Shown here: piece by piece, positions 1 to 64,000 of the stretch
How the letters are laid out: every line of letters starts with the position of its first letter
How positions within the stretch are numbered: the first letter of the stretch is position 1
NCBI RefSeq assembly: GCF_001613805.1
Contig: NZ_LPVY01000021.1
Location: 62,001-126,000, forward strand
Reading direction: 5' to 3'
DNA: 64,000 bases
Origin: Thalassospira lucentensis
GTDB taxonomy: Bacteria > Pseudomonadota > Alphaproteobacteria > Rhodospirillales > Thalassospiraceae
The notes under the pieces: generated by a model
The model's database searches: none
The model's input: only the letters and a program-made list of their open reading frames with translations
What the model was told of the DNA's origin: nothing
Program-made: the position numbers and the translations under genes

Positions 1-145
1 TTTTATATCAAAATTACTGATATATAAATTTTGGTATATATCATGTTTTTCGGTTTCAATGCCCGCGGAATTCTGACGGTCAACTCAGCAACTTACCGCA
101 ATGCAACACATTTTCCGATTTAGTATGATGATATGATAAAATATT

Positions 146-850
146 TCACCCGCTTCTGGCAATGGTAACCATTCCCCACACCGCCAGACCACAAACCACG
201 AGAATCGCGATCCCAAGGACCGGGGACGCAAAGCGGATTTGCATGAAACCGGTGGCGACACTTTCGGGGACTTTGCGCATGCCGGTGATCATTGCACCGA
301 TCAGGTTTTCGCGTTTGATCATCAGATAGAAGATCGCTGCCAGAACATGCAGTGCTACCGCTGCGTAAATCAGATTGATATTGGTGTGGTGAATGAAATT
401 CATCGTGCTGGCAAAATCGGAACTGACATAGGCAACCAGCGGACCGTCAAAGAACAGGAAGGTATCCTCGCTGGTGAAAAGGCCGCTTATTGCCTGTATC
501 GCCACGAGCAGGATCAGCACCACAACCATCCAGCCGCCCGCCGGATTATGCCCCGGATAAGTCAGGTCGCGGGCCGAGCCGTTTGGAAGTTTGCGCATAT
601 AGCCGATCACCTTGCGCGGTCCGGCAAGGAAGCTGGTAAAGCGCGCGTTCGAACTGCCGACAAATCCCCAGATGATGCGAAAAAGTACGAGTGCGAGCAC
701 GCTGTATCCTGAAATCGCATGGATATCGATCATGACTTCCTGATTGGACCACCAGGATGTCACAATCGCGATCACCAGCGCCCAGTGAAACAGGCGCACG
801 GGAAAATCCCAAAGCCGGACGGTTTTTTGCGGTTCAATCTGATCGCTCAT
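146..850 (-). CDS. cytochrome b561 family membrane protein
   Basis: A 234-residue di-haem cytochrome b561-type membrane protein, expected to move electrons between quinones and a periplasmic partner. The N-terminus has the family pattern RLWDFPVRLFHWALV. Four hydrophobic segments follow, with candidate haem histidines in RLFHW, DIHAISGY, FIHHTN and ALHVLAA. An upstream in-frame start would add 29 unlikely residues; the chosen ATG has the good ribosome-binding site AAAGGGGA. It diverges from an imelysin iron-uptake operon, with a Fur-like box in the shared promoter region, so iron control is plausible (inference). The electron partner cannot be told from sequence. Confidence 0.88.
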   Translation of the reverse strand: MSDQIEPQKTVRLWDFPVRLFHWALVIAIVTSWWSNQEVMIDIHAISGYSVLALVLFRIIWGFVGSSNARFTSFLAGPRKVIGYMRKLPNGSARDLTYPGHNPAGGWMVVVLILLVAIQAISGLFTSEDTFLFFDGPLVAYVSSDFASTMNFIHHTNINLIYAAVALHVLAAIFYLMIKRENLIGAMITGMRKVPESVATGFMQIRFASPVLGIAILVVCGLAVWGMVTIARSG

Positions 851-992
851 ACGCAGGTCCCCTTTAATCTGCTTTTTGCGCGGGCAAATAATGCAAGATT
901 GTGATGATGCCCCGATCCGGCCGAAAGTGCAGGTCAAATTCCGGTTATCACAGCAAAAAATGTGGAAAATCTGCTTGTTGAGATATTTGAAG

Positions 993-1010
993 TTTGCAAA
1001 TCATTATCAC
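993..1010. promoter_or_regulatory. candidate Fur box
   Basis: TTTGCAAATCATTATCAC lies between the divergent b561 and imelysin genes. It resembles half of the classical Fur consensus (AATCATTATC) plus the TGCAAAT half seen in many alphaproteobacterial Fur/Irr sites. Position and downstream gene content fit iron repression. Binding is inferred. Confidence 0.5.
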
Positions 1011-1083
1011 AAGCAGTAACTATTATGCGGAAGCATGATGGGCTATGCCCTTGGCTCACCTTCAGGGACAGATGGGAACTCCT

Positions 1084-2352
1084 ATGAAACTCGTTAAAAT
1101 TCTGGGGATGGCTGCACTGGCATCCACCCTTGGCGCACAGGCCTATGCCGCGCCGGGCGCAAAAGACGTCCTGACCACCTATGCCGATATCGCACATGCC
1201 GGTTACGAAGACTCGGTTACCACCGCCAAGCAGCTTCAGTCTGCTGTCAACGCGCTGGTTTCTGATCCGTCGCAGGCAACTTTCGATGCAGCGAAATCCG
1301 CATGGCTGGCTTCACGTGTGCCCTATCAGCAGACCGAAGTTTACCGTTTCGGCAACGCGATTGTCGACGACTGGGAAGGCAAGGTTAACGCATGGCCGCT
1401 GGACGAAGGTCTGATAGACTATGTCGAAACCGATCTTTACGGCGAAGAAAACGAAGAAAACCCGGCCTATACCGCCAATGTCGTTGCCAATCCGAGCCTT
1501 AGCATTTCTGGTGAAACCCTTGATGCGTCGACCATCGATAGCGCGCTGATCGAAAGCCTGCATGAAATTGATGACGTTGAAAGCAACGTTGCCACCGGCT
1601 ACCACGCCATTGAATTCCTTCTGTGGGGTCAGGACCTGAACGGAACCGAAGCCGGTGCCGGTGCACGCGCCTGGACCGATTATGCTGCGGGTGATGCCTG
1701 CACCAATGGCAATTGCGACCGTCGTGGCGCTTATCTTAAAGCCGCAACCGATCTTCTGGTTTCCGATCTGGAATGGATGACCGCACAGTGGGCCGATGGT
1801 GGCGAAGCACGCGCAACCGTCATGGAAGGCGACGGCGTTCCGGGTCTGACCGCGATTGTGACCGGTATGGGTTCGCTATCTTATGGTGAACTGGCGGGCG
1901 AGCGCACCAAACTTGGCCTGTTGCTGCATGATCCGGAAGAAGAGCATGACTGCTTCTCGGACAATACCCACAATTCGCACTACTATGACGCGCTGGGCAT
2001 CCAGAACGTTTATCTTGGCCGCTATACCCGTGTTGACGGTTCGGTCGTCGAAGGCGCATCGCTTTCGGACATGGTTGCCGCCAAGGATGAAGGCCTTGAT
2101 ACCGAACTGCGCGCCAAACTGGCGGCATCGGTTCTGGCGGGTAAAGCAATGGTCAGCCGCGCACAGGCAGGCGAGCATTTCGACCAGCTGATCGCGATGG
2201 ACAATGAAGACGGCAATGCCGTTGTTCAGACCTTTGTCGATGCGCTTGTCGATCAGACCAAATCGATCGAACAGATCGTTGCCGCGATTGGTGTTGACGG
2301 GATCGAGTTCGAAGGTTCGGACAGCCTTGACAATCCGACCTCGATCAATTGA
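1084..2352 (+). CDS. imelysin family protein (iron-regulated, periplasmic)
   Basis: A 422-residue exported imelysin (peptidase M75 family, IrpA/ICMP-like) thought to take part in iron uptake, possibly by binding iron or haem in the periplasm. A Sec signal peptide (MKLVKILGMAALASTLGAQAYA) ends in an Ala-x-Ala site. The family GxHxxE motif is present as GYHAIEFLLWGQ near residue 178. The chosen ATG immediately precedes the signal peptide; an upstream ATG adds 13 non-signal residues. It is the first gene of a four-gene operon (imelysin, di-haem oxidoreductase, imelysin, DUF1513), a recurring proteobacterial iron locus. The Fur-like box upstream supports iron regulation. Confidence 0.92.
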   Translation: MKLVKILGMAALASTLGAQAYAAPGAKDVLTTYADIAHAGYEDSVTTAKQLQSAVNALVSDPSQATFDAAKSAWLASRVPYQQTEVYRFGNAIVDDWEGKVNAWPLDEGLIDYVETDLYGEENEENPAYTANVVANPSLSISGETLDASTIDSALIESLHEIDDVESNVATGYHAIEFLLWGQDLNGTEAGAGARAWTDYAAGDACTNGNCDRRGAYLKAATDLLVSDLEWMTAQWADGGEARATVMEGDGVPGLTAIVTGMGSLSYGELAGERTKLGLLLHDPEEEHDCFSDNTHNSHYYDALGIQNVYLGRYTRVDGSVVEGASLSDMVAAKDEGLDTELRAKLAASVLAGKAMVSRAQAGEHFDQLIAMDNEDGNAVVQTFVDALVDQTKSIEQIVAAIGVDGIEFEGSDSLDNPTSIN

Positions 2353-2395
2353 TCAGATACGATCCGCATTCGGGGGCATACCCCAAATGAGTCCG

Positions 2396-2432
2396 ACGGC
2401 GGGGGAATTTTTCTCCCGCCGTTTCGCTTTTA
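2396..2432 (+). terminator. intra-operon hairpin/terminator
   Basis: The stem ACGGCGGG / CCCGCCGT is followed by the T-rich stretch GTTTCGCTTTT, between the first imelysin gene and the di-haem oxidoreductase gene. It may act as a partial terminator or 3' stabiliser that makes the first gene more abundant than the rest. Confidence 0.55.
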
Positions 2433-2448
2433 CGATTAGAAGAATTCC

Positions 2449-3906
2449 ATGCAGCTTCCCGCCATGCGCCTTTCCCGTTTCATGATTGCAACCGCCCTTG
2501 TTTTCGGGGCAATAACACCGGCATTTGCCAACGAAACATTGCCCGCCGATGGCCTGCCGGGCGGGGCGACCACATGGCAAAAGAAAACCGGGCGAATGGC
2601 ATTCACCCATCATTCGGCCAATATGACTTTTGAAAAGCGGCTTGATTTCAAGCTTGGCGAGGCCCTTTTTCAAAGGCTTTGGGTAACCGCCCCGACGCGC
2701 ACCAAGGCAGCGGATGGTTTGGGACCACTGTTTAATTCGCGCGCGTGCAACGGGTGCCATATCCGCAATGGTCGCGGCCATCCGGTCGATGCAAACGATC
2801 CATCAGCCGGGGCAACATCCATGTTACTGCGCCTGTCGATCCCGCCGCAAAATGATACGGATCGGGAATTGCTGGCAGCGGGGCGTGTATCGACCCTGCC
2901 CGATCCGGTTTATGGCGGACAGTTTCAGGATTTTTCGATCCCGTCCGTCCCGGCCGAGGGCAAGGTTACAGTCCGTTATGATACCCAGACCATCGAGCTT
3001 TCCGATGGCACCATGGTCGAATTGCGTCATCCGACCTATGGCATGGCTGATCTGGCCTATGGGCCATTGCATGATGATGTAATGATTTCACCGCGCATTG
3101 CCCCGCCAATGATCGGGCTGGGATTGCTGGAAGCCATTCCAGATGAGGTCCTGCTTGCCAACGCCGATCCGCAGGATCGCGACGGGAACGGCATATCGGG
3201 CCGGGTCAACCGGGTTTGGGATATTGCAAAGGACGAGCTCGCCATCGGGCGGTTTGGCTGGAAGGCCGGAATGCCAACCCTTGATCAGCAAAACCAGAAT
3301 GCATTCCAGTTCGATATCGGCCTTTCAACCCCGCTTTATCCGAACGCATACAGCGACTGCACCGAAGCCCAGAGCCTTTGTCGCGGTGCGCCGGATGGCA
3401 ACGATCCCGAGTTCGATAATCTTGAGGCCCATGACCAGATTACCGACCTTGTGCTTTATTACGCGCGTAACATCGCCCCTCCCATGCGACAAAACGCATC
3501 CGATCCGGATGTCATGGCCGGGCGCGAAATTTTCAATTCAATCGGATGCGCATCCTGCCACACGCCAAGCTATCAATTGCCAGAACGTGCCGATATGCCG
3601 GAACAATCCGGGCAGGTGATCTGGCCGCATAGCGACCTTCTGCTGCATGATATGGGTGACGGGCTTGCCGATCATCGGCCCGAAGCCGAGGCCAGCGGCA
3701 CGGAATGGCGCACGCCCCCCCTTTGGGGATTGGGCCGGGCGCAGGAAATCGATCCGCGTGCCGGTTACTTGCATGACGGGCGGGCGCGCAGCATTCTGGA
3801 AGCCGTATTGTGGCACGGGGGCGAGGCAAAACCCGCGCGCGACGCCGTCACATTCTTGCCATCATCGGATCGCAGCAAGTTGCTCGCGTTTCTGAAGTCT
3901 TTGTAA
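2449..3906 (+). CDS. di-haem oxidoreductase family protein (DUF1111)
   Basis: A 485-residue exported c-type cytochrome of the putative thiol/di-haem oxidoreductase family that accompanies imelysin genes. A signal peptide (about residues 1-27) ends in AFA. Two CxxCH haem-attachment motifs are visible, CNGCH near residue 102 and CASCH near residue 369, and the C-terminal segment has the family pattern WRTPPLWGLG ... YLHDGRA. The ATG follows an AGAAGAA-like purine stretch; an internal Met at residue 6 is the alternative start. It probably provides periplasmic electron transfer for iron handling, possibly with the nearby b561 protein (inference). Confidence 0.9.
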   Translation: MQLPAMRLSRFMIATALVFGAITPAFANETLPADGLPGGATTWQKKTGRMAFTHHSANMTFEKRLDFKLGEALFQRLWVTAPTRTKAADGLGPLFNSRACNGCHIRNGRGHPVDANDPSAGATSMLLRLSIPPQNDTDRELLAAGRVSTLPDPVYGGQFQDFSIPSVPAEGKVTVRYDTQTIELSDGTMVELRHPTYGMADLAYGPLHDDVMISPRIAPPMIGLGLLEAIPDEVLLANADPQDRDGNGISGRVNRVWDIAKDELAIGRFGWKAGMPTLDQQNQNAFQFDIGLSTPLYPNAYSDCTEAQSLCRGAPDGNDPEFDNLEAHDQITDLVLYYARNIAPPMRQNASDPDVMAGREIFNSIGCASCHTPSYQLPERADMPEQSGQVIWPHSDLLLHDMGDGLADHRPEAEASGTEWRTPPLWGLGRAQEIDPRAGYLHDGRARSILEAVLWHGGEAKPARDAVTFLPSSDRSKLLAFLKSL

Positions 3907-3942
3907 GTCTTGTTTTAGACGTCTTACTGTTCGGGGGATATC

Positions 3943-5073
3943 ATGCCTTTCCTGTGTCACACTCGCAAAGCCGCCCTTTTGGGGGCAACTGCCTTGCTGA
4001 CGGTGGGATTGGCACCGCCCGGTGCACGCGCCGATATCCCCGATGAAAATTACCGCCCGGTTCTTGAACATCTTCTGGGTGTGGTCATGCCGCCAAAGCT
4101 TGATGCGCTGCATGATGCAACGGACAATCTGTCTGAGGGGATTGATGATTTCTGTGCCGAACCCGATCAGGATGGCCTTGACGAGGTGCGCGAGGATTTC
4201 CACGCGGCCATGGATGTGTGGCAGGAAGTGCAGCCGTGGCGCATGGGGCCGATGGTGGCCAATGGTCGCGATCAGCATATCGAATACTGGCCCGACAAAC
4301 ATGGTACAGCGACAAGGCAGTTCCGCAAGCTGATGTTTGACAAGCCCGCGATCTATACCGACCGGGAAAAAATCGCCGAAACCAGTGCCGCGTTGCAGGG
4401 TTTTCCGGCGCTTGAGCAGGTCCTGTTTGATGACAAGCTGTCACCCAAGCTTCTGGACGATGACGAGGATGGCGTGTTCCTGTGCGGTTATGGTGGGGCC
4501 ATTGGCGCCAATCTGGAACGCATGACGGGTGAACTGGTTGATGAATGGCCGGCATTTGCCCAGGGCATGATGGAAGCCGGTCCGGACAGCATGGATTACC
4601 CGGATGCCAAATTTGCCGCGACCGACCTTTATCGCGCGCTTCACGAAGGACTTCTGATCATTGTCAGTCAGAAACTTGGCCGTCCGCTTGGCGACGGACC
4701 AAAGGACGGCAAAGCCAGCCGGGCCGAAAGCCCGACATCCAAACGGTCCCTGCGCAATATCACCCATAACCTTACCGGGCTGTTTGCGATTTATGACGGC
4801 AAGTGGGGTGATACCGGCGAAGAAGGCAAAGGCCTGTCAGCTCTGATCGACAGCAGCCTTCTGGATCGGTCCTTCAGGCTGAACTGGCAAACCATGGTGG
4901 ATGCGCTTGATAAACTGCCACCATCGATTGTCGAGCTTCTGGATCAGCCAGACGGTTATCAGAAACTCGCCGACTTTGCCGGGCAGGTCAGCTTCGTCAA
5001 TACGCTGGTCGAGGGCGATGTTGGCGGCACGACGCAATTGGGCGGCGGGTTTAACGCACTTGACGGTGACTAG
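3943..5073 (+). CDS. imelysin family protein, second copy
   Basis: A 376-residue exported imelysin-like protein and the third gene of the iron operon. It has a Sec signal peptide ending near GARA. It shares the all-helical imelysin layout (DFHAAMDVWQEVQPWRMGPM, RQFRKLMF, GFPALEQVLFDD). At the position of GxHxxE it reads GFPALE, so the histidine is missing, unlike the first copy. The two copies of such operons are commonly divergent and may bind different ligands. Its start follows CGGGGGATATC. Confident on family, not on biochemical role. Confidence 0.88.
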   Translation: MPFLCHTRKAALLGATALLTVGLAPPGARADIPDENYRPVLEHLLGVVMPPKLDALHDATDNLSEGIDDFCAEPDQDGLDEVREDFHAAMDVWQEVQPWRMGPMVANGRDQHIEYWPDKHGTATRQFRKLMFDKPAIYTDREKIAETSAALQGFPALEQVLFDDKLSPKLLDDDEDGVFLCGYGGAIGANLERMTGELVDEWPAFAQGMMEAGPDSMDYPDAKFAATDLYRALHEGLLIIVSQKLGRPLGDGPKDGKASRAESPTSKRSLRNITHNLTGLFAIYDGKWGDTGEEGKGLSALIDSSLLDRSFRLNWQTMVDALDKLPPSIVELLDQPDGYQKLADFAGQVSFVNTLVEGDVGGTTQLGGGFNALDGD

Positions 5074-5092
5074 GCGAACGGGAGGCCGGAAA

Positions 5093-6232
5093 ATGAAACA
5101 TCAACGACGCGAGTTTTTGAAACTCATGGGTGTTGGCGGGGCCTTTACCCTGTTGCCGATCAGCATTACGCGTGCCGCCGCACCAACATCTATTGAAGAC
5201 CGGGCGCATTATATTTCCGCCAGTGCCGGGGATCATGATGACTTTTATGTCAGCGCCTTTAATGCCAATGGCAAGATCCTGTTTGAACAGGCCCTGCCCG
5301 GCCGGGGTCATGACCTTGGCCTGCGCCCAAACCATGTCGATGTGGCCGCAGTTGAACGCAGGCCGGGTCTTTATGGCCTGATCCTTGATCGCCATAGTGG
5401 CGAGGTCCGCGCCAAGCTGCATTGCCCGGAAGACCGGCGGTTTTACGGACACGCGGTTTATTCCGATGACGGGCGGTTCCTTTATGTCACCGAGAATGAT
5501 TTTGATCATGCCCGCGGGGTTGTTTCCGTCTGGGATGCCGAAGACGGGTATCGCCGCATTGCCGAATTTGACAGCTTTGGCACCGGACCGCACGAATTGC
5601 ACCTGATGCCCGACGGCGAAAGCCTTGTCATCGCCAATGGTGGCTTGCACACCCACCCGGACTTTGATGGTCGGACCGCCCTTAATATCGACACTATGGA
5701 ACCAAACCTGTCGATCATTGATCGCCATACCGGAAAACTGATCCATCAGGCGTCACTTAAAGCCGACTGGCATCAATTATCGATCCGCCATCTTGATGTC
5801 GCCCCCAACGGGACAATTGCGGCGGGCTTCCAGTATCAGGGGGAACTGACCGATCAGGTACCGCTGGTCGGGTTATGGCAGCCGGGTAGCGAAATCCGCC
5901 CGATCGAAGCCCCGGATAATGTCCAGCTGCGCATGCGGCAATATTGCGGATCGGTGCGCTTTGACGCATCGGGACAGGTATTTGGCATTTCCTGCCCACG
6001 CGGCGGGTTGATCACATTCTGGGATGTCAAAACATCGGGCTTCCTGACCCATATCGCCGCCCCGGACGGCTGCGGCCTTGCCGCGACAGATGTAGCAGGC
6101 CAGTTCGTTGGCACTAGCGGGCTTGGCAATGGGTGGCGCATGGATGCGATTCGCCGAAAACGCGTCGAATTACCCGACGATTCGCTTAAATCGCTTCATT
6201 GGGACAATCATCTGCGGCGTATTTCCGTTTAA
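5093..6232 (+). CDS. DUF1513 domain protein, Tat-exported
   Basis: A 379-residue protein of the DUF1513 family, the usual last gene of imelysin operons. The N-terminus MKHQRREFLKLMG carries a twin-arginine motif followed by a hydrophobic stretch and a signal cleavage region near TRAAA, so export by Tat is expected. The rest has beta-propeller-like repeats (FYGHAVYS, LRPNHVDV, GPHELHLMPDG, SIRHLDV). An upstream extension is in frame but lies inside the previous gene; the chosen ATG has the ribosome-binding site GGGAGG. Molecular function is unknown; a role in iron acquisition is inferred from context. Confidence 0.88.
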   Translation: MKHQRREFLKLMGVGGAFTLLPISITRAAAPTSIEDRAHYISASAGDHDDFYVSAFNANGKILFEQALPGRGHDLGLRPNHVDVAAVERRPGLYGLILDRHSGEVRAKLHCPEDRRFYGHAVYSDDGRFLYVTENDFDHARGVVSVWDAEDGYRRIAEFDSFGTGPHELHLMPDGESLVIANGGLHTHPDFDGRTALNIDTMEPNLSIIDRHTGKLIHQASLKADWHQLSIRHLDVAPNGTIAAGFQYQGELTDQVPLVGLWQPGSEIRPIEAPDNVQLRMRQYCGSVRFDASGQVFGISCPRGGLITFWDVKTSGFLTHIAAPDGCGLAATDVAGQFVGTSGLGNGWRMDAIRRKRVELPDDSLKSLHWDNHLRRISV

Positions 6233-6255
6233 ATATCGTCGTCCAACCCAACCTG

Positions 6256-6286
6256 AAAGGCCGTACTGATCGTGCGGCCTTTTTGG
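6256..6286 (+). terminator. rho-independent terminator of the imelysin operon
   Basis: The stem AAAGGCCG / CGGCCTTT with an 11-base loop, followed by a T run, lies 24 bases after the DUF1513 stop codon. Confidence 0.8.
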
Positions 6287-6401
6287 CATTTTCGACCTGA
6301 AATCCGCAGAAAACCGCGACATTAACCAACCATTTTAGTCGGGATAGAAACAGCCCAAATCTCTCAACCAAAAATTTTATGCAAATGCGAACGATTTTCA
6401 C

Positions 6402-6430
6402 TTGCGCAGTGATTTTTCCTGACCTATAAC
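6402..6430 (+). promoter_or_regulatory. candidate sigma-70 promoter for a small RNA
   Basis: TTGCGC and TATAAC are separated by exactly 17 bases. The -10 matches consensus at 5 of 6 positions, the -35 only at 3. No open reading frame follows, but a run of hairpins ending in a terminator does. Confidence 0.45.
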
Positions 6431-6436
6431 GGGTCT

Positions 6437-6582
6437 CGACACAGCCCGCGAATGCAACCCATTCGCACTTGTCCCCAAAAGGCTTGTCTCTCACCTGCGG
6501 GTCTCTCTCCCCGCAGGCCTCTCAAGGTGGAACAGCGGTGGTTATCGATGCGGGAAACGATAACCGCCGCTTTCTCTTTTCA
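6437..6582 (+). ncRNA. candidate small regulatory RNA
   Basis: About 145 bases in a 407-base gene-free gap. It starts just after the candidate promoter and contains three perfect or nearly perfect hairpins: GCGAATG/CATTCGC (6448-6466), CCTGCGGG/CCCGCAGG (6494-6517) with a pyrimidine loop of TCTCTCTC, and a 14-bp stem AGCGGTGGTTATCG/CGATAACCGCCGCT (6534-6571) followed by TTTCTCTTTT, which looks like an intrinsic terminator. The exposed CT-rich segments (TCTCTC, CCTCTC) could pair with ribosome-binding sites, as in several alphaproteobacterial trans-acting RNAs. I do not recognise the family. Start and end are estimates. Confidence 0.5.
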
Positions 6583-6639
6583 GCACAAAGAAACCGGCAT
6601 TGCTCCACGCACAGATATTGCGCGCGGACGGATAAGACA

Positions 6640-7398
6640 TCAGACGTTATGAGATAGTTTGTCCCCGGCGGATTTCAGCGCATCGCGATATTGCGCATAG
6701 TTTTTGCGGGCATCATCCTTGGGGGCGACAATACATACCGTTGCAACACACACACCGTTCTGATCGCGGATCGGGGCGGCAAAGCAATGGGTGAAAGTGT
6801 CGACGATACTGTCGAAGGAAAAGAACCCGTCTTTTGCCGCCTGCCGGATTTCGGTGATATAGGCATCAAAATCGGTATGGCTGCCATCGGGCAGAACAAA
6901 ATCGTTTGCCGGAATCAGATCGCGGATTTCATCATCGGAAAAATGGCCCAGCAACAGCCGCCCCGATGCCGTCCACGGGATCGGAGTGCGTTCCCCGACA
7001 TTGGCGCTGATGCGGAACGGACGGCTGCCTTCGCGTTGCAGAGCGACAGTGTATTTGTTGCCGTCCAGCATGCAGAACTGCGATGTTTCCTTGGTGGTGG
7101 CGGTGATTTCATCTAACACGACACCAGCTTCGCGGGTCAGATCGAAATATTCGCGATAGGCCAGCCCAAGGAAATAGACACGACGCCCAAGGAACACCGA
7201 TCCGTTGGCATCGGTGGCCTCAAGCATGCCATGTTCCAGCAGAACGCTGATCAGATCATAGATCGTAGAGGTCGGCGCGCCGAGCGCCTGGGCGATCTCG
7301 GCAGGCCGTTGCGAGACTTTGACAGAGCGCAAATGATCAAGAATATCAAACGCCCGATCAATGCCGCGCGCCCGTTTCCGTATTTGCCCTTCTTTCAT
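6640..7398 (-). CDS. IclR family transcriptional regulator
   Basis: A 252-residue IclR-type regulator. The N-terminal winged helix-turn-helix spans about residues 8-70 (RAFDILDHL, PAEIAQALGAPTSTIYDLISVLLEHG), and the C-terminal effector domain has family patterns (GRLLLGHFSDDE, GFFSFDSI, CFAAPI). A TTG start 21 bases upstream is open, but the chosen ATG has the clear site GAGGGA. It is the last gene of the amino-acid ABC transporter/RidA operon, so it probably controls that operon through the palindrome at 10871-10892 (inference). The ligand is unknown. Confidence 0.9.
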   Translation of the reverse strand: MKEGQIRKRARGIDRAFDILDHLRSVKVSQRPAEIAQALGAPTSTIYDLISVLLEHGMLEATDANGSVFLGRRVYFLGLAYREYFDLTREAGVVLDEITATTKETSQFCMLDGNKYTVALQREGSRPFRISANVGERTPIPWTASGRLLLGHFSDDEIRDLIPANDFVLPDGSHTDFDAYITEIRQAAKDGFFSFDSIVDTFTHCFAAPIRDQNGVCVATVCIVAPKDDARKNYAQYRDALKSAGDKLSHNV

Positions 7399-7441
7399 AA
7401 GTTCCCTCTTCGCTGGCAATCAGTTCTTTGGATAGAGGTTC

Positions 7442-7828
7442 TTATGCCTTGCGAAAGGCAATGCAGTCGACCTCGACCTTGCAATCCACCACCATTGAAG
7501 ACTGAACGCAAGCGCGCGCAGGCGGATGATCGCCGAAATATTCCTGAAAGACGCCGTTGAAGCTCCAGAAATCACGGGCATCATCAAGCCAGACGCCAAT
7601 GCGCATGATATCGCTTGCGCTATATCCGGCATCCTCGACGATTTTCAGCATGTTTTCGATAGCGATACGGGACTGTTCGACAATCCCGTTTCCAACGACT
7701 TCGCCATCACGCATCGGCGTTTGTCCGGACACGTAAAGCCATCCATCGGCTTCCGTAGCCTTTGCAAAAGGCAGTGCCTTCTGACCGTTTCCTTTTGCTT
7801 CACCGACACCGTGTCTTTTGATGGTCAT
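7442..7828 (-). CDS. RidA family protein (reactive enamine/imine deaminase)
   Basis: A 128-residue member of the RidA/YjgF/YER057c family. Typical members hydrolyse reactive enamines and imines released by PLP enzymes during amino-acid breakdown. Family segments include FAKATEADGWLYVSGQTP, EQSRIAIENMLKIVEDAGYS, and the C-terminal PPARACVQSSMVV with the Arg usually needed for substrate binding. The ATG is preceded by AGGAGATATTGA. It sits between an amino-acid ABC transporter and IclR, consistent with uptake and catabolism of an amino acid or derivative. Confidence 0.92.
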   Translation of the reverse strand: MTIKRHGVGEAKGNGQKALPFAKATEADGWLYVSGQTPMRDGEVVGNGIVEQSRIAIENMLKIVEDAGYSASDIMRIGVWLDDARDFWSFNGVFQEYFGDHPPARACVQSSMVVDCKVEVDCIAFRKA

Positions 7829-7849
7829 TCAATATCTCCTGGTCTTCAA

Positions 7850-8614
7850 TCACATTTCAGAATTTGCAAGAAAGCCCCGCAACCGGTCTGTTTCCGGTGC
7901 GCCGAAAATCTGTTCGGGGGGACCTTCTTCGTGGATACGGCCGTGATGCATGAACACGACCTTGCTTGAAACATCGCGGGCAAAGCGCATTTCATGGGTG
8001 ACAAGCAGCATGGTCATTCCGTCATCGGCAAGATCGCGGACAACGGCCAGAACTTCCTTGACCAGTTCCGGATCAAGGGCGGATGTCACTTCGTCAAACA
8101 GCATGATGCGCGGGTTCATCGCAATCGCGCGCGCAATCGCGACACGCTGCTGCTGTCCGCCAGACAACTGACCGGGGAAATGATCACGTCGTTCAATCAT
8201 GCCAACCCGTTCAAGCCATTTTTCGGCGATGGCATAGGCTTCGTCCTTTGCCATTTTCTTGGTCTTGGTCAGACCCAGCATGACATTGCGAATGGCGGTC
8301 ATATGCGGGAACAGGTTGAACTGCTGAAACGCCATACCGGTCATGGCGCGTTGACGCGCGATATGACGTTCGGAAAGACGGCAGCGTTCACCACCGTCGT
8401 GTCTGTAGCCGATGGCTTCGCCGTCCAGTTCGATGGAACCGCGTTCGAAATCTTCAAGCAGGTTCACACAGCGCAACAGGGTTGTCTTGCCCGAACCCGA
8501 TGATCCGATCAGCGAGACGACATCACCCTTTTGCATGGTCATATCGATGCCCTTGAGGACTTCGAGATCACCAAAACTTTTGTGAAGATCGGTAATTGTC
8601 AGAATGGGGGACAT
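7850..8614 (-). CDS. polar amino-acid ABC transporter, ATP-binding protein
   Basis: A 254-residue ABC ATPase of the polar amino-acid (GlnQ/HisP) type. It shows Walker [10 protein letters not shown], the signature [14 protein letters not shown], Walker [13 protein letters not shown], and the switch histidine in [10 protein letters not shown]. An upstream in-frame Met would add 14 residues and overlap the permease gene; the chosen ATG follows AATGAGGCAGCC. It energises the two permeases encoded just upstream. A 10-base gap separates it from the permease stop, so the genes are probably cotranscribed. Confidence 0.95.
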
Positions 8615-8624
8615 GGCTGCCTCA

Positions 8625-9284
8625 TTATGGGATCGAGATGCGGCGTTCGACAGCACGGCCGGCCTGTTCGATCAGGAAGTTCAGAATGAAATAGACGAAA
8701 CCAACGAAGAGATAGAATTCGAGGCTAAGATAGGTCCGTGAAATGACCTGCTGGGTTGCCAGCAGCAATTCAACCACACCAATGATCGACAGCAGTGTCG
8801 ATGCCTTGACGATTTCGGTCGCGGTATTGACCCAGGTCGGCAGTATCTGGCGCAGGGCCTGGGGCAGCAGGACATAGGCAAAGGTTTGCCCGAAAGTCAG
8901 CCCGATTGACTTGGCGGCTTCGGTTTGACCGGCCGGGATTGCCTTTAACGCACCACGGACAATTTCCCCGACATGGGACGAACAGAACATCGTCAGCGCA
9001 AGCACACCAGCCTGAAACGCGCTAAGATCCAGCCCCACAACCGAAAGAATATAAAAACAGGCAAGGATCAGAACGAAAACCGGCGTGCCACGCAGGAAGT
9101 CGATATAAAGCCGCACCCCAAACCGGGTCGGCTTATTGCCATATGTCATCGCCAGACCAACGAAAACGCCAAGGAACGTTCCAAGCAGCACGGACGCGAC
9201 GGAAATCAGAACCGTATCGCCAAGCCCGGCCAGCAGGTTCATCCGGGCATTCCACAATTCGGTCAGGAAAAGAGAAAAATTCAT
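8625..9284 (-). CDS. polar amino-acid ABC transporter permease
   Basis: A 219-residue inner-membrane permease of the HisM/GlnP family with about five hydrophobic helices and the family's membrane loop near [15 protein letters not shown]. The EAA-type segment reads [27 protein letters not shown], which contacts the ATPase. It lies 11 bases after the companion permease gene. Two different permeases plus one ATPase and one binding protein give a standard heterodimeric importer. Confidence 0.93.
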
Positions 9285-9295
9285 GTGAAAGCCTT

Positions 9296-9958
9296 TCAGC
9301 GCGGAACCGCAAGACGTTGTTCAAGCTGGCGCAGGAACCACGCGATGACATAGCAGGCCACCACGTAAATCAGTGACGCAACCATCCATGTTTCAATCAC
9401 ACGGAAGCTTTCGACATTGATCTTGCGTGCATAAAACGTCAGTTCGGGAACCGCGATGGCGGCCGCAAGCGACGTGTCCTTGAACAGCGAAATGAAATTG
9501 TTCGAAAGCGACGGCAACACATTGCGCAACATCACCGGAATGATGATGTGGATTTTGATTTTTAGTTCCGTCAGACCGATGGCAAGCCCGGCTTCGCGCA
9601 GGCCCTTGGGCAAGGCCACAAGGCCCGAACGGAAAACTTCCGCCAGATAGGCACCGGCATAGATCGACAGGGTAAAAATGAAGGACGGTATCTTGTCGAG
9701 TGCAATGCCAAGCTGGGGTAATGCGAAATAACAGAACAGGATCAGGACAAGGATCGGGGTATTGCGGATCGCAGAGACATAAGCCACTGCGATCCAGCGT
9801 AAAACCCGGTGACGGGACAGCATCCCGAAAGCCGCCAGAAGTCCGATCCCGCAACCAATCGCAATCGAAACAAGGGCAAGGAACAAGCCAAGGCCAAGGC
9901 CCTGTGCCAGCAGCTCCCAATTGCGCCAGATGACGCTGAAATTGAAATCGTAGTTCAA
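9296..9958 (-). CDS. polar amino-acid ABC transporter permease
   Basis: A 220-residue inner-membrane permease, partner of the next gene. It has about five membrane helices, the segment SAIRNTPILVLILFCYFALPQ, and an EAA loop (GLTELKIKIHIIIPVMLRNVLPSLSN) with longer variation than its partner. It follows the binding-protein gene with a 26-base gap, supporting one transcript. Substrate specificity cannot be read from the sequence beyond polar amino acid or amine. Confidence 0.93.
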   Translation of the reverse strand: MNYDFNFSVIWRNWELLAQGLGLGLFLALVSIAIGCGIGLLAAFGMLSRHRVLRWIAVAYVSAIRNTPILVLILFCYFALPQLGIALDKIPSFIFTLSIYAGAYLAEVFRSGLVALPKGLREAGLAIGLTELKIKIHIIIPVMLRNVLPSLSNNFISLFKDTSLAAAIAVPELTFYARKINVESFRVIETWMVASLIYVVACYVIAWFLRQLEQRLAVPR

Positions 9959-9984
9959 AACGGTTCTTCCCGGATGCTGCTAGG

Positions 9985-10821
9985 TTATTTGTATTCGACG
10001 GGGAAGCCGATCTGCGGCACCGACAGTTCCGTGCCGAACCAGGTTTTGAAGCTGTCGGCGTAGAACGGGAATTCAACACCGGTCATACCTTCGTGCAGAA
10101 CCGTGTTTACAAAGTTCAGCCAACGCTGATCGCCCGGCTTCACGCCACAGGAATAGCTTTGCGGGTTCCAGCCATATCCGGCGTCATGGTAACGGCCCGG
10201 GTTTTTGACCATGAACCAGCGCAATGCCGACTGATCAGTTGCGGCAGCATCCGCACGCCCGGAATTAAGCGCCTGATACATCAGATCCACACTGTCATAC
10301 TGATCAACTTCTGCCTCTGGCAGGGCAGCGTGGACCATTTCTTCGGCGTAGACGTTCTGAAGAACGGCAACGGTAACGTCCGATCCGGCAGCTTTGAGCG
10401 CCTCGTAATCGGCGTAGTCGCCACCTTCCATCTGCAACAGACCAACGCCTTCACGGTAATAGGGGATCGTGAATTCGATCTGCTGGGCGCGTTCGGCGGT
10501 CACCGTCATGAACTGGCAGGTCAGATCGACCTTGTCGGTCACAAGGTTCGGGATGCGGGCATCGCCGGACTGCTGGACATATTCGATTTTATCGGGATCG
10601 CCAAACAGGGCCTTGGCGACAAGGCGGCCCATATCAACGTCAAAGCCCTTGAGCTTGTTATCCGAGTCAATGAAGTGCCATGGCGGGTTGGTCGAGCCGG
10701 TCCCCAAGATCAGGTGACCACGATCAAGAACCTGCTGAAGCTTGCTGGCTTCCTGTGCAATGGCCGATCCGGCAGTTGCGGTCATAAGCGCCGCGACTGC
10801 GATTGTTTTTAAGAAGGTCAT
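9985..10821 (-). CDS. periplasmic amino-acid-binding protein of ABC transporter
   Basis: A 278-residue family 3 solute-binding protein. The signal peptide (about 1-22) ends in SAIA. Domain landmarks are LILGTGSTNPPWHFID, KLKGFDVDMGRLVAKAL, DLTCQFMTVTAERAQQIEFTIPYY and the second-lobe segment DVTVAVLQNVYAEEM. It is the promoter-proximal gene of the operon and would capture the substrate for the two permeases. The RidA and IclR genes downstream suggest the substrate is then degraded (inference). Confidence 0.93.
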   Translation of the reverse strand: MTFLKTIAVAALMTATAGSAIAQEASKLQQVLDRGHLILGTGSTNPPWHFIDSDNKLKGFDVDMGRLVAKALFGDPDKIEYVQQSGDARIPNLVTDKVDLTCQFMTVTAERAQQIEFTIPYYREGVGLLQMEGGDYADYEALKAAGSDVTVAVLQNVYAEEMVHAALPEAEVDQYDSVDLMYQALNSGRADAAATDQSALRWFMVKNPGRYHDAGYGWNPQSYSCGVKPGDQRWLNFVNTVLHEGMTGVEFPFYADSFKTWFGTELSVPQIGFPVEYK

Positions 10822-10870
10822 GTTTGTCTCCGCTGATGAAAAGAGCCAACCGTTTTTGATGAGTCCCGGT

Positions 10871-10892
10871 TAATTCCGTTATACCGGAATTA
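10871..10892. promoter_or_regulatory. palindromic operator over the transporter promoter (candidate IclR site)
   Basis: TAATTCCG-TTATAC-CGGAATTA is a perfect 8-bp inverted repeat with a 6-base spacer, about 50 bases before the binding-protein start. On the minus strand the spacer contains TATAAC, a good -10 element, so a bound protein would block RNA polymerase. The operon's own IclR protein is the natural candidate. Binding is inferred. Confidence 0.6.
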
Positions 10893-11137
10893 GTATCGTT
10901 GTTACGGATTTAACTTGAAACCAAAATCTAGCCATGTCAATTCGCTTTTGCGAAACCCGCAGTTTTCCTTGGCTTTCGAAATGTAGTGACCCCGGCACCC
11001 GGACGATCTGATGTGAGGACTTTTATGGAAGTGATGACCTGCACATCCCGTCAGAGCAGGGCGTTTTCCGAGTATTTCTGCGCGAAACGGCGAACACGAA
11101 CACGGAGAAGATCGGGAGTCGCCGCGCGCGAGGTAGC
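10893..11137. other. gene-free stretch upstream of the transporter operon
   Basis: Apart from the operator to its left and the zntA terminator to its right I see no supported gene. A 76-codon plus-strand frame here runs through the zntA terminator hairpin, has arginine-rich low-complexity sequence and is probably not translated. Confidence 0.5.
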
Positions 11138-11180
11138 AAAAAAGAATTCGGCCGCTATCACGAGATGCAATAGCGGCCGA
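11138..11180 (-). terminator. rho-independent terminator of the zntA-like gene
   Basis: An 11-bp perfect stem TCGGCCGCTAT / ATAGCGGCCGA with an 11-base loop is followed on the minus strand by ATTCTTTTTTGC, about 40 bases past the P-type ATPase stop codon. Confidence 0.85.
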
Positions 11181-11220
11181 CTTTCGATAATTTTCTGGAG
11201 TAGCTTGCGCGGCTGAGGGA

Positions 11221-13644
11221 TCAGCGGTTGCGCAGCGCGATCAGCAGACGAAGGCTGTTAAGTGTCACCAGAACGGTTGCACCGGTATCGGCCATCACCG
11301 CCAGCCAAAGTCCCGTCAGACCGGTGATGCTGGTGACCAGAAAGACAGCCTTAAGCCCCAGTGCCAACCCGATATTTTCGCGGATCACGCGGCGCGTGGT
11401 GCGGGACAGCTTTACCAGATTAACGACATCCGACAGCCGGTCCTTGACCGCCACCGCGTCGGCAGCCTCAAGGGCAATGTCGGTGCCCCCGCCAATTGCG
11501 ATGCCGACATCCGCCGATTTCAGTGCCGGGGCGTCGTTGATGCCATCACCAACCATGGCAATCGGCCCCTTCCGCGCCGGATCATTGCGCAAATCAGCCA
11601 GCACGTTCAGCTTGTCTTCGGGCAGAAGCTGCGCCCGGTATTCCATACCAAGTTCACCCGCCATGCGTTTGGCAACGCGTTCGGCATCGCCCGTCAGCAT
11701 CACCGGGCTGATGCCCAAGGCGTTCAGTTTGGCAAGCGCATCCTTAGCATCCGCACGCGCGGTATCCCGCAGCGCAAGTGCGCCAATGACATCCCCATCG
11801 CGCAGGATAATAACGGCCGTGCTGCCGGCGTCTTCCTGTGCGGCAAGCCAATCGGCAACTTTGGCAGCCGGTTCAATATCAAGGCGTTTGGCCGCCCCGA
11901 CGCGATAAAGCGTGCCATCAATCCGGGCTTCGACCCCGGCACCGGCGATCGTGCGCGCATCGGTGATTTCCGGCAGATCAAGTTTCTGTTCCGTTGCGGC
12001 ATGAACCACTGCCTTTGCCAGCGGGTGGGAGGTCACGGTTTCAAGCGCAGCAGCAATCGCAAGCAGCCGATCTTCGTCCATATCGCCCACCGACATCATT
12101 GCCGTCAGCTTTGGCTTGCCTTCGGTCAATGTGCCGGTTTTGTCAAACGCCATGGTACGAACCGCCCCGATGGCCTCCAGCGCGGCACCGCCTTTAACCA
12201 GCAGACCAATTCTGGCCGCACGAGCCAGGGCCGACGTGACCGCCGCCGGGGTGGAGATCACCAAGGCACAGGGGCAGCCGATCAGAAGCAGGGCCAGCCC
12301 GCGATAGATCCATTCTTCCCAGCCCTGCCCGAACAGGACCGGCGGAATGACAACCGTCAGGGCGGCAAGCGCCATGATGATTGGCGTATAGATACGAGCA
12401 AATTTGGTAACGAAACGCTCGACCGGTGCCTTGTGCTTTTCGCTTTGTTCAACCAGCTCGATCACACGATCCAGCATGGTTTGCCCCGCCGCACGGATCA
12501 CCTGCAGGCGGACGGGCCGATCGGTGACAATGGCGCCGGCAAAAACCTCGTCCCCCGGTTCGGACGGGACGGGAACGGATTCACCGGTCAGGTGGCTGTT
12601 GTCAATTTCGGCTGCCCCGTCGATCAGGACACCGTCGGCCGGAATACGTTCGCCTGGACGGACTTCGACAATATCATTCAGTGCAAGCGCGGACGGGGCG
12701 ACCGTTTCAAACACATTACCCGATGCCGAAACCCGCCTTGCGGTTTCCGGGGCCAGTTTCATCAGCGATTTAACCCCGCTGCGTGCCCGCCCCGCAGCAA
12801 CACCTTCAAGGCTTTCGCCGATGGCAAACAGCAGGACGACCATACCGGCTTCAAGACTTTCACCGATTGCAACCGCGCCAAGAACCGCGACACTCATCAA
12901 CAGTTCGATGGAAAAGAATGCGCCGCTTGCCGCCAGACGGAACGCCGTTCTCATCACCGGCAATGCCGCGATGACCGAGGCAATGGACATGGCATAAGCA
13001 TCGGTGACCGGAACCAGCCAGCTAACCAGCCCGCCCAGCACAAGCCAGACCGTCGCCCATGCAATTTCGTCCCCGGCTTCCGGCCAAGGGGCCAGCTTGC
13101 GCAGCAGGGATTTGTCATTGGCATCGGTATCTTGCGACGCGGCATTATCCGTCGCAGCCGGATTGGCAGAACCACAGGAACCGCCAGCGCAGCAAGCGGC
13201 TTCGGATGATTTCGCCGCCCCCGGAATTACCTTTTCCTTTGCCGGATAACCCAGTTTGGTCAGCATGGTGCCGATATCGGAACGCGTTTCGGCACTGTCG
13301 TCGCGAAGACCCAGCGTCACCATTTCGCGCATCATCGATACATCAACACATTGCACGCCATCACGTTTGGAAAGCGCGGTTTCGATTTTCGCCACACAGG
13401 ACCCGCAATCCATGCCCGATACAGCCCAATGACGATGCGAAATGCCGTCGCGATGGCGGGCCAGTACATCGTCAACCGTGCCCTGTTCCCTGCCACTCAG
13501 TTCGGATTGCGCGTGCAGGCCATCGGCGGCAGCAACAAAGCTTTGCCCCGGTACGGCGTCGTTCAGAGCCGCAATCAGCGATGACTTGCAGCTTTCACAA
13601 TTTCCAATGGCCGGGAATTGATCCCATTTTGCGATGACGGACAT
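11221..13644 (-). CDS. zntA: heavy-metal P1B-type ATPase, Zn/Cd/Pb exporter (ZntA-like)
   Basis: An 807-residue metal-exporting ATPase. It has a CxxC pair in the extreme N-terminus (GNCESC), one HMA domain with GMDCGSC near residue 96, and a Cys-rich linker (CCAGGSCG). Catalytic motifs include the membrane CPC (IGCPCALV), phosphorylation site DKTGTLTEGK, the HP dipeptide in SHPLAKA, and GDGINDAPAL. The C-terminal helix DTGATVLVTLNSLRLL is typical of the zinc/cadmium/lead subgroup. The ATG has the site GAGGTCC; an upstream start adds six residues. The promoter region carries SmtB-like operators, and a SmtB-type repressor lies 2.4 kb away. Cobalt as an additional substrate is conceivable because of the cbtBA neighbours (inference). 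Confidence 0.93.
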   Translation of the reverse strand: MSVIAKWDQFPAIGNCESCKSSLIAALNDAVPGQSFVAAADGLHAQSELSGREQGTVDDVLARHRDGISHRHWAVSGMDCGSCVAKIETALSKRDGVQCVDVSMMREMVTLGLRDDSAETRSDIGTMLTKLGYPAKEKVIPGAAKSSEAACCAGGSCGSANPAATDNAASQDTDANDKSLLRKLAPWPEAGDEIAWATVWLVLGGLVSWLVPVTDAYAMSIASVIAALPVMRTAFRLAASGAFFSIELLMSVAVLGAVAIGESLEAGMVVLLFAIGESLEGVAAGRARSGVKSLMKLAPETARRVSASGNVFETVAPSALALNDIVEVRPGERIPADGVLIDGAAEIDNSHLTGESVPVPSEPGDEVFAGAIVTDRPVRLQVIRAAGQTMLDRVIELVEQSEKHKAPVERFVTKFARIYTPIIMALAALTVVIPPVLFGQGWEEWIYRGLALLLIGCPCALVISTPAAVTSALARAARIGLLVKGGAALEAIGAVRTMAFDKTGTLTEGKPKLTAMMSVGDMDEDRLLAIAAALETVTSHPLAKAVVHAATEQKLDLPEITDARTIAGAGVEARIDGTLYRVGAAKRLDIEPAAKVADWLAAQEDAGSTAVIILRDGDVIGALALRDTARADAKDALAKLNALGISPVMLTGDAERVAKRMAGELGMEYRAQLLPEDKLNVLADLRNDPARKGPIAMVGDGINDAPALKSADVGIAIGGGTDIALEAADAVAVKDRLSDVVNLVKLSRTTRRVIRENIGLALGLKAVFLVTSITGLTGLWLAVMADTGATVLVTLNSLRLLIALRNR

Positions 13645-13659
13645 TCTGGACCTCGCCAA

Positions 13660-13745
13660 CATTCAAATTTATATTCATGCATTGCATTCAAATAACAATT
13701 CATATGTTGTGGAGTCAAGAACATTCAAACCATGATTTGAATGTT
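13660..13745. promoter_or_regulatory. SmtB/ArsR-type operator cluster upstream of zntA
   Basis: AACATTCAAA-CCATGA-TTTGAATGTT (13720-13745) is a perfect 10-bp inverted repeat in the style of SmtB/CzrA sites. Closer to the gene lie two similar direct copies of CATTCAAAT-N4-ATTCAT (13660-13678 and 13685-13703), spaced 25 bases apart. A possible -35 TTGACT (minus strand) abuts the palindrome. Together they look like multiple sites for a metal-sensing repressor. The palindrome could also influence the divergent DUF1636 gene. Confidence 0.6.
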
Positions 13746-13843
13746 ATCACACACAATGCCCGACGCCCCGAAAAAGTTGATGAATTACGCCAGCACTGCA
13801 GCCATAGTGACCACCCGATTTAAGAACCAAGGCCAACCGCCCG

Positions 13844-14215
13844 ATGCCCCGTATTGTCATTTGCAAAACCTGCCAGCCAGCACCCGATGCTGATCCGGCC
13901 TCAAAGGTGGATTTTGTCGATGCGGATGGTTTTGCGCGGCAATTAGGCAGGGTACTTGATCAGGCGGAATTGCCCGAAACGTTTGAAATCACGCAGGTTG
14001 ACTGCATGGGATCATGCAGCGACCCGACATCGGTTGCACTTCAGGGAACCGGGCGGGCAAGTTATCTTTTTGCAGGATTATCGGCGCGTCACGACATTGA
14101 CGATATCATTGCCACCTGCCGGGAATATCTGAACGCCCCGGATGGATGGATCGAAGACGCGCGCGGCTGCGGGCGTCTTCGCTTTTGCCTTAAGGCCAGA
14201 ATTCCGACCCTTTGA
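13844..14215 (+). CDS. DUF1636 metal-binding protein (thioredoxin-fold ferredoxin-like)
   Basis: A 123-residue DUF1636 family protein. Conserved cysteines occur as ICKTCQPAP at the N-terminus and DCMGSCSDP near residue 65, the arrangement of a thioredoxin-like [2Fe-2S] ferredoxin. Members are often found beside cobalamin and cobalt genes, which fits the cbtBA locus here. It is transcribed convergently toward the His-rich gene and ends one base before that gene's stop codon. Function is unknown. Confidence 0.82.
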   Translation: MPRIVICKTCQPAPDADPASKVDFVDADGFARQLGRVLDQAELPETFEITQVDCMGSCSDPTSVALQGTGRASYLFAGLSARHDIDDIIATCREYLNAPDGWIEDARGCGRLRFCLKARIPTL

Positions 14216-14740
14216 TTAAGGTGCCACCGAAACAGCCATTGTTTGACGCAGCGGCTTATCGCCGACGGCAAGCAGGCTGTGGTCATTGGCCGTCAGCGTT
14301 ACCGTGACCTCGTTATCGCCCACCGGAAGCTCTGCGATATGGAACCACGGGCCATACAGACGGGCGATCTTGGTGCCGTTAACATAAACATGGGCATGGC
14401 CTTCTCCCGGGACATGCGTGCTGCTGGCATGTTCGGGGGCAAACCGGAAATTCTGCACCATTAGCTGCAGGTTCCAGCCACTGACCGGGTCCGGTATCAT
14501 CGCGACATCAAGACGTGGTGCATCAGCGCCCGCAGGTAATGAAATAATGGCGTCGTGACTGGCATGTGCCGCCCCCATCTTCATTTCACCGTGTGCGGTA
14601 CCATGTCCGGAAACGCCATGCGCCATCGGATCGCCGTGATCGTGCCCGTCAAGGGTGATGCCGTTACCAGCCGCCACCAGAAAACCGATCCCCCCGCCGA
14701 AAACCAGCCCGATCCCGAAAAGGGCAAGTGAACGTGACAT
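14216..14740 (-). CDS. membrane-anchored His-rich periplasmic protein of cbt locus
   Basis: A 174-residue protein I do not recognise by name. One N-terminal hydrophobic segment (about residues 5-27, possibly a signal anchor) precedes a His/Met-rich stretch (DGHDHGDPMAHG, GHGTAHGEMKMG, HASHD) likely to bind metal. The C-terminal half is a beta-rich domain (APRLDVAMIPDP, GEGHAHVYVNG, IARLYGPWFHI, NEVTVTLTANDH). The ATG follows GAGGAATAAA. It comes after cbtA in the riboswitch-controlled unit, so delivering or buffering cobalt, nickel or copper at the periplasmic side is a reasonable guess. Confidence 0.78.
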   Translation of the reverse strand: MSRSLALFGIGLVFGGGIGFLVAAGNGITLDGHDHGDPMAHGVSGHGTAHGEMKMGAAHASHDAIISLPAGADAPRLDVAMIPDPVSGWNLQLMVQNFRFAPEHASSTHVPGEGHAHVYVNGTKIARLYGPWFHIAELPVGDNEVTVTLTANDHSLLAVGDKPLRQTMAVSVAP

Positions 14741-14818
14741 TTTATTCCTCGTGAAAACCCTGAAAATAAATCGGGCGCGCCCGTGGCACGCCCGAAAAGG
14801 ATCGTACTTTGACCGCGA

Positions 14819-15517
14819 TCAGGCGGTCTGGGCCTGTGCGGCCCGTTGTCCTTCGCGTTGCCAGAAATATCCGGCAAACAGGCCAACCAGCACCCAGGCA
14901 GCAAGACCGACACCAAATGCACGGGCAGCAAAAAGCGCCCCGATTTCAGTCGGTACCGGCCCGGTAAAGGTATCGGGCTCCGGCGCGCCAATGACATGGG
15001 GGGCAAGCAGCAGAACTGCGGCAATCCCCCACGAAACCCAATTGCGACCAAATGCAATCAGCCAGACGGCAATTGCCGCCGTCCCGACGGTGGCAAACCA
15101 CCAGACTTGCCGTGCGTAAACGTCTGCGGCTGCAACACCGGGCACTTCAGGTGCAAGGGTAAAGCCCGGTGCAAAATGAACGATAAAGAACCCGGCAATG
15201 CCCCAGATAATACCCTGACGACCAGCGACCTCGTGACCGCGGCTTTCAGCCAGCGCCATGGCTGCAACCAGAATAAGCGCATACCCGGTATAGACCAGCA
15301 TGGTGAACAGGACGCTTAACCCGTCGCGGACAAGATCAATGCCGCCGACATCCTGATGTGCACTAACCGCAGCACCGCCGAAATGAACCAGCTCGCCCGT
15401 TTCATAAAGCTCTGCATGCAACAGAACCGGTTGCACAAAATAAAGCTGAAGCAGGGCCGCAATAAGACCTGCTGCAGCACCAGCGAACAATGCGCTGGTG
15501 AAAATGCGTGACATCAT
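14819..15517 (-). CDS. cbtA: CbtA family cobalt transporter subunit
   Basis: A 232-residue integral membrane protein of the CbtA family, predicted to import cobalt together with CbtB for B12 synthesis. Five or six hydrophobic helices are visible. Family landmarks are the N-terminal SALFAGAAAGLIAALLQ, the LVYTGYALIL helix, IAGFFIVHFAPGFTLAPEVPG with its conserved His, and RQVWWFATVG. The gene starts 4 bases after the cbtB stop codon, so the two are cotranscribed under the upstream cobalamin riboswitch. Confidence 0.92.
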   Translation of the reverse strand: MMSRIFTSALFAGAAAGLIAALLQLYFVQPVLLHAELYETGELVHFGGAAVSAHQDVGGIDLVRDGLSVLFTMLVYTGYALILVAAMALAESRGHEVAGRQGIIWGIAGFFIVHFAPGFTLAPEVPGVAAADVYARQVWWFATVGTAAIAVWLIAFGRNWVSWGIAAVLLLAPHVIGAPEPDTFTGPVPTEIGALFAARAFGVGLAAWVLVGLFAGYFWQREGQRAAQAQTA

Positions 15518-15520
15518 GGC

Positions 15521-15694
15521 TCAGTGACACGGAAAGCCGGTTGCATGGCGCACATCATGTGCTGCATCGTGCAACAATTCAGCCTGAACATGGCCGGTCA
15601 CAAAGATGATCGCGAGGCCAAAAACGGCACAAACGATGATCGGCAGAAGAACCGATTTTTTTGAAGCGGCAAATGCCGCGGTCTGCGTGGTCAT
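15521..15694 (-). CDS. cbtB: CbtB family cobalt transporter small subunit
   Basis: A 57-residue protein read directly from the minus strand, too short for many gene finders. It begins MTTQTAAFAASKK, has one membrane helix (SVLLPIIVCAVFGLAIIFVTG) and ends in the histidine-rich CbtB signature HDAAHDVRHATGFPCH. That tail is expected to bind cobalt before it passes to CbtA. The ribosome-binding site GGAGAAG lies 5-6 bases before the ATG. It sits between the cobalamin riboswitch and cbtA. Confidence 0.92.
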   Translation of the reverse strand: MTTQTAAFAASKKSVLLPIIVCAVFGLAIIFVTGHVQAELLHDAAHDVRHATGFPCH

Positions 15695-15737
15695 AAACTT
15701 CTCCTATGCTGTCACACCCGACAGTCGGTTCGGGTCC

Positions 15738-15900
15738 ATGCCTGGCAGGTCTCCTGGCTTGCGGGTCATCATGCGTCGCCGACCTTCCCTGCTTTCGCAA
15801 GTGGCGTGATGGCGGGCACTTTCCGCATACAGTCGCGGGGGCGGCTTTGGCTTTGACCGCCAAAACAAACGGTCTTCCAAATTCCCTCTTCGTTTACCTG
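15738..15900 (-). promoter_or_regulatory. cobalamin (B12) riboswitch
   Basis: On the minus strand the leader of cbtB contains the hallmarks of an adenosylcobalamin riboswitch in order: GAGGGAAT and GGAAGACC near the 5' end, the core GCCCCCGCGACTGT, GCCACTTGCGAAAGCAGGGAAGG, and the B12 box AGCCAGGAGACCTGCC at 15741-15760. It predicts that cbtBA and the His-rich gene are shut off when B12 is plentiful. Boundaries are approximate. Confidence 0.95.
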
Positions 15901-16033
15901 CCCCGAGCAGACAGGTAAAAACCAAGCAGTTCGTTTATGACGGTAATTCCCCGCAAGCGCAATGTGAAAACCGGACGCGACGCGGGTTCATTCGTCGAAT
16001 GTGGCAATTTCACGACAACGCAAAAGACGTATT

Positions 16034-16510
16034 TCAGTCGTGGGTCACATGGGCAAAGACATCACGAACAACACGGGAAATATGTTCGTCATCAATCTGA
16101 TAGAAGATATGACGCCCGTTTCGTTCCGATGCCAAAATGCGCTGATCGCGCAACTGACGCAGGTGATGGCTGGTCAGGGATTGCGACATGCCCGATGCCT
16201 CGGCCAGTTCGCCGACGGTTTGCGGTTTTTCCATGCAGCGCAGAACAAGCTGCAGCCGCCCGGCATCCCCCAGAAGCGCAAAGATTTTTGCCGCTGCCTC
16301 GATATCGGGTAACGACAGGTTATGACCTGTTGCACGTGATGCGTCACGCGTTACGGCTTCGCCCTGTTCGGTGGAAAGGCCAAGACGTGCCGCAGTATCG
16401 CATTCCTGACAATCGTTGCCGTTTTCAGCCCCGGCGATCACGGGACGCGCCGAGGCAATTTCGACCTTGCGGGATTTCGTTTTGCTTTGTGACATCCCCC
16501 TATTTTCCAT
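16034..16510 (-). CDS. ArsR/SmtB family metal-sensing repressor
   Basis: About 158 residues, with a winged-helix domain in the C-terminal two thirds (EAAAKIFALLGDAGRLQLVL, TVGELAEASGMSQSLTSHHLRQLRD, GRHIFYQIDDEH). The last helix reads DEHISRVVRDVFAHVTH, an exact D-x-H-x10-H-x2-H pattern matching the alpha-5 zinc/cobalt site of SmtB-type sensors. An extra CxxC (DCQEC) sits in the N-terminal extension. Start is uncertain: ATG at 16510 or the internal ATG at 16495, and a much longer frame lacks a clear ribosome site. It probably represses the nearby zntA gene, whose promoter has SmtB-like palindromes, rather than responding to arsenic. Confidence 0.88.
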   Translation of the reverse strand: MENRGMSQSKTKSRKVEIASARPVIAGAENGNDCQECDTAARLGLSTEQGEAVTRDASRATGHNLSLPDIEAAAKIFALLGDAGRLQLVLRCMEKPQTVGELAEASGMSQSLTSHHLRQLRDQRILASERNGRHIFYQIDDEHISRVVRDVFAHVTHD

Positions 16511-16628
16511 GCCCAGCTTCACTTGGCAAGGGGACTTGATGTTTGCGTGCATGGAACTCCGCCCCACGGGGAACGTTACAGGTATGACACACCATCGAAA
16601 GTGCCAACCAGAGCAAGGAGACGCACCG

Positions 16629-16892
16629 ATGCAAGAGCAAACAGCACTCGACATTTTCAATCTGCGCCAGTCCCGTGACAGTTGGGAACGGAATGTGGCC
16701 GGTTACTGCGCGAAAAACGACATGCAGGTCGGAAATCTGCCCAAAGAGATTACCGGCCCCTATAACGAGATGAATGAGGCATGGGAAAAGCTTAAGGCCG
16801 AAGGTGATGCGGCAAGCAACACCACTGCAGAGCAGTTACACAAGGCAACCGCAAAGCTTGAAAAGGCGTGGAACGATATGACGGGCAAGTAA
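16629..16892 (+). CDS. small Trp/Cys-motif protein, copy 1
   Basis: An 87-residue soluble protein of no family I know, with the strong ribosome-binding site AAGGAGA. It is helical and charged and has the ordered motif W-x4-A-x2-C (WERNVAGYC), then LPKEI, MNEAWEKLK and KLEKAWNDM. The next gene has the same motifs in the same order, so the two are tandem paralogs. It diverges from the SmtB-type repressor, which suggests but does not prove a link to metal stress. Confidence 0.8.
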   Translation: MQEQTALDIFNLRQSRDSWERNVAGYCAKNDMQVGNLPKEITGPYNEMNEAWEKLKAEGDAASNTTAEQLHKATAKLEKAWNDMTGK

Positions 16893-17007
16893 GCCCGGGA
16901 TTTTATGCCTTGTGGTTAAAATGCCCCAAAATCGCCTTTTCATTGCAAATCGATGACACGATTACACGCCAGATTGAACCTGTCTGGAAAAGCAAAAGGA
17001 GGCTCCC

Positions 17008-17280
17008 ATGACAGCCCGCCCCATTCCGGAGCACGCCAAGCTCCATCAGGAATTCAAGGATTGGGAGTTCGGTCTTGCAGCACATTGCAGGGAATCCGAA
17101 AGCGGCCTTGAAAAACTTCCAAGTGAGGTTGTTCAGGCGTGGGATGACATGGATGCCGCCTGGAGCGAGATAAAAGATCATAGCGGTGATATCCCGCAAG
17201 AACCCCTGCAGCGTTTCCGTGAAGCAAAGCAACGTTTGCAGGAAGCTTGGGATGCGATGATCTCTTCCGAACGGCATTAA
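17008..17280 (+). CDS. small Trp/Cys-motif protein, copy 2
   Basis: A 90-residue paralog of the preceding gene, with an excellent ribosome-binding site (AAAAGGAGG). Matching blocks are WEFGLAAHC, LPSEV, MDAAWSEIK and RLQEAWDAM, aligned over nearly the full length; one Cys is at the same place. No signal peptide or membrane helix is visible, so it is cytoplasmic. An intrinsic terminator follows about 80 bases after the stop. Unknown function; possibly a helical-bundle stress protein. Confidence 0.8.
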   Translation: MTARPIPEHAKLHQEFKDWEFGLAAHCRESESGLEKLPSEVVQAWDDMDAAWSEIKDHSGDIPQEPLQRFREAKQRLQEAWDAMISSERH

Positions 17281-17362
17281 CGACGCCGCGCTGGAAGCAG
17301 CCAGACTTTTTCGTCTCCCTCTCTTCCCTGGCGGGTTTTCCTCCCCTCCCCGCCATCCTTCT

Positions 17363-17398
17363 ACAGCCGGGTGTTTCAACCGCCCCGGCTGTTTTTTT
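17363..17398 (+). terminator. rho-independent terminator
   Basis: The stem ACAGCCGGG / CCCGGCTGT is followed by seven T. It closes the tandem small-protein unit. Confidence 0.88.
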
Positions 17399-17560
17399 GT
17401 CTGGATTTTGGCCGGGCGTCGCCCGCCTGACGCGCAAATCCCGGTTACGGGCAAAAATCCGGATTGACTCATTTCGATAAAAAATTCATGTTTTATTTTA
17501 ATTAATAAATTCGATTCGTTATTTAAACGTCACCCGAATGTTTCCGGATGGAACCCCGTC

Positions 17561-18100
17561 ATGTCCGACACCCTGAAAAATGTCCGCACTGTCAGCCGCA
17601 TTCTTGGCTGGGTATGCCTTATCGCTGTTGTCTTTGAAATCTGCCTCGTGCCGCTGATCTGGCATGTGGATGGCTGGATCGATACCAGCGCCAGCCAGAT
17701 GACCATCAGCCTTGAAGAATTGCGCGCCCTTTCCGGCTGGCAGAAATATGCCGTGATGGCATCGATGATGCTGCCGACACTTGTTATGGCCTATGGGCTT
17801 TGGCGGTTGCGCAAGATGTTCCTGTCCTTTGCCGAAAACCATATTTTCCAGCCTGCCCCGATTGCCCATCTGAAAGCATTTTCCGTGGCCCTTATGGCGC
17901 AAACCCTGATCAAGCCGCTTTCAGGCGCACTGACATCCGTGCTGGCGACTATTACCCGCCCCGAAGGCGAAAGGATGCTGTCTATCGGGCTCAGCGATGC
18001 CGAGGCCAGCACCCTGTTTCTGGGCGGGTTGCTTTTGGTGATTGCGTGGGTATTGGGAGAAGCCACCCGGATCGAGGACGAGAACAGGAGCTTCGTCTGA
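17561..18100 (+). CDS. DUF2975 membrane protein
   Basis: A 179-residue protein of the DUF2975 family with four predicted membrane helices (about residues 13-35, 68-88, 105-125, 148-166). It ends in the characteristic RIEDENRSFV tail. DUF2975 proteins usually pair with a small YozG-like HTH regulator encoded immediately downstream, exactly as here, where the stop codon and next start overlap as TGATG. Such pairs are thought to form a small membrane-linked regulatory unit; the signal is unknown. Confidence 0.85.
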   Translation: MSDTLKNVRTVSRILGWVCLIAVVFEICLVPLIWHVDGWIDTSASQMTISLEELRALSGWQKYAVMASMMLPTLVMAYGLWRLRKMFLSFAENHIFQPAPIAHLKAFSVALMAQTLIKPLSGALTSVLATITRPEGERMLSIGLSDAEASTLFLGGLLLVIAWVLGEATRIEDENRSFV

Positions 18101-18312
18101 TGGCGATCATTGTCCGGCTTGACGTGATGCTTGCCCTGCGAAAGATGAAGTCCAAGGACCTTGCCAGCCGGATCGGGGTGAGCGAACAGAACCTGTCGCT
18201 TCTGAAATCAGGCAAGGTGCGCGGTGTGCGGTTTGAAACACTTGCCGCGATTTGCCGGGAACTTGATTGCCAACCCGGTGATCTTCTGGAATTCGTTGCC
18301 GACGACCTGTAA
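18100..18312 (+). CDS. small Xre/Cro-type HTH regulator (YozG-like)
   Basis: A 70-residue HTH protein starting at the ATG that overlaps the DUF2975 stop codon by one base. The helix-turn-helix reads DLASRIGVSEQNLSLLKSGK, and the C-terminal part RFETLAAICRELDCQPGDLLEF is typical of the family. Translational coupling to the upstream gene implies stoichiometric expression. It probably represses its own operon (inference). Confidence 0.9.
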   Translation: MAIIVRLDVMLALRKMKSKDLASRIGVSEQNLSLLKSGKVRGVRFETLAAICRELDCQPGDLLEFVADDL

Positions 18313-18405
18313 GCTCTTGTGATCATGACGGCCCGGTTAAAACGGGGCCGTCCTTCATAAGAAACAAGGCAGCCTGTTTAACGGCTGTTATCAGGGAAGA
18401 CGTGA

Positions 18406-19170
18406 ATGGAAAACAAGGTTGCCCTCGTAACAGGTGCCGCACGCGGCATCGGACTTGCCACCACGCATCTTTTTATTGAACTGGGCTGGCAGGTTGCGAT
18501 GATTGACCGCGACAGCGCGGAACTTCGCAGCGCATGTCGCGATATCGCAAATGCCAAGGCATTTGAATATGACGTATCGATCCCAGAGCAGGTCGATCTG
18601 ATGATCGACGAGGTCCTGACCGAGTTCGGACAGATCGATGCGGTTGTCAACAATGCCGGAGTTGCCGATTTCCTGCCGATCCATGAAACCGATTTCAGCG
18701 CGTGGCGCCGGATCATGGAAACCAACCTTGACGGGACCTTTCTTGTTTCGCAGGCGGCGATCCCAGCGCTCAAGCAGACCAGGGGTGCGATTGTCAATAT
18801 CGGCTCGATTTCCGGGCTTCGGGCATCGACCCTTCGGGTGGCCTATGGCACATCGAAGGCGGCCGTCATTCACATGACCAAACAGCAGGCGATCGAGCTT
18901 GGCGATTTTGGTGTCCGGGCCAATTGCGTCTGCCCCGGCCCGGTCAAAACCAAGCTTGCCATGGCCGTGCATTCGCCGGAAATCATATCGGCCTATCTTG
19001 ATGCCATGCCGCTTGGCCGGTATGGCAGCGAACGCGAGATCGCCGAAGTGATTGCGTTTCTGTGCTCCGACAAGGCGAGCTACGTTACCGGTCAGGTGAT
19101 CGCCGCCGATGGCGGGTTTGAAACGGCTGGTGTCGGGCTCCCGGCCCTTCGCAAGGCTGCCGAAGAATAA
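18406..19170 (+). CDS. SDR family NAD(P)-dependent oxidoreductase
   Basis: A 254-residue classical short-chain dehydrogenase/reductase. It has the nucleotide-binding motif TGAARGIG near residue 9, NNAG near residue 82, catalytic Ser in GSISGLRAS and Tyr/Lys in YGTSK. An acidic residue at the end of the second strand (MIDRD) suggests NAD(H) over NADP(H). The C-terminal ADGGFETAG is typical. The ribosome site is AGGGAAG. The substrate cannot be assigned. It stands alone between the DUF2975 pair and a MAPEG gene. Confidence 0.9.
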   Translation: MENKVALVTGAARGIGLATTHLFIELGWQVAMIDRDSAELRSACRDIANAKAFEYDVSIPEQVDLMIDEVLTEFGQIDAVVNNAGVADFLPIHETDFSAWRRIMETNLDGTFLVSQAAIPALKQTRGAIVNIGSISGLRASTLRVAYGTSKAAVIHMTKQQAIELGDFGVRANCVCPGPVKTKLAMAVHSPEIISAYLDAMPLGRYGSEREIAEVIAFLCSDKASYVTGQVIAADGGFETAGVGLPALRKAAEE

Positions 19171-19286
19171 TCACTTTGAGTGCGATCACCTTTGGCTGAA
19201 TGTGCAAGCTTCATTGCGCAAAAGTGTGATCGCTTTCCCTTCTTCCTGCGTATGGCAGGGAAACGCCACCACTCAAAGGTATTTCC

Positions 19287-19697
19287 TTGCCAATCGAACT
19301 TGCCCTTCTCGTTCTCAATGCCCTTATCTGCCTTGCGTTTCCTTGGGTTTACAACTGGTCCTATGGCAGGCAGGTCGGCGGCAAACGTCTGATGGGCAAT
19401 CGCGACAACCTTCCCGAACGGCAGGGCCTGGCCGCGCGCGGCCTTCGTGCCCATCAGAACCATCTGGAAAACCTGGTGCCGTTTGCGATCATCGTTCTGG
19501 TCGCGCACGCCATCGGTATCTCAAACACTGTCACCGTAACCTGTGCGGTTGTCTTTACCATCGCACGCCTTGCTCATGCCGGGTTCTATTTTGCCGGGAT
19601 CACGCGCCTTCCGGGCATCAATGGCGTGCGCTCCATTGCCTATTTTATCAGCCTGTTTGCGATGCTGATCTTTGCCGCGCAATTATTTGGGACCTAA
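19287..19697 (+). CDS. MAPEG family membrane protein
   Basis: A 136-residue integral membrane protein of the MAPEG (membrane-associated eicosanoid/glutathione metabolism) family with four hydrophobic helices. The motif RAHQNHLENLVPFAIIVL corresponds to the family's conserved R-x-x-x-N-x-x-E-x-x-P segment, and RLAHAGFYFAGI and RSIAYFISLF follow. The start appears to be TTG at 19287 after AAAGGT, as no ATG lies nearby. Bacterial members may be glutathione transferases or peroxidases; the exact activity is not known. Confidence 0.85.
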   Translation: MPIELALLVLNALICLAFPWVYNWSYGRQVGGKRLMGNRDNLPERQGLAARGLRAHQNHLENLVPFAIIVLVAHAIGISNTVTVTCAVVFTIARLAHAGFYFAGITRLPGINGVRSIAYFISLFAMLIFAAQLFGT

Positions 19698-19799
19698 TAT
19701 CGGCGCAACCTCTCGACAATCGGGAATTCGGGCGTTACGAGATAGGCGGCCAAACCGGAACGGGTGGGTCTTTATCAAGCTTTTACCCAAGGATTTGCC

Positions 19800-20135
19800 G
19801 TGAACACGCTGCCCCCCTGCCCGAAATGCCAGTCGCCCTATACCTACGAAGATGGCGAATTGCTGATTTGCCCGGAATGCGCCCATGAATGGTCGCAGCA
19901 AACCGCAACGGGCGGAGACGAAACCGAATACAAGGATGCCAATGGCAATATCCTTGCCGATGGCGATACGGTTTCGATCATCAAGGATCTGAAGGTCAAG
20001 GGTGCGTCACAACCACTTAAGGTCGGCACCAAGGTCAAGAATATCCGCCTTGTCGAAGGCGACCACAATATCGATTGCAAGATCGACGGATTTGGCCAGA
20101 TGAAGCTTAAATCCGAATTCGTCAAAAAGATCTGA
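19800..20135 (+). CDS. PhnA/YjdM family zinc-ribbon protein
   Basis: A 111-residue protein of the PhnA/YjdM family. The N-terminal zinc ribbon has CPKCQ and CPECA pairs; the C-terminal PhnA domain contains [25 protein letters not shown] and [23 protein letters not shown]. The GTG start is preferred because AAGGA lies 6 bases before it; a longer frame starts at 19764. Despite the historical name, the family is not a phosphonoacetate hydrolase and its role is unclear. Confidence 0.9.
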
Positions 20136-20244
20136 TTGCCGACCTCGCCGCGCAAACCATACGCCGACGACATTGCGACCGGGTTCTGGTACAATGTCGT
20201 CGTCTGATACCGGCTTGAAACTTCCGAAGGAAACGGGGGCCACC

Positions 20245-20394
20245 ATGCGCCACCTTGCCCTTATCGCCTCAATAGTCGCGACCCTGTCACTATCTTCCTG
20301 CCTGACCTTTAACTGGCAGCGCAGTGTTCAGCAGGTTTTATCGAATGCATGCAATTCGACAGGGGATTGCGGCTCGGATGGGCCGGGCTATTAA
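20245..20394 (+). CDS. small predicted lipoprotein
   Basis: A 49-residue protein starting at an ATG preceded by GAAGGAAACGGGGG. It has a lipoprotein signal (LIASIVATLSLSSC) with the lipobox LSSC at residue 19, leaving about 31 mature residues with two further Cys (NACNSTGDC). An intrinsic terminator follows within 20 bases, so it forms its own unit or the end of the phnA-like unit. No family recognised. Confidence 0.62.
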   Translation: MRHLALIASIVATLSLSSCLTFNWQRSVQQVLSNACNSTGDCGSDGPGY

Positions 20395-20405
20395 AACAGC
20401 CCAAA

Positions 20406-20441
20406 ACAAAACGGCGCGCCCAATGGACGCGCCGTTTGTTG
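20406..20441. terminator. bidirectional rho-independent terminator
   Basis: AAACGGCGCG / CGCGCCGTTT with a 9-base loop is flanked by A-rich and T-rich sides. It sits between the small lipoprotein gene (plus) and guaA (minus) and can end both transcripts. Confidence 0.85.
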
Positions 20442-20460
20442 TTTCCGGTGATCGGAAAAC

Positions 20461-22014
20461 TTATTCCCACTCAATCGTTCCCGGTGGTTTCGAGGTGTAG
20501 TCATAGGTAACGCGGTTGATACCGTTGACCTCGTTGATGATCCGGTTGGCGATGCGGCCAAGCAGTTCCGGCGGGAAGGCGAAGAAGTCGGCGGTCATGC
20601 CGTCGGTCGAAGTGACCGCGCGCAAAGCGCAGGCATAGTCATAGGTACGACCATCGCCCATCACGCCAACGGTACGGACCGGGAGCAGCACCGCGAAGGC
20701 CTGCCAGATGGCGTCATAAAGACCGGCATTGCGGATTTCTTCGAGATAGATTGCATCGGCCTTGCGCAGGATATCGAGCTTTTCGCGCGTGATCGGCTGG
20801 CCGGGGATACGAATGGCAAGGCCCGGTCCAGGGAACGGGTGACGGCCGACAAAGCTGTCGGGTAGACCCAGTTCACGACCAAGGTCACGGACTTCGTCCT
20901 TGAACAATTCACGCAGCGGTTCGACCAGTTGCATGTTCATGCGTTCCGGAAGGCCGCCGACATTGTGGTGCGATTTGATGGTGACCGACGGGCCGCCGGT
21001 GAAAGACACGCTTTCGATGACGTCCGGGTAAAGGGTCCCCTGTGCAAGGAAATCAGCACCACCGATTTTCCTAGCCTCTTCTTCGAACACTTCGATGAAC
21101 AGGCGGCCAATGGTTTTGCGTTTGGTTTCCGGATCGATTTCGCCTTCGATCGCACCGATGAAGGTTTCGGAGGCATCAACATGGACCAGCGGAATGTTGT
21201 AATGGTCACGGAACAGGGTGACGACTTGGTCGGCTTCGCCCGAGCGCATGAAACCATGATCAACGAACACGCAGGTCAGCTGATCGCCAATCGCTTCGTG
21301 GATCAGAACCGCGGTGACGGAGCTGTCAACGCCCCCTGAAAGACCGCAAATGACCTTGCCATCGCCGACCTGTTTGCGGATTTTGGCAATGGCGTCGTCT
21401 TTATAGGCGTTCATCGTCCAGTCGCCAGAGCAACCGGCAACACCATGCGTGAAGTTCTTAAGCAGCTGCGCACCATGCGGGGTGTGGACCACTTCGGGGT
21501 GGAACTGCACGGCATAGAATTTCTTGTCGTCGTTGGCGATGGCAGCAAACGGTGCGCCTTCGGATTTGCCAACAACGCGGAACCCGTCAGGAAGGGCATC
21601 GACGCGGTCGCCGTGGCTCATCCAGACCTGTTCGCGTGCACCTTCGGCCCAGATGCCGGTGAACAGCGCGCAGTCTTCGATCACATCGACAAAGGCCCGA
21701 CCGAATTCACGGTGATCGGACGTTGCGACCTTGCCGCCAAGCTGGTTGACCATAGTCTGCTGACCATAGCAGATGCCAAGCACCGGCACGCCAAGTTCAA
21801 AGACCTTTGCCGGGGCTGAGGGCGCCTTGTCCCAATGGACCGATGCCGGGCCACCAGACAGGATCACGGCCTTGGGCGCGTATTCGTCAAGGAAAGCATC
21901 CGAGACATTGTTGAAGGGGTGGATTTCGCTATAGACGCCGCTTTCGCGCACGCGGCGTGCAATCAGCTGGGTGACCTGCGATCCAAAATCAATAATCAGC
22001 ACGCGATCTGTCAT
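20461..22014 (-). CDS. guaA: GMP synthase (glutamine-hydrolysing)
   Basis: A 517-residue full-length GMP synthase that converts XMP to GMP using glutamine and ATP. The class I glutamine amidotransferase domain has the nucleophile motif GICYGQQ, and HPEV plus its glutamate near residue 173. The ATP pyrophosphatase P-loop SGGVDSS follows, and the dimerisation domain ends with the conserved KPPGTIEWE. It is transcribed in the same direction as the RsmB-like and guaB genes, forming a purine cluster. Confidence 0.97.
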
Positions 22015-22316
22015 CGGGCCGTATCTCCGTCGAGTATGGGGTTGCGCCGTACATACGCCAAACCATCCGTCTCGGCAACCCGGCGCAAACGGTTACCTTG
22101 GGATGCATTCATGAAATTCTGATGCCGAATTCCGGCATTTGGGGACAATTGCGGCCTTTTCCTGCCGGAACGCCCCCGAAAAGAGCACAATTGGTCCCTT
22201 TTTCCTGCGCAATGCGTCTGTAACTTGGTTTCCAACGGAGCACGGAGATAACCGCGTCCGACAAAATTAGAAATCATGAGCAAATCAAGTTTGACCATGC
22301 AAAGGGACACAGACAA
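22015..22316. other. intergenic region upstream of guaA
   Basis: About 300 bases between the divergent guaA and a secreted hypothetical protein gene. It should hold both promoters. I see a short inverted repeat TGCCGAATTCCGGCA near 22122 but no terminator, riboswitch or gene that I can support. Confidence 0.4.
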
Positions 22317-22664
22317 ATGACACAGAACAAAGGCAGTAAAATCGCGCTTGCCGTCGCTGGCCTTCTTCTGGTCGCTGGTGCGGCAACGGCCATTGCGATG
22401 ACCCAGTCCGAGAGCAATAACCCGGCGTCGCTGTTTGGCACTGAAACAGGTACCGAGAACAGCGATACCATGACCCCGGCACCTGATGCCCCGGCAGCCG
22501 AAACCGGCGAAGCGCCGAACACCGTCCTGCCGGACAACAATCAGGAAGTCCCGGGCATGAAGGGTCTTGATGGCAATGCAGGCGAAGATAGCAGCCCGCT
22601 GGAACTGATGCCGCAGGATGATGGCGGCACCACCGGTGGCGAAGCTACCCCCAAGACGGAATAA
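22317..22664 (+). CDS. secreted or membrane-anchored acidic hypothetical protein
   Basis: A 115-residue protein of unknown family. An N-terminal signal or anchor helix (KIALAVAGLLLVAGAATAIAM) is followed by a low-complexity acidic tail rich in Pro, Ala, Thr, Glu and Asp with no predicted fold (TPAPDAPAAETGEAP, PQDDGGTTGGEATPKTE). The ribosome site is AAAGGGA. The downstream terminator supports its reality. It is probably a periplasmic disordered protein. Confidence 0.65.
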   Translation: MTQNKGSKIALAVAGLLLVAGAATAIAMTQSESNNPASLFGTETGTENSDTMTPAPDAPAAETGEAPNTVLPDNNQEVPGMKGLDGNAGEDSSPLELMPQDDGGTTGGEATPKTE

Positions 22665-22740
22665 AAAACCGGCCGGGTAAACTGTGGAAGATCCAATCTT
22701 CACATAGCGTTCACGGTAAAATGCACTTGTGAAAAGAACT

Positions 22741-22773
22741 GGCCCTGTCCCCATTCGGGACAGGGCCATTTTT
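22741..22773 (+). terminator. rho-independent terminator
   Basis: The 11-bp stem GGCCCTGTCCC / GGGACAGGGCC with a 5-base loop is followed by ATTTTT. It lies 77 bases downstream of the acidic hypothetical gene. Confidence 0.88.
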
Positions 22774-22858
22774 CTTGCCGCAATTTTACAGTTTGCAAGC
22801 AGACCAAGGGCGGCATCGGACATCGGGTTGTTTGCGATGACCATGGCCGCCATTGTCA

Positions 22859-24196
22859 TTATTTCACCTTGCCTTTGGCTGTGCGTTCAAACACCGCAAC
22901 AAAGAAACCGTCCGTGCCATGCTCGTTCGGCGACAGGCGAAGCCACGGCTTGTCCTTGCCACCGGGGACCGGAACGGATTTCGGGGCGTCGGGCCAGATT
23001 TCACTGATCGGGACCGGCCGGAAATCCTTGCGATCACGCATGAAGGTTTCGATCAGGCGTTCGTTTTCTTCGGGCATGATCGAACACGTCGCGTAAATCA
23101 GACGCCCGCCCTTGGTGACCTTTGCCGCACCGGCCTTCAAAATCTTGCTTTGGTTTGCCATCAGCGTGCGAATATCGCGCTGCCCAATGCGCCAGCGCAG
23201 CGCCGGGTTGCGGCGCAGGGTGCCAAGCCCCGAACAGGGAACATCAAGCAGAACACGATCAAAGAAACCGGATTTATTGCGAAGCCAGCTATCACGCTCA
23301 TCGGAAATGATGCGCTGCTGGATGCAGTCCCCGGCACCGGCACGTTTGGCACGCTTGCGCGAATTATCCAGACGACCGCCATGGGTATCGCAGGCAAGGA
23401 TACGGCCCTTGCCGCGCATGTCAGATGCCATGCCAAGCGTCTTGCCGCCACCGCCCGCACACATATCAAGGATATGCATGCCCGGCTTGGCATCGACCAG
23501 ACGCACGCAAATCTGCGATGCTTCGTCCTGGATTTCGATCAGACCGTCCTTATAGGCCGCCGTGACCAGCATATTGACGCCAAGCGGCAACCGCAGGCCA
23601 TTGGGCGCATAAGGAAGTTTTTCGATATTGTGGATGCCATCGGCCTGAAGCGATTTGATGGCGTCCTCGACCGTGCCACGCAGGCGGTTGACGCGCAGAT
23701 CAAGCTTGGCGGGCTGATTATAGGCCGCCATTTCCGCCGGAAGGTTTTCGTGATGGAGCTTTAGCAGCTCGGCATAAAGCCATTTCGGCAATTCGGTTTT
23801 GACTGCGCCCGGCTGCCCGTCATGGTCAAGGGTTTTACCGGTCAGCTTGTTGATCAGATGTTTTTCCGCCGGATGCAGCGGGTTCGGGCAGAACTGTTCA
23901 CCGCTGAACATGTCGGAAATGTCATCGGCACTGCGGTTATCCTGCAAAACCAGTTCGGCGATCATGCGCGCACGACCGTCCTGAAACTCGTATCCGCATT
24001 CGGCAAGCCACCAGCCCAGACGCGCCTGATGACGGATCAGGTTATAGAAACGTTCGCTGATCTCGCGACGATCGCCACCACCGATATAACGGCGATTGCC
24101 AAAATAGCCGGAAATGACGCGGTCTGCGTCGTCTCTGGTCTGGGTCCAGCCATCATAAAGTTCAATGACAGCCGCGATACGTGCACCGGGTTTCAA
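22859..24196 (-). CDS. RsmB/NOP family RNA cytosine-5 methyltransferase
   Basis: A 445-residue SAM-dependent RNA m5C methyltransferase. An N-terminal NusB-like helical part is followed by the Rossmann domain with ILDMCAGGGGKTL (SAM binding), the catalytic motif DRVLLDVPCSGLGTLRRNP (motif IV Cys), and ATCSIMPEEN (motif VI Cys). It is probably an rRNA methyltransferase, but the target position is not certain. The likely start is TTG at 24196, with a weak ribosome site. It lies between guaB and guaA on the same strand. Confidence 0.9.
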   Translation of the reverse strand: MKPGARIAAVIELYDGWTQTRDDADRVISGYFGNRRYIGGGDRREISERFYNLIRHQARLGWWLAECGYEFQDGRARMIAELVLQDNRSADDISDMFSGEQFCPNPLHPAEKHLINKLTGKTLDHDGQPGAVKTELPKWLYAELLKLHHENLPAEMAAYNQPAKLDLRVNRLRGTVEDAIKSLQADGIHNIEKLPYAPNGLRLPLGVNMLVTAAYKDGLIEIQDEASQICVRLVDAKPGMHILDMCAGGGGKTLGMASDMRGKGRILACDTHGGRLDNSRKRAKRAGAGDCIQQRIISDERDSWLRNKSGFFDRVLLDVPCSGLGTLRRNPALRWRIGQRDIRTLMANQSKILKAGAAKVTKGGRLIYATCSIMPEENERLIETFMRDRKDFRPVPISEIWPDAPKSVPVPGGKDKPWLRLSPNEHGTDGFFVAVFERTAKGKVK

Positions 24197-24263
24197 AACG
24201 AATGTCCAACCTGTCTGAGTGTGATGTTCCTGTCCCGATATGGGAATTGCCCGAACACCATAC

Positions 24264-24301
24264 GATAAAAAAGGCGATGACGGCAGGATTGCCTGCCGTC
24301 A
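24264..24301 (-). terminator. rho-independent terminator of guaB
   Basis: The stem TGACGGCAGG / CCTGCCGTCA with a 4-base loop is followed on the minus strand by CGCCTTTTTTATCG, 94 bases after the guaB stop. Confidence 0.88.
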
Positions 24302-24394
24302 CCTGAAATTTGTGCCCGCTGATATCACGGGTTGGGCCATTCGCCAACAGCGACACGCGCAAGGCAGCCCAGCCAATTGATCAGCGTGCCCCGA

Positions 24395-25897
<1,503 letters not shown>

Positions 25898-26104
25898 TTA
25901 TACACGTTATGGCCTTTATGCCAAGTTTTCTGCGCCCATAGCAGCCCTGTTATTTTATTGCTGCATTATCCGGGCAGTTCCGTTAGAAACTGGTAGATGG
26001 GACTGCTATCTGGCGCAGTCCCTTTTTCATGCCCGGATCATGCCGCTGTTTCGCAAGGCATAGCAAGCTTTTGCCGCAATCGCGAAAGCCGCCCTGCCCC
26101 TGTT

Positions 26105-27433
26105 TTACGCGGGCGCAGCATCCGGAACCTTCAGCACCTTGTCGATAAACCGGCGCACATCGCCATCCAGTGAATCGGCCTGCCCCAGAAGATTTGTCGC
26201 CTCGCTATGAAGCTGCAGGACGACAGAACCGGACTCGGTCGTGCCGCTGGCGACGTCGGCGAGGATCGCCGCAATGGTCTGCATCCGTCGAACCGCCTGA
26301 TCGATCCGGTCACTGATGGCACCGACAACTTCGGTCTGTTCGCGGGCGGCCTCGGCAACCAGACGGGCACCACTATCAATCTCGCTGATCTTTTCATTGA
26401 TCTCGCGCACCGATGAAACCGCTTCACGGGTCATGGATTGCATTTCACCGATTTCACCAATCACCTGTTCGGCGGCACGCGATGTCTGGGACGCCAGGTT
26501 TTTGACCTCGGTCGCGACCACGGCAAATCCCTTGCCTGCTTCACCCGCACGGGCGGCCTCAATCGTGGCGTTCAGCGCCAGAAGATTGGTCTGATCGGCA
26601 ACATCGGTGATCAGTTCAACCACCTTGGTCACACGAAGCGCCATGTCATCAAGGCGCGTGATGTGATCATCTGCAACGCGGGCCCGGCTGACCGCTGCCT
26701 CGGCCAGTTCGGCCGAACCATTGATCTGTGCACCGATCTGACGGATGGATGCACTGAATTGTTCGGTGGCAGCCGCGATGCCGTTCAGGGCCTCAGTGCT
26801 GTCGTCGGCGGCAAGACGCATATCATTGGCCTGTTCGGCGATGCGGCTGACCTGCCGGGACAGGAAATCGGAACTGTCGCTAAGCTGTTTTGCGCTGCTT
26901 GATACCGAACCGACGACTGACTGGATATCTTCGCCAATTCGCCCCGCACTATAGGTAAAGCTTCTGGTCTTTTCAGACATGGCATCAAGGGCGGCATTGA
27001 CTGTTCCGGCATAGCCGATCAGATCACCACGCAATCCCTTGGGCAGGATTTTGCGATAATAGGATCCGCGCGACGCGTGGCCCATGGCCCCTGCTGCTTC
27101 CTTGGCGAACGCCTCGGTCAGGTCAAGCAGCTGGTTCACCGCATTTTGCAAGGGCGCAAGATAACCCTGCGTTTGACGATTATTGACCCTGACACCCATT
27201 TTCCCATCGGCAGCGTCATGGACGATATCGTGCAGTTCATCAATGATCCGCTTGTGGCGGGTAATGGCAACAGTGCCAATCAAAGCCAGTACGAGAAGGC
27301 CGATAATCGCAATCACGGAAACAAGCGGTGCATGGGTTGGTGCCAACAGAAGAGTAGCGATCAGCCCAAAGGCCAGAACCAGGCCAGAAATCAAAATCCG
27401 TCGCAGATTAGAGAGTGAAAACAAACTGATCAT
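26105..27433 (-). CDS. methyl-accepting chemotaxis protein, Aer-like partner without periplasmic domain
   Basis: A 442-residue chemoreceptor. Two membrane helices (about residues 12-29 and 36-55) are separated by a very short loop, so there is no periplasmic sensor. A HAMP-like region and the conserved signalling tip (TNLLALNATIEAARAGEAGKGFAVVATEVKNLA) follow. The ATG overlaps the end of the upstream PAS gene by 26 bases in another frame; a much longer frame upstream is just the shadow of that gene. The PAS protein probably supplies the sensory input, so together they equal a split Aer energy-taxis receptor. Confidence 0.9.
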   Translation of the reverse strand: MISLFSLSNLRRILISGLVLAFGLIATLLLAPTHAPLVSVIAIIGLLVLALIGTVAITRHKRIIDELHDIVHDAADGKMGVRVNNRQTQGYLAPLQNAVNQLLDLTEAFAKEAAGAMGHASRGSYYRKILPKGLRGDLIGYAGTVNAALDAMSEKTRSFTYSAGRIGEDIQSVVGSVSSSAKQLSDSSDFLSRQVSRIAEQANDMRLAADDSTEALNGIAAATEQFSASIRQIGAQINGSAELAEAAVSRARVADDHITRLDDMALRVTKVVELITDVADQTNLLALNATIEAARAGEAGKGFAVVATEVKNLASQTSRAAEQVIGEIGEMQSMTREAVSSVREINEKISEIDSGARLVAEAAREQTEVVGAISDRIDQAVRRMQTIAAILADVASGTTESGSVVLQLHSEATNLLGQADSLDGDVRRFIDKVLKVPDAAPA

Positions 27434-27932
27434 AGTCGATGCCTGCCTGCCCCAGGAGGTTGCCAAGTTTTTGCGCACTGCGCGCCATGCCGTCCTTGCG
27501 ATTGCGTTCGCGTTCTTCTTCGGCACGAAGATCGGCATAAAGCGGAATAACCTGTTCGACTGCTTCGCGGCGCGGCACCCGACGGTTTGAATGATAGCCA
27601 ATGATGTTACCGTTTGGCCCGAAAGTCGGCGTGACATTGGCCAGAACCCAGTAATGATCACCATTTGCCGAGCGGTTGATCACATAGGCAAAAATCTCGC
27701 GCCCCTTGGAAATCGTGTCCCACAACAAGGCGAACACGCAGCGCGGCATATCCGGATGACGGATAATGCTGTGCGGTTGCCCCAGAATATCCTTTTCACG
27801 ATATCCTGCGACCCGCAGAAAGACGTCATTTGCGTAGGTGATACGCCCCTTGGTGTCGGTCTTGCTGACGATAATTTCATTATCACCAAAATGACGTTCA
27901 ACACCGGTCAGAAAAAGCTGATCCTGTTTCAT
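27408..27932 (-). CDS. PAS domain protein, Aer-type redox sensor
   Basis: A 174-residue single PAS-domain protein closely resembling the FAD-binding PAS of Aer: ITYANDVFLRVAGY, GQPHSIIRHPDMPRCVFALLW, NRSANGDHYWVLANVTP, GYHSNRR. A short helical C-terminal tail (AEEERERNRKDGMARSAQKLG) may dock on the receptor. A GTG nine bases upstream is possible, but the ATG has GGGG at a better distance. Its 3' end overlaps the receptor gene by 26 bases, implying translational coupling. It likely senses redox state or electron-transport activity. Confidence 0.88.
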   Translation of the reverse strand: MKQDQLFLTGVERHFGDNEIIVSKTDTKGRITYANDVFLRVAGYREKDILGQPHSIIRHPDMPRCVFALLWDTISKGREIFAYVINRSANGDHYWVLANVTPTFGPNGNIIGYHSNRRVPRREAVEQVIPLYADLRAEEERERNRKDGMARSAQKLGNLLGQAGIDYDQFVFTL

Positions 27933-28159
27933 GAATTGCACCCCGTTTAAGGATCAATGGTCCCACAACCGATCCTGACATAGCGAAACCCCGCCCGGGG
28001 CGCGCAGTTTTGCGTCAGTTTCATCCGGTGCGGAGACTATTTGCTAGACCAATGTATAGATTATGCCAGCGGGGTACTTCTTGACTTAGCGCAATTGGGT
28101 TCATGAATATTTCGCAGCCGATACAACCCCAACGGTACGGATATGAATTTTTGCAAATA

Positions 28160-28189
28160 AAAAAGCGCGCCGATCTTCTGGCGCGCTTT
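28160..28189 (-). terminator. rho-independent terminator of rlmE
   Basis: The stem AAAGCGCGCC / GGCGCGCTTT is followed on the minus strand by TTTTTATTTG, just after the rlmE stop codon. Confidence 0.85.
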
Positions 28190-28210
28190 GCATTTTACCG
28201 TTCGGGTATT

Positions 28211-29017
28211 TTATTCGACCGGTGACCAGCCATCATCTTTTCGCAACTCTGCATTGGCAATGTCATCAGCGGCATTGTTCTGCCCGCGGAATCCGGTAGC
28301 GATCAGATAGGCTTCCGGGCTTTCCGGGCGCGATGCCGGCGGCTTGGCATGCTTGGAAACGCGGAAATTCTTTTTAACCCGGTTCAAAAGGTCATTTTCC
28401 GTGCCGCCCTTAAACACCTTGGCGATGAAAATGCCGCCCGGTGCAAGGACTTCCTCGGCAAACAGCAGGGCATGTTCGACCAGATCAATAATACGGATAT
28501 GGTCGGTCTGGCGATGGCCGGTGGTTTCGGGCGACATATCGGAAATCACCGCATCAACCGGCCCGTCAAGGGCCTGCTTGATCATGTCAGGGGCCGCTGG
28601 ATCAAGGAAATCCGCCTGCAGACAGGTCGCGCCGGGAAGCCCTTCCCATTCAAGGATATCAAGACCGACGACCTGGCCACGGCCCTGTTTCGACCCGACC
28701 ATATCAACCGCAACCTGCGTCCAGCCGCCCGGTGCCGCCCCAAGGTCGACAATGCGCATGCCCGGACGTAGCAAGTCAAACTGGTTGTTGATTTCAATCA
28801 GCTTGAAGGCGGCGCGCGAACGATAGCCAAGGCGCTTGGCTTCCTGCACATAGGGATCGTTCAACTGCCGGTCGAGCCAGCGGGTCGAGGAAATCTTGCG
28901 CCCCTTCGCACTTTTGACACGAGTCCGAAGCCCGCGCCGTGCGCCGGTATCGATCGCGGCAATGGCTGAACCCTTGCGGCGGCGCGTCCCGCCTTTTCCG
29001 CTGCTATTGTCGGTCAT
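28211..29017 (-). CDS. rlmE: 23S rRNA U2552 2'-O-methyltransferase (RlmE/FtsJ)
   Basis: A 268-residue RrmJ/FtsJ-type methyltransferase that modifies U2552 in the 23S rRNA A-loop. The basic N-terminal extension (about 45 residues) is common in alphaproteobacteria. The conserved core has YRSRAAFKLIEIN (catalytic Lys), DLGAAPGGWTQVA (SAM), ISDMSPETTGH (catalytic Asp) and FIAKVFKGG (catalytic Lys). The ribosome-binding AGG lies 8 bases before the ATG. It follows the Ppx/GppA gene with a 59-base gap on the same strand. Confidence 0.95.
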   Translation of the reverse strand: MTDNSSGKGGTRRRKGSAIAAIDTGARRGLRTRVKSAKGRKISSTRWLDRQLNDPYVQEAKRLGYRSRAAFKLIEINNQFDLLRPGMRIVDLGAAPGGWTQVAVDMVGSKQGRGQVVGLDILEWEGLPGATCLQADFLDPAAPDMIKQALDGPVDAVISDMSPETTGHRQTDHIRIIDLVEHALLFAEEVLAPGGIFIAKVFKGGTENDLLNRVKKNFRVSKHAKPPASRPESPEAYLIATGFRGQNNAADDIANAELRKDDGWSPVE

Positions 29018-29076
29018 GTTCTTTACCTGAACTGAAACGTGTTAAAGGCCAGTACGATCCGATGGCGTGATGCCGA

Positions 29077-30255
29077 TCATGGATTGGCCGAAATATGGGA
29101 CACTGTATGACGTCGCGCGTCGCACGGGTCAATAGCATGACCATCCGCGCGCATCAAATCGACCAATATTCCCTCGCGGAGGCCACGATCAGCCACTTTC
29201 AGCGTCGCCAAAGGCCAGATATCGCGAATCGCGGCAAAGATCGCCGCCCCCGCATCCATCAGTTCAGCCCGCTGATTGCCAATACAGGGATGGCCTTTGC
29301 GCTTGTCGGCTTCCATGCGCAGCAGCAATTCGGTGACGCGTTCCGCATCATCGAACCGCAGATCCGACCCGTCGACCTTGTGACGTTCATACCGTTCAAG
29401 ACCAAGCGCGATACCGCAGAATGTGGTCACGGTGCCCGATGTACCAACCATCTGTACCTTGCCGTCGTCAAGAATGTCCGAGCAGCAATTGCGGCTGGCG
29501 AAATCACGAAGCCGGTCACGGATTTCGGTGCGCATCGCCTCGAACCGTTCGCGGCGCTGTTCGATGCCGGCATAACGTTCGGTCAGACACAGAACCCCGC
29601 ACGGCATCGAAAGCGTTTCGATACACTGGGTCTGGCCCATATTATCGACCTTGATCCAGCAGATTTCCGTACTGCCACCACCAATGTCAAACACCACCGC
29701 ATAGGGGCGTTCATCAAGCAAGGCCGAGCAGGCCTGAAGAGCGAGACGGCTTTCTTCATCCGGATTGATGATTTTAAGTTCGATACCGGTTTCTTCAAAA
29801 ACCTTCTGAACAAATTCGGCACGGTTTTCAGCGGTACGGCAGGCTTCGGTCGCCACCGCCCGCAGCTTTGCACCAGGATGTTTGCGCAGTTTCTTTGAGC
29901 AGACCTTTAACGCGTCAATCGCACGATCCATCGCCGCCTGACAAAGATATCCCTTTTCGCGGACACCTTCGCCAAGGCGTACAACGCGTGAAAAGGCATC
30001 AATCACCTTGAAACCGTCATTGCACGGGCGCGCCACCAGCAAACGGCAGTTCGAACTACCCAGATCAATGGCGGCATAAAGCGGGGGATGGCTGGTCGCG
30101 GTAGTTACAGGGCGTTCTGCAACCAGACTGTCACCAGACAGGCCTGAAGATGCCGCCGCTGACGGCGCATCCATTACGGCACTTCCGACCATGGCAGCAC
30201 CGCCATCAGGGCGGATGGCCCTGTGCGTGTCGCTATGGGGAGATACCTGTTTCAC
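29077..30255 (-). CDS. Ppx/GppA phosphatase family protein
   Basis: About 392 residues of an exopolyphosphatase / guanosine pentaphosphatase-like ASKHA protein. Landmarks are AAIDLGSSNCRLLVAR (phosphate loop 1), VATEACRTAENR, AVVFDIGGGSTEI (phosphate loop 2) and MVGTSGTVTTFCG. The start is uncertain: GTG at 30255 is proposed, with a further upstream frame and an internal ATG at 30192 as alternatives; the first 60 residues are low-complexity. Only one domain is present, shorter than E. coli Ppx. It is likely cotranscribed with rlmE. Confidence 0.9.
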   Translation of the reverse strand: MKQVSPHSDTHRAIRPDGGAAMVGSAVMDAPSAAASSGLSGDSLVAERPVTTATSHPPLYAAIDLGSSNCRLLVARPCNDGFKVIDAFSRVVRLGEGVREKGYLCQAAMDRAIDALKVCSKKLRKHPGAKLRAVATEACRTAENRAEFVQKVFEETGIELKIINPDEESRLALQACSALLDERPYAVVFDIGGGSTEICWIKVDNMGQTQCIETLSMPCGVLCLTERYAGIEQRRERFEAMRTEIRDRLRDFASRNCCSDILDDGKVQMVGTSGTVTTFCGIALGLERYERHKVDGSDLRFDDAERVTELLLRMEADKRKGHPCIGNQRAELMDAGAAIFAAIRDIWPLATLKVADRGLREGILVDLMRADGHAIDPCDARRHTVSHISANP

Positions 30256-30495
30256 CTTTGTAAACCTGCCTTGCCTGTTACATGCCAATCCAATGATCAC
30301 ATCAAGACGACATTTATATGACGGTCTTGCGAATCATCCATATGAGTTTACCGACAATGTAGCACAAGGCAAATCCCGTATGCATTTAACACATAGGCGT
30401 GTGCGTCTGACCACATGGCGGGGAAAAAAGGTCTTGCCAAAGTGCCACCGGTTTTATAAATAGCGGCCCACGCCACACGGCGTTCAAGGCTCTGT

Positions 30496-30569
30496 TGGGG
30501 AATAGGTTAACGGTAGACCTACGGACTCTGACTCCGTCAGTCCTGGTTCGAATCCAGGTTCCCCAGCCA
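30496..30569 (+). tRNA. tRNA-Gln (anticodon CUG)
   Basis: A 74-base cloverleaf with encoded CCA. Acceptor TGGGGAA/TTCCCCA, D stem GGTT/GACC, anticodon stem ACGGA/TCCGT with loop CTCTGAC (anticodon CTG), T arm CCTGG-TTCGAAT-CCAGG. It reads CAG codons. Confidence 0.97.
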
Positions 30570-30653
30570 GCCTTTGCTTGCCTTGCAAGCTTTGGTGATG
30601 TACGGCCCAGCCATTTCGGACCGATCAGAAAATCACACCAAACATACCCCTGC

Positions 30654-30727
30654 TGGGGAATAGGTTAATGGTAGACCCGCGGACTCTGACTCCGCTAGTC
30701 CTGGTTCGAGTCCAGGTTCCCCAGCCA
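30654..30727 (+). tRNA. tRNA-Gln (anticodon CUG), second copy
   Basis: A second 74-base tRNA with the same acceptor and anticodon loop, 84 bases downstream of the first. The anticodon stem is GCGGA/TCCGC: one pair has changed on both sides relative to the first copy, showing both are under selection to fold. CCA is encoded. Confidence 0.97.
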
Positions 30728-30956
30728 TCTTTCTCCCCCTCCCACTCCAAGATTTTTGATTTTTCGTGTGGCAAGGCACGCTGATTGTCGCCTTTGGCAC
30801 AACAGTCATTTTCCGGCATCGGCAGACAATTCCCGACCGGATGACGAGATATTTTGCCTTTAAGGGGAACCAGCCACCGCGTTTTACGTTGGTGGTCATA
30901 CGATCTGTGACAAATCACAGGCAGCAAATGCACATTTGGCAACAAAGGAGCATGAG

Positions 30957-31868
30957 ATGCTTACCGATATGTACCGATCCCGACACTCTTCCCGTCCGAC
31001 AATCATCGATCGTGTTGATCCGGTAATCTGGTCCGACAAGGACCATTGCCCGATGATCTCGGCCGAGGATGAGAAATTTTACGAAAAGAACGGCTTTCTG
31101 TTTCTGAAAAATGTTTTCAGCGAAAAAGAGGTCGCGCAGCTGCGCCGTGAAGCCGATCAGGTTGAAAATTCGGATCCGACCGATGACGAGGTTGTTTCAG
31201 AGCCCGGCAGCAACGAAGTGCGCAGCGTTTTCCGCGTCCATGATAAAAGTGACGTGTTCGCGCGCCTGATATCCGATGACCGGCTGGTCGCGATTGCCGA
31301 ACATTTCCTGAATGACGATGTTTACATTCATCAATCGCGGGTCAATTTCAAACCGGCTTTCAAGGGCAAGGAATTTTTCTGGCATTCGGATTTTGAAACC
31401 TGGCACACCGAAGACGGCATGCCGCGCATGCGTGCCTTTTCGATGTCAATCACATTGACCGATAACTCGGCCCATAATGGCCCACTGATGCTGATCCCGG
31501 GATCGCATAAGCAGTTCATTTCCTGCGTCGGGGAAACGCCCGACCAGAACTATAAAAGCTCGTTGAAAATACAGGAAATCGGCACTCCTGATCAGGATAA
31601 CCTGTCGCAGATGGTCGACGAGAACGGGATTGTCGCGCCGGTCGGCCCGGCCGGTTCGGTTTTGATCTTCGACTGCAATACATTGCACGGGTCAGGCAAC
31701 AACATTACCCCCTACCCGCGATCGAACCTGTTTTTCGTTTATAATGCGATGTCAAACCGGCTGGTTGCGCCATTTGGCGGTACGAAGCCACGCCCGAACT
31801 TTCTGGCAACGCGCAAAGATATTGTTCCGGTACGGACCGGCAGGCACAAAATACGGGCCGCCGAATAA
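30957..31868 (+). CDS. ectD: ectoine hydroxylase (EctD)
   Basis: A 303-residue non-haem Fe(II)/2-oxoglutarate dioxygenase that converts ectoine to 5-hydroxyectoine, a compatible solute. The EctD signature FFWHSDFETWHTEDGMPRMRA contains the first His and Asp iron ligands. The distal His is in NTLHGSGNN, and the 2-oxoglutarate Arg is in PRSNLFFVYN. The site AAAGGAG lies just before the ATG; upstream in-frame codons add seven residues. No ectABC genes are next to it, so ectoine synthesis must be encoded elsewhere or ectoine imported. Confidence 0.95.
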   Translation: MLTDMYRSRHSSRPTIIDRVDPVIWSDKDHCPMISAEDEKFYEKNGFLFLKNVFSEKEVAQLRREADQVENSDPTDDEVVSEPGSNEVRSVFRVHDKSDVFARLISDDRLVAIAEHFLNDDVYIHQSRVNFKPAFKGKEFFWHSDFETWHTEDGMPRMRAFSMSITLTDNSAHNGPLMLIPGSHKQFISCVGETPDQNYKSSLKIQEIGTPDQDNLSQMVDENGIVAPVGPAGSVLIFDCNTLHGSGNNITPYPRSNLFFVYNAMSNRLVAPFGGTKPRPNFLATRKDIVPVRTGRHKIRAAE

Positions 31869-31873
31869 CCCGA

Positions 31874-32548
31874 TCAGGATGACAGAAAACAGGGCGGTGA
31901 TGATCCTTCCGCCCTGTTGATATCGCTGGTGGCCTTTTCGCTTATCGGTCGCATGCCCGCCTCGGTCAGGATGATATCGACCGGAATGTCATATTCGTGC
32001 GGAAAGATGTCAGCGATGCGCGTCGCTTCAAATCCGACACCGATGACAAGTGGACGAACCGCCATCGCGGCAAGTGTCCGATCAAAAAACCCGCCACCAT
32101 ATCCCAAACGGTAACCACGGCCATCAAACCCGACCAATGGCGCGATCATGACATGGACAGGCACGACCGCCGTTCCGACCGGTTCAGGAATTCGGGCAAA
32201 GCCGGGCGCCATTTCTGTTTGCGGTGTCCAGTCATGAAAGACCATCGACTGATCCTTGCCCGGTACGACTGGCAAGGCGGCCTTTCCACCGCGATCAATA
32301 TGATCGGCAACCACAGTACGCAAGTCGACCTCGTTTTGGATCGGCCAGTAAAAACCGATTGTGGCGTTGGGGCGCACGGCAAGGATATCGGCAAGTCCCG
32401 CGCAAACGGCAGCCGATCGTTCCACGTAAATCGCCGGATCCATTTGACTTCGCCACGCCAGAAGTTGTTTGCGCACCGCCTTTCGCCACCCGGATATAGC
32501 AATATCGTCAGGCTTTTCAGGTGGGGCAGGCAAAATGATCCGGGTCAT
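31874..32548 (-). CDS. 5-formyltetrahydrofolate cyclo-ligase
   Basis: A 224-residue enzyme (YgfA/MTHFS family) that converts 5-formyl-THF to 5,10-methenyl-THF with ATP. Typical segments are RKAVRKQLLAWR at the start, IGFYWPIQNEVDLR, LVGFDGRGYRLGYGGGFFDRTLA (the nucleotide/folate site) and VIGVGFEATRI. The end is convergent with ectD. Unlike many proteobacteria, I see no 6S RNA adjacent to it in the 130 bases upstream. Confidence 0.93.
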   Translation of the reverse strand: MTRIILPAPPEKPDDIAISGWRKAVRKQLLAWRSQMDPAIYVERSAAVCAGLADILAVRPNATIGFYWPIQNEVDLRTVVADHIDRGGKAALPVVPGKDQSMVFHDWTPQTEMAPGFARIPEPVGTAVVPVHVMIAPLVGFDGRGYRLGYGGGFFDRTLAAMAVRPLVIGVGFEATRIADIFPHEYDIPVDIILTEAGMRPISEKATSDINRAEGSSPPCFLSS

Positions 32549-32621
32549 GGGGCGTAACCTGATGGCGATTTGGGAAAAAGATGCGATAGCAATCCTATCG
32601 CAAAAATGGTCCTGAAACGAA

Positions 32622-32646
32622 TAACGCGCCGGAGACCGGCGCGTTA
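32622..32646 (-). terminator. hairpin downstream of csp gene
   Basis: A perfect 11-bp stem TAACGCGCCGG / CCGGCGCGTTA with a 3-base loop lies between the cold-shock gene and the cyclo-ligase gene. Only a weak T-rich tail (ATTCGTTTC) follows, so it may be a partial terminator. Confidence 0.5.
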
Positions 32647-32681
32647 ACGGTTGTCAGCAAAAGCTGCAATCCAAAATCAAA

Positions 32682-32888
32682 TTACATGATGGAGAGTTCT
32701 TCTGCCGACATGCGGCCGTTACGACCTTCAATCAGCTCGAATTGAACCTTCTGACCCTCATCAAGTCCCTGCAGACCAGCGCGCTGAACAGCGGTGATGT
32801 GCACGAATGCATCCTTGCCGCCTTCGTCCGGGGTGATGAAGCCATAACCCTTGGTCGCATTGAACCACTTAACCGTTCCGGTAGCCAT
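32682..32888 (-). CDS. cold-shock protein (CspA family)
   Basis: A 68-residue single cold-shock domain. RNP1 is KGYGFITP and RNP2 is [10 protein letters not shown]; it starts [14 protein letters not shown]. It binds single-stranded RNA/DNA as a chaperone. The longer frame upstream of the ATG lacks family similarity. The leader may be long, as usual for csp genes, because the upstream 680 bases are gene-free. Confidence 0.95.
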
Positions 32889-33571
32889 ATCCGTAGTCGT
32901 CCTTAGTTTTGGTAATCGCATTCCCCAAGCGCGGAAAATGCTTAAGTTACGTCCCTGCATTATACCTTCAATGCCACCTGGCAGCCCTCAACCAGAAGGC
33001 AACCACGCAGCCCGAAGATACACTGCATCGTTTCAACAATTACGCGAATTTCGGCCTTCACGCAACGAATTCATGTTTGAAGTTCTTTATTCAACGCTGA
33101 TGGTTAGCCGGTATTTCGCGAATATTGCTTGCTGATCAGCGGTCAACTCTTGGCACAACCAGATCGCGCCGGGAGGCCCGTTGATTTCAAACGAATTTTT
33201 AATTGTGTTCGCACCTGTAACAGCAAGCCGCGTGAAGGCAGACTGATCCCCGACAGGGGAACACCCCGGAAAGCAAGGATTCCTCTTGGTTTCAGATAGA
33301 TCACACAATATTCACCGCATATGCCAGAGACAGAGGATCAGTACCAGTCACTAATCACAGCAAATTCTTCGACGAGGCGAGCACGTTCAACTTGATCAAG
33401 CCGTCGGCAAGTGCCGACAAAGCGTCTGGCCCCTCATCCGTTGCGCTAAAATCAACTGTGAACATTTTCACAATTTAATGCACATACAGGTTGTTTTTAA
33501 ACATTTCCGCACACGTAAAAAAGCAAGCACCGTGCCGATTCTCCGTCAACGGCCAACACCTGACAAGATGA
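32889..33571. other. gene-poor stretch upstream of csp gene
   Basis: About 680 bases without a gene I can defend. On the minus strand there is a 73-codon frame (33087-33308, starting GTG) and a 36-codon frame (33355-33465, ATG; its product ends DGLIKLNVLASSKNLL). Neither has a good ribosome-binding site or a recognised family. They might be small genes or remnants. The csp promoter and its long leader should be at the left end. Confidence 0.35.
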
Positions 33572-34294
33572 TCAAAGTACCGGAGAATGACTTTCAACGG
33601 GTTCTGAAATCGCCCCTTCACGGCCACCGGCAGAACGGATTGTCTGGACGCGCTGGTCAAACTGGCCAAGCAGAAACCTGGCATAATCCGTATCATGGCA
33701 AAGGAGACCAAGTCTGACATGAACAATCGGAGGGATCGGAGCGGCTATCAAACCCTGTTCATCCTTGTAACGCCTATCATGGGCAATGAGCCCATCAATG
33801 CGACCTTCAAGCAGCAGTTTTTCCCCCTGCTCCAAACTGCGCATCCCATAGAATTCGATCCTGCTATCATAGGGAACCGATACCGGTGGCAAATTGGCAA
33901 GATACCCGATCAGAAGACTGTCACGAACTTCTGGATTATCTCCGCGCCGGATATAAAGGATCAGATCAAACGTGACATGCTCGTTCGCAGTGATCACCCC
34001 TTCCAAAGGGGCCGGGACACGCAGAACCACACAATCAAGCTCTTTATTGTCAAACATTTCGATCAGACGATTGTAGGGGATTCCGTCATTTAGATGGAAT
34101 TCGGGCTGCTCTATCATCGCCTGAAAGAAGGGGCGTTGCGTTGTAGTCAGGGACGCCTTCCACTCCTCGGCCAACCGGATTGTAATGCCGATCTCAAGCC
34201 GGGACTTGTCAGGGTCTGCAAGACTTACCGTCGGCACAAATCCCGCAACAAAACAGGCACAGGCGAGGATGCGGGAGAATAGCGGACAGATCAT
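33572..34294 (-). CDS. orphan periplasmic solute-binding-like protein
   Basis: About 240 residues with a signal peptide (ILACACFVAGFVPTVSLA). The body resembles type 2 amino-acid-binding proteins used as sensors (LEIGITIRLAEEWKASL, IPYNRLIEMFDNKELDCVVLRVPAP, RIDGLIAHDRRY, VRLGLLCHDTDYARFLLGQFD). No transporter genes are nearby; a diguanylate cyclase diverges 500 bases away. It may feed a signalling protein rather than a permease (inference). The start could also be GTG at 34309. Confidence 0.65.
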   Translation of the reverse strand: MICPLFSRILACACFVAGFVPTVSLADPDKSRLEIGITIRLAEEWKASLTTTQRPFFQAMIEQPEFHLNDGIPYNRLIEMFDNKELDCVVLRVPAPLEGVITANEHVTFDLILYIRRGDNPEVRDSLLIGYLANLPPVSVPYDSRIEFYGMRSLEQGEKLLLEGRIDGLIAHDRRYKDEQGLIAAPIPPIVHVRLGLLCHDTDYARFLLGQFDQRVQTIRSAGGREGAISEPVESHSPVL

Positions 34295-34799
34295 TTTCAA
34301 CCAAAGCACCCCAATGCGTTCATGGTTGCTTCGATATGGCGCTGTGCGTATCCCTATTCAAGAGATCGGGCCAAAGTGCAGGGTCGGGAAATCGTCACCG
34401 GACTTTCGATTTCATTTCCCCGCTGAATTACGAATCACGTGCACTCAAAACAGCGTTTCGTTGATTGCATCAGCCAGAATCTGGCGCGACTTTCCCACCC
34501 GCAAAAAGCGGATAGATGAAGTTGAGATATTCAACCAACTGAAACAAATGCCTGTAGCCGTTGGGGTTTTCGGCATCACGCCTTGATTCCATTGCGCATG
34601 TTCGATTTTGTCATGATTGAGGACGCGGTTTCTCGTGACAAGCAGATGCAATTCGGTTGAAGATAGAAATAAATGTGTGAAACGCAGCACACAGCCACAA
34701 TATATACAAAAAACGAGCAAGCCGGAAAATACCGGATCTAGTGGGACACAAGCAGTTAGTAAAAAAGGTTAAGCCGAAGACCGGATCGGAAAACATAAA
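34295..34799. other. intergenic region between solute-binding protein and diguanylate cyclase
   Basis: About 500 bases with divergent promoters expected. A 91-codon minus-strand frame (34445-34720) has no ribosome site and no recognisable family. I see no repeat or strong hairpin. Confidence 0.35.
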
Positions 34800-35828
34800 T
34801 TGACTGCTACGACAAAGATCGCCAATCCACGCGACATTGCGCACAATGTCATGACGCTGGTCGCCGAGCTGAACCTGCAGCCTACGCCGCAGGTTTACCA
34901 CGTATTTTACAGCTACCTGACCGACGAGATTCCAGAGCTAAGCCAACTTATCAAGGTATTGATCCGCAACACCCAGGAATTGGACGAAGAGACCGTTTTC
35001 CGGATTTACCACAAGTTTCTTGGCGCACATGCCATGCAGCAGCGCCTGAATCTGGGGGTTGAAGGATTGCAGGCCGCTGTTGAACGCGTCGAGGAAGCCG
35101 TACATAACGTTATTCGCGAAACAGAAGGTTTCTGCGAGCATCTGGATAATGCTTCCGACCAGCTAAACGCGGATGATGTCACGCTTGAAGTTGCCCGCGA
35201 CGTAACGCGCGGACTTTCAAGTGCCACGCGGGATGCACATGGTCGCTATAGTGAATTCAACGGATGTCTTGACGAATATCATAATGAGGTTCGCCGGGTT
35301 AGAAGTGAACTGGAACTGGTACGACGGGATGCCCTGACCGATACATTGACCGGCATTGCCAACAGAAAGAATTTCGATGCCTCGCTTCGCGATGCGGTGA
35401 CCACGACGATGGAAACCGGTGCACCGCTAAGCCTTTTGATGATCGACATCGATCACTTCAAAAATTTCAATGACAGTCACGGACATCGCGCAGGCGACGG
35501 CGTTTTAAAGGCTGTGGCACGCGTTCTGGTCAATTCGACAAAAGGGGCCGATACCGTTGCCCGGTATGGTGGCGAAGAATTTTCTGTCATTTTGCCGGAC
35601 ACAACGGCCGAAAATGCCGCCAAACTTGCCAACAAGTTGCGTGACAATGTTTCAGGTCAAAGAATTATCAACAAGAAAACCGGTAAGGATTTCGGTAAGT
35701 TAACCGTTTCAATCGGCTTGACGTCTTATAAGCTTGGCGAGAATATACTGGAGTTTGTTGACCGTGCCGATGGCGCCCTTTATCAAGCCAAACAGGAAGG
35801 CAGAAATACCTGCATTATGATACAGTGA
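34800..35828 (+). CDS. diguanylate cyclase, cytoplasmic (GGDEF)
   Basis: A 342-residue soluble protein. The N-terminal 170 residues form a helical regulatory domain seen in many proteobacterial cyclases (NPRDIAHNVMTLVAELNLQPTPQVYHVFYSYL). The C-terminal GGDEF domain has RDALTDTLTGIANRKNFD, IDIDHFKNFNDSHGHRAGD and the active loop ARYGGEEF. At the allosteric inhibitory site it reads KGAD, not RxxD, so feedback inhibition may be weak. The start is apparently TTG, with weak GGA upstream. It makes c-di-GMP. Confidence 0.9.
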   Translation: MTATTKIANPRDIAHNVMTLVAELNLQPTPQVYHVFYSYLTDEIPELSQLIKVLIRNTQELDEETVFRIYHKFLGAHAMQQRLNLGVEGLQAAVERVEEAVHNVIRETEGFCEHLDNASDQLNADDVTLEVARDVTRGLSSATRDAHGRYSEFNGCLDEYHNEVRRVRSELELVRRDALTDTLTGIANRKNFDASLRDAVTTTMETGAPLSLLMIDIDHFKNFNDSHGHRAGDGVLKAVARVLVNSTKGADTVARYGGEEFSVILPDTTAENAAKLANKLRDNVSGQRIINKKTGKDFGKLTVSIGLTSYKLGENILEFVDRADGALYQAKQEGRNTCIMIQ

Positions 35829-36003
35829 CATATCTGTCAGGTTGAAACCGGAAACGAAGCACCATTCCCGAACGACCTTGCCGGTATGAGAAGATGGACA
35901 CTACCAGTCCCGGACCTGCTGCGATAAACTGAATGTCTGTGCCTTATCGTGGAACTCAGACGAAAAATCACACGCGCAGCGCCAATCCGGGCGGAGCAAA
36001 TAA

Positions 36004-37038
36004 ATGAACAAACCGACGCGCGAACGGAAACTGGATCTTGAACACAAGGTCTTTAAATCGTTCGAGGAATGCCATTTCCAAAAGTCCGACCTTTCGGACG
36101 AGGCTCTTTTTGTCCTGAAGATGGCCGAAGGATCGGTTGTATCCCTGCCCCTTAAAGCGGTGTGCAAGGAATTCGGGATTGATCCAGACTCAAATGACGG
36201 CGAGTTGATCGGCCTTGTCGACAAATCACTGGATTTCGTCAATGTTCTGCGCCCCGGCGATGATTTACCGCTGGAGGTCCTGACAGGCGAAGCATCATGG
36301 GAGGTCGACGAAGACCACCGTGCGATCGCGTATAACCGCCTGACCATGCAGCTTGTCACATGGATGTCCGGGAACGAGGAACTTATCACCGATCCCGAAC
36401 AACTGATGCAGATCGCCGAAGACCCTGCTACCAAGAAAAAGATCAACCAGGCTTTTGATGAAGTCGCCGACAAGCTCAATATCGGCCGTGAAAATCGCGA
36501 GGAAGTCGTCAATCTGGTTCATCAGGTGGCCGAGGAACTTTCTTATGTCGAGACGCTGCGCGACAAATATCGCAACGTCAAAAAGATCGACCGGAAACTG
36601 CAGGAACTGCGTCGCATCTACGCCCACGAAAAAGGCGTTCTGGAAACGGTTACACAGGTTATCCGCCTGATTGACGATGCGATGAAAAAGTTCGAAAGCA
36701 GCTTTGACGAGATTGACGCCAATACCGGCGAAATCATGTCGGTGCTGCGTAACTTCACAACGCAACGGCAATATATCCGCACCAAGCGCGACGATCTTTA
36801 TCGCCGCCTGCGCGCGTGGGAGCCGCTTTTTGAACGCTGGGAAACCATGGAACTGGAACGTGGGGCACCGGCTGTACGTCTGGTACGCGATACCTACCAG
36901 TTCCTTGCGCCGCGCTTCATGAAGGTCAAGGAATGGCTGATGATGACCAAGGTGCAGGACGGGATTGCCGCAGGCCAAAGCTTCAAGAATGAAGACGAAC
37001 GCATGGGCGCTCTCAAAGGCAAGATGATGCAGTGGTAA
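36004..37038 (+). CDS. conserved coiled-coil protein of unknown function
   Basis: A 344-residue cytoplasmic protein without signal peptide or membrane helix. Long charged helices dominate, with probable coiled coils around residues 150-260 (YVETLRDKYRNVKKIDRKLQELRRIYAHEKGVLE, AMKKFESSFDEIDANTGEIMSVLRNF). I do not recognise a catalytic motif. GGAG precedes the ATG, and a strong terminator follows, so it is a single-gene unit. It may be a structural or scaffold protein limited to related alphaproteobacteria (inference). Confidence 0.8.
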   Translation: MNKPTRERKLDLEHKVFKSFEECHFQKSDLSDEALFVLKMAEGSVVSLPLKAVCKEFGIDPDSNDGELIGLVDKSLDFVNVLRPGDDLPLEVLTGEASWEVDEDHRAIAYNRLTMQLVTWMSGNEELITDPEQLMQIAEDPATKKKINQAFDEVADKLNIGRENREEVVNLVHQVAEELSYVETLRDKYRNVKKIDRKLQELRRIYAHEKGVLETVTQVIRLIDDAMKKFESSFDEIDANTGEIMSVLRNFTTQRQYIRTKRDDLYRRLRAWEPLFERWETMELERGAPAVRLVRDTYQFLAPRFMKVKEWLMMTKVQDGIAAGQSFKNEDERMGALKGKMMQW

Positions 37039-37077
37039 CAGCCATTGCTGTCCTCGCTTGCGGGCATCATAAAATGC

Positions 37078-37108
37078 AAAAGCGCAGCAGATGCTGCGCT
37101 TTTTGTTT
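37078..37108 (+). terminator. rho-independent terminator
   Basis: The stem AAAAGCGCAGCA / TGCTGCGCTTTT with a 2-base loop and a T tail lies 40 bases after the coiled-coil gene. Confidence 0.88.
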
Positions 37109-37123
37109 TGGGTATTCCCGCCC

Positions 37124-37441
37124 CTATTGCTTCATGATTTTGAGCGCCACATGGCCATCAATCATTGTAATCGACTTTTTCGAGGATGCCGGCACGGGCA
37201 CGCGGACATCAATGCAATAGGCAATCAGTGCTGCCGCCAGTTCGGCTCCCGCTGCCGGGACGATAATCGGATCACCATGATCGGCAATGATATTGAGCCG
37301 CGCTGCAATTTCAGGCGATTTTTCAATTTCAAGCTTTCCGATCTGACCGGGCGGCAAAGGTTTTCCGGTGCGGCGACGATATCCGACCAGCGCCTTGATG
37401 AGTTCGCTTTCCTCGAAAATGATACAGCGCAACTCGCGCAT
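37124..37441 (-). CDS. small conserved hypothetical protein
   Basis: A 105-residue soluble protein beginning MRELRCIIFEESELIKALVGYRRR. AGGAAGAG lies about 8 bases before the ATG. It has mixed alpha/beta composition (KLEIEKSPEIAARLNIIAD, AGAELAAALIAYCI, KKSITMIDGHVALKIMK) and no known motif. It lies back-to-back with the previous terminator. The name and role are unknown. Confidence 0.72.
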   Translation of the reverse strand: MRELRCIIFEESELIKALVGYRRRTGKPLPPGQIGKLEIEKSPEIAARLNIIADHGDPIIVPAAGAELAAALIAYCIDVRVPVPASSKKSITMIDGHVALKIMKQ

Positions 37442-37526
37442 GATGGCTCTTCCTGCAAATAATTCTATACAACGATATAGGGCAGGACAATCCGACTTTA
37501 AAGAGGTTTTACAAACAAATAGCCCC

Positions 37527-38150
37527 TTAGCTCGAAGCCAGCCAGATCCCGACGCCGATCATCAGCGTCCCGGCGATCCGGTTAAGGACACGAACATTGC
37601 CGCTTTTTTCGAGGAAGTGGCGCAATGAGCGTCCGCCAGTTGCGTAAAGCGTCATGCAGATCAGTTCTGTCACCAGAATGATTGCCACCAGCACTGAAAG
37701 CTGCGGCGCTATAGCATGTTCAAGGCTGATAAAGGGTGGCAATAAAGCCACCATAAACGCCCAGCCCTTCGGATTGGCAATTGCCGTCACAAACCCCTGA
37801 GAAGCAAGCGCGAAAGGGGTCGCCGGGCGCGAGGCATCGACTTCAGCGCTAAATGCCATGCGGCCACGCGAACGCCACATCTGAATACCAAGCCACGCCA
37901 GATAGGCCCCGCCGACATACTTGAAGACAGCAAAGACGGCCGGATATTCCAGCATTATTGTCGCAACACCAAGGGCCGAGGCCACCACGACAATGCCAAC
38001 ACCGACAAGTTCGCCCATCATCATCCAGACGGTACGGCGCACGCCAATCGTCATCCCCATGGTCAGCGCAAGGGTCATGCACATCCCTGGCGTAATCGAG
38101 ACAAAAAAGGCCGTCGGGATAAAGGCCCCGATCAAAGACAGGCTTACCAT
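37527..38150 (-). CDS. LysE family amino-acid exporter
   Basis: A 207-residue inner-membrane protein of the LysE/RhtB superfamily with about six hydrophobic helices. The N-terminal motif SITPGMCMTLALTMGMTIGVRR matches the conserved P-G-P/M region, and KYVGGAYLAWLGIQMWRSR and FVTAIANPKGWAFMVALLPPF are typical. It exports an amino acid or homoserine-lactone-like molecule. It faces the leuA leader across a 336-base gap, but a functional link to leucine is only speculative. Confidence 0.9.
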   Translation of the reverse strand: MVSLSLIGAFIPTAFFVSITPGMCMTLALTMGMTIGVRRTVWMMMGELVGVGIVVVASALGVATIMLEYPAVFAVFKYVGGAYLAWLGIQMWRSRGRMAFSAEVDASRPATPFALASQGFVTAIANPKGWAFMVALLPPFISLEHAIAPQLSVLVAIILVTELICMTLYATGGRSLRHFLEKSGNVRVLNRIAGTLMIGVGIWLASS

Positions 38151-38486
38151 CGTGTATATCCGTAAGTTGGTGGCGGCACTTGATACGAAACGTTATCGGA
38201 AATTGTCTGGGGCATTTCGCATCAATCACACAACAGATAACCAAGAATTTGAACACTTCAAGCGCAATCTTTGGCATGGGAGACCTGCAATTTGCGGAAC
38301 TGATCAACGTCCCTTTATCCCATGAGGCAAGGCCCCGGACGGGTCTGTGGTAATCCCATCACGCTAATTTCCACCCTTAAAAGCACATCAAAGATACAAA
38401 AATTACTTGACCTAGACGGGCGGTCCTACGAAATTGGGTGCGTCGCCAGCACAGCCTGGCACTTCGATACCATTTGATGAAGACCG

Positions 38487-38633
38487 ATGACCGCAGACAT
38501 TTGCAACATTCCTGCAATTGCCGATCGCTTCGAAGCTGATGCCTCGGGCGGTTTTGTGCGGTCTGCTCTAAACCTAATTCTCGGTCTCCTTGGTCTCGCA
38601 GCGCTCGGGTCGCTACGACTTACCCGCCCCTGA
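38487..38633 (+). CDS. leucine-rich leader peptide of leuA
   Basis: A 48-codon reading frame that starts ATG, ends TGA and contains nine leucine codons within its last 21 residues (SALNLILGLLGLAALGSLRL), mixing CTA, CTC and CTT. It lies 144 bases upstream of leuA on the same strand. An internal GTG at codon 24 could start a shorter 25-residue peptide. A ribosome stalled at the Leu codons would sense leucyl-tRNA shortage. Confidence 0.72.
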   Translation: MTADICNIPAIADRFEADASGGFVRSALNLILGLLGLAALGSLRLTRP

Positions 38634-38691
38634 GCGTACGAAGACGGTTCGGATCACCCAAAAAGTCGATCCATTTACCGCAGCTCAGGGG
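38602..38691 (+). promoter_or_regulatory. candidate leuA attenuator with alternative hairpins
   Basis: CCCCTGAGC (38628-38636, overlapping the leader stop codon) can pair perfectly with GCTCAGGGG (38683-38691). It can also join a competing stem with GCTCGGGT (from about 38603) through ACCC and GAGC. This is the architecture of a translation-coupled switch. I do not see a clear T-run terminator, so control may be at leuA translation instead of transcription. Confidence 0.55.
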
Positions 38692-38777
38692 AACAAGTCG
38701 CGCCACAAGGCCCGCACTCTTTCCAAATTGAAGTTTCAAATTTCGGGCAAAGACCCGCTTGATCAGGAATTACTGTA

Positions 38778-40328
38778 ATGGCTAGTGCTAACGACAACCG
38801 CGTCATCATTTTCGACACCACCCTGCGCGACGGCGAACAGTCCCCGGGTGCGTCGATGACGCTGGACGAAAAACTGCGTGTGGCACACGCATTGGCAGAA
38901 ATGAAAGTCGACATCATCGAGGCAGGCTTTGCCATCGCATCGAATGGCGATTTCCGGTCCGTCAATGAAATCGCCAAACAAATCAAAGGTCCGACCATCT
39001 GTTCCCTGGCACGTGCTGCCAAAGGTGACATCGAACGTGCCGCCGAAGCACTGGAACCGGCAGAAAACAAACGCATCCACACCTTCATTTCCACAAGCCC
39101 CCTGCATATGAAATTCAAATTGCAGATGGAGCCGGAACGCGTTCTGGAGAAGGTGATTGAGAGTGTGACGCTGGCGCGCAAATTCACCGACGATGTTGAA
39201 TGGTCAGCCGAAGACGGATCGCGTACCGAGCACGACTTCCTGTGCCGTTGCGTCGAAGCCGCGATTGATGCAGGTGCCACCACCATCAACATCCCGGACA
39301 CCGTCGGCTATACCACGCCAACCGAATATGCCGACCTGATGACCATGCTGTTTAACCGTGTGCCGAATATCGACAAGGCAATCCTGTCGGTTCACTGCCA
39401 TAACGATCTGGGCATGGCCGTTGCAAACTCGCTGGCGGCTGTCCATGCCGGTGCCCGCCAGATCGAATGCACGATCAATGGTCTGGGCGAACGCGCAGGC
39501 AATGCGGCACTGGAAGAAATTGTGATGGCGCTGAAAACGCGCAACGATGCCTTCCCGTATGAAACCGGAATTGATTCAACCAAAATCATGAACGCGTCGC
39601 GTCTGGTTTCGGCCGTGTCGGGCTTTGTCGTCCAACCGAACAAGGCCATTGTCGGGGCCAACGCCTTTGCCCATGAAAGCGGCATCCATCAGGACGGCTT
39701 CCTGAAAAATTCCGAAACCTATGAAATCATGAAACCGGAAAGCATCGGCCTGAACAAATCAAGCCTGGTCATGGGCAAGCATTCCGGTCGTCATGCCTTC
39801 AAGGAAAAGCTCAAGGAACTGGGCTTTGCCGATCTGGGCGACAACGCAATTGAAGACGCATTTGCCCGCTTCAAGGAGCTGGCCGACAAAAAGAAAGAAG
39901 TATATGACGACGATATCGTCGCACTGGTTGATGACGGCATGCGCGATAACGAACATATCAAGTTCGTCTCGCTGGCGGTCACCTGCGGCTCCAAAGGTCC
40001 GCAGACCGCTGAGCTGGAATTGGACGTAAACGGCGAAACACGCACCGCCAAAACCACCGGTGATGGCCCGATTGATGCAACCTTCAACGCCATCAAGGCA
40101 ATCTATCCGCATGACTGGAAGCTGAAACTCTATCAGGTTCATGCTGTCACCGAAGGCACGGATGCACAAGGGACCGTTACCGTCAAGCTTGATGGGGAAG
40201 ACCGCACCGTGGTTGGCAACGCCTCAGACACCGACACGGTGGTTGCGTCCTGTATGGCCTATGTCACCGCGGTTAACAAACTGATCGAGAAAAGCCAGAA
40301 AACTGCACCGGATGCCATGGCATCCTGA
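38778..40328 (+). CDS. leuA: 2-isopropylmalate synthase
   Basis: A 516-residue enzyme of leucine biosynthesis that condenses acetyl-CoA with 2-oxoisovalerate. The catalytic HMGL-like TIM barrel begins with IIFDTTLRDGEQSPGASM (metal and substrate site), with HCHNDLGMAVANS (metal His) and NGLGERAGNAALEE. The C-terminal LeuA allosteric domain (about residues 390-505) binds leucine. Full length. Control is probably dual: leucine feedback plus the leader-peptide attenuator upstream. Confidence 0.96.
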   Translation: MASANDNRVIIFDTTLRDGEQSPGASMTLDEKLRVAHALAEMKVDIIEAGFAIASNGDFRSVNEIAKQIKGPTICSLARAAKGDIERAAEALEPAENKRIHTFISTSPLHMKFKLQMEPERVLEKVIESVTLARKFTDDVEWSAEDGSRTEHDFLCRCVEAAIDAGATTINIPDTVGYTTPTEYADLMTMLFNRVPNIDKAILSVHCHNDLGMAVANSLAAVHAGARQIECTINGLGERAGNAALEEIVMALKTRNDAFPYETGIDSTKIMNASRLVSAVSGFVVQPNKAIVGANAFAHESGIHQDGFLKNSETYEIMKPESIGLNKSSLVMGKHSGRHAFKEKLKELGFADLGDNAIEDAFARFKELADKKKEVYDDDIVALVDDGMRDNEHIKFVSLAVTCGSKGPQTAELELDVNGETRTAKTTGDGPIDATFNAIKAIYPHDWKLKLYQVHAVTEGTDAQGTVTVKLDGEDRTVVGNASDTDTVVASCMAYVTAVNKLIEKSQKTAPDAMAS

Positions 40329-40352
40329 TTGCTGTCATCCGGCCTTAAGATC

Positions 40353-40382
40353 AAGGGGTGGCAATTTGCCACCCCTTTTTGT
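40353..40382 (+). terminator. rho-independent terminator of leuA
   Basis: The stem AAGGGGTGGCAA / TTTGCCACCCCTT with a T run starts 25 bases after the leuA stop. Confidence 0.9.
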
Positions 40383-40442
40383 TTGAACAGTCCAAATACA
40401 GTCATTCCGTGATATAATGCGGCGTCAATCCGAAGAGGACAG

Positions 40443-41348
40443 ATGATGACCCAAAACCCTGTTCTTCCATGTCATCGCCGATATGTGCCCCTGTATCTGT
40501 TTATCCTTTGCGCCGTCAACTTGGCGACGCTGGTGACACCTGCCCGTGCGGCGTCGATTGATACTGCAAAGAAAGTCGATATTCCGGCTCAGCCCTATCC
40601 ACGAAGCGGATTGCGTCAGCGGCTGATAGATGCTGGCAAAAACATTCCCGCGGTCGATACCAGTCTGCAATTCGATATTCCGGGTCTCTATTACCCGCCT
40701 GCGGATACAAATGGTAAAACCGCCGCGGTGATTGTCGTTCCTGATTGTGATGATCGCTTTCCTGAAGACTGGATATCAATCCTGCATGATGCCGGGGTTG
40801 CAGTACTTCGCATATCACCCGGACTGGCCCACCCGTCACAAAGCTATTGTACGGCAGGCACGCTTGATAATCCGAAACATGGCGTAACCTATTGGGCATT
40901 TGATGCGCTCAGCGCGCTTGACTATCTGGTGGCTCAAGACGGCATAGATCCCGACCGGATTGCGATTTTCGGTTATGGATATGGGGCGGCGGCCGCCCAA
41001 TTTGCGATCTATCGGCACGGTCATGCCAAACGTTTTGATCAACGGTTCGTTGCGATGGTGGGACTACGTGCCCAATGCATGTCGGAAATGGATAATTTCG
41101 TTCCGGCCCTTCTGGTGACGGTGAAGGGGGATCGGCTTAATCCACCGGCATGGTGCCAATGGCGCATGGATCGCGATCTGCGTCCGGACCGCGAACCAGT
41201 AATGTTTAAAATGCTTCAAAGCGACGAAACGCCTGAAAAACAAGCGACTCGCAAATTTCTGAAAGTAGAAACAGGACAGGACACAACAGCCCTGATTCTG
41301 GATTTCTTGCGTAAAACTGGAATAATTCTCAAGGGTGATAAACCTTGA
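40443..41348 (+). CDS. exported alpha/beta-hydrolase-like protein lacking the nucleophile serine
   Basis: A 301-residue protein with a signal peptide (LYLFILCAVNLATLVTPARA). It resembles dienelactone-hydrolase-type folds: IVVPDCDDRFPEDWISILHDAGVAVLRI, ALDYLVAQDGIDPDRIAIFGYGYGAAAA. At the nucleophile elbow, where GxSxG is expected after the IAIFG strand, it reads GYGYG, so the catalytic Ser is gone. It may be a binding protein or an inactive homolog. Two Cys pairs could form disulfides. It is a single gene after the leuA terminator and before mreB. Confidence 0.72.
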   Translation: MMTQNPVLPCHRRYVPLYLFILCAVNLATLVTPARAASIDTAKKVDIPAQPYPRSGLRQRLIDAGKNIPAVDTSLQFDIPGLYYPPADTNGKTAAVIVVPDCDDRFPEDWISILHDAGVAVLRISPGLAHPSQSYCTAGTLDNPKHGVTYWAFDALSALDYLVAQDGIDPDRIAIFGYGYGAAAAQFAIYRHGHAKRFDQRFVAMVGLRAQCMSEMDNFVPALLVTVKGDRLNPPAWCQWRMDRDLRPDREPVMFKMLQSDETPEKQATRKFLKVETGQDTTALILDFLRKTGIILKGDKP

Positions 41349-41512
41349 ATGAAAACGCCAACTCCATATGGCGGATCATCTTTTTGCATCTTATTTCAAG
41401 ACTTCTGACGCGTCTTAATTATTCCTCAATTCCCTGAGCAGATTATTCGTGCATCGACTGGCGCGTTACGCTATCAAAGCCGGTACATTCGTATTCAAGA
41501 TTTTACTATTAA

Positions 41513-42571
<1,059 letters not shown>

Positions 42572-42695
42572 GGCAAAATGGCAAAAAACATCTCACCGGG
42601 TCATGTCCTGACTGGACGCGACTCGGTGATTTCGTTAAGGTTGAATATCCCACGGGGATTTCGGGACAACTTTCTGATCTAATGCGGGGAATATA

Positions 42696-43679
42696 GTGGC
42701 TCAGCATGGCGGTCCGCAGCAGCGTATCTTTTCGCCGTTACGTACGGCGCTTCACCGCTTCGCCTTCATTCTTCTGATCGTTTCTGCATTCGGCCTGATG
42801 CTTCTGGGCAAGGCCGATACGGTTTTGATCGAACGGATACGTGCTGCTTCGGCAGACCTGGTTTCGCCGATCATGAATGTCGTATCCCGCCCCGCAGCCA
42901 GCATCAACGAGCTGACCGAACAAGCCACCAACCTGTTTAATCTTTACGAACAGAATGAACGCCTACGTCGCGAAAATCGCGAATTGCTGGCATGGCAGCA
43001 GGTTGCCCGCAATCTGTCGCATGAAAATGCGCGTCTGCGCGACCTTGCCGGCTATACCAGCCCGCCCCCCTTGCGCCTTGTAACCACACGCGTGATTGCC
43101 GATATGGGCGGAGCCTATGCACATAGCCTTATGGTATCTGCCGGTTCGCGCGACGGCGTATCCAAGGGACAGGCTGTGATGTCCGACGAGGGGCTTGTCG
43201 GCCGTGTCGCCGAAGCCGGGTATCAGGCGTCGCGCGTTCTGCTGATCACGGACATCAACTCGCGCGTGCCGGTGATTGTTGAAAATTCGCGAGACCGCGC
43301 ATTCCTGTCGGGTGACAACACAGACCGTCCGCTACTGACCTTCCTGACGGCCGATGCCGCCGTCGCACCGGGGGATCGCATTCTGACATCCGGCCATGGC
43401 GGCGCGTTCCCGCCGGGTATTCCGGTTGGGGTCGTGTCGTCCGTTTCGGAAAATGCCGTACGTGTCGCACCATTGTTCCGCCGCCACCAACTTGAATATC
43501 TACGTGTTGCCGACTATGGCCTGCAAGGGATCCTGAGTGATCAGGCAATTCGTCGTAACGAGATGCAAAGTGACGGCGTTATCCCCAACGGCGTTGGCAT
43601 TGTGCCCAATGACGGGAACGATACGGCAACAGACATGCCGACGGCAAACCCTGCACAACCTTCGGACCAACTTCCGTGA
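42696..43679 (+). CDS. mreC: rod shape-determining protein MreC
   Basis: A 327-residue single-pass membrane protein that scaffolds the elongasome in the periplasm. One N-terminal helix (FAFILLIVSAFGLMLLG) precedes a coiled coil (NLFNLYEQNERLRRENRELLAW) and the beta-rich MreC core (ARVIADMGGAYAHSLMVSAGSRDGV, GRVAEAGYQASRVLLITDINSRVPV). The GTG start at 42696 follows GGGGAATATA. It overlaps mreD by 4 bases. Confidence 0.95.
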   Translation: MAQHGGPQQRIFSPLRTALHRFAFILLIVSAFGLMLLGKADTVLIERIRAASADLVSPIMNVVSRPAASINELTEQATNLFNLYEQNERLRRENRELLAWQQVARNLSHENARLRDLAGYTSPPPLRLVTTRVIADMGGAYAHSLMVSAGSRDGVSKGQAVMSDEGLVGRVAEAGYQASRVLLITDINSRVPVIVENSRDRAFLSGDNTDRPLLTFLTADAAVAPGDRILTSGHGGAFPPGIPVGVVSSVSENAVRVAPLFRRHQLEYLRVADYGLQGILSDQAIRRNEMQSDGVIPNGVGIVPNDGNDTATDMPTANPAQPSDQLP

Positions 43680-44191
43680 AGCCCGGTGTCTGGCACAGGC
43701 TGGATATCATTGCGCGAGGCTTGTTTCCGGCATTCAGCGTTTTCATTCTGCTGTTGCTCAATTTATTGCCGGTAAGCGTACCATTGCTGAGCACCGCGTC
43801 ACCTGCCCTGCCATTAATGGCGGTCTTTTACTGGTCAGTAAACCGACCGGATCTGCTGACGGCATTAACGGCATTCTTTCTGGGGCTCTTGCAGGATTTG
43901 CTAACGGGGCTGCCGCTTGGTGTCAGTTCGCTGGTTCTGTTGCTGGTACAGACAGGATCTGCCAGTCAGGGACGCTTTTTCCATAACAAGCCATTCAGCG
44001 TGATGTGGTGGGGCTTTGCATTGGTGGCGATCCCGGCACTACTCGTGCAATGGCTTTTGAGTTCTGCTTTGATCGGGGCGTTGTTGCCGATCAAGGCAAC
44101 ATTGATTAGCTATGTATTGACGGCGGCACTTTTCCCGCTGGTTGCGTGGGTTTTGGCACGTGCGCAAAATACGCTCCTGCGCCATATTTAG
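43676..44191 (+). CDS. mreD: rod shape-determining protein MreD
   Basis: A 171-residue integral membrane protein with about five helices, the small and poorly conserved MreD of the elongasome. The segment FYWSVNRPDLLTALTAFFLGLLQDLLTGLPLG is the family landmark. It starts with GTG inside the mreC stop codon (GTGA overlap), so translation is coupled. Confidence 0.92.
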   Translation: MKPGVWHRLDIIARGLFPAFSVFILLLLNLLPVSVPLLSTASPALPLMAVFYWSVNRPDLLTALTAFFLGLLQDLLTGLPLGVSSLVLLLVQTGSASQGRFFHNKPFSVMWWGFALVAIPALLVQWLLSSALIGALLPIKATLISYVLTAALFPLVAWVLARAQNTLLRHI

Positions 44192-44343
44192 AACTGCGCG
44201 AGCCGGTCAATATTGATAATTTGGCAATAGCTGGCGGCTATGCTGGAAAGACAGTTTTCAACAAGCACCGCACAGGATAAAACGGGCATACAAGTTTCCC
44301 GAATTCCGGCGGAGCAATCCGACCAACAGGTTTGACGACGCCT

Positions 44344-46263
44344 ATGTGGCACCGTGACTCAGACAGATTTCGCATGTTTACCCGCCGTGCCCTTATGCTC
44401 GGCGCGGGACAGGGTGTATTGCTGACCGGTCTTGCTGCACGCATGTATTATCTGCAGGTGATGGAAAGCGACCGCTACAGGGTGCTTGCCGACGAAAACC
44501 GGATATCGCACCGCCTGCTGCCGCCACCGCGTGGTTTGATTACCGACCGGTTTGGCGCGCCTGTCGCCGTCAATCGGCAGAACTATCACATCATGATCGT
44601 TCGCGAACAGGCGCAGGATGTGCGCCGGACCTTGGAAATCCTTGACCAGATCATTGAACTGGGGCCGGATACGATTGAACGTGTTGAACGCGATGTTGCC
44701 CGCAGGCGGTCTTTTGTCCCGGTAACGGTCCGCGACAATCTGACATGGGAAGAAGTCGCCCGCGTCGGGGTCAATGCCCCGGACCTGCCCGGTCTTATCA
44801 TCGACGCCGGTCGTTCCCGTGATTACCCCGAAGGACCACATCTGGCCCATACACTGGGCTATGTTGCCGCCGTTTCGGAAAAAGAACTGACCGGTGATCC
44901 GTTGCTTGAACTGCCGGGTTTCCGGATCGGTAAAAACGGTATCGAAAAGATTTATGATCTTGCCCTTCGCGGCAGTGCTGGCACCAGCCAGGTAGAAGTC
45001 AACGCATTGGGACGTGTGATCCGCGAACTTGACCGCGAGGAAGGCGACAGCGGCAGCACCGTTGTCATGACCCTTGACCTTGAATTGCAGCGTTATGCCA
45101 ATCAGCGCCTCTCGCGCAAGGAAAGTGCATCCGCGGTTGTGATGGACATCCACAATGGCGAAGTGCTTGCGATGGCATCGCACCCGACATACGACCCGAA
45201 TGCTTTTACCAATGGCATCTCGCACAAGCTTTGGAACAGTCTGGTCAATAACGAATATTCACCGCTGTCCAACAAGGCAATCACCGGCACCTATGCGCCG
45301 GGCTCGACATTCAAGATGTGCGTTGCCCTTGCCGGACTTGAAGCAGGTGTCGTTACCGCCAATCAGCGTTTCTTCTGCCCCGGTCATCTTGATCTTGGCA
45401 ATGCGCGGTTCCATTGCTGGAAACGTGGCGGGCATGGCTGGGTCGACATGCATGACTCGATGAAGCATTCCTGCGACGTTTATTATTACGAAATTTCGCA
45501 AAAAATCGGGATCGACCGCATTGCTGCCATGGCCAACAAGCTTGGTCTTGGCGAATTGACCGGTATTGACCTTCCCAACGAACGTTCCGGCCTGATCCCG
45601 ACGAAGGACTGGAAGGAAATCCAGCTTGGCAAACGCTGGCAGGGCGGGGAAACACTTATTTCATCAATCGGTCAGGGATATGTTCTGGCAACGCCACTGC
45701 AACTGGCGACCATGGTTGCGCGCATTGCATCCGGGAAGGCCGTGAAACCGCACCTAACCCGCGACCACGTCACGCCGGAAGGCATCACCAGCCGCCAGAA
45801 TGAAGAGTTCCCGGAACTCCAGGTCAACCGCGCCAATCTGGCGCGCATCCGTGACGGCATGAATGGTGTAACCAATGAATTGCGCGGAACCGCGCATCGG
45901 TCACGCATCGACATCAAGGGCATGGAAATGGCCGGCAAAACCGGCACCAGCCAGGTGCGCCGCATTACAATGCGCGAACGACAGACGACCGGGGTTCTTG
46001 ATAACGATGAACTGCCGTGGAAATACCGCGACCATGCGTTGTTTGTCGCCTTCGCACCGGTGGATAATCCACGCTATGCCTGCGCGGTTGTCGTCGATCA
46101 CGGCGGATCGGGTTCTGGCATTGCCGCCCCGATTGCACGTGACATCCTGCTCAAGGCGCAGGAACTGAAATCCGCCCGCCCTGGTATTTCGGCGGCCAAT
46201 ATTGCATCGACCGCAGAATTGCTGCATCCGGCACTGCGCGACCGCGACGAAGAAGAAGGCTAG
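44344..46263 (+). CDS. mrdA: penicillin-binding protein 2 (peptidoglycan transpeptidase)
   Basis: About 639 residues of the elongation-specific transpeptidase that works with RodA. An N-terminal helix (MLGAGQGVLLTGLAARMYYLQ) anchors it. The pedestal domain is about residues 60-230. The transpeptidase domain has the STFK motif (APGSTFKMC), SCDVYY as the SxN-like motif, and KTGTSQ. The ATG at 44344 gives the usual family N-terminus; an alternative TTG at 44332 adds four residues. rodA follows. Confidence 0.95.
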   Translation: MWHRDSDRFRMFTRRALMLGAGQGVLLTGLAARMYYLQVMESDRYRVLADENRISHRLLPPPRGLITDRFGAPVAVNRQNYHIMIVREQAQDVRRTLEILDQIIELGPDTIERVERDVARRRSFVPVTVRDNLTWEEVARVGVNAPDLPGLIIDAGRSRDYPEGPHLAHTLGYVAAVSEKELTGDPLLELPGFRIGKNGIEKIYDLALRGSAGTSQVEVNALGRVIRELDREEGDSGSTVVMTLDLELQRYANQRLSRKESASAVVMDIHNGEVLAMASHPTYDPNAFTNGISHKLWNSLVNNEYSPLSNKAITGTYAPGSTFKMCVALAGLEAGVVTANQRFFCPGHLDLGNARFHCWKRGGHGWVDMHDSMKHSCDVYYYEISQKIGIDRIAAMANKLGLGELTGIDLPNERSGLIPTKDWKEIQLGKRWQGGETLISSIGQGYVLATPLQLATMVARIASGKAVKPHLTRDHVTPEGITSRQNEEFPELQVNRANLARIRDGMNGVTNELRGTAHRSRIDIKGMEMAGKTGTSQVRRITMRERQTTGVLDNDELPWKYRDHALFVAFAPVDNPRYACAVVVDHGGSGSGIAAPIARDILLKAQELKSARPGISAANIASTAELLHPALRDRDEEEG

Positions 46264-46267
46264 AAAC

Positions 46268-47431
46268 ATGGCATCGCGCAGATACCGTATCGGCGAAGAT
46301 CCGGATTACGTGCCAATTGGCCGTCGCCTTCTGATGCTGAACTGGACGCTGGTGATGCTGATCGCGGCCCTTGCCGGGATCGGATTTGCCATGTTGTATT
46401 CTGCCGCCAACGGATCGTTCGAACCATGGGCAGAACGCCAGATGATGCGATTTGCCGTTGGTGCAGCCTTGATGATCGTCATTGCGGTTACAGATATTCG
46501 TGTCTGGCTAAAACTCGCCTATTTCTCCTATTTCGTTGCGCTGATCCTGCTGATCGGTGTCGAAATCAAGGGCGATATCGGCATGGGGGCGCAACGCTGG
46601 ATCAATCTTGGCTTCTTCCAGTTACAACCTTCCGAACTGATGAAAATCTCTCTGGTGCTAGCCCTTGCGCGCTATTTCCATGGTCTGACCGTCGAGGAAA
46701 CCGGGCGCATCCCGCTTCTGGTTCCGCCTTTGTTGATGGTTCTGGCTCCTGCAGCACTGGTGTTGCGCCAACCTGATCTGGGCACGGCTCTTTTGCTGAT
46801 CGCGGGCGGTGGTGTGATCTTCTGGCTGGCCGGTGTAAGGGTCTGGAAATTCGCCCTGATCCTTGGTGCGGCTCTGGCGATCATTCCAATTGGCTGGCAG
46901 TTTTTACGCGACTATCAAAAAAACCGTGTTCTGACTTTCCTTAATCCTGAAAATGATCCGCTTGGTGCTGGCTATCACATCACACAGTCAAAAATCGCTC
47001 TGGGTTCTGGTGGCTTGTTTGGCAAGGGATACATGCTTGGTTCGCAGAGCCACCTGAACTTTCTTCCCGAAAAACAGACGGACTTTATCTTTACCATGCT
47101 GGGTGAAGAATTCGGTCTGGTTGGCGGGCTGGCATTGTTGCTGCTTTACACCATGGTGATCATGTATGGTTATGTGATCGCCCTGCGTTGTCGCAACCAG
47201 TTCGGTCGTCTGGTTGCCATCGGGATTACATCGACATTTTTCCTGTATGTCTTCATCAATATCGCGATGGTAATGGGTCTTATCCCGGTGGTGGGTGTGC
47301 CCCTGCCGCTCGTGTCATATGGTGGCACGGTGATGATGACCATTCTCGTCAGCTTTGGCTTGCTGATGAGCGTTTCAATTCACCGTGACATACGCATTTC
47401 CAGACAGGGTAATGACGACGGTCGGCAGTAA
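46268..47431 (+). CDS. mrdB: rod shape protein RodA (SEDS glycosyltransferase)
   Basis: A 387-residue SEDS-family polytopic protein (about ten helices) that polymerises peptidoglycan glycan strands. Landmarks are the N-terminal LLMLNWTLVMLIAALAGIGFAMLYSAA, GAQRWINLGFFQLQPSELMKISLVLALARYFH, RQPDLGTALL, GSGGLFGKGYMLGSQSHLNFLPEKQTDFIFTMLGEEFG and the C-terminal PLVSYGGTVMM. The ATG lies 2 bases after the PBP2 stop. The final gene of the operon. Confidence 0.97.
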   Translation: MASRRYRIGEDPDYVPIGRRLLMLNWTLVMLIAALAGIGFAMLYSAANGSFEPWAERQMMRFAVGAALMIVIAVTDIRVWLKLAYFSYFVALILLIGVEIKGDIGMGAQRWINLGFFQLQPSELMKISLVLALARYFHGLTVEETGRIPLLVPPLLMVLAPAALVLRQPDLGTALLLIAGGGVIFWLAGVRVWKFALILGAALAIIPIGWQFLRDYQKNRVLTFLNPENDPLGAGYHITQSKIALGSGGLFGKGYMLGSQSHLNFLPEKQTDFIFTMLGEEFGLVGGLALLLLYTMVIMYGYVIALRCRNQFGRLVAIGITSTFFLYVFINIAMVMGLIPVVGVPLPLVSYGGTVMMTILVSFGLLMSVSIHRDIRISRQGNDDGRQ

Positions 47432-47444
47432 CGCCAGTCTGTCC

Positions 47445-48893
47445 TCAGCTTTTTACCTGCACTGATAAATGGGACAAATCGGCAAACGTACACCGGTTCC
47501 GGCCGGTTTCCTTGGCACGATAAAGCGCCTCATCGACCAGCGAATAGAGAATATCTGCCAAATCCGAGTTTTCGCGTGACTTCAGCAAAGCCACATCGCG
47601 GGCAATCTCGGCATCCATCTTTGCAATCGCTGCCTGTGTCGGCAATGATATCACCCCGAAACTTGACGTATAATTCAAATGCTTGCCGCCAAAGGCAACC
47701 GCGTCCTGCTCAAGTGAAGCACGAAGGCGTTCGGCAAGGATCATAGCCCCTTCCTTCTCTTCCCCCGGAAGCAGAACAGCAAACTCTTCGCCACCCAGGC
47801 GGGCGGGAAGGTCAATATCGCGCAGGCTGCGTTGCAAAAGTTTCGACAGGGATGCCAGAACCGCATCGCCTGCCTGATGCCCGTATGTGTCGTTCAAAAG
47901 TTTGAACTTGTCGATATCCAGCAAAAGAATGCTCATCGGCGTGTCGCGACGTTTCCAGATCGACAGGTTTTCTTCCAGACGCGTCATGAAAACACGCCGG
48001 TTGGCAAGACCTGTCAGCGGGTCCGTCGAGGCCAATACTTCAAGTTTGCCCATAGCATCATTAAGTTCACGCGTCCGGCTATCCACCCGTGCTTCAAGGT
48101 TTACATTCGCATCAAGCAAATCGTCACGCGCACGTTGCAATTGGCCGATTTGGCCACGGATCATACCAAAAAGACCAACAGTAACCGATCCCAGCAACTG
48201 CACTTCATCGTCATGCCGGTGCATGGGGGGCATTTCAAACGGGTGCTTAACATCCGTCGGGTCCGATTTGACGATGTAATGCGCAAGCTTTATCAGCGGT
48301 CGGGAAAAAACAAAGTAACTGAGTGCTGCAAACACCACAGCCATGGCTACGGCGAACACCATGTTCGCCAGAAATGACCACGCAGAACGGGACATGAATA
48401 CAGTCACAAAAACCTGCGGATTAAGTTCGACGACCATCATCCCGACCGAGCCGGAGGATGGTCCCGTATCCCCCGGCAACAGGATTTCACGTGTCTGCAA
48501 ACCGCCAAACAACTGTTCGGCCCACCTCGAAACCGGAATTTCCCCCGTTGCCCGTTTGCGCTGATACAGAACCGAACCGTCCTCATTTGTGATTGTGACT
48601 TTTGAAACGGAACGCTGCACCATCATGCCGCGCACGATTGCCTCGGCAAGATCGGTGTCCCTCTTTGTCACCGCCTCGTTAGCAACGGGTACACTGCTTT
48701 CAAGAACACGTTCATTGGCCTGTCGATAAACATCGCCAATCCAGCGATAATCGCTGACAATCTGGAAGGCGGTAATGATAAGGCCAAGCAATATCGCGGC
48801 AAACAGGGAATATTTAAGCTGCCTTGCAGCCACCGAACTGCCAAGCTTCAGTGCAGACAGGTCCTGCGCTTTCTCATTTCCTGTCTTGGACAC
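47445..48893 (-). CDS. membrane diguanylate cyclase with periplasmic sensor domain
   Basis: About 482 residues: one helix near residues 27-45, a roughly 120-residue periplasmic sensor domain, a second helix (SFLANMVFAVAMAVVFAALSYFV), a HAMP-like linker and coiled coil, then GGDEF with DPLTGLANRRVF, LDIDKFKLLNDTYGHQAGD and ARLGGEEF. The I-site RDID (RxxD) is intact, so product inhibition is expected. The proposed GTG start has AAAGG; a TTG at 48947 overlaps the upstream gene's stop by 4 bases. It follows a periplasmic binding-protein gene, so that protein may report ligand to it, as NspS does to MbaA (analogy). Confidence 0.9.
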   Translation of the reverse strand: MSKTGNEKAQDLSALKLGSSVAARQLKYSLFAAILLGLIITAFQIVSDYRWIGDVYRQANERVLESSVPVANEAVTKRDTDLAEAIVRGMMVQRSVSKVTITNEDGSVLYQRKRATGEIPVSRWAEQLFGGLQTREILLPGDTGPSSGSVGMMVVELNPQVFVTVFMSRSAWSFLANMVFAVAMAVVFAALSYFVFSRPLIKLAHYIVKSDPTDVKHPFEMPPMHRHDDEVQLLGSVTVGLFGMIRGQIGQLQRARDDLLDANVNLEARVDSRTRELNDAMGKLEVLASTDPLTGLANRRVFMTRLEENLSIWKRRDTPMSILLLDIDKFKLLNDTYGHQAGDAVLASLSKLLQRSLRDIDLPARLGGEEFAVLLPGEEKEGAMILAERLRASLEQDAVAFGGKHLNYTSSFGVISLPTQAAIAKMDAEIARDVALLKSRENSDLADILYSLVDEALYRAKETGRNRCTFADLSHLSVQVKS

Positions 48894-48943
48894 GCCTGAG
48901 CCTTTCTGTTCCAGCCATTTTATCCAGTGCAAGGCCACTGGTT

Positions 48944-50071
48944 TCAATCCCGTTTCGATACCGGGCTTAGCCCCTTGATCCCGAACTGATAGTCTCTTTG
49001 TTCCGGGTTGTTGACAAGACTGAACTGGGAAAAATCAATTTTGTCCCAGTCGCGTTCCCCAAGTACACGTTGGTAGACTTGCAGGTTTTCTGGCGTTACG
49101 GCCTGCATTCTGAAGAAAACTTCGGGGTTGTCCCTTAATCTTTCAACACCTTCGAGATAGTCTTTTAGCAATACCATGATCCATGCACCGGCCAGAAAAT
49201 GCCCGCCATGTGTCATGGTCATTTTGCCCGCAGCAACGCTCTCAAGCCCTTCGGCCGACCAGTTCAAACCACCAACGAAAACATCCTGCCCGGGGATTTT
49301 TCCGGCTTCTTCTATCGCCTTGATCGCACCAAGGGCAATGTTATCGTTTGCCGCCCAAACCGCGTCAAGACAACCATCGGTCTCAAGCCAGTCGGCCGTG
49401 CGACGATAAGCTTCCTCGAAAGACCAGTTGGCGACAAGACGACGCTGTTCACGCAAAACCGGATATCGTTCAAGTACGGTATCAAGCCCGTCAATGCGCA
49501 GCAGGGAAGCCGGTGTAACGCTGTCACCGGTCAGTGACAGCAGACAGATATTTTCAGGCATCCGGCCCCTATTGGCATCGCGTGCCGCCGTAATCAGCGA
49601 TTGGGCAATTTCAAATCCGGCACGTTCGTTATCGGGGACAAGGGTGGCGATCCATGTCGTTAATTCCGCCCCTGGCCGACCATATCGCTTCTTCTGCTCT
49701 TCTGTCAGGTCGTTCAGCAACATCAGAACCGGTATACCGCGTTCCTGCGCCTCAAGCACGATACGCGTCCCCTGCTGATGTTCGTTGACCGCGATAATAT
49801 AGTCGGGGGGCGGATTCATCGCAAAAACGCGATTGGCACTTTCGGCCATCATCGCCCAGTCACGGTCGCTATCGAAAACGGTCAGTTGAAAGCCGAACTG
49901 GTCGGCTGCCGCCTGCATAGTATCGCGGACATCTTTCCAGAAACCGCGATCCCCATAGCCGGGATTGATAAAGGCAATATGCGGCTCGCCCATATCGTTT
50001 GCCCCGCTTGCCTCGGCGCGCGCAGCAACAAAAAGCAGGCACAATACGGCGAGCCAACATCCAAGCCTCAA
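48944..50071 (-). CDS. periplasmic sugar-type binding protein, probable input for the cyclase
   Basis: A 375-residue periplasmic binding protein of the ribose/LacI-like (type 1) fold. The signal peptide ends in ARAEA. Segments include HIAFINPGYGDRGFWKDVRDTMQAAADQFG, PDYIIAVNEHQQGTRIVLEAQERGIPVLML, RIDGLDTVLERYP, AVWAANDNIALGAIKAIEEAGKIPGQDVFVGGLNWSAEGL. No ABC transporter genes are near; instead it precedes a membrane diguanylate cyclase. It likely senses a small sugar or autoinducer-like molecule. Comparable pairs (LuxP/LuxQ, NspS/MbaA) are known. Confidence 0.85.
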   Translation of the reverse strand: MRLGCWLAVLCLLFVAARAEASGANDMGEPHIAFINPGYGDRGFWKDVRDTMQAAADQFGFQLTVFDSDRDWAMMAESANRVFAMNPPPDYIIAVNEHQQGTRIVLEAQERGIPVLMLLNDLTEEQKKRYGRPGAELTTWIATLVPDNERAGFEIAQSLITAARDANRGRMPENICLLSLTGDSVTPASLLRIDGLDTVLERYPVLREQRRLVANWSFEEAYRRTADWLETDGCLDAVWAANDNIALGAIKAIEEAGKIPGQDVFVGGLNWSAEGLESVAAGKMTMTHGGHFLAGAWIMVLLKDYLEGVERLRDNPEVFFRMQAVTPENLQVYQRVLGERDWDKIDFSQFSLVNNPEQRDYQFGIKGLSPVSKRD

Positions 50072-50203
50072 AGATCATTCCCCCGACACTGGTCACAGGA
50101 CTTTGGCGCCGTGTTAGCACGACGACCGCCCGTTTATATTCAGTGCCGCCGCAATAACCAATATTGCCGACAAGGTCAAATCAACTAAGCCCATACGTAA
50201 GGA

Positions 50204-50947
50204 TCAGGATGCCAGCCCCGCCCCATCAAAACGCAACAGGACTTCCTGCTGAACCGCACGGAAAAGTGCCGCATAGTCAAGATTGACATAGTCGATCTGC
50301 CATTCAACAAGATTGGCAAAAAGTTCGGCATTTGGCGTATCGATGAAGATCATGGTCTCAAGACCGCGCCGCTTGGCTTCCTCTATCGCTTCCCGGGTTA
50401 CATTTTCTTCCAGAAACTCGAAGATATGCGCCTGTTCATGGTGGATGGCGTGCTCCAGCGAGCCGGCCACATGAAGCTGGACATTGCGTTTCAAATCCGG
50501 GGCAATCCGACGCAAGTCGGTGCGGATGTCGGCGGAAAAGGAACTGACAAAAACGTCATTGCCGAACGCAAAATCATCCAGCATATCCACAACCCGGCCC
50601 GCATCCGCCTGCTTGATCTCGCAATAGATTTTAACCCGCCCCTTCAGGCGCCGCAGAAAGTCGTCCAGTCGTGGAACCGGTTCACCGGCGAAAGCCGGAC
50701 TGAACCATGAACCGGCATCCAGACGGTCAATTTCCGCACTGGTCATTTCTGCGATCACACCGGTACCGTCAGTTGTTCGGTCCACAGTTTCGTCATGCAT
50801 GACATAAAGAACATTATCCGCGGACTGATGCACATCGAACTCGATATAATCCGCCCCGGCAATAATCGCGCTTTCGGCGCTGGCAAAGGTATTTTCGGGC
50901 GCGTTGAGACTGTCACCACGGTGATAAACAAGTTGCACTGGCTTCAC
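50204..50947 (-). CDS. glycerophosphodiester phosphodiesterase
   Basis: A 247-residue GDPD-family enzyme that hydrolyses glycerophosphodiesters to glycerol-3-phosphate and an alcohol. It has HRGDSLNAPENT (catalytic His and metal Glu), DYIEFDVHQSADNVLYVMHDETVDRTTDGTG (metal Glu/Asp and second His), and a barrel pattern to the end. No signal peptide, so cytoplasmic. The GTG start at 50947 has the strong site GGAGGG; an in-frame ATG 12 bases upstream and an even longer frame are less likely. Confidence 0.93.
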   Translation of the reverse strand: MKPVQLVYHRGDSLNAPENTFASAESAIIAGADYIEFDVHQSADNVLYVMHDETVDRTTDGTGVIAEMTSAEIDRLDAGSWFSPAFAGEPVPRLDDFLRRLKGRVKIYCEIKQADAGRVVDMLDDFAFGNDVFVSSFSADIRTDLRRIAPDLKRNVQLHVAGSLEHAIHHEQAHIFEFLEENVTREAIEEAKRRGLETMIFIDTPNAELFANLVEWQIDYVNLDYAALFRAVQQEVLLRFDGAGLAS

Positions 50948-51136
50948 GGGACCCTCCATATGGCTCGGTTCGCCACAAGAAAGGTATGCCGCACGTCTGG
51001 CAACGAGCAAGCTTGAAGGGCAAATTTAACCTTACTGTTACCTTGCAAAGCGATGTTGAGATGCCATCGGACACAACAAAACATCACATCACCGCAAAAG
51101 CGTGATGCTGGTTGATCTTGGCAAACATGCGCAGGC

Positions 51137-51322
51137 CTATCTTATGTCGCGCAACGCCCGGGCCAGTTCATCGGTCGACATGTCTGCGCGGTTCTCTATT
51201 CCATGCTGTTTGGCAAGGTAATAAAGATCATCGCGACGCCATTTTTCATAGGCCGGTTCGAACTGTCGGTCTCGCGGTGACGTTCCTGGTGTGGTTCTAG
51301 AAAGTTTCTGATAGCTAGCCAC
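51137..51322 (-). CDS. small protein with Rho-N/SAP-like helical motif
   Basis: A 61-residue protein beginning at GTG with a near-perfect ribosome-binding site (AGGAGG) 7 bases before it. The longer upstream frame contains no conserved sequence. The C-terminal half WRRDDLYYLAKQHGIENRADMSTDELARALRDIR resembles Rho N-terminal or SAP-like helix-loop-helix modules (the DL..LAK..GI...MS.DEL..AL pattern) that bind nucleic acid. The basic N-terminus (KLSRTTPGTSPRDRQFEPAYEK) is probably disordered. The exact role is unknown. Confidence 0.75.
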   Translation of the reverse strand: MASYQKLSRTTPGTSPRDRQFEPAYEKWRRDDLYYLAKQHGIENRADMSTDELARALRDIR

Positions 51323-51621
51323 TTTTGCCTCCTGAGGGGATGGTCTTAAGCGGAACTGGCATTGGGCTATTACAAAGCCCTTTATGACACTGCCATTACA
51401 TTTGATGTGGGGCGCAATGACAGAATGTCTATGTTTTCGAATAAAATTTACTGATTTCCCCCGTAAAATCATGATCTGAAACGGGAATTTCCTACCGGGC
51501 TTGAGGCAATAAATATAATTTATCAATAAAACATCATCGGATCGTAATTTTTACTATTTCCTGTTCACGGAGTTTGTTAGCGTCATCGGCAAATCAACAA
51601 TCACAATCAGGGAATATGCCA

Positions 51622-52773
51622 ATGGCATTGCATTTTGAACGCGCAGAACTGGCTGCCCGCCGCGCAAAAACGGTTGCCAGCCTCGAAGCTGCCGGCTTGG
51701 ACGGCCTGCTGATGTTTCGTCAGGAAAGCATGTTCTATCTGACAGGATATGACACGTTCGGTTATGTCTTTTTCCAGTGTCTGTATCTGGGGGCTGACGG
51801 GCGTGTGGCCCTGATTACCCGCGCGCCCGATTTGCGTCAGGCACAGCACACATCCGACATTGATGACATTCGTATCTGGGTTGATGGTCCGGATATTAAC
51901 CCAGCCCTGCAACTGCGTGATATGCTGGCCGAATTTGGCTGTGGCGGCAAAAAGCTTGGTGTGGAATACGAAGCCTATGGCCTGACGGCTGCCAACGGCA
52001 AAAAGCTTGAGGCCGCCCTTGACGGTTTCTGCACGCTCACCGATGCATCCCGTCTGGTATCGGAACTGCGCGTTGTAAAAAGCCCGGCCGAACTGGACTA
52101 TATCCGCACTGCCGCCAGCCTTGCCGATGATGCGTGGGATGCCGCCCTTGAAACCGTCCATGCCGGTGCCTTCGAAGGCGATATTCTTGCCGCCATGCAG
52201 GGTGCAATCTTCAAAGGCGGCGGGGATTATCCCGGCAATGAATTCATCATTGGCGCCGGGCGCGATGCCCTGCTGTGCCGTTATTTCACGGGCCGCAAGC
52301 ATCTGGCGCATACTGACCAGATCACTCTGGAATGGGCAGGTGCCTATCGGCATTACCATGCCGCGATGATGCGCACCATTCCGGTAGGCAAAGCAACATC
52401 ACGCCATGTTGAAATGCACAAGGTCGCAACCGATGCCATGGCCGCCTGCCGCGAGGCGCTTAAACCGGGTGATCCGATCGGCAATGTGTTTGATGCCTAT
52501 GCCCGGATTTGCGATGCAGGCGGCATGAAGGCCCACCGCCTGAATGCATGCGGTTATTCAATGGGCACGACCTTTGCGCCGAACTGGATGGACTGGCCAA
52601 TGTTCTATCACGGCAATCCGGTGATTGCCGAACCGGGTATGGTGTATTTCCTGCACATGATCCTGATGGATAGCGATAGCGGCATCGCCATGTGTCCGGG
52701 ACATTCTGTCATTGTTACGGAAACCGGGAATGAGTCGATCTCACGCCATCAACTCGATCTGATCATACGCTAA
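51622..52773 (+). CDS. M24 family (creatinase/prolidase-like) protein lacking metal ligands
   Basis: A 383-residue pita-bread-fold protein. The N-terminal creatinase-like domain (RRAKTVASLEAAGLDGLLMFRQESMFYLTGYDTFGY) is followed by the M24 catalytic domain from about residue 155. Where peptidases have D-x-G and D-x-T-R metal ligands it reads LEWAGAYRHYHAAMMRT, so both Asp are absent; it also has GYSMGTTFAPNWMD and GHSVIVTETGNE. This loss is also seen in creatinase and ectoine hydrolase (DoeA), which are metal-independent amidohydrolases. A DoeA-like role in ectoine breakdown is possible but unproven. The ATG at 51622 follows GGGAATATGCCA. Confidence 0.85.
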   Translation: MALHFERAELAARRAKTVASLEAAGLDGLLMFRQESMFYLTGYDTFGYVFFQCLYLGADGRVALITRAPDLRQAQHTSDIDDIRIWVDGPDINPALQLRDMLAEFGCGGKKLGVEYEAYGLTAANGKKLEAALDGFCTLTDASRLVSELRVVKSPAELDYIRTAASLADDAWDAALETVHAGAFEGDILAAMQGAIFKGGGDYPGNEFIIGAGRDALLCRYFTGRKHLAHTDQITLEWAGAYRHYHAAMMRTIPVGKATSRHVEMHKVATDAMAACREALKPGDPIGNVFDAYARICDAGGMKAHRLNACGYSMGTTFAPNWMDWPMFYHGNPVIAEPGMVYFLHMILMDSDSGIAMCPGHSVIVTETGNESISRHQLDLIIR

Positions 52774-52798
52774 ATCACTGCAGTGACCGACCGGGAAG

Positions 52799-52830
52799 AA
52801 AGGCCGCGCAGATAAAGCGCGGTCTTTTTC
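52799..52830 (+). terminator. rho-independent terminator
   Basis: AAAGGCCGCGC / GCGCGGTCTTT (one G-U pair) is followed by five T. It ends the M24 gene and lies just before the convergent kinase stop. Confidence 0.85.
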
Positions 52831-52841
52831 ATTTGCGAGAA

Positions 52842-55277
52842 TCAGTCTTGCAAGGCTTTACGCATGGCATTGGCGGTGTCCTCGGCAAGACGGTCAAGTT
52901 CGGCAATCTGGTCGTGAATTGCCGTATCAAAGTCGCCGTCATAAAGTTCGAGCTTGCGTGCATTCGCAAACAGCTTTTCAGCAGCCAGATTTGCCGCCAT
53001 TCCCTTGATTGTATGTGCAGCACGGCGAAGCCTTTCGCGATCACCATCTGTGATCGCGGCCATCATCTTTTCGCGTTCTTCCTGATAGGATGCCGGTAGT
53101 AGATCAATCAGGCTTGCCATCTGATCGGCACCCAATGCACTGCTCATTTCATCAAAGCGCATCTTGTCTATCAGGTTCATCTTGGTCTCTTTGGCTGAAA
53201 TGTTTTCGACAACCGGCTTTGGCGCCGACTGTTCCAAGGTCGAATCAGGTATAGGATTTACAGCCTCGGCGAGATCAGGAACGCGCGTATCCAAAACAGC
53301 GGGACGGGAAACACCGCGGCTTCTGAGGAAGCGCAAAAGCACACCATAAAGCCTGCGTTCCTCAACGGGTTTGGTCATGACTTCATCCATACCCGCAGCC
53401 AGAAAATCGCGATGCCGGTCGCTGAATGCTTCGGCAGTGACACAAATGATTGGAATGCGCCCCCCCCTGGTGACACGTTCCAGTTCACGAATATGACGGG
53501 TCGCACCCTCTCCGTCCAGAACCGGCATATGGGCATCCATCAGGATCGCGTCATAGGAATTGTTCTGGAAGGCATGCACCGCCTCCCGACCATTTGGAAC
53601 AATATCGACGATCAGTCCGTGACGCTGCAACAAGCCGCGGATCACATTGGCATTGATCTCGTTATCCTCGGCAACAAGAATGCGACGGCCAGAAAGCACA
53701 CTGTCACCATTACCCTCGGCAATCTGGCTGCCACCCTGCGCATGCAGTTCCGATTCCCGGGCTTCGAACGGCAGCCAAAGGTCAAACCGCGTGCCCTGTC
53801 CTTCGGCACTGTTGACCGTCATAAAACCACCCATCAGTTCCGTCAGGCTGCGCGCGATCGAAAGCCCAAGCCCCGTTCCGCCATATTGACGCATCGTGGA
53901 ATTATCGGCCTGACTGAAAGGGGAAAATATCTGTTCCTGTCGGTCCCGCGGGATACCGATGCCGGTATCGATAACCGCGAAATGGTATACTTCCTCATCC
54001 GAAATCAGATGTCGAACGCGTTCGGGTACAATTTCCTCGTGCGTGACTTCTAGTCTCACGGATCCCTTACGGGTGAATTTGACCGCGTTTGACAACAAGT
54101 TCCAAAGGATCTGACGAAACCGGACCTCGTCACCGATAAACATTCGCGTTGCCAAGGCCACATCATCGCAATGCAGGGAAAGGTTCTTTTCGCGCGCCAT
54201 ATCGGCAATCGCACGAAACAGGTCATAGGTGATATCGGATGGGTGAAACGGTCGTTTTTCCAGTTCGACGCGACCAGCCTCGATCTTGCTCATATCAAGG
54301 ATATCGTTCAAAAGCGCCATTAGCGCCCGCCCCGACGAAAGGATCGCGCTGACCCGTTCCTTTTGCGCATCGTCAAGTTGGCTTTGCTGTAACAGTTGCG
54401 CCATGCCCAGAACACCATTTAACGGAGTTCTGATTTCGTGACTCATCGTGGCAAGGAATTCGCTTTTGGCAGAGCTTGCCTGAAACGACTGGCGATAATG
54501 GCTGCGCAGTTCCAGCAACATGAAAGCCAGCGCGCAACTGTAACTGATCAGGCGGGACGGAATGATAAAGCGCGCAACAATATCGGCATTTTCCGGCCCG
54601 AAGGCAAAAAACGCCAGATGATTAAAACATCCGATCAGAAGCGCGAAACAAAACAAGGCTTCGGAAAGGGTAAATCGGTAGTGGCACCGGACCAGATACC
54701 CTGCGGCACAGGCAAAAATCATTACCATGGTGGGAAACAGGATCAGGGTACTGATATTTTGCAGGGCACCGCCGACATCACTTGAAACATCGGGCAAGAG
54801 CCAAACCAGGAATGCCAGAACGGCACATCCAGCCACGATCATTCCCGGTACCAGTCCCCATACCTGATCATTACCCGGCCTGTTTTCCTGGCGGTTCGCG
54901 ATATACCAACTCATAAGCACCAGCGAGAACGAGCCAAGCCGTAGAACAAGGATCAAAAGACCGTTAAAGGATCCAAGTGCCTGCTCCTGCCCCAGCAGGG
55001 CGCGACCATACACGAGATTGGGAATACCCAGAATATCGCTGAAAAGAAGCAGTCCCATCGAGGCTGCGACATACAAAATCTGTTTGCGCTTGGTGATGTC
55101 AAAAACAATCCAGCCAATGCATATCGACAACAGTGCAATAAACTCGACAACCACCAGAACAGAAATGGTAATTGCTGAAACCAGATCATCGTCAAGTGAC
55201 GTGAAAAACAGAAAACCAGGGCTGATGATACAAAACGCAAGAAACGCGATACCGGTAAGGCTCAGCATCTTGGGCAT
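52842..55277 (-). CDS. hybrid sensor histidine kinase (7-8 TM, HisKA, HATPase, REC, Hpt)
   Basis: An 811-residue phosphorelay protein. The first 265 residues hold about seven or eight membrane helices without large loops. Then come HisKA (SHEIRTPLNGVLG, phospho-His), HATPase (NLLSNAVKFT, DTGIGIP, GGTGLGLSIA), REC (AEDNEINANV, MDAHMPVLDG) near residues 530-650, and a C-terminal Hpt domain (RRAAHTIKGMAANL). It thus carries a full relay to a separate response regulator. The LuxO-like regulator 2.2 kb away is a candidate partner (inference). Confidence 0.93.
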   Translation of the reverse strand: MPKMLSLTGIAFLAFCIISPGFLFFTSLDDDLVSAITISVLVVVEFIALLSICIGWIVFDITKRKQILYVAASMGLLLFSDILGIPNLVYGRALLGQEQALGSFNGLLILVLRLGSFSLVLMSWYIANRQENRPGNDQVWGLVPGMIVAGCAVLAFLVWLLPDVSSDVGGALQNISTLILFPTMVMIFACAAGYLVRCHYRFTLSEALFCFALLIGCFNHLAFFAFGPENADIVARFIIPSRLISYSCALAFMLLELRSHYRQSFQASSAKSEFLATMSHEIRTPLNGVLGMAQLLQQSQLDDAQKERVSAILSSGRALMALLNDILDMSKIEAGRVELEKRPFHPSDITYDLFRAIADMAREKNLSLHCDDVALATRMFIGDEVRFRQILWNLLSNAVKFTRKGSVRLEVTHEEIVPERVRHLISDEEVYHFAVIDTGIGIPRDRQEQIFSPFSQADNSTMRQYGGTGLGLSIARSLTELMGGFMTVNSAEGQGTRFDLWLPFEARESELHAQGGSQIAEGNGDSVLSGRRILVAEDNEINANVIRGLLQRHGLIVDIVPNGREAVHAFQNNSYDAILMDAHMPVLDGEGATRHIRELERVTRGGRIPIICVTAEAFSDRHRDFLAAGMDEVMTKPVEERRLYGVLLRFLRSRGVSRPAVLDTRVPDLAEAVNPIPDSTLEQSAPKPVVENISAKETKMNLIDKMRFDEMSSALGADQMASLIDLLPASYQEEREKMMAAITDGDRERLRRAAHTIKGMAANLAAEKLFANARKLELYDGDFDTAIHDQIAELDRLAEDTANAMRKALQD

Positions 55278-55356
55278 ATTGGCATCGACCCCGGTTCTGG
55301 TCTTTTGACCGTTGTTAGTGTGCCATCACGGCAATTGGAACAATATCCCTGCCAAG

Positions 55357-56241
55357 TCACGCCCGACCCGAAAGTTCGACAATAATGTCGTCGACCCATC
55401 GCAGGGTATTGTCATCCATAGATTGCATATGCCGGTATTTTGCAAATTGCTGCACAATCAGTTCAAGCCGTTCACGAAAGACCGGTGGCTGCTCCAGATC
55501 AAGCAAACGATCCGCCATCGGATCGAAAGCAGCATTCTGGAATTCAAGCGACAGACTAATCCTTGGCTCGCTGGCAAAGGCACTTGCCCGTCCCCCCCAA
55601 TGATACAAATCCTGTCGCCACCCCATTACAGTCCCCGGCCCGGCTGGCAATGCCCGAACGTCTTGCAAAGCCACATCTTCCGGTTTAGCAACCGGCTGAT
55701 GATAACACTTTTCGAATGAACGCGGCAATACGTACATACAGCCGTTATCAGGGTTTGCAATGCCCAGTGGCACCCAAAGCGACAGACTGATCAGCATGTC
55801 ATCGCCGATTGCACTCTCCCCCTGATAATCGCGATGTGGGGGCCATCCACGCCCGTCCTCCCCGGGATTGACATGCCAGGCCCAAAAATGCGGAAGCAGC
55901 TTAACCCGATCCCCCAGGAAATGGTTCAGCAACGGGCGAAGCCGTCTAAACACCTGCCACGCCTCGTCGTAAAGATAGATCATCGCAGGCGGCAAGCCAT
56001 TCGCCACCAGGTTTTCGATCCCGGCCCGCAAATCCATCAGGCTGTCAACGGGCAAAAGGCCCCTGATCAGAAAATACCCATCCTCCCAGAACCGCTCCGA
56101 ATGGGCAGCACCATCGAACCCGCCCTGATCAGCCCCGATTGGTGGCACGTCCCCGATCCGGGCGTCATCGCCGGAAATCGTCAATTGCGGATTGATCGAA
56201 AGCCAGCTTGCACGTTCGCAGGCTTGAAATGCGGTTATCAT
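55357..56241 (-). CDS. phytanoyl-CoA dioxygenase (PhyH) family protein
   Basis: A 294-residue Fe(II)/2-oxoglutarate oxygenase. It has the double-stranded beta-helix pattern with HRDYQGESAIGDD (HxD iron ligands), MISLSLWVPLGIANPDNGCMYVLPRSF and the distal His in DLYHWGGRAS. EctD-like sequence is absent, so the substrate is unknown. Divergent from cobD. Confidence 0.85.
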   Translation of the reverse strand: MITAFQACERASWLSINPQLTISGDDARIGDVPPIGADQGGFDGAAHSERFWEDGYFLIRGLLPVDSLMDLRAGIENLVANGLPPAMIYLYDEAWQVFRRLRPLLNHFLGDRVKLLPHFWAWHVNPGEDGRGWPPHRDYQGESAIGDDMLISLSLWVPLGIANPDNGCMYVLPRSFEKCYHQPVAKPEDVALQDVRALPAGPGTVMGWRQDLYHWGGRASAFASEPRISLSLEFQNAAFDPMADRLLDLEQPPVFRERLELIVQQFAKYRHMQSMDDNTLRWVDDIIVELSGRA

Positions 56242-56388
56242 GGCGGAAATCCAAAGCAGGTTTTCGCGGACGATACGAAGTCACCTGCCCCCGCGCAAGT
56301 CCGACTTGCGCGCGAACCTGTCACGCGTTACGCAGATAGCATTCTGTTTTAATGTTCTGCACAGCCATTTCCGGCCAAAGGCACATAA

Positions 56389-57450
56389 ATGACCCTGCAA
56401 TCCCCATCACATGGTGGCGCCATCGACAAGGCAGCCGAAAAATATGGTATTGCGCCGCAGGAATGGCTTGATCTGTCAACAGGCATCAATGCCACCCCAT
56501 GGCCGATATCGTCTTTTGATCCCATCCATTGGCAACGCCTGCCACTGGCAAGCGAATTGACTGCATTGAAGCAGGCCGCCGCCGACTATTACGGCATTCC
56601 TGATATCAAGCATATTGTTTGCGCCCCGGGAACACAGGCATTGATCCAGACCATTCCCTTCTGGTTTGCAGATCAGGGCAAACGCGCAACAGCCCATATC
56701 ATTGGCCCGACATATGCCGAACATGCCTTGGGCTGGAAACGCGCCGGGTTCAAAACAAATACCGTCATGACAACACCGGAAAACCGCAAGACCGCAATTG
56801 CAGATATTCTGGGATCACCGGGCGGCAGAAATGACATCGTCATTCTGGTTAATCCAAACAATCCCGACGGCGGTCTGATTGATCAGGTCACGCTGACCGA
56901 ACTCGCCCGAATGGCGACAGAAAACGGCAAATGGCTTCTGATTGATGAGGCCTTTATGGATTGCAGTCCGAAACACAGCATCTGTCCAAAGTGCCATGAA
57001 CTCGACCATCTGATTGTTTTGCGTTCGTTTGGCAAGTTTTTCGGTCTTGCAGGTCTGCGGCTGGGATGTGCCGTCATGCGTCCCGATCTGGCAGCGGATT
57101 TGACTGACCGGATAGGCCCATGGGCAATCGCGGGACCCGCACTTGCCATCGCATGCACAGCATTTGGCGACTGGGCATGGCAATCCGGTATGCGCAATCA
57201 GCTGTCTGACGATGCAAAACGCCTTGATGCCCTGATTGACGCACATTCCGATCTGGCTTTGCTAGGTGGAACGTCACTGTTCCGGCTTTATCACGGCAAA
57301 AACGCCACAGGTCTTGCCGACCATCTGGGGACACAGGGTATTCTGGTACGATTATTTGATGATGATGCGGGCCGCATCCGCTTTGGCCTGCCCGGTCCGG
57401 AAAAGGATTGGCAACGATTGGAACGGGCACTGGCAGCTTTCAGAAACTAG
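56389..57450 (+). CDS. cobD: threonine-phosphate decarboxylase (CobD-like)
   Basis: A 353-residue PLP-dependent enzyme of the CobD/histidinol-phosphate aminotransferase family that makes (R)-1-amino-2-propanol phosphate for the B12 nucleotide loop. It shows HGGAIDKAAEKYGIAPQEWLDLSTGINATPWP, the PLP loop LVNPNNPDGG, LIDEAFMD and the Schiff-base Lys in RSFGKFFGLAGLRLG. No other B12 biosynthesis genes adjoin it; the cbtBA riboswitch locus is 41 kb away. Confidence 0.9.
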   Translation: MTLQSPSHGGAIDKAAEKYGIAPQEWLDLSTGINATPWPISSFDPIHWQRLPLASELTALKQAAADYYGIPDIKHIVCAPGTQALIQTIPFWFADQGKRATAHIIGPTYAEHALGWKRAGFKTNTVMTTPENRKTAIADILGSPGGRNDIVILVNPNNPDGGLIDQVTLTELARMATENGKWLLIDEAFMDCSPKHSICPKCHELDHLIVLRSFGKFFGLAGLRLGCAVMRPDLAADLTDRIGPWAIAGPALAIACTAFGDWAWQSGMRNQLSDDAKRLDALIDAHSDLALLGGTSLFRLYHGKNATGLADHLGTQGILVRLFDDDAGRIRFGLPGPEKDWQRLERALAAFRN

Positions 57451-57455
57451 ACTGC

Positions 57456-59054
57456 CTATTTCGCCTCGTTCTCTTCCCAGGCCTGCTTTTTGCGATAAAT
57501 GGTCGACGGGCTGACACCAAGCGCATCCGCCGCACGCGGGATTGATCCACCGCATCGCGCAATCGCTTCTTCTATCGCCTGCTTTTCCACCAGCCAAAGC
57601 GGTTTGATTCCGGCATAACGGCTGTCCATCGGCAACCCGGCGGGTATCGATGCCATCGCGAACCGGCCATCCGCACCAATCATGGCCGGAGCCGAGGTCG
57701 TATCCATATGATGTGCCTCTGCATCGTCGCGCAGGTTGCGCGCACCGGCCAAGAAGGCCAACGCATCCGGGTCACCTTCCCAAAATCGACCGGCATCTTC
57801 CAACCCGTTTGACACAACCGGATGGGGTGGTGGTGCTTCGATGGATCCCGACCCAAAACGTTCTTCGTCCGTGCCGCTGTTAACCGGGCGGGGCACCATC
57901 GACATGGTGACTTCGGTGCCGTTATTCAGCACCACAATGTTGCGGATGATGTTCTGCAGCTGGCGGATGTTGCCCGGCCAGGCATAGCGCGCGAACAAAG
58001 CGGCCACGTCTGGGCTGAACCGTTGAAAATCGCGTCCTTCTTCACGGGTGAAGCGTTGCAGATAGAAATTGGCGATCTGCAGGATATCATCATCGCGATC
58101 ACGTAATGGTGGCATGTGAAGCGGAATCACGTGAAGACGATAATACAAATCTTCGCGGAAACGTCCGGCACGTACTTCTTCAAGCGGATCGCGGTTTGTT
58201 GCGCACACAAACCTTACATCAACGCTTTCAATCGAACTGCCACCGACTTTCTGGAACGTCCCGGTCTGGATGAAGCGCAGAAGCTTGGTCTGCAGATCAA
58301 GGTCCATTTCGCAAATTTCATCAAGAAACAGCGTTCCACCAGCGGCCCTGTGGGCAGCCCCTTCGCGGTCAATTACGGCACCTGTAAACGCACCTTTGAC
58401 ATGACCGAAAATCTCGCTTTCCATCAAATCCTTGGGGATCGCACCACAGTTCAGGGGAATGAACGGTTCGTTGACGCGCTCGGACCGGCGATGAATTGCT
58501 TCGGCGGCAAGTTCCTTTCCGGTACCTGACTCTCCGGTAATGAAAACCGTTGCCCGGCTGGGGGCTGCGTTTTCAATGATGCGATAAATATCATGCATCG
58601 TGTCCGATCCGCCAATGATGTCAAAATACATCTCGTCGGTGATATTTTCGCTGTCCGTTTTTTTTCCGGTATCATTGACCGCGGCCCGGCCTTCAAGCGC
58701 ATCACTGACCGTGACACGAAGTTTGTCGGCGGTGAAAGGCTTCAAAAGAAAGTCCCACGCCCCGTCACGCATGGCCTCGACCGCGATATTGACCGAACCA
58801 TGCGCTGTGATCACAACCACCTTGCATTCCGGCGCGGCCTGATGGGCAGCACGCAGAACTTCCCGACCATCCATGTCTGGCAGAATCAGGTCAAGGACCA
58901 GAACGTCTGGCGGATCACTGCGCAGCCTTTTGATCGCATCCCGACCGTTGACGACATGCTCGACCTTGTGACCGTCCGCACGCAAATAGTCCTGATACAC
59001 CCGCGCGAGCGACAAGGTGTCTTCAACAACAACAATGCGTGCCTGATCTGGCAT
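57456..59054 (-). CDS. LuxO-like sigma-54 response regulator
   Basis: A 532-residue NtrC-family activator. The REC domain has [13 protein letters not shown] and the phospho-Asp in [12 protein letters not shown]. The AAA+ domain (about 150-380) has Walker A GESGTGKE, the sigma-54 loop [24 protein letters not shown] and the arginine finger region [11 protein letters not shown]. The Fis-type HTH ends in [27 protein letters not shown]. The region between is a 100-residue variable linker. The start is taken as ATG at 59054; an upstream ATG lies inside a palindrome. It activates sigma-54 promoters; the target is unknown. Confidence 0.93.
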
Positions 59055-59082
59055 TTTGTGGTTCGCATCCCGATCTAACCAT

Positions 59083-59104
59083 CTATCGGCAACCATACCG
59101 ATAG
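59083..59104. promoter_or_regulatory. palindrome upstream of the sigma-54 regulator gene
   Basis: CTATCGG-CAACCATA-CCGATAG is a perfect 7-bp inverted repeat in the divergent promoter region shared with the STAS gene. It may be an autoregulatory operator. Confidence 0.4.
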
Positions 59105-59224
59105 TGACATTACATGCACAACTGCTAACCTGTAGTCAGCTGATTCGTTATCCCATACAAATCAGCTTTTGGTTAAAAAAGGCATAGTTTCAGTAACATT
59201 GCTCGCATCCGGGAGTATCACGGC

Positions 59225-59530
59225 TTGAATTACACCACCGAAAAATCCGGCAACACGATCAAAGTAGAACTGAATGGCCGATTTACATTTGGGGACCATT
59301 CCAGTTTTCGCAAACTGATCGAAGAAATCCGCAGTCAGGAGGCCGAAATACAAATTCTTGACCTTTCCGGGGTCGAGTTTATCGATTCAGCCGGGCTTGG
59401 CATGCTGCTGCTTGCACGTGACGAAGGTGAAAAGTCCCGTGCCACGGTCATACTCAAAGGCGCGCAGGGACAGGTCAAACGCATGCTTGAAGTTGCGCGG
59501 TTCGACACTCTGTTCAAACTGGAAGACTGA
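59225..59530 (+). CDS. STAS domain anti-sigma-factor antagonist
   Basis: A 101-residue STAS protein of the SpoIIAA/RsbV type. It has the conserved phosphorylatable serine in LSGVEFIDSAGLGMLLLARD and the fold pattern KVELNGRFTFGDHSSFRKLI and GQVKRMLEVARFDTLFKL. A TTG start follows GGGAGTATCACGGC. It lies 2 bases before the gene for a protein that contains both a kinase-like and a phosphatase domain, so phosphorylation and dephosphorylation of this STAS protein probably form a partner switch. Confidence 0.92.
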   Translation: MNYTTEKSGNTIKVELNGRFTFGDHSSFRKLIEEIRSQEAEIQILDLSGVEFIDSAGLGMLLLARDEGEKSRATVILKGAQGQVKRMLEVARFDTLFKLED

Positions 59531-59532
59531 CA

Positions 59533-61599
59533 ATGCCTGCAACCGGCGAGGTTCAGCCACGCCCATTTGTTGCCGTTGCCGAACCGCTTGACCGCGCGCG
59601 GGCGGCACAAGTGCTTGATGGTCGGCATATCTTCGGGGATGGAGCCGGTGCTCATGCGGAACTTTTCTTTGGCCGAAGCCCCGAAGATTTTCCTCACAGC
59701 AACCGATATCAGTTATGCCTGATTCCGTCCGAAACCGGCCGGGAATGGTTGGGCGCACTGGTCCGTCTTAACTGCAATTACTTTGTTGAATGCTATGACG
59801 GGCTTGATTTGGTCGACCTTGGCCCGTTGCGAACGGCCAAACGAGGCGCCAACTGGGACCTTCTGGTCTGTATGTCGACACAAAGTGCGTATCAATTGCC
59901 GATGGCACGCAAATTTGTCACGGCCCTTCGCCACCGCGGTATCATTCACGACACGATCGCACCGACGGTCGAAATGGCGGTTCAGGAAGCCTTCGCCAAT
60001 TCAATGATCCACGGCAATCTGGAAATGAATACGACCGGCCATCTGTCGATGGATCGCTTCAACGAACTGGGTGAGGAAACAGCACGCCGCCTGGCATCAC
60101 CGGTCTATGGCGGGCGGGTGATCATGCTGACCGCGAAAAAACGACGCAATGGCAATGTCGAAATTTCGATCAATGATCAGGGAAGCGGCTTTGTCCCACC
60201 CGATGAAACGCCAGTTCCCAAACTGCCCGGTGCGGAATCCACCTTTGGTCGTGGCCTGCCCCTGATCAGAAGCCTTTGCCACGATGTCAGCTTTGATCGC
60301 GGTGGAAGGACAATCCGGCTTACCTTTGCACCTGATACCGCCGCATCCCTGCCGTTGAACACGACTTTTGCCGCCGGACTGGAGGCGGCTGAACGTGCAT
60401 CGGGTGAAGCAGACCTGCGTAACCCGCGCGATGCCACGATCCTGATTGCCGACGACACCATGATCTCGCGCGAAATCATCGCGTCCTATCTGCGATCGGA
60501 TGGCTTTACCAATCTGGTTTTTGCCAAGGATGGCGAGGATGCACTGGAGCAGGCAAACAAACATAATCCCGACCTGATCATCCTTGATATTATCATGCCG
60601 AAAATGGATGGTTATGAGGTCTGCAAGGTTTTGCGCGCCGACCCTTCATTTGCCGAAACCCCGATCATCGCCCAGACAGCCCTTGAAGAAAACGAAGGTC
60701 GCACCCGTATTTTCGAAGACGGTGCAACCGACCTTATTCTGAAACCGCTGAACAAGGCGGAAATGATCGCACGCACGCGCATCCATCTTGAAAACCGCCT
60801 GCTGGTCAAACAACTGCAGGCCTATCAGGAACGCACGCAATCCGAATTGGAAATGGCGCGCGACATGCAGGAAATGCTGATACCGAAGGCGGAACAGTAT
60901 CGTGGTATCGGTCTTGATTATGGCATGACCATCAGCGCCAGCTTCCAGATGTCATCCGAACTTGGCGGTGATATGTGGGGACTGGCCCCGATTGATGACG
61001 ACAGGCTTGGTGTTTACATCGTTGACTTCGCCGGTCACGGTCTTGGTGCAGCGCTGAATACATTTCGCCTTCATTCCCTGATCTGGTCGGATGACCGACA
61101 TGACGATGATCCCGGCGCGTATCTGGAATCCCTTAACCGCCACCTCAAGGGGCTGCTGCCGGTTGGGCAATATGCGACCATGCTGTATGGCATTATAAAC
61201 CGTACTGCCGAAACATTCCGCTATGCCAGTGCGGCTTGTACGTCGCCGGTTCTTGGCAATGTCAAAACCGGCTCGACCACGTTTCTTGATGGCTCTGGCG
61301 TCCCGCTTGGCGTTATTCGCGATGCCAGATATGAAACGCGTGAAACCGCCTTTGGTATTGATAACTTCCTGCTGCTATACAGCGATGCCCTGATTGAAAC
61401 CGTGCTTGATGACGGCGCGCTGCTTGAAGGTGACCGCCTGCTGCATCTGGTACAGGATATTATTTCGGAAACAGGCGGCATGCCGGATCTGGCATCCCAT
61501 CTTGCCGATCAGTTCATGGATCGGGCACCGGTCAAACTGCATGACGACTTTACCGTGGTGTCATTGCAACCCAACCGGCAAACCCCGGAAAACCGTTAA
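59533..61599 (+). CDS. fused HATPase-REC-PP2C partner-switch protein
   Basis: A 688-residue soluble multidomain protein. After an N-terminal region (1-130) comes an anti-sigma-type HATPase (VEMAVQEAFANSMIHGNLE, ISINDQGSGFVPP, about 140-275). Next is a receiver domain (ILIADDTMISREI, phospho-Asp in LIILDIIMPKMDG, about 300-420). Last is a SpoIIE-type PP2C phosphatase (LGGDMWGLAPIDDDRLGVYIVDFAGHGLGAAL, KLHDDFTVVSL). The order HATPase-REC-PP2C differs from HsbR, where REC is N-terminal. It would switch the adjacent STAS protein by kinase and phosphatase activities, gated by phosphorylation of REC. The target pathway is unknown. Confidence 0.92.
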   Translation: MPATGEVQPRPFVAVAEPLDRARAAQVLDGRHIFGDGAGAHAELFFGRSPEDFPHSNRYQLCLIPSETGREWLGALVRLNCNYFVECYDGLDLVDLGPLRTAKRGANWDLLVCMSTQSAYQLPMARKFVTALRHRGIIHDTIAPTVEMAVQEAFANSMIHGNLEMNTTGHLSMDRFNELGEETARRLASPVYGGRVIMLTAKKRRNGNVEISINDQGSGFVPPDETPVPKLPGAESTFGRGLPLIRSLCHDVSFDRGGRTIRLTFAPDTAASLPLNTTFAAGLEAAERASGEADLRNPRDATILIADDTMISREIIASYLRSDGFTNLVFAKDGEDALEQANKHNPDLIILDIIMPKMDGYEVCKVLRADPSFAETPIIAQTALEENEGRTRIFEDGATDLILKPLNKAEMIARTRIHLENRLLVKQLQAYQERTQSELEMARDMQEMLIPKAEQYRGIGLDYGMTISASFQMSSELGGDMWGLAPIDDDRLGVYIVDFAGHGLGAALNTFRLHSLIWSDDRHDDDPGAYLESLNRHLKGLLPVGQYATMLYGIINRTAETFRYASAACTSPVLGNVKTGSTTFLDGSGVPLGVIRDARYETRETAFGIDNFLLLYSDALIETVLDDGALLEGDRLLHLVQDIISETGGMPDLASHLADQFMDRAPVKLHDDFTVVSLQPNRQTPENR

Positions 61600-62189
61600 T
61601 TCAGGAACCACGGCTGTGGTGGGGAAAGTTCCTGTGCAGGCATATGATCCTGCAAACCCCAGACGCGTGCAGTATCAGCAGGCACCTTCCAGGTCGCAGA
61701 TTTGTCTTCCTGGATGCGGCTGGTGATTACCGAGCGGATCAATGCAGCCAGTCCCTTTCGGGCACCGGCATGATCCGGATCAGCTGATAACACCGCCCCC
61801 AGTTGATTGAAGGCACGCATCCTGTCGCGGCATCCGACAAGGTCGGCGGCGACCACACGCAATTCACGGGCATCGGGCCGCAGGCTGATTGCGATTTCAA
61901 GATGTTCGAGCGCGGTTTCACGCGCCCCGTTCTGCAAATAGGTCCGGGTCAGTCCCAGGTGGGTTGCCGGATCAAGATCATCCAGCAACAGGGCCCGTCC
62001 AAACGCATCAAGAGCAAGACTGCCAAGCCCCATATCCAGCAGAACATGCCCCATTACCCGTAATCGGGCGGGTTGGTCAGGCAGCGTATCAATCAGATTG
62101 CGAAGACGGGTGCGAATTTCAGGCGCCAGATCAATGCCATCAATCGTGACCGCCGGTATCTGGGGTGAAATGTGCGTCTGGCCTGACAT
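61596..62189 (-). CDS. TPR repeat protein
   Basis: A 197-residue protein with about three tetratricopeptide-like repeats (ARLRVMGHVLLDMGLGSLALDAFGRALLLDDLDP, ATHLGLTRTYLQNGARETALEHLEIAISLRPD, MRAFNQLGAVLSADPDH). No signal peptide. The chosen ATG at 62189 precedes MSGQTHISPQIPAV; the 21-residue upstream extension is unlikely. Its stop overlaps the end of the convergent PP2C gene by 4 bases. It may scaffold proteins of the neighbouring switch (inference). Confidence 0.75.
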   Translation of the reverse strand: MSGQTHISPQIPAVTIDGIDLAPEIRTRLRNLIDTLPDQPARLRVMGHVLLDMGLGSLALDAFGRALLLDDLDPATHLGLTRTYLQNGARETALEHLEIAISLRPDARELRVVAADLVGCRDRMRAFNQLGAVLSADPDHAGARKGLAALIRSVITSRIQEDKSATWKVPADTARVWGLQDHMPAQELSPPQPWFLN

Positions 62190-62418
62190 CTGTCCGAAGC
62201 CCTGTTCCCGTCTGAGATGGCGAATCGTAACGACTCGCCAGAATCCTTGCAATAGCCAATAAAAACAACGAGTCGTTTCAATTGCTTAGATCGGCCGCAA
62301 AATCGGTATCCGGTGCTGTCCGGCGCACGACGCGGACATATGCCACTATCTGCCATGCCGGATGACCAGAAGAATACCCTGATTGGGTTGCGGGAAGATT
62401 AACCGGGAAACCGACATC

Positions 62419-62452
62419 AATAGGGCAAATCCGCAGCCGATTTTGCCCTATT
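62419..62452 (-). terminator. hairpin between GGDEF-EAL and TPR genes
   Basis: AATAGGGCAAA / TTTGCCCTATT forms an 11-bp stem just after the GGDEF-EAL stop. The trailing T run is poor, so terminator function is uncertain. Confidence 0.45.
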
Positions 62453-62480
62453 TGCGATCACGTATCTAATGATGGGAACG

Positions 62481-64000
62481 TTATGATTTTGCGTCTGCCG
62501 GTCGGGGAGCTGATGGTGGATCTGCCCGATCCAGACCTGCCACATTGGGTAACGCATCCCAATCAATCGTGGCCGATGGCCGGGCAAAGAAATATCCCTG
62601 CGCCAGATGCCCGCCAAGACGCAGAACCTCGTCACGCTGTTCGGGTGTTTCGATCCCCTCAATCACACAATCCGTGCCCAGATTATCGCACATGTCGATT
62701 ACGGTTTTGACAATCCGCTGACTGCGTTCGCTGGTAACAATCGGTTCGATAAAACTGCGATCAATCTTCAGACAGTCGAATTCCAGTTCATGAACATAGC
62801 GCAGGCTGGAATACCCGATTCCGAAATCATCCAGCGCAACCTTTGCCCCGTGGCGGCGCAAATAGCGAATGCTGGCACGAGCCGACACAAAATCGCGCAG
62901 CAAAGCCGTTTCCGTCACTTCAAATGTCAGACGTCCCGGATCAATCCCAAAGAATTTGATCTGATCAATCAGCCAGTGCGCCATGTCGGGCAGAACTATA
63001 TCGCGGGCCGACAGGTTAAACGACAGCGGTACATCCTGCGGCCAGGCGATCATGGATTTCAGGGCCTTCTGGAACAGGATCGTCGACAAAGTTCCGACCT
63101 GTCCGGTTTTTTCGGCCACCGGGAAAAACATTTCGGGTGAAACCCGCCCCATTTTGTCGTTATCCCACCGGGCAAGCACCTCGATCGAATGCAGTTTGCC
63201 GCTATGCAAATCAAAAACCGGTTGATAGTGGATCGACAATTCGCTTTCCAGATCGGCCTTGCGCAGGGCCTGTTCGATCTGGCTGTCATGGCGGATCAGG
63301 GTTTCGTGATGGGCGGCGAACAAAACCGGATGGCCCGGCATGTTTTTCTTGGCGTAGTAAAGCGCGAAATCGGCACGCTCGAACAGGGCGTTGGGTTTAC
63401 GCGCCACCGCCGGGTAGGTCGCAAAACCAAGCGAAGCGGAAAGCTGCACCGTTCCCCCGCCAACCTCGAACGGATCATTAAGCGTTCCGCAAAGTTCCCG
63501 TCCGATACGGATCAGTTCCGCGGCATCCGTAATATCGTCAAGGATCACACCGAATTCATCCCCACCCAGTCGCGCCAACAAGACATCCGGTCCCAGAATG
63601 TCGCGTAAGCGGGCGCTGGCTTTGACCAGCACATCATCGCCAGCCGGATGGCCATGCACGTCATTGACCGGCTTGAATCCGTCCAGATCAATCATCGCAA
63701 CCGCAAAACGCCCGCCGTCCTTTGCGCGTGCTACCGCTTCGTCAAGATGGGAAAAGAATGCGCGGCGGTTGGAAAGACCGGTCAATGCATCACGAAAAGC
63801 CAGTTCACGGTTCTGGTTGGAAAGCTCGATGGTTTTAGTGTGCTGCTTTTCCAGATCGATTTGCGATTCCACCAGTCCGGAAAACGCCGCGTAGTAGCTT
63901 CGGATGATCTGGACAATCATCAAGGATACCATCGCCATATTGGCCGCAATCGCGACATAGACCTCGTTCCCGGTCGACCCGAAATGCAGGATGAAAGACC
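62481..64000 (-). CDS. GGDEF-EAL c-di-GMP protein, membrane-anchored (5' end outside window)
   Basis: The C-terminal 506 or more residues of a larger protein; the frame is open to the right edge, and the first residues visible include a membrane helix (VAIAANMAMVSLMIVQII). GGDEF has FRDALTGLSNRRAFF and ARLGGDEF; the residues at the I-site read LGPD, so no RxxD. EAL has YQPVFDLHSGKLHSIEVLARW (EVL variant), DDFGIGYSSLRYVHELEFDCLKIDRSFI and VIEGIETPEQ, so phosphodiesterase catalytic residues look intact. Whether it makes, breaks or only senses c-di-GMP is open. Confidence 0.93.
   Translation of the reverse strand, partial: SFILHFGSTGNEVYVAIAANMAMVSLMIVQIIRSYYAAFSGLVESQIDLEKQHTKTIELSNQNRELAFRDALTGLSNRRAFFSHLDEAVARAKDGGRFAVAMIDLDGFKPVNDVHGHPAGDDVLVKASARLRDILGPDVLLARLGGDEFGVILDDITDAAELIRIGRELCGTLNDPFEVGGGTVQLSASLGFATYPAVARKPNALFERADFALYYAKKNMPGHPVLFAAHHETLIRHDSQIEQALRKADLESELSIHYQPVFDLHSGKLHSIEVLARWDNDKMGRVSPEMFFPVAEKTGQVGTLSTILFQKALKSMIAWPQDVPLSFNLSARDIVLPDMAHWLIDQIKFFGIDPGRLTFEVTETALLRDFVSARASIRYLRRHGAKVALDDFGIGYSSLRYVHELEFDCLKIDRSFIEPIVTSERSQRIVKTVIDMCDNLGTDCVIEGIETPEQRDEVLRLGGHLAQGYFFARPSATIDWDALPNVAGLDRADPPSAPRPADAKS

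Follow-up and report, generated by a model that had tools for sequence, protein, structure and literature searches.

The locus and its fused protein

The window, by which we mean the whole analysed stretch of 64,000 nucleotides from contig NZ_LPVY01000021.1 of Thalassospira lucentensis, carries at 59533..61599 on the forward strand a gene (coding part 59533-61596, +) for a protein of 688 amino acids that joins a kinase-like, a receiver and a phosphatase domain in a single chain. Pfam reports HATPase_c_2, Response_reg and SpoIIE in this order, each above its gathering score, and the first-pass annotation was thus right that the three domains are fused and that the receiver lies between the two catalytic domains, unlike the receiver-first HsbR type. 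The HATPase_c_2 domain (residues 121-264; 59893..60324, +), a predicted STAS serine kinase, is supported by Pfam, by an alignment of 18 proteins and by a profile alignment, the receiver (residues 303-414; 60439..60774, +) by Pfam and the same 18 proteins, and the SpoIIE-type PP2C phosphatase (residues 488-679; 60994..61569, +) by Pfam, profile, alignment and fold matches. The phosphatase part can be aligned from about residue 427, a stretch that takes in the conserved D480 a little ahead of the Pfam match. An N-terminal segment (residues 1-105; 59533..59847, +) falls outside known families: Pfam gave no match at E<=1, a search of PDB folds gave none at E<=0.001 (best E 0.019), and a profile comparison with the N-termini of five other HATPase proteins indicated no relation (probability 0.2%), while the structure model of this segment is an alpha/beta fold of middling confidence.

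The alignment, made of the window protein and the proteins of 17 named Thalassospira loci, was used to ask whether the N-box of the HATPase or the metal residues of the PP2C domain had degenerated. All 18 proteins retain E152 and N156 (N-box), D215, G217, G219 and G239-G241 in the HATPase, D307, D308, D352, T382 and K404 in the receiver, and D480, D498, D618, D671 and D672 in the phosphatase. As the motifs of all three domains are intact, a reading of the protein as a set of degenerate domains is ruled out by alignments and profiles alike, and the predicted picture, in which an intact receiver is placed between a kinase and a phosphatase domain of opposite effect, holds at the level of domains and motifs. 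The receiver of one genome (G020; L219, L279) carries ADE in place of ADD. The HATPase profile finds SenB as its top match among PDB entries and SpoIIAB (anti-sigma F) as a weak one; in the profile alignment E152 and N156 fall on E46 and N50 of SpoIIAB, which are catalytic in that protein. The PP2C profile matches the phosphatases RssB, SiaA and SpoIIE, and a Foldseek search points to these phosphatases too, albeit from a low-confidence model of the whole fusion (mean pLDDT 63.6).

The fusion is not an artefact of assembly, since it is present in every same-genus genome searched (25 of 25, its own included); three of these gave a match in two pieces owing to a longer linker, each still within one open frame, and across 29 of 29 Thalassospira genomes the fusion occupies an open frame of 686-773 amino acids. 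The nearest named match among those listed, T. xianhensis, shares 95% identity across the fusion.

Directly upstream lies a gene for a STAS-only protein of 101 amino acids (59225..59530, +; Pfam STAS in 59225-59527), whose stop codon ends at 59530 and is followed after two bases by the ATG of the fusion at 59533, the spacing that had been proposed. The predicted phospho-acceptor of the STAS protein is Ser55 within the motif FIDSAG, which aligns, with positions counted by hand, with Ser56 of the STAS protein SypA of Vibrio fischeri, described as a regulatory site in the available text of PMC10120452; the sequence upholds the designation of this protein as the partner of the fusion. The gene begins with TTG (59225-59227), preceded by GGGAG, and the TTG, with purine-rich sequence ahead of it, is kept in all 17 Thalassospira loci. 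Such a conserved weak start may set the ratio of STAS protein to switch protein. At E<=0.001 the genome contains a single SpoIIE-domain match, which is that of the fusion; its three STAS matches comprise the window one, alone in a short frame (117 aa), and two in longer ones (609 and 512 aa); and among ten HATPase_c_2 matches the fusion scores best, with 59.6 bits against 29.3 bits for the next. This makes it easy to pair the predicted kinase and phosphatase with their STAS substrate.

Divergent from the STAS gene is a gene for a LuxO/SypG-like sigma-54 response regulator (57456..59096, -; Pfam and NCBIfam), in which Pfam identifies a sigma-54 activator domain and a receiver (57459-59096, -). 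The protein is 43% identical to SypG of V. fischeri in a two-protein BLASTP comparison and reaches 651 bits against the LuxO equivalog NF041946, below the curated cut-off of 800; it is LuxO-like, not LuxO. In trees neither a grouping of Thalassospira with SypG (p 0.22) nor one with Vibrio-type LuxO (p 0.33) is rejected, which places the protein in the LuxO/SypG family but in neither clade with confidence. Farther away lies a gene for a hybrid histidine kinase (52842..55277, -) with HisKA, HATPase_c, Response_reg and Hpt domains (Pfam, 52845-55277, -). The two regulators had been named as neighbours of the fusion: the LuxO-like gene does adjoin the STAS gene, and the hybrid kinase gene is present in the locus but not adjacent, as it is separated from the LuxO-like gene by a PhyH-like gene (55357-56241, -) and an aminotransferase gene (56389-57450, +). 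On the other side, genes for a TPR protein (61596-62252, -) and a GGDEF-EAL protein (62481-63998, -, running to the end of the window) are convergent neighbours kept in the genus. Elsewhere in the window, a gene for a periplasmic binding protein runs into the beginning of a GGDEF gene at 47445-50071 (-), possibly a ligand-sensing diguanylate cyclase pair.

Conservation of gene order with the STAS gene, which had been put forward as a check, was found in all 17 Thalassospira loci, where the order PhyH-like, aminotransferase, LuxO-like, STAS, fusion, TPR and GGDEF-EAL is maintained (two further loci, L039 and L040, matched only by the receiver or by receiver-PP2C at 27% identity, were left out of these counts). 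Since this conservation extends over the entire region and to its other genes as well, adjacency within the genus says little. The far end of the locus varies: it holds the hybrid kinase in 7 of the 17 loci and a lone Hpt frame of 112-146 amino acids in the other 10 (L027-L033, L036-L038), with the Hpt confirmed by Pfam in the one of these that was checked, L027, and also in L220, a locus outside the 17. The fused form of the Hpt is seen only in the window and in L216, L217 and L270, as the locus end cuts the kinase in seven loci. In one genome (G020) neither an Hpt nor a hybrid kinase was matched at the locus or within about 19 kb past the PhyH-like gene, so the Hpt donor need not be local. 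A lone Hpt also precedes the SypG-like gene of a Vibrio-type locus (L131:6867-7247).

A predicted partner switch and its candidate outputs

The first-pass annotation had taken this arrangement for a possibly uncharacterised one, a claim that does not survive comparison with V. fischeri, where both the domain order and the companions (a STAS protein, a LuxO-like regulator and an Hpt hybrid kinase) recur as SypE, SypA, SypG and SypF. PMC3610818 places the receiver of SypE in the centre, with a serine kinase on its N-terminal side and a PP2C-like phosphatase on its C-terminal side; this order, published in 2013 at the latest, must be regarded as already characterised. In the sections available of later work, SypE switches from kinase to phosphatase on activation and controls SypA, its domain architecture is called unique, and SypA is placed downstream of SypE (PMC10120452). 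SypF relays information to both SypE and SypG, the Hpt domain of SypF is by itself enough to complement the deletion of sypF, and one strain without SypF still made pellicles, via LuxU, according to the available part of PMC12369376.

SypE sequences were reached by searching a Vibrionaceae genus, which was picked on its LuxO-like matches, with the LuxO-like protein. A second LuxO-like gene was found at E<=1e-90 in 11 of its 14 genomes, and all 11 syp-type loci carry, upstream of this second gene, a frame of 515-522 amino acids with a receiver in mid-frame, together with a STAS gene. One locus, L193, includes 21 consecutive bases that PMC10120452 gives for V. fischeri sypA, and the other ten are without them. 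The SypE frame of L193, the only one of the 11 run against Pfam, has HATPase_c_2 at 30-151, the receiver at 162-270 and SpoIIE at 332-520, which together with the SypE papers rules out an uncharacterised domain order. A SypF-like kinase frame occurs in 8 of the 11 loci, L199 shows no more than a short frame with an Hpt, and L191 and L196 have none; the SypF-like protein of L194 comprises HisKA, HATPase, receiver and Hpt, and the frame in L193 stops before an Hpt.

We consider it probable that the locus encodes a SypE-type switch that modifies the STAS protein at Ser55, probably takes its input from an Hpt relay and stems from a gene fusion separate from that of SypE. The HATPase domain would phosphorylate Ser55 of the STAS protein encoded just upstream, the PP2C domain would remove this phosphate, and the receiver between them would set the balance of the two activities; the activities, the STAS protein as their substrate and the Hpt as donor are all predicted from sequence. 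By analogy with SypE and HsbR, from which the direction of the receiver effect is taken, an unphosphorylated receiver would leave the kinase on and the STAS protein phosphorylated, and a phosphorylated receiver would turn the phosphatase on and leave the STAS protein free to bind its target, for which just one of its phospho-forms would be competent. A nearby Hpt, fused to the hybrid kinase here and free-standing in other species, probably phosphorylates the receiver and perhaps also the LuxO-like regulator. The Hpt domain that Pfam detects in 52845-55277 (-) agrees with the suggestion that a nearby Hpt could feed the receiver, and species with an Hpt alone at the locus are a natural setting in which to ask if the input that matters comes from the Hpt and not from its kinase. 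Regulation of the STAS-fusion operon by the LuxO-like protein is unsupported, as a simple consensus count over 18 sequences revealed no convincing sigma-54 site upstream of the STAS gene (at best 7 or 8 of 12 fixed letters).

Candidate targets of the STAS protein, all taken from analogous systems, are a sigma factor as for CrsR and HsbR, a c-di-GMP enzyme as for HsbD, or another partner as for SypA. The first candidate leads to an alternative in which the HATPase domain would serve chiefly as an anti-sigma factor and the release of a sigma factor would fall to the STAS protein. The kinase box resembles that of SpoIIAB, and CrsR of Shewanella oneidensis and HsbR of Pseudomonas aeruginosa, in which these three domains are arranged differently, bind RpoS in the available text of PMC6482189; yet no sigma-factor gene occurs among the named window genes, SypE acts on SypA (PMC10120452), and none was found near rbaVW of Rhodobacter capsulatus as far as the available text of PMC3999984 goes, all of which makes us regard this alternative as unlikely. 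We judge it quite improbable that the STAS protein switches c-di-GMP signalling via the neighbouring GGDEF-EAL protein, in the manner of HsbA, the phosphorylated form of which binds the diguanylate cyclase HsbD in P. aeruginosa, where HsbR is itself fed by an Hpt protein (PMC6482189, in the part available): the GGDEF-EAL gene stays with the locus in 17 of 17 Thalassospira loci, but other genes are kept there equally, and the protein was unmatched at E<=0.003 in 14 loci of other genera, some of them short. To return to the SypE-type switch that we favour, its description as a general-stress switch finds no support, and a role in surface behaviour may be suggested solely by likeness to SypE and HsbR.

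Occurrence and origin of the fused order

Within the taxonomic order of Thalassospira, the HATPase part found a match at 1e-8 in 124 of 297 genomes, and 20 regions were fetched, 19 of them outside the genus and chosen for long HATPase frames among the matches listed; seven of the 19 proved HATPase-first, six receiver-first and six of another or unclear arrangement. At least eight genomes of the order outside the genus, G203 included, carry a HATPase-first fusion, with a STAS match beside each. Genomes of the same order (L251-L254, L265, L267) also contain receiver-PP2C-HATPase fusions, the HsbR order, with a divergent STAS gene. In a sample of 398 genomes of the phylum, 24 matched the fusion at E<=1e-30, a threshold that would overlook SypE; beyond the genus, a match running from HATPase to PP2C was confined to G203. 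The fusion query in 80 genomes of a Vibrio-type genus returned chiefly receivers of other proteins and receiver-PP2C frames among the matches listed, and the HATPase part in 121 genomes of the Vibrio-type family gave 26 loci, 18 of them with the order receiver-PP2C-HATPase and none HATPase-first. A plasmid collection had no place covering 80% of the query. A Rhodobacteraceae plasmid (L127:3995-8962) carries a run of receiver-PP2C, STAS, ATP-binding protein and large kinase-like response regulator genes, followed by a DUF3131 gene. Literature searches returned no paper on partner switching in Thalassospira or on Thalassospira biofilm with LuxO, and none joining STAS, serine kinase/phosphatase, receiver domain and alphaproteobacteria.

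In loci from other genera of the class, the same parts are frequently encoded apart. Nine of 14 such loci have STAS, HATPase and receiver-PP2C as separate, close frames, comprising six of the nine loci from the same taxonomic order (L202-L205, L208 and L214, the last with a broken receiver-PP2C frame) and three from other orders (L209, L210, L212); the three separate genes were not seen together in the remaining five (L206, L207, L211, L213, L215). The receiver-PP2C protein closest to the Thalassospira clade (88/84 support) is from G431 (L210), a member of another order in which the HATPase gene is divergent from the STAS gene. In a receiver-PP2C tree of 36 rows, from which Y_G032b and Y_G027b were left out for an absent or weak receiver, the Thalassospira sequences nest with alphaproteobacterial split genes and a clade with SypE is rejected (AU p 0.0149), whereas a HATPase tree of 31 rows does not reject it (p 0.27). 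SypE forms a long branch in the receiver-PP2C tree and its placement is unsure, so that a separate origin is likely but not proven.

A receiver-PP2C tree with more HATPase-first rows took in four of the six receiver-first proteins and left out five SypE sequences, four HsbR-like ones, Y_G103b, Y_Paracoccus and Y_RhodobSC52. It rejects a single clade of all HATPase-first fusions (p 8.6e-11), which argues that fusion of HATPase and receiver-PP2C genes, in both orders, has probably recurred, and it weakly rejects a clade of Thalassospira with G753 (p 0.025). With G203 as the sole other HATPase-first row, one clade with Thalassospira is not rejected (p 0.171 in the receiver-PP2C tree, 0.086 in the HATPase tree). 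The fusion likely arose from neighbouring HATPase and receiver-PP2C genes of a set resembling RbaV/W/Y of R. capsulatus, separately from SypE, to which the window protein is probably not orthologous.

True orthology of the window protein to SypE, with transfer between Vibrionaceae and Thalassospira that took along the SypG-like regulator and the Hpt kinase, appears very unlikely, for although domain order and companion types match, the identity to SypG and the SypG clade speak in its favour and the HATPase tree allows it, the receiver-PP2C tree rejects the joint clade, identities are low (22% for the fusion with SypE and 22% for the STAS protein with SypA), the Vibrio-type LuxO clade is equally allowed, and no syp structural genes occur among the window genes that were named, which represent part of the window.

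A wider reading can be offered, albeit tentatively and with some doubt on our part: the switch may have been assembled independently around a receiver, in company with a STAS gene, a single time in Vibrionaceae, as SypE, and at least twice in the order of Thalassospira. The Hpt of Thalassospira would then be a hub, able to live without its kinase, that reads the receiver and also serves the LuxO-like regulator, so that the whole syp-type quartet of STAS protein, switch, LuxO-like regulator and Hpt would have been rebuilt in an unrelated lineage. The same domain order seemingly built separately, together with relatives that keep the parts separate, provides a before-and-after comparison of a receiver that gains two opposing enzymes.

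Comparison with known systems

The Thalassospira switch leaves the known class of mechanism unchanged, and what interest remains lies in its seemingly repeated assembly, its extra N-terminal segment and its natural kinase-less Hpt variant.

The HsbR-HsbA and CrsR-CrsA systems also have receiver, PP2C and kinase in one protein acting on a STAS-type antagonist, but the order there is receiver, PP2C, kinase and in the window protein kinase, receiver, PP2C; by the Pfam order, identity with the HsbR type was rejected, and the protein does not belong with HsbR and CrsR in this respect.

RbaV/W/Y of R. capsulatus form a set of STAS, HATPase and receiver-PP2C proteins with rbaY elsewhere in the genome, and Rhodopseudomonas palustris has a three-gene set of the same composition, as described in the available text of PMC3999984. 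The window resembles these in that all three parts are present in an alphaproteobacterium, with STAS and HATPase encoded together, and in that its relatives keep the parts as separate neighbouring genes. It differs in that W and Y are separate proteins there and one protein in the window genus, where a single open frame was found in 29 of 29 genomes.

The closest likeness is with the SypE system, which shares HATPase_c_2, receiver and SpoIIE/PP2C in this order in a single protein, a stand-alone STAS partner with an aligned serine as predicted phospho-site, and a LuxO-like sigma-54 regulator and an Hpt hybrid kinase in the locus. There are, however, differences: no syp polysaccharide genes were recognised among the named window genes, and SypE frames span 515-522 amino acids, with the one tested beginning almost at the HATPase domain, whereas the window protein has about 105 extra residues at its N-terminus.
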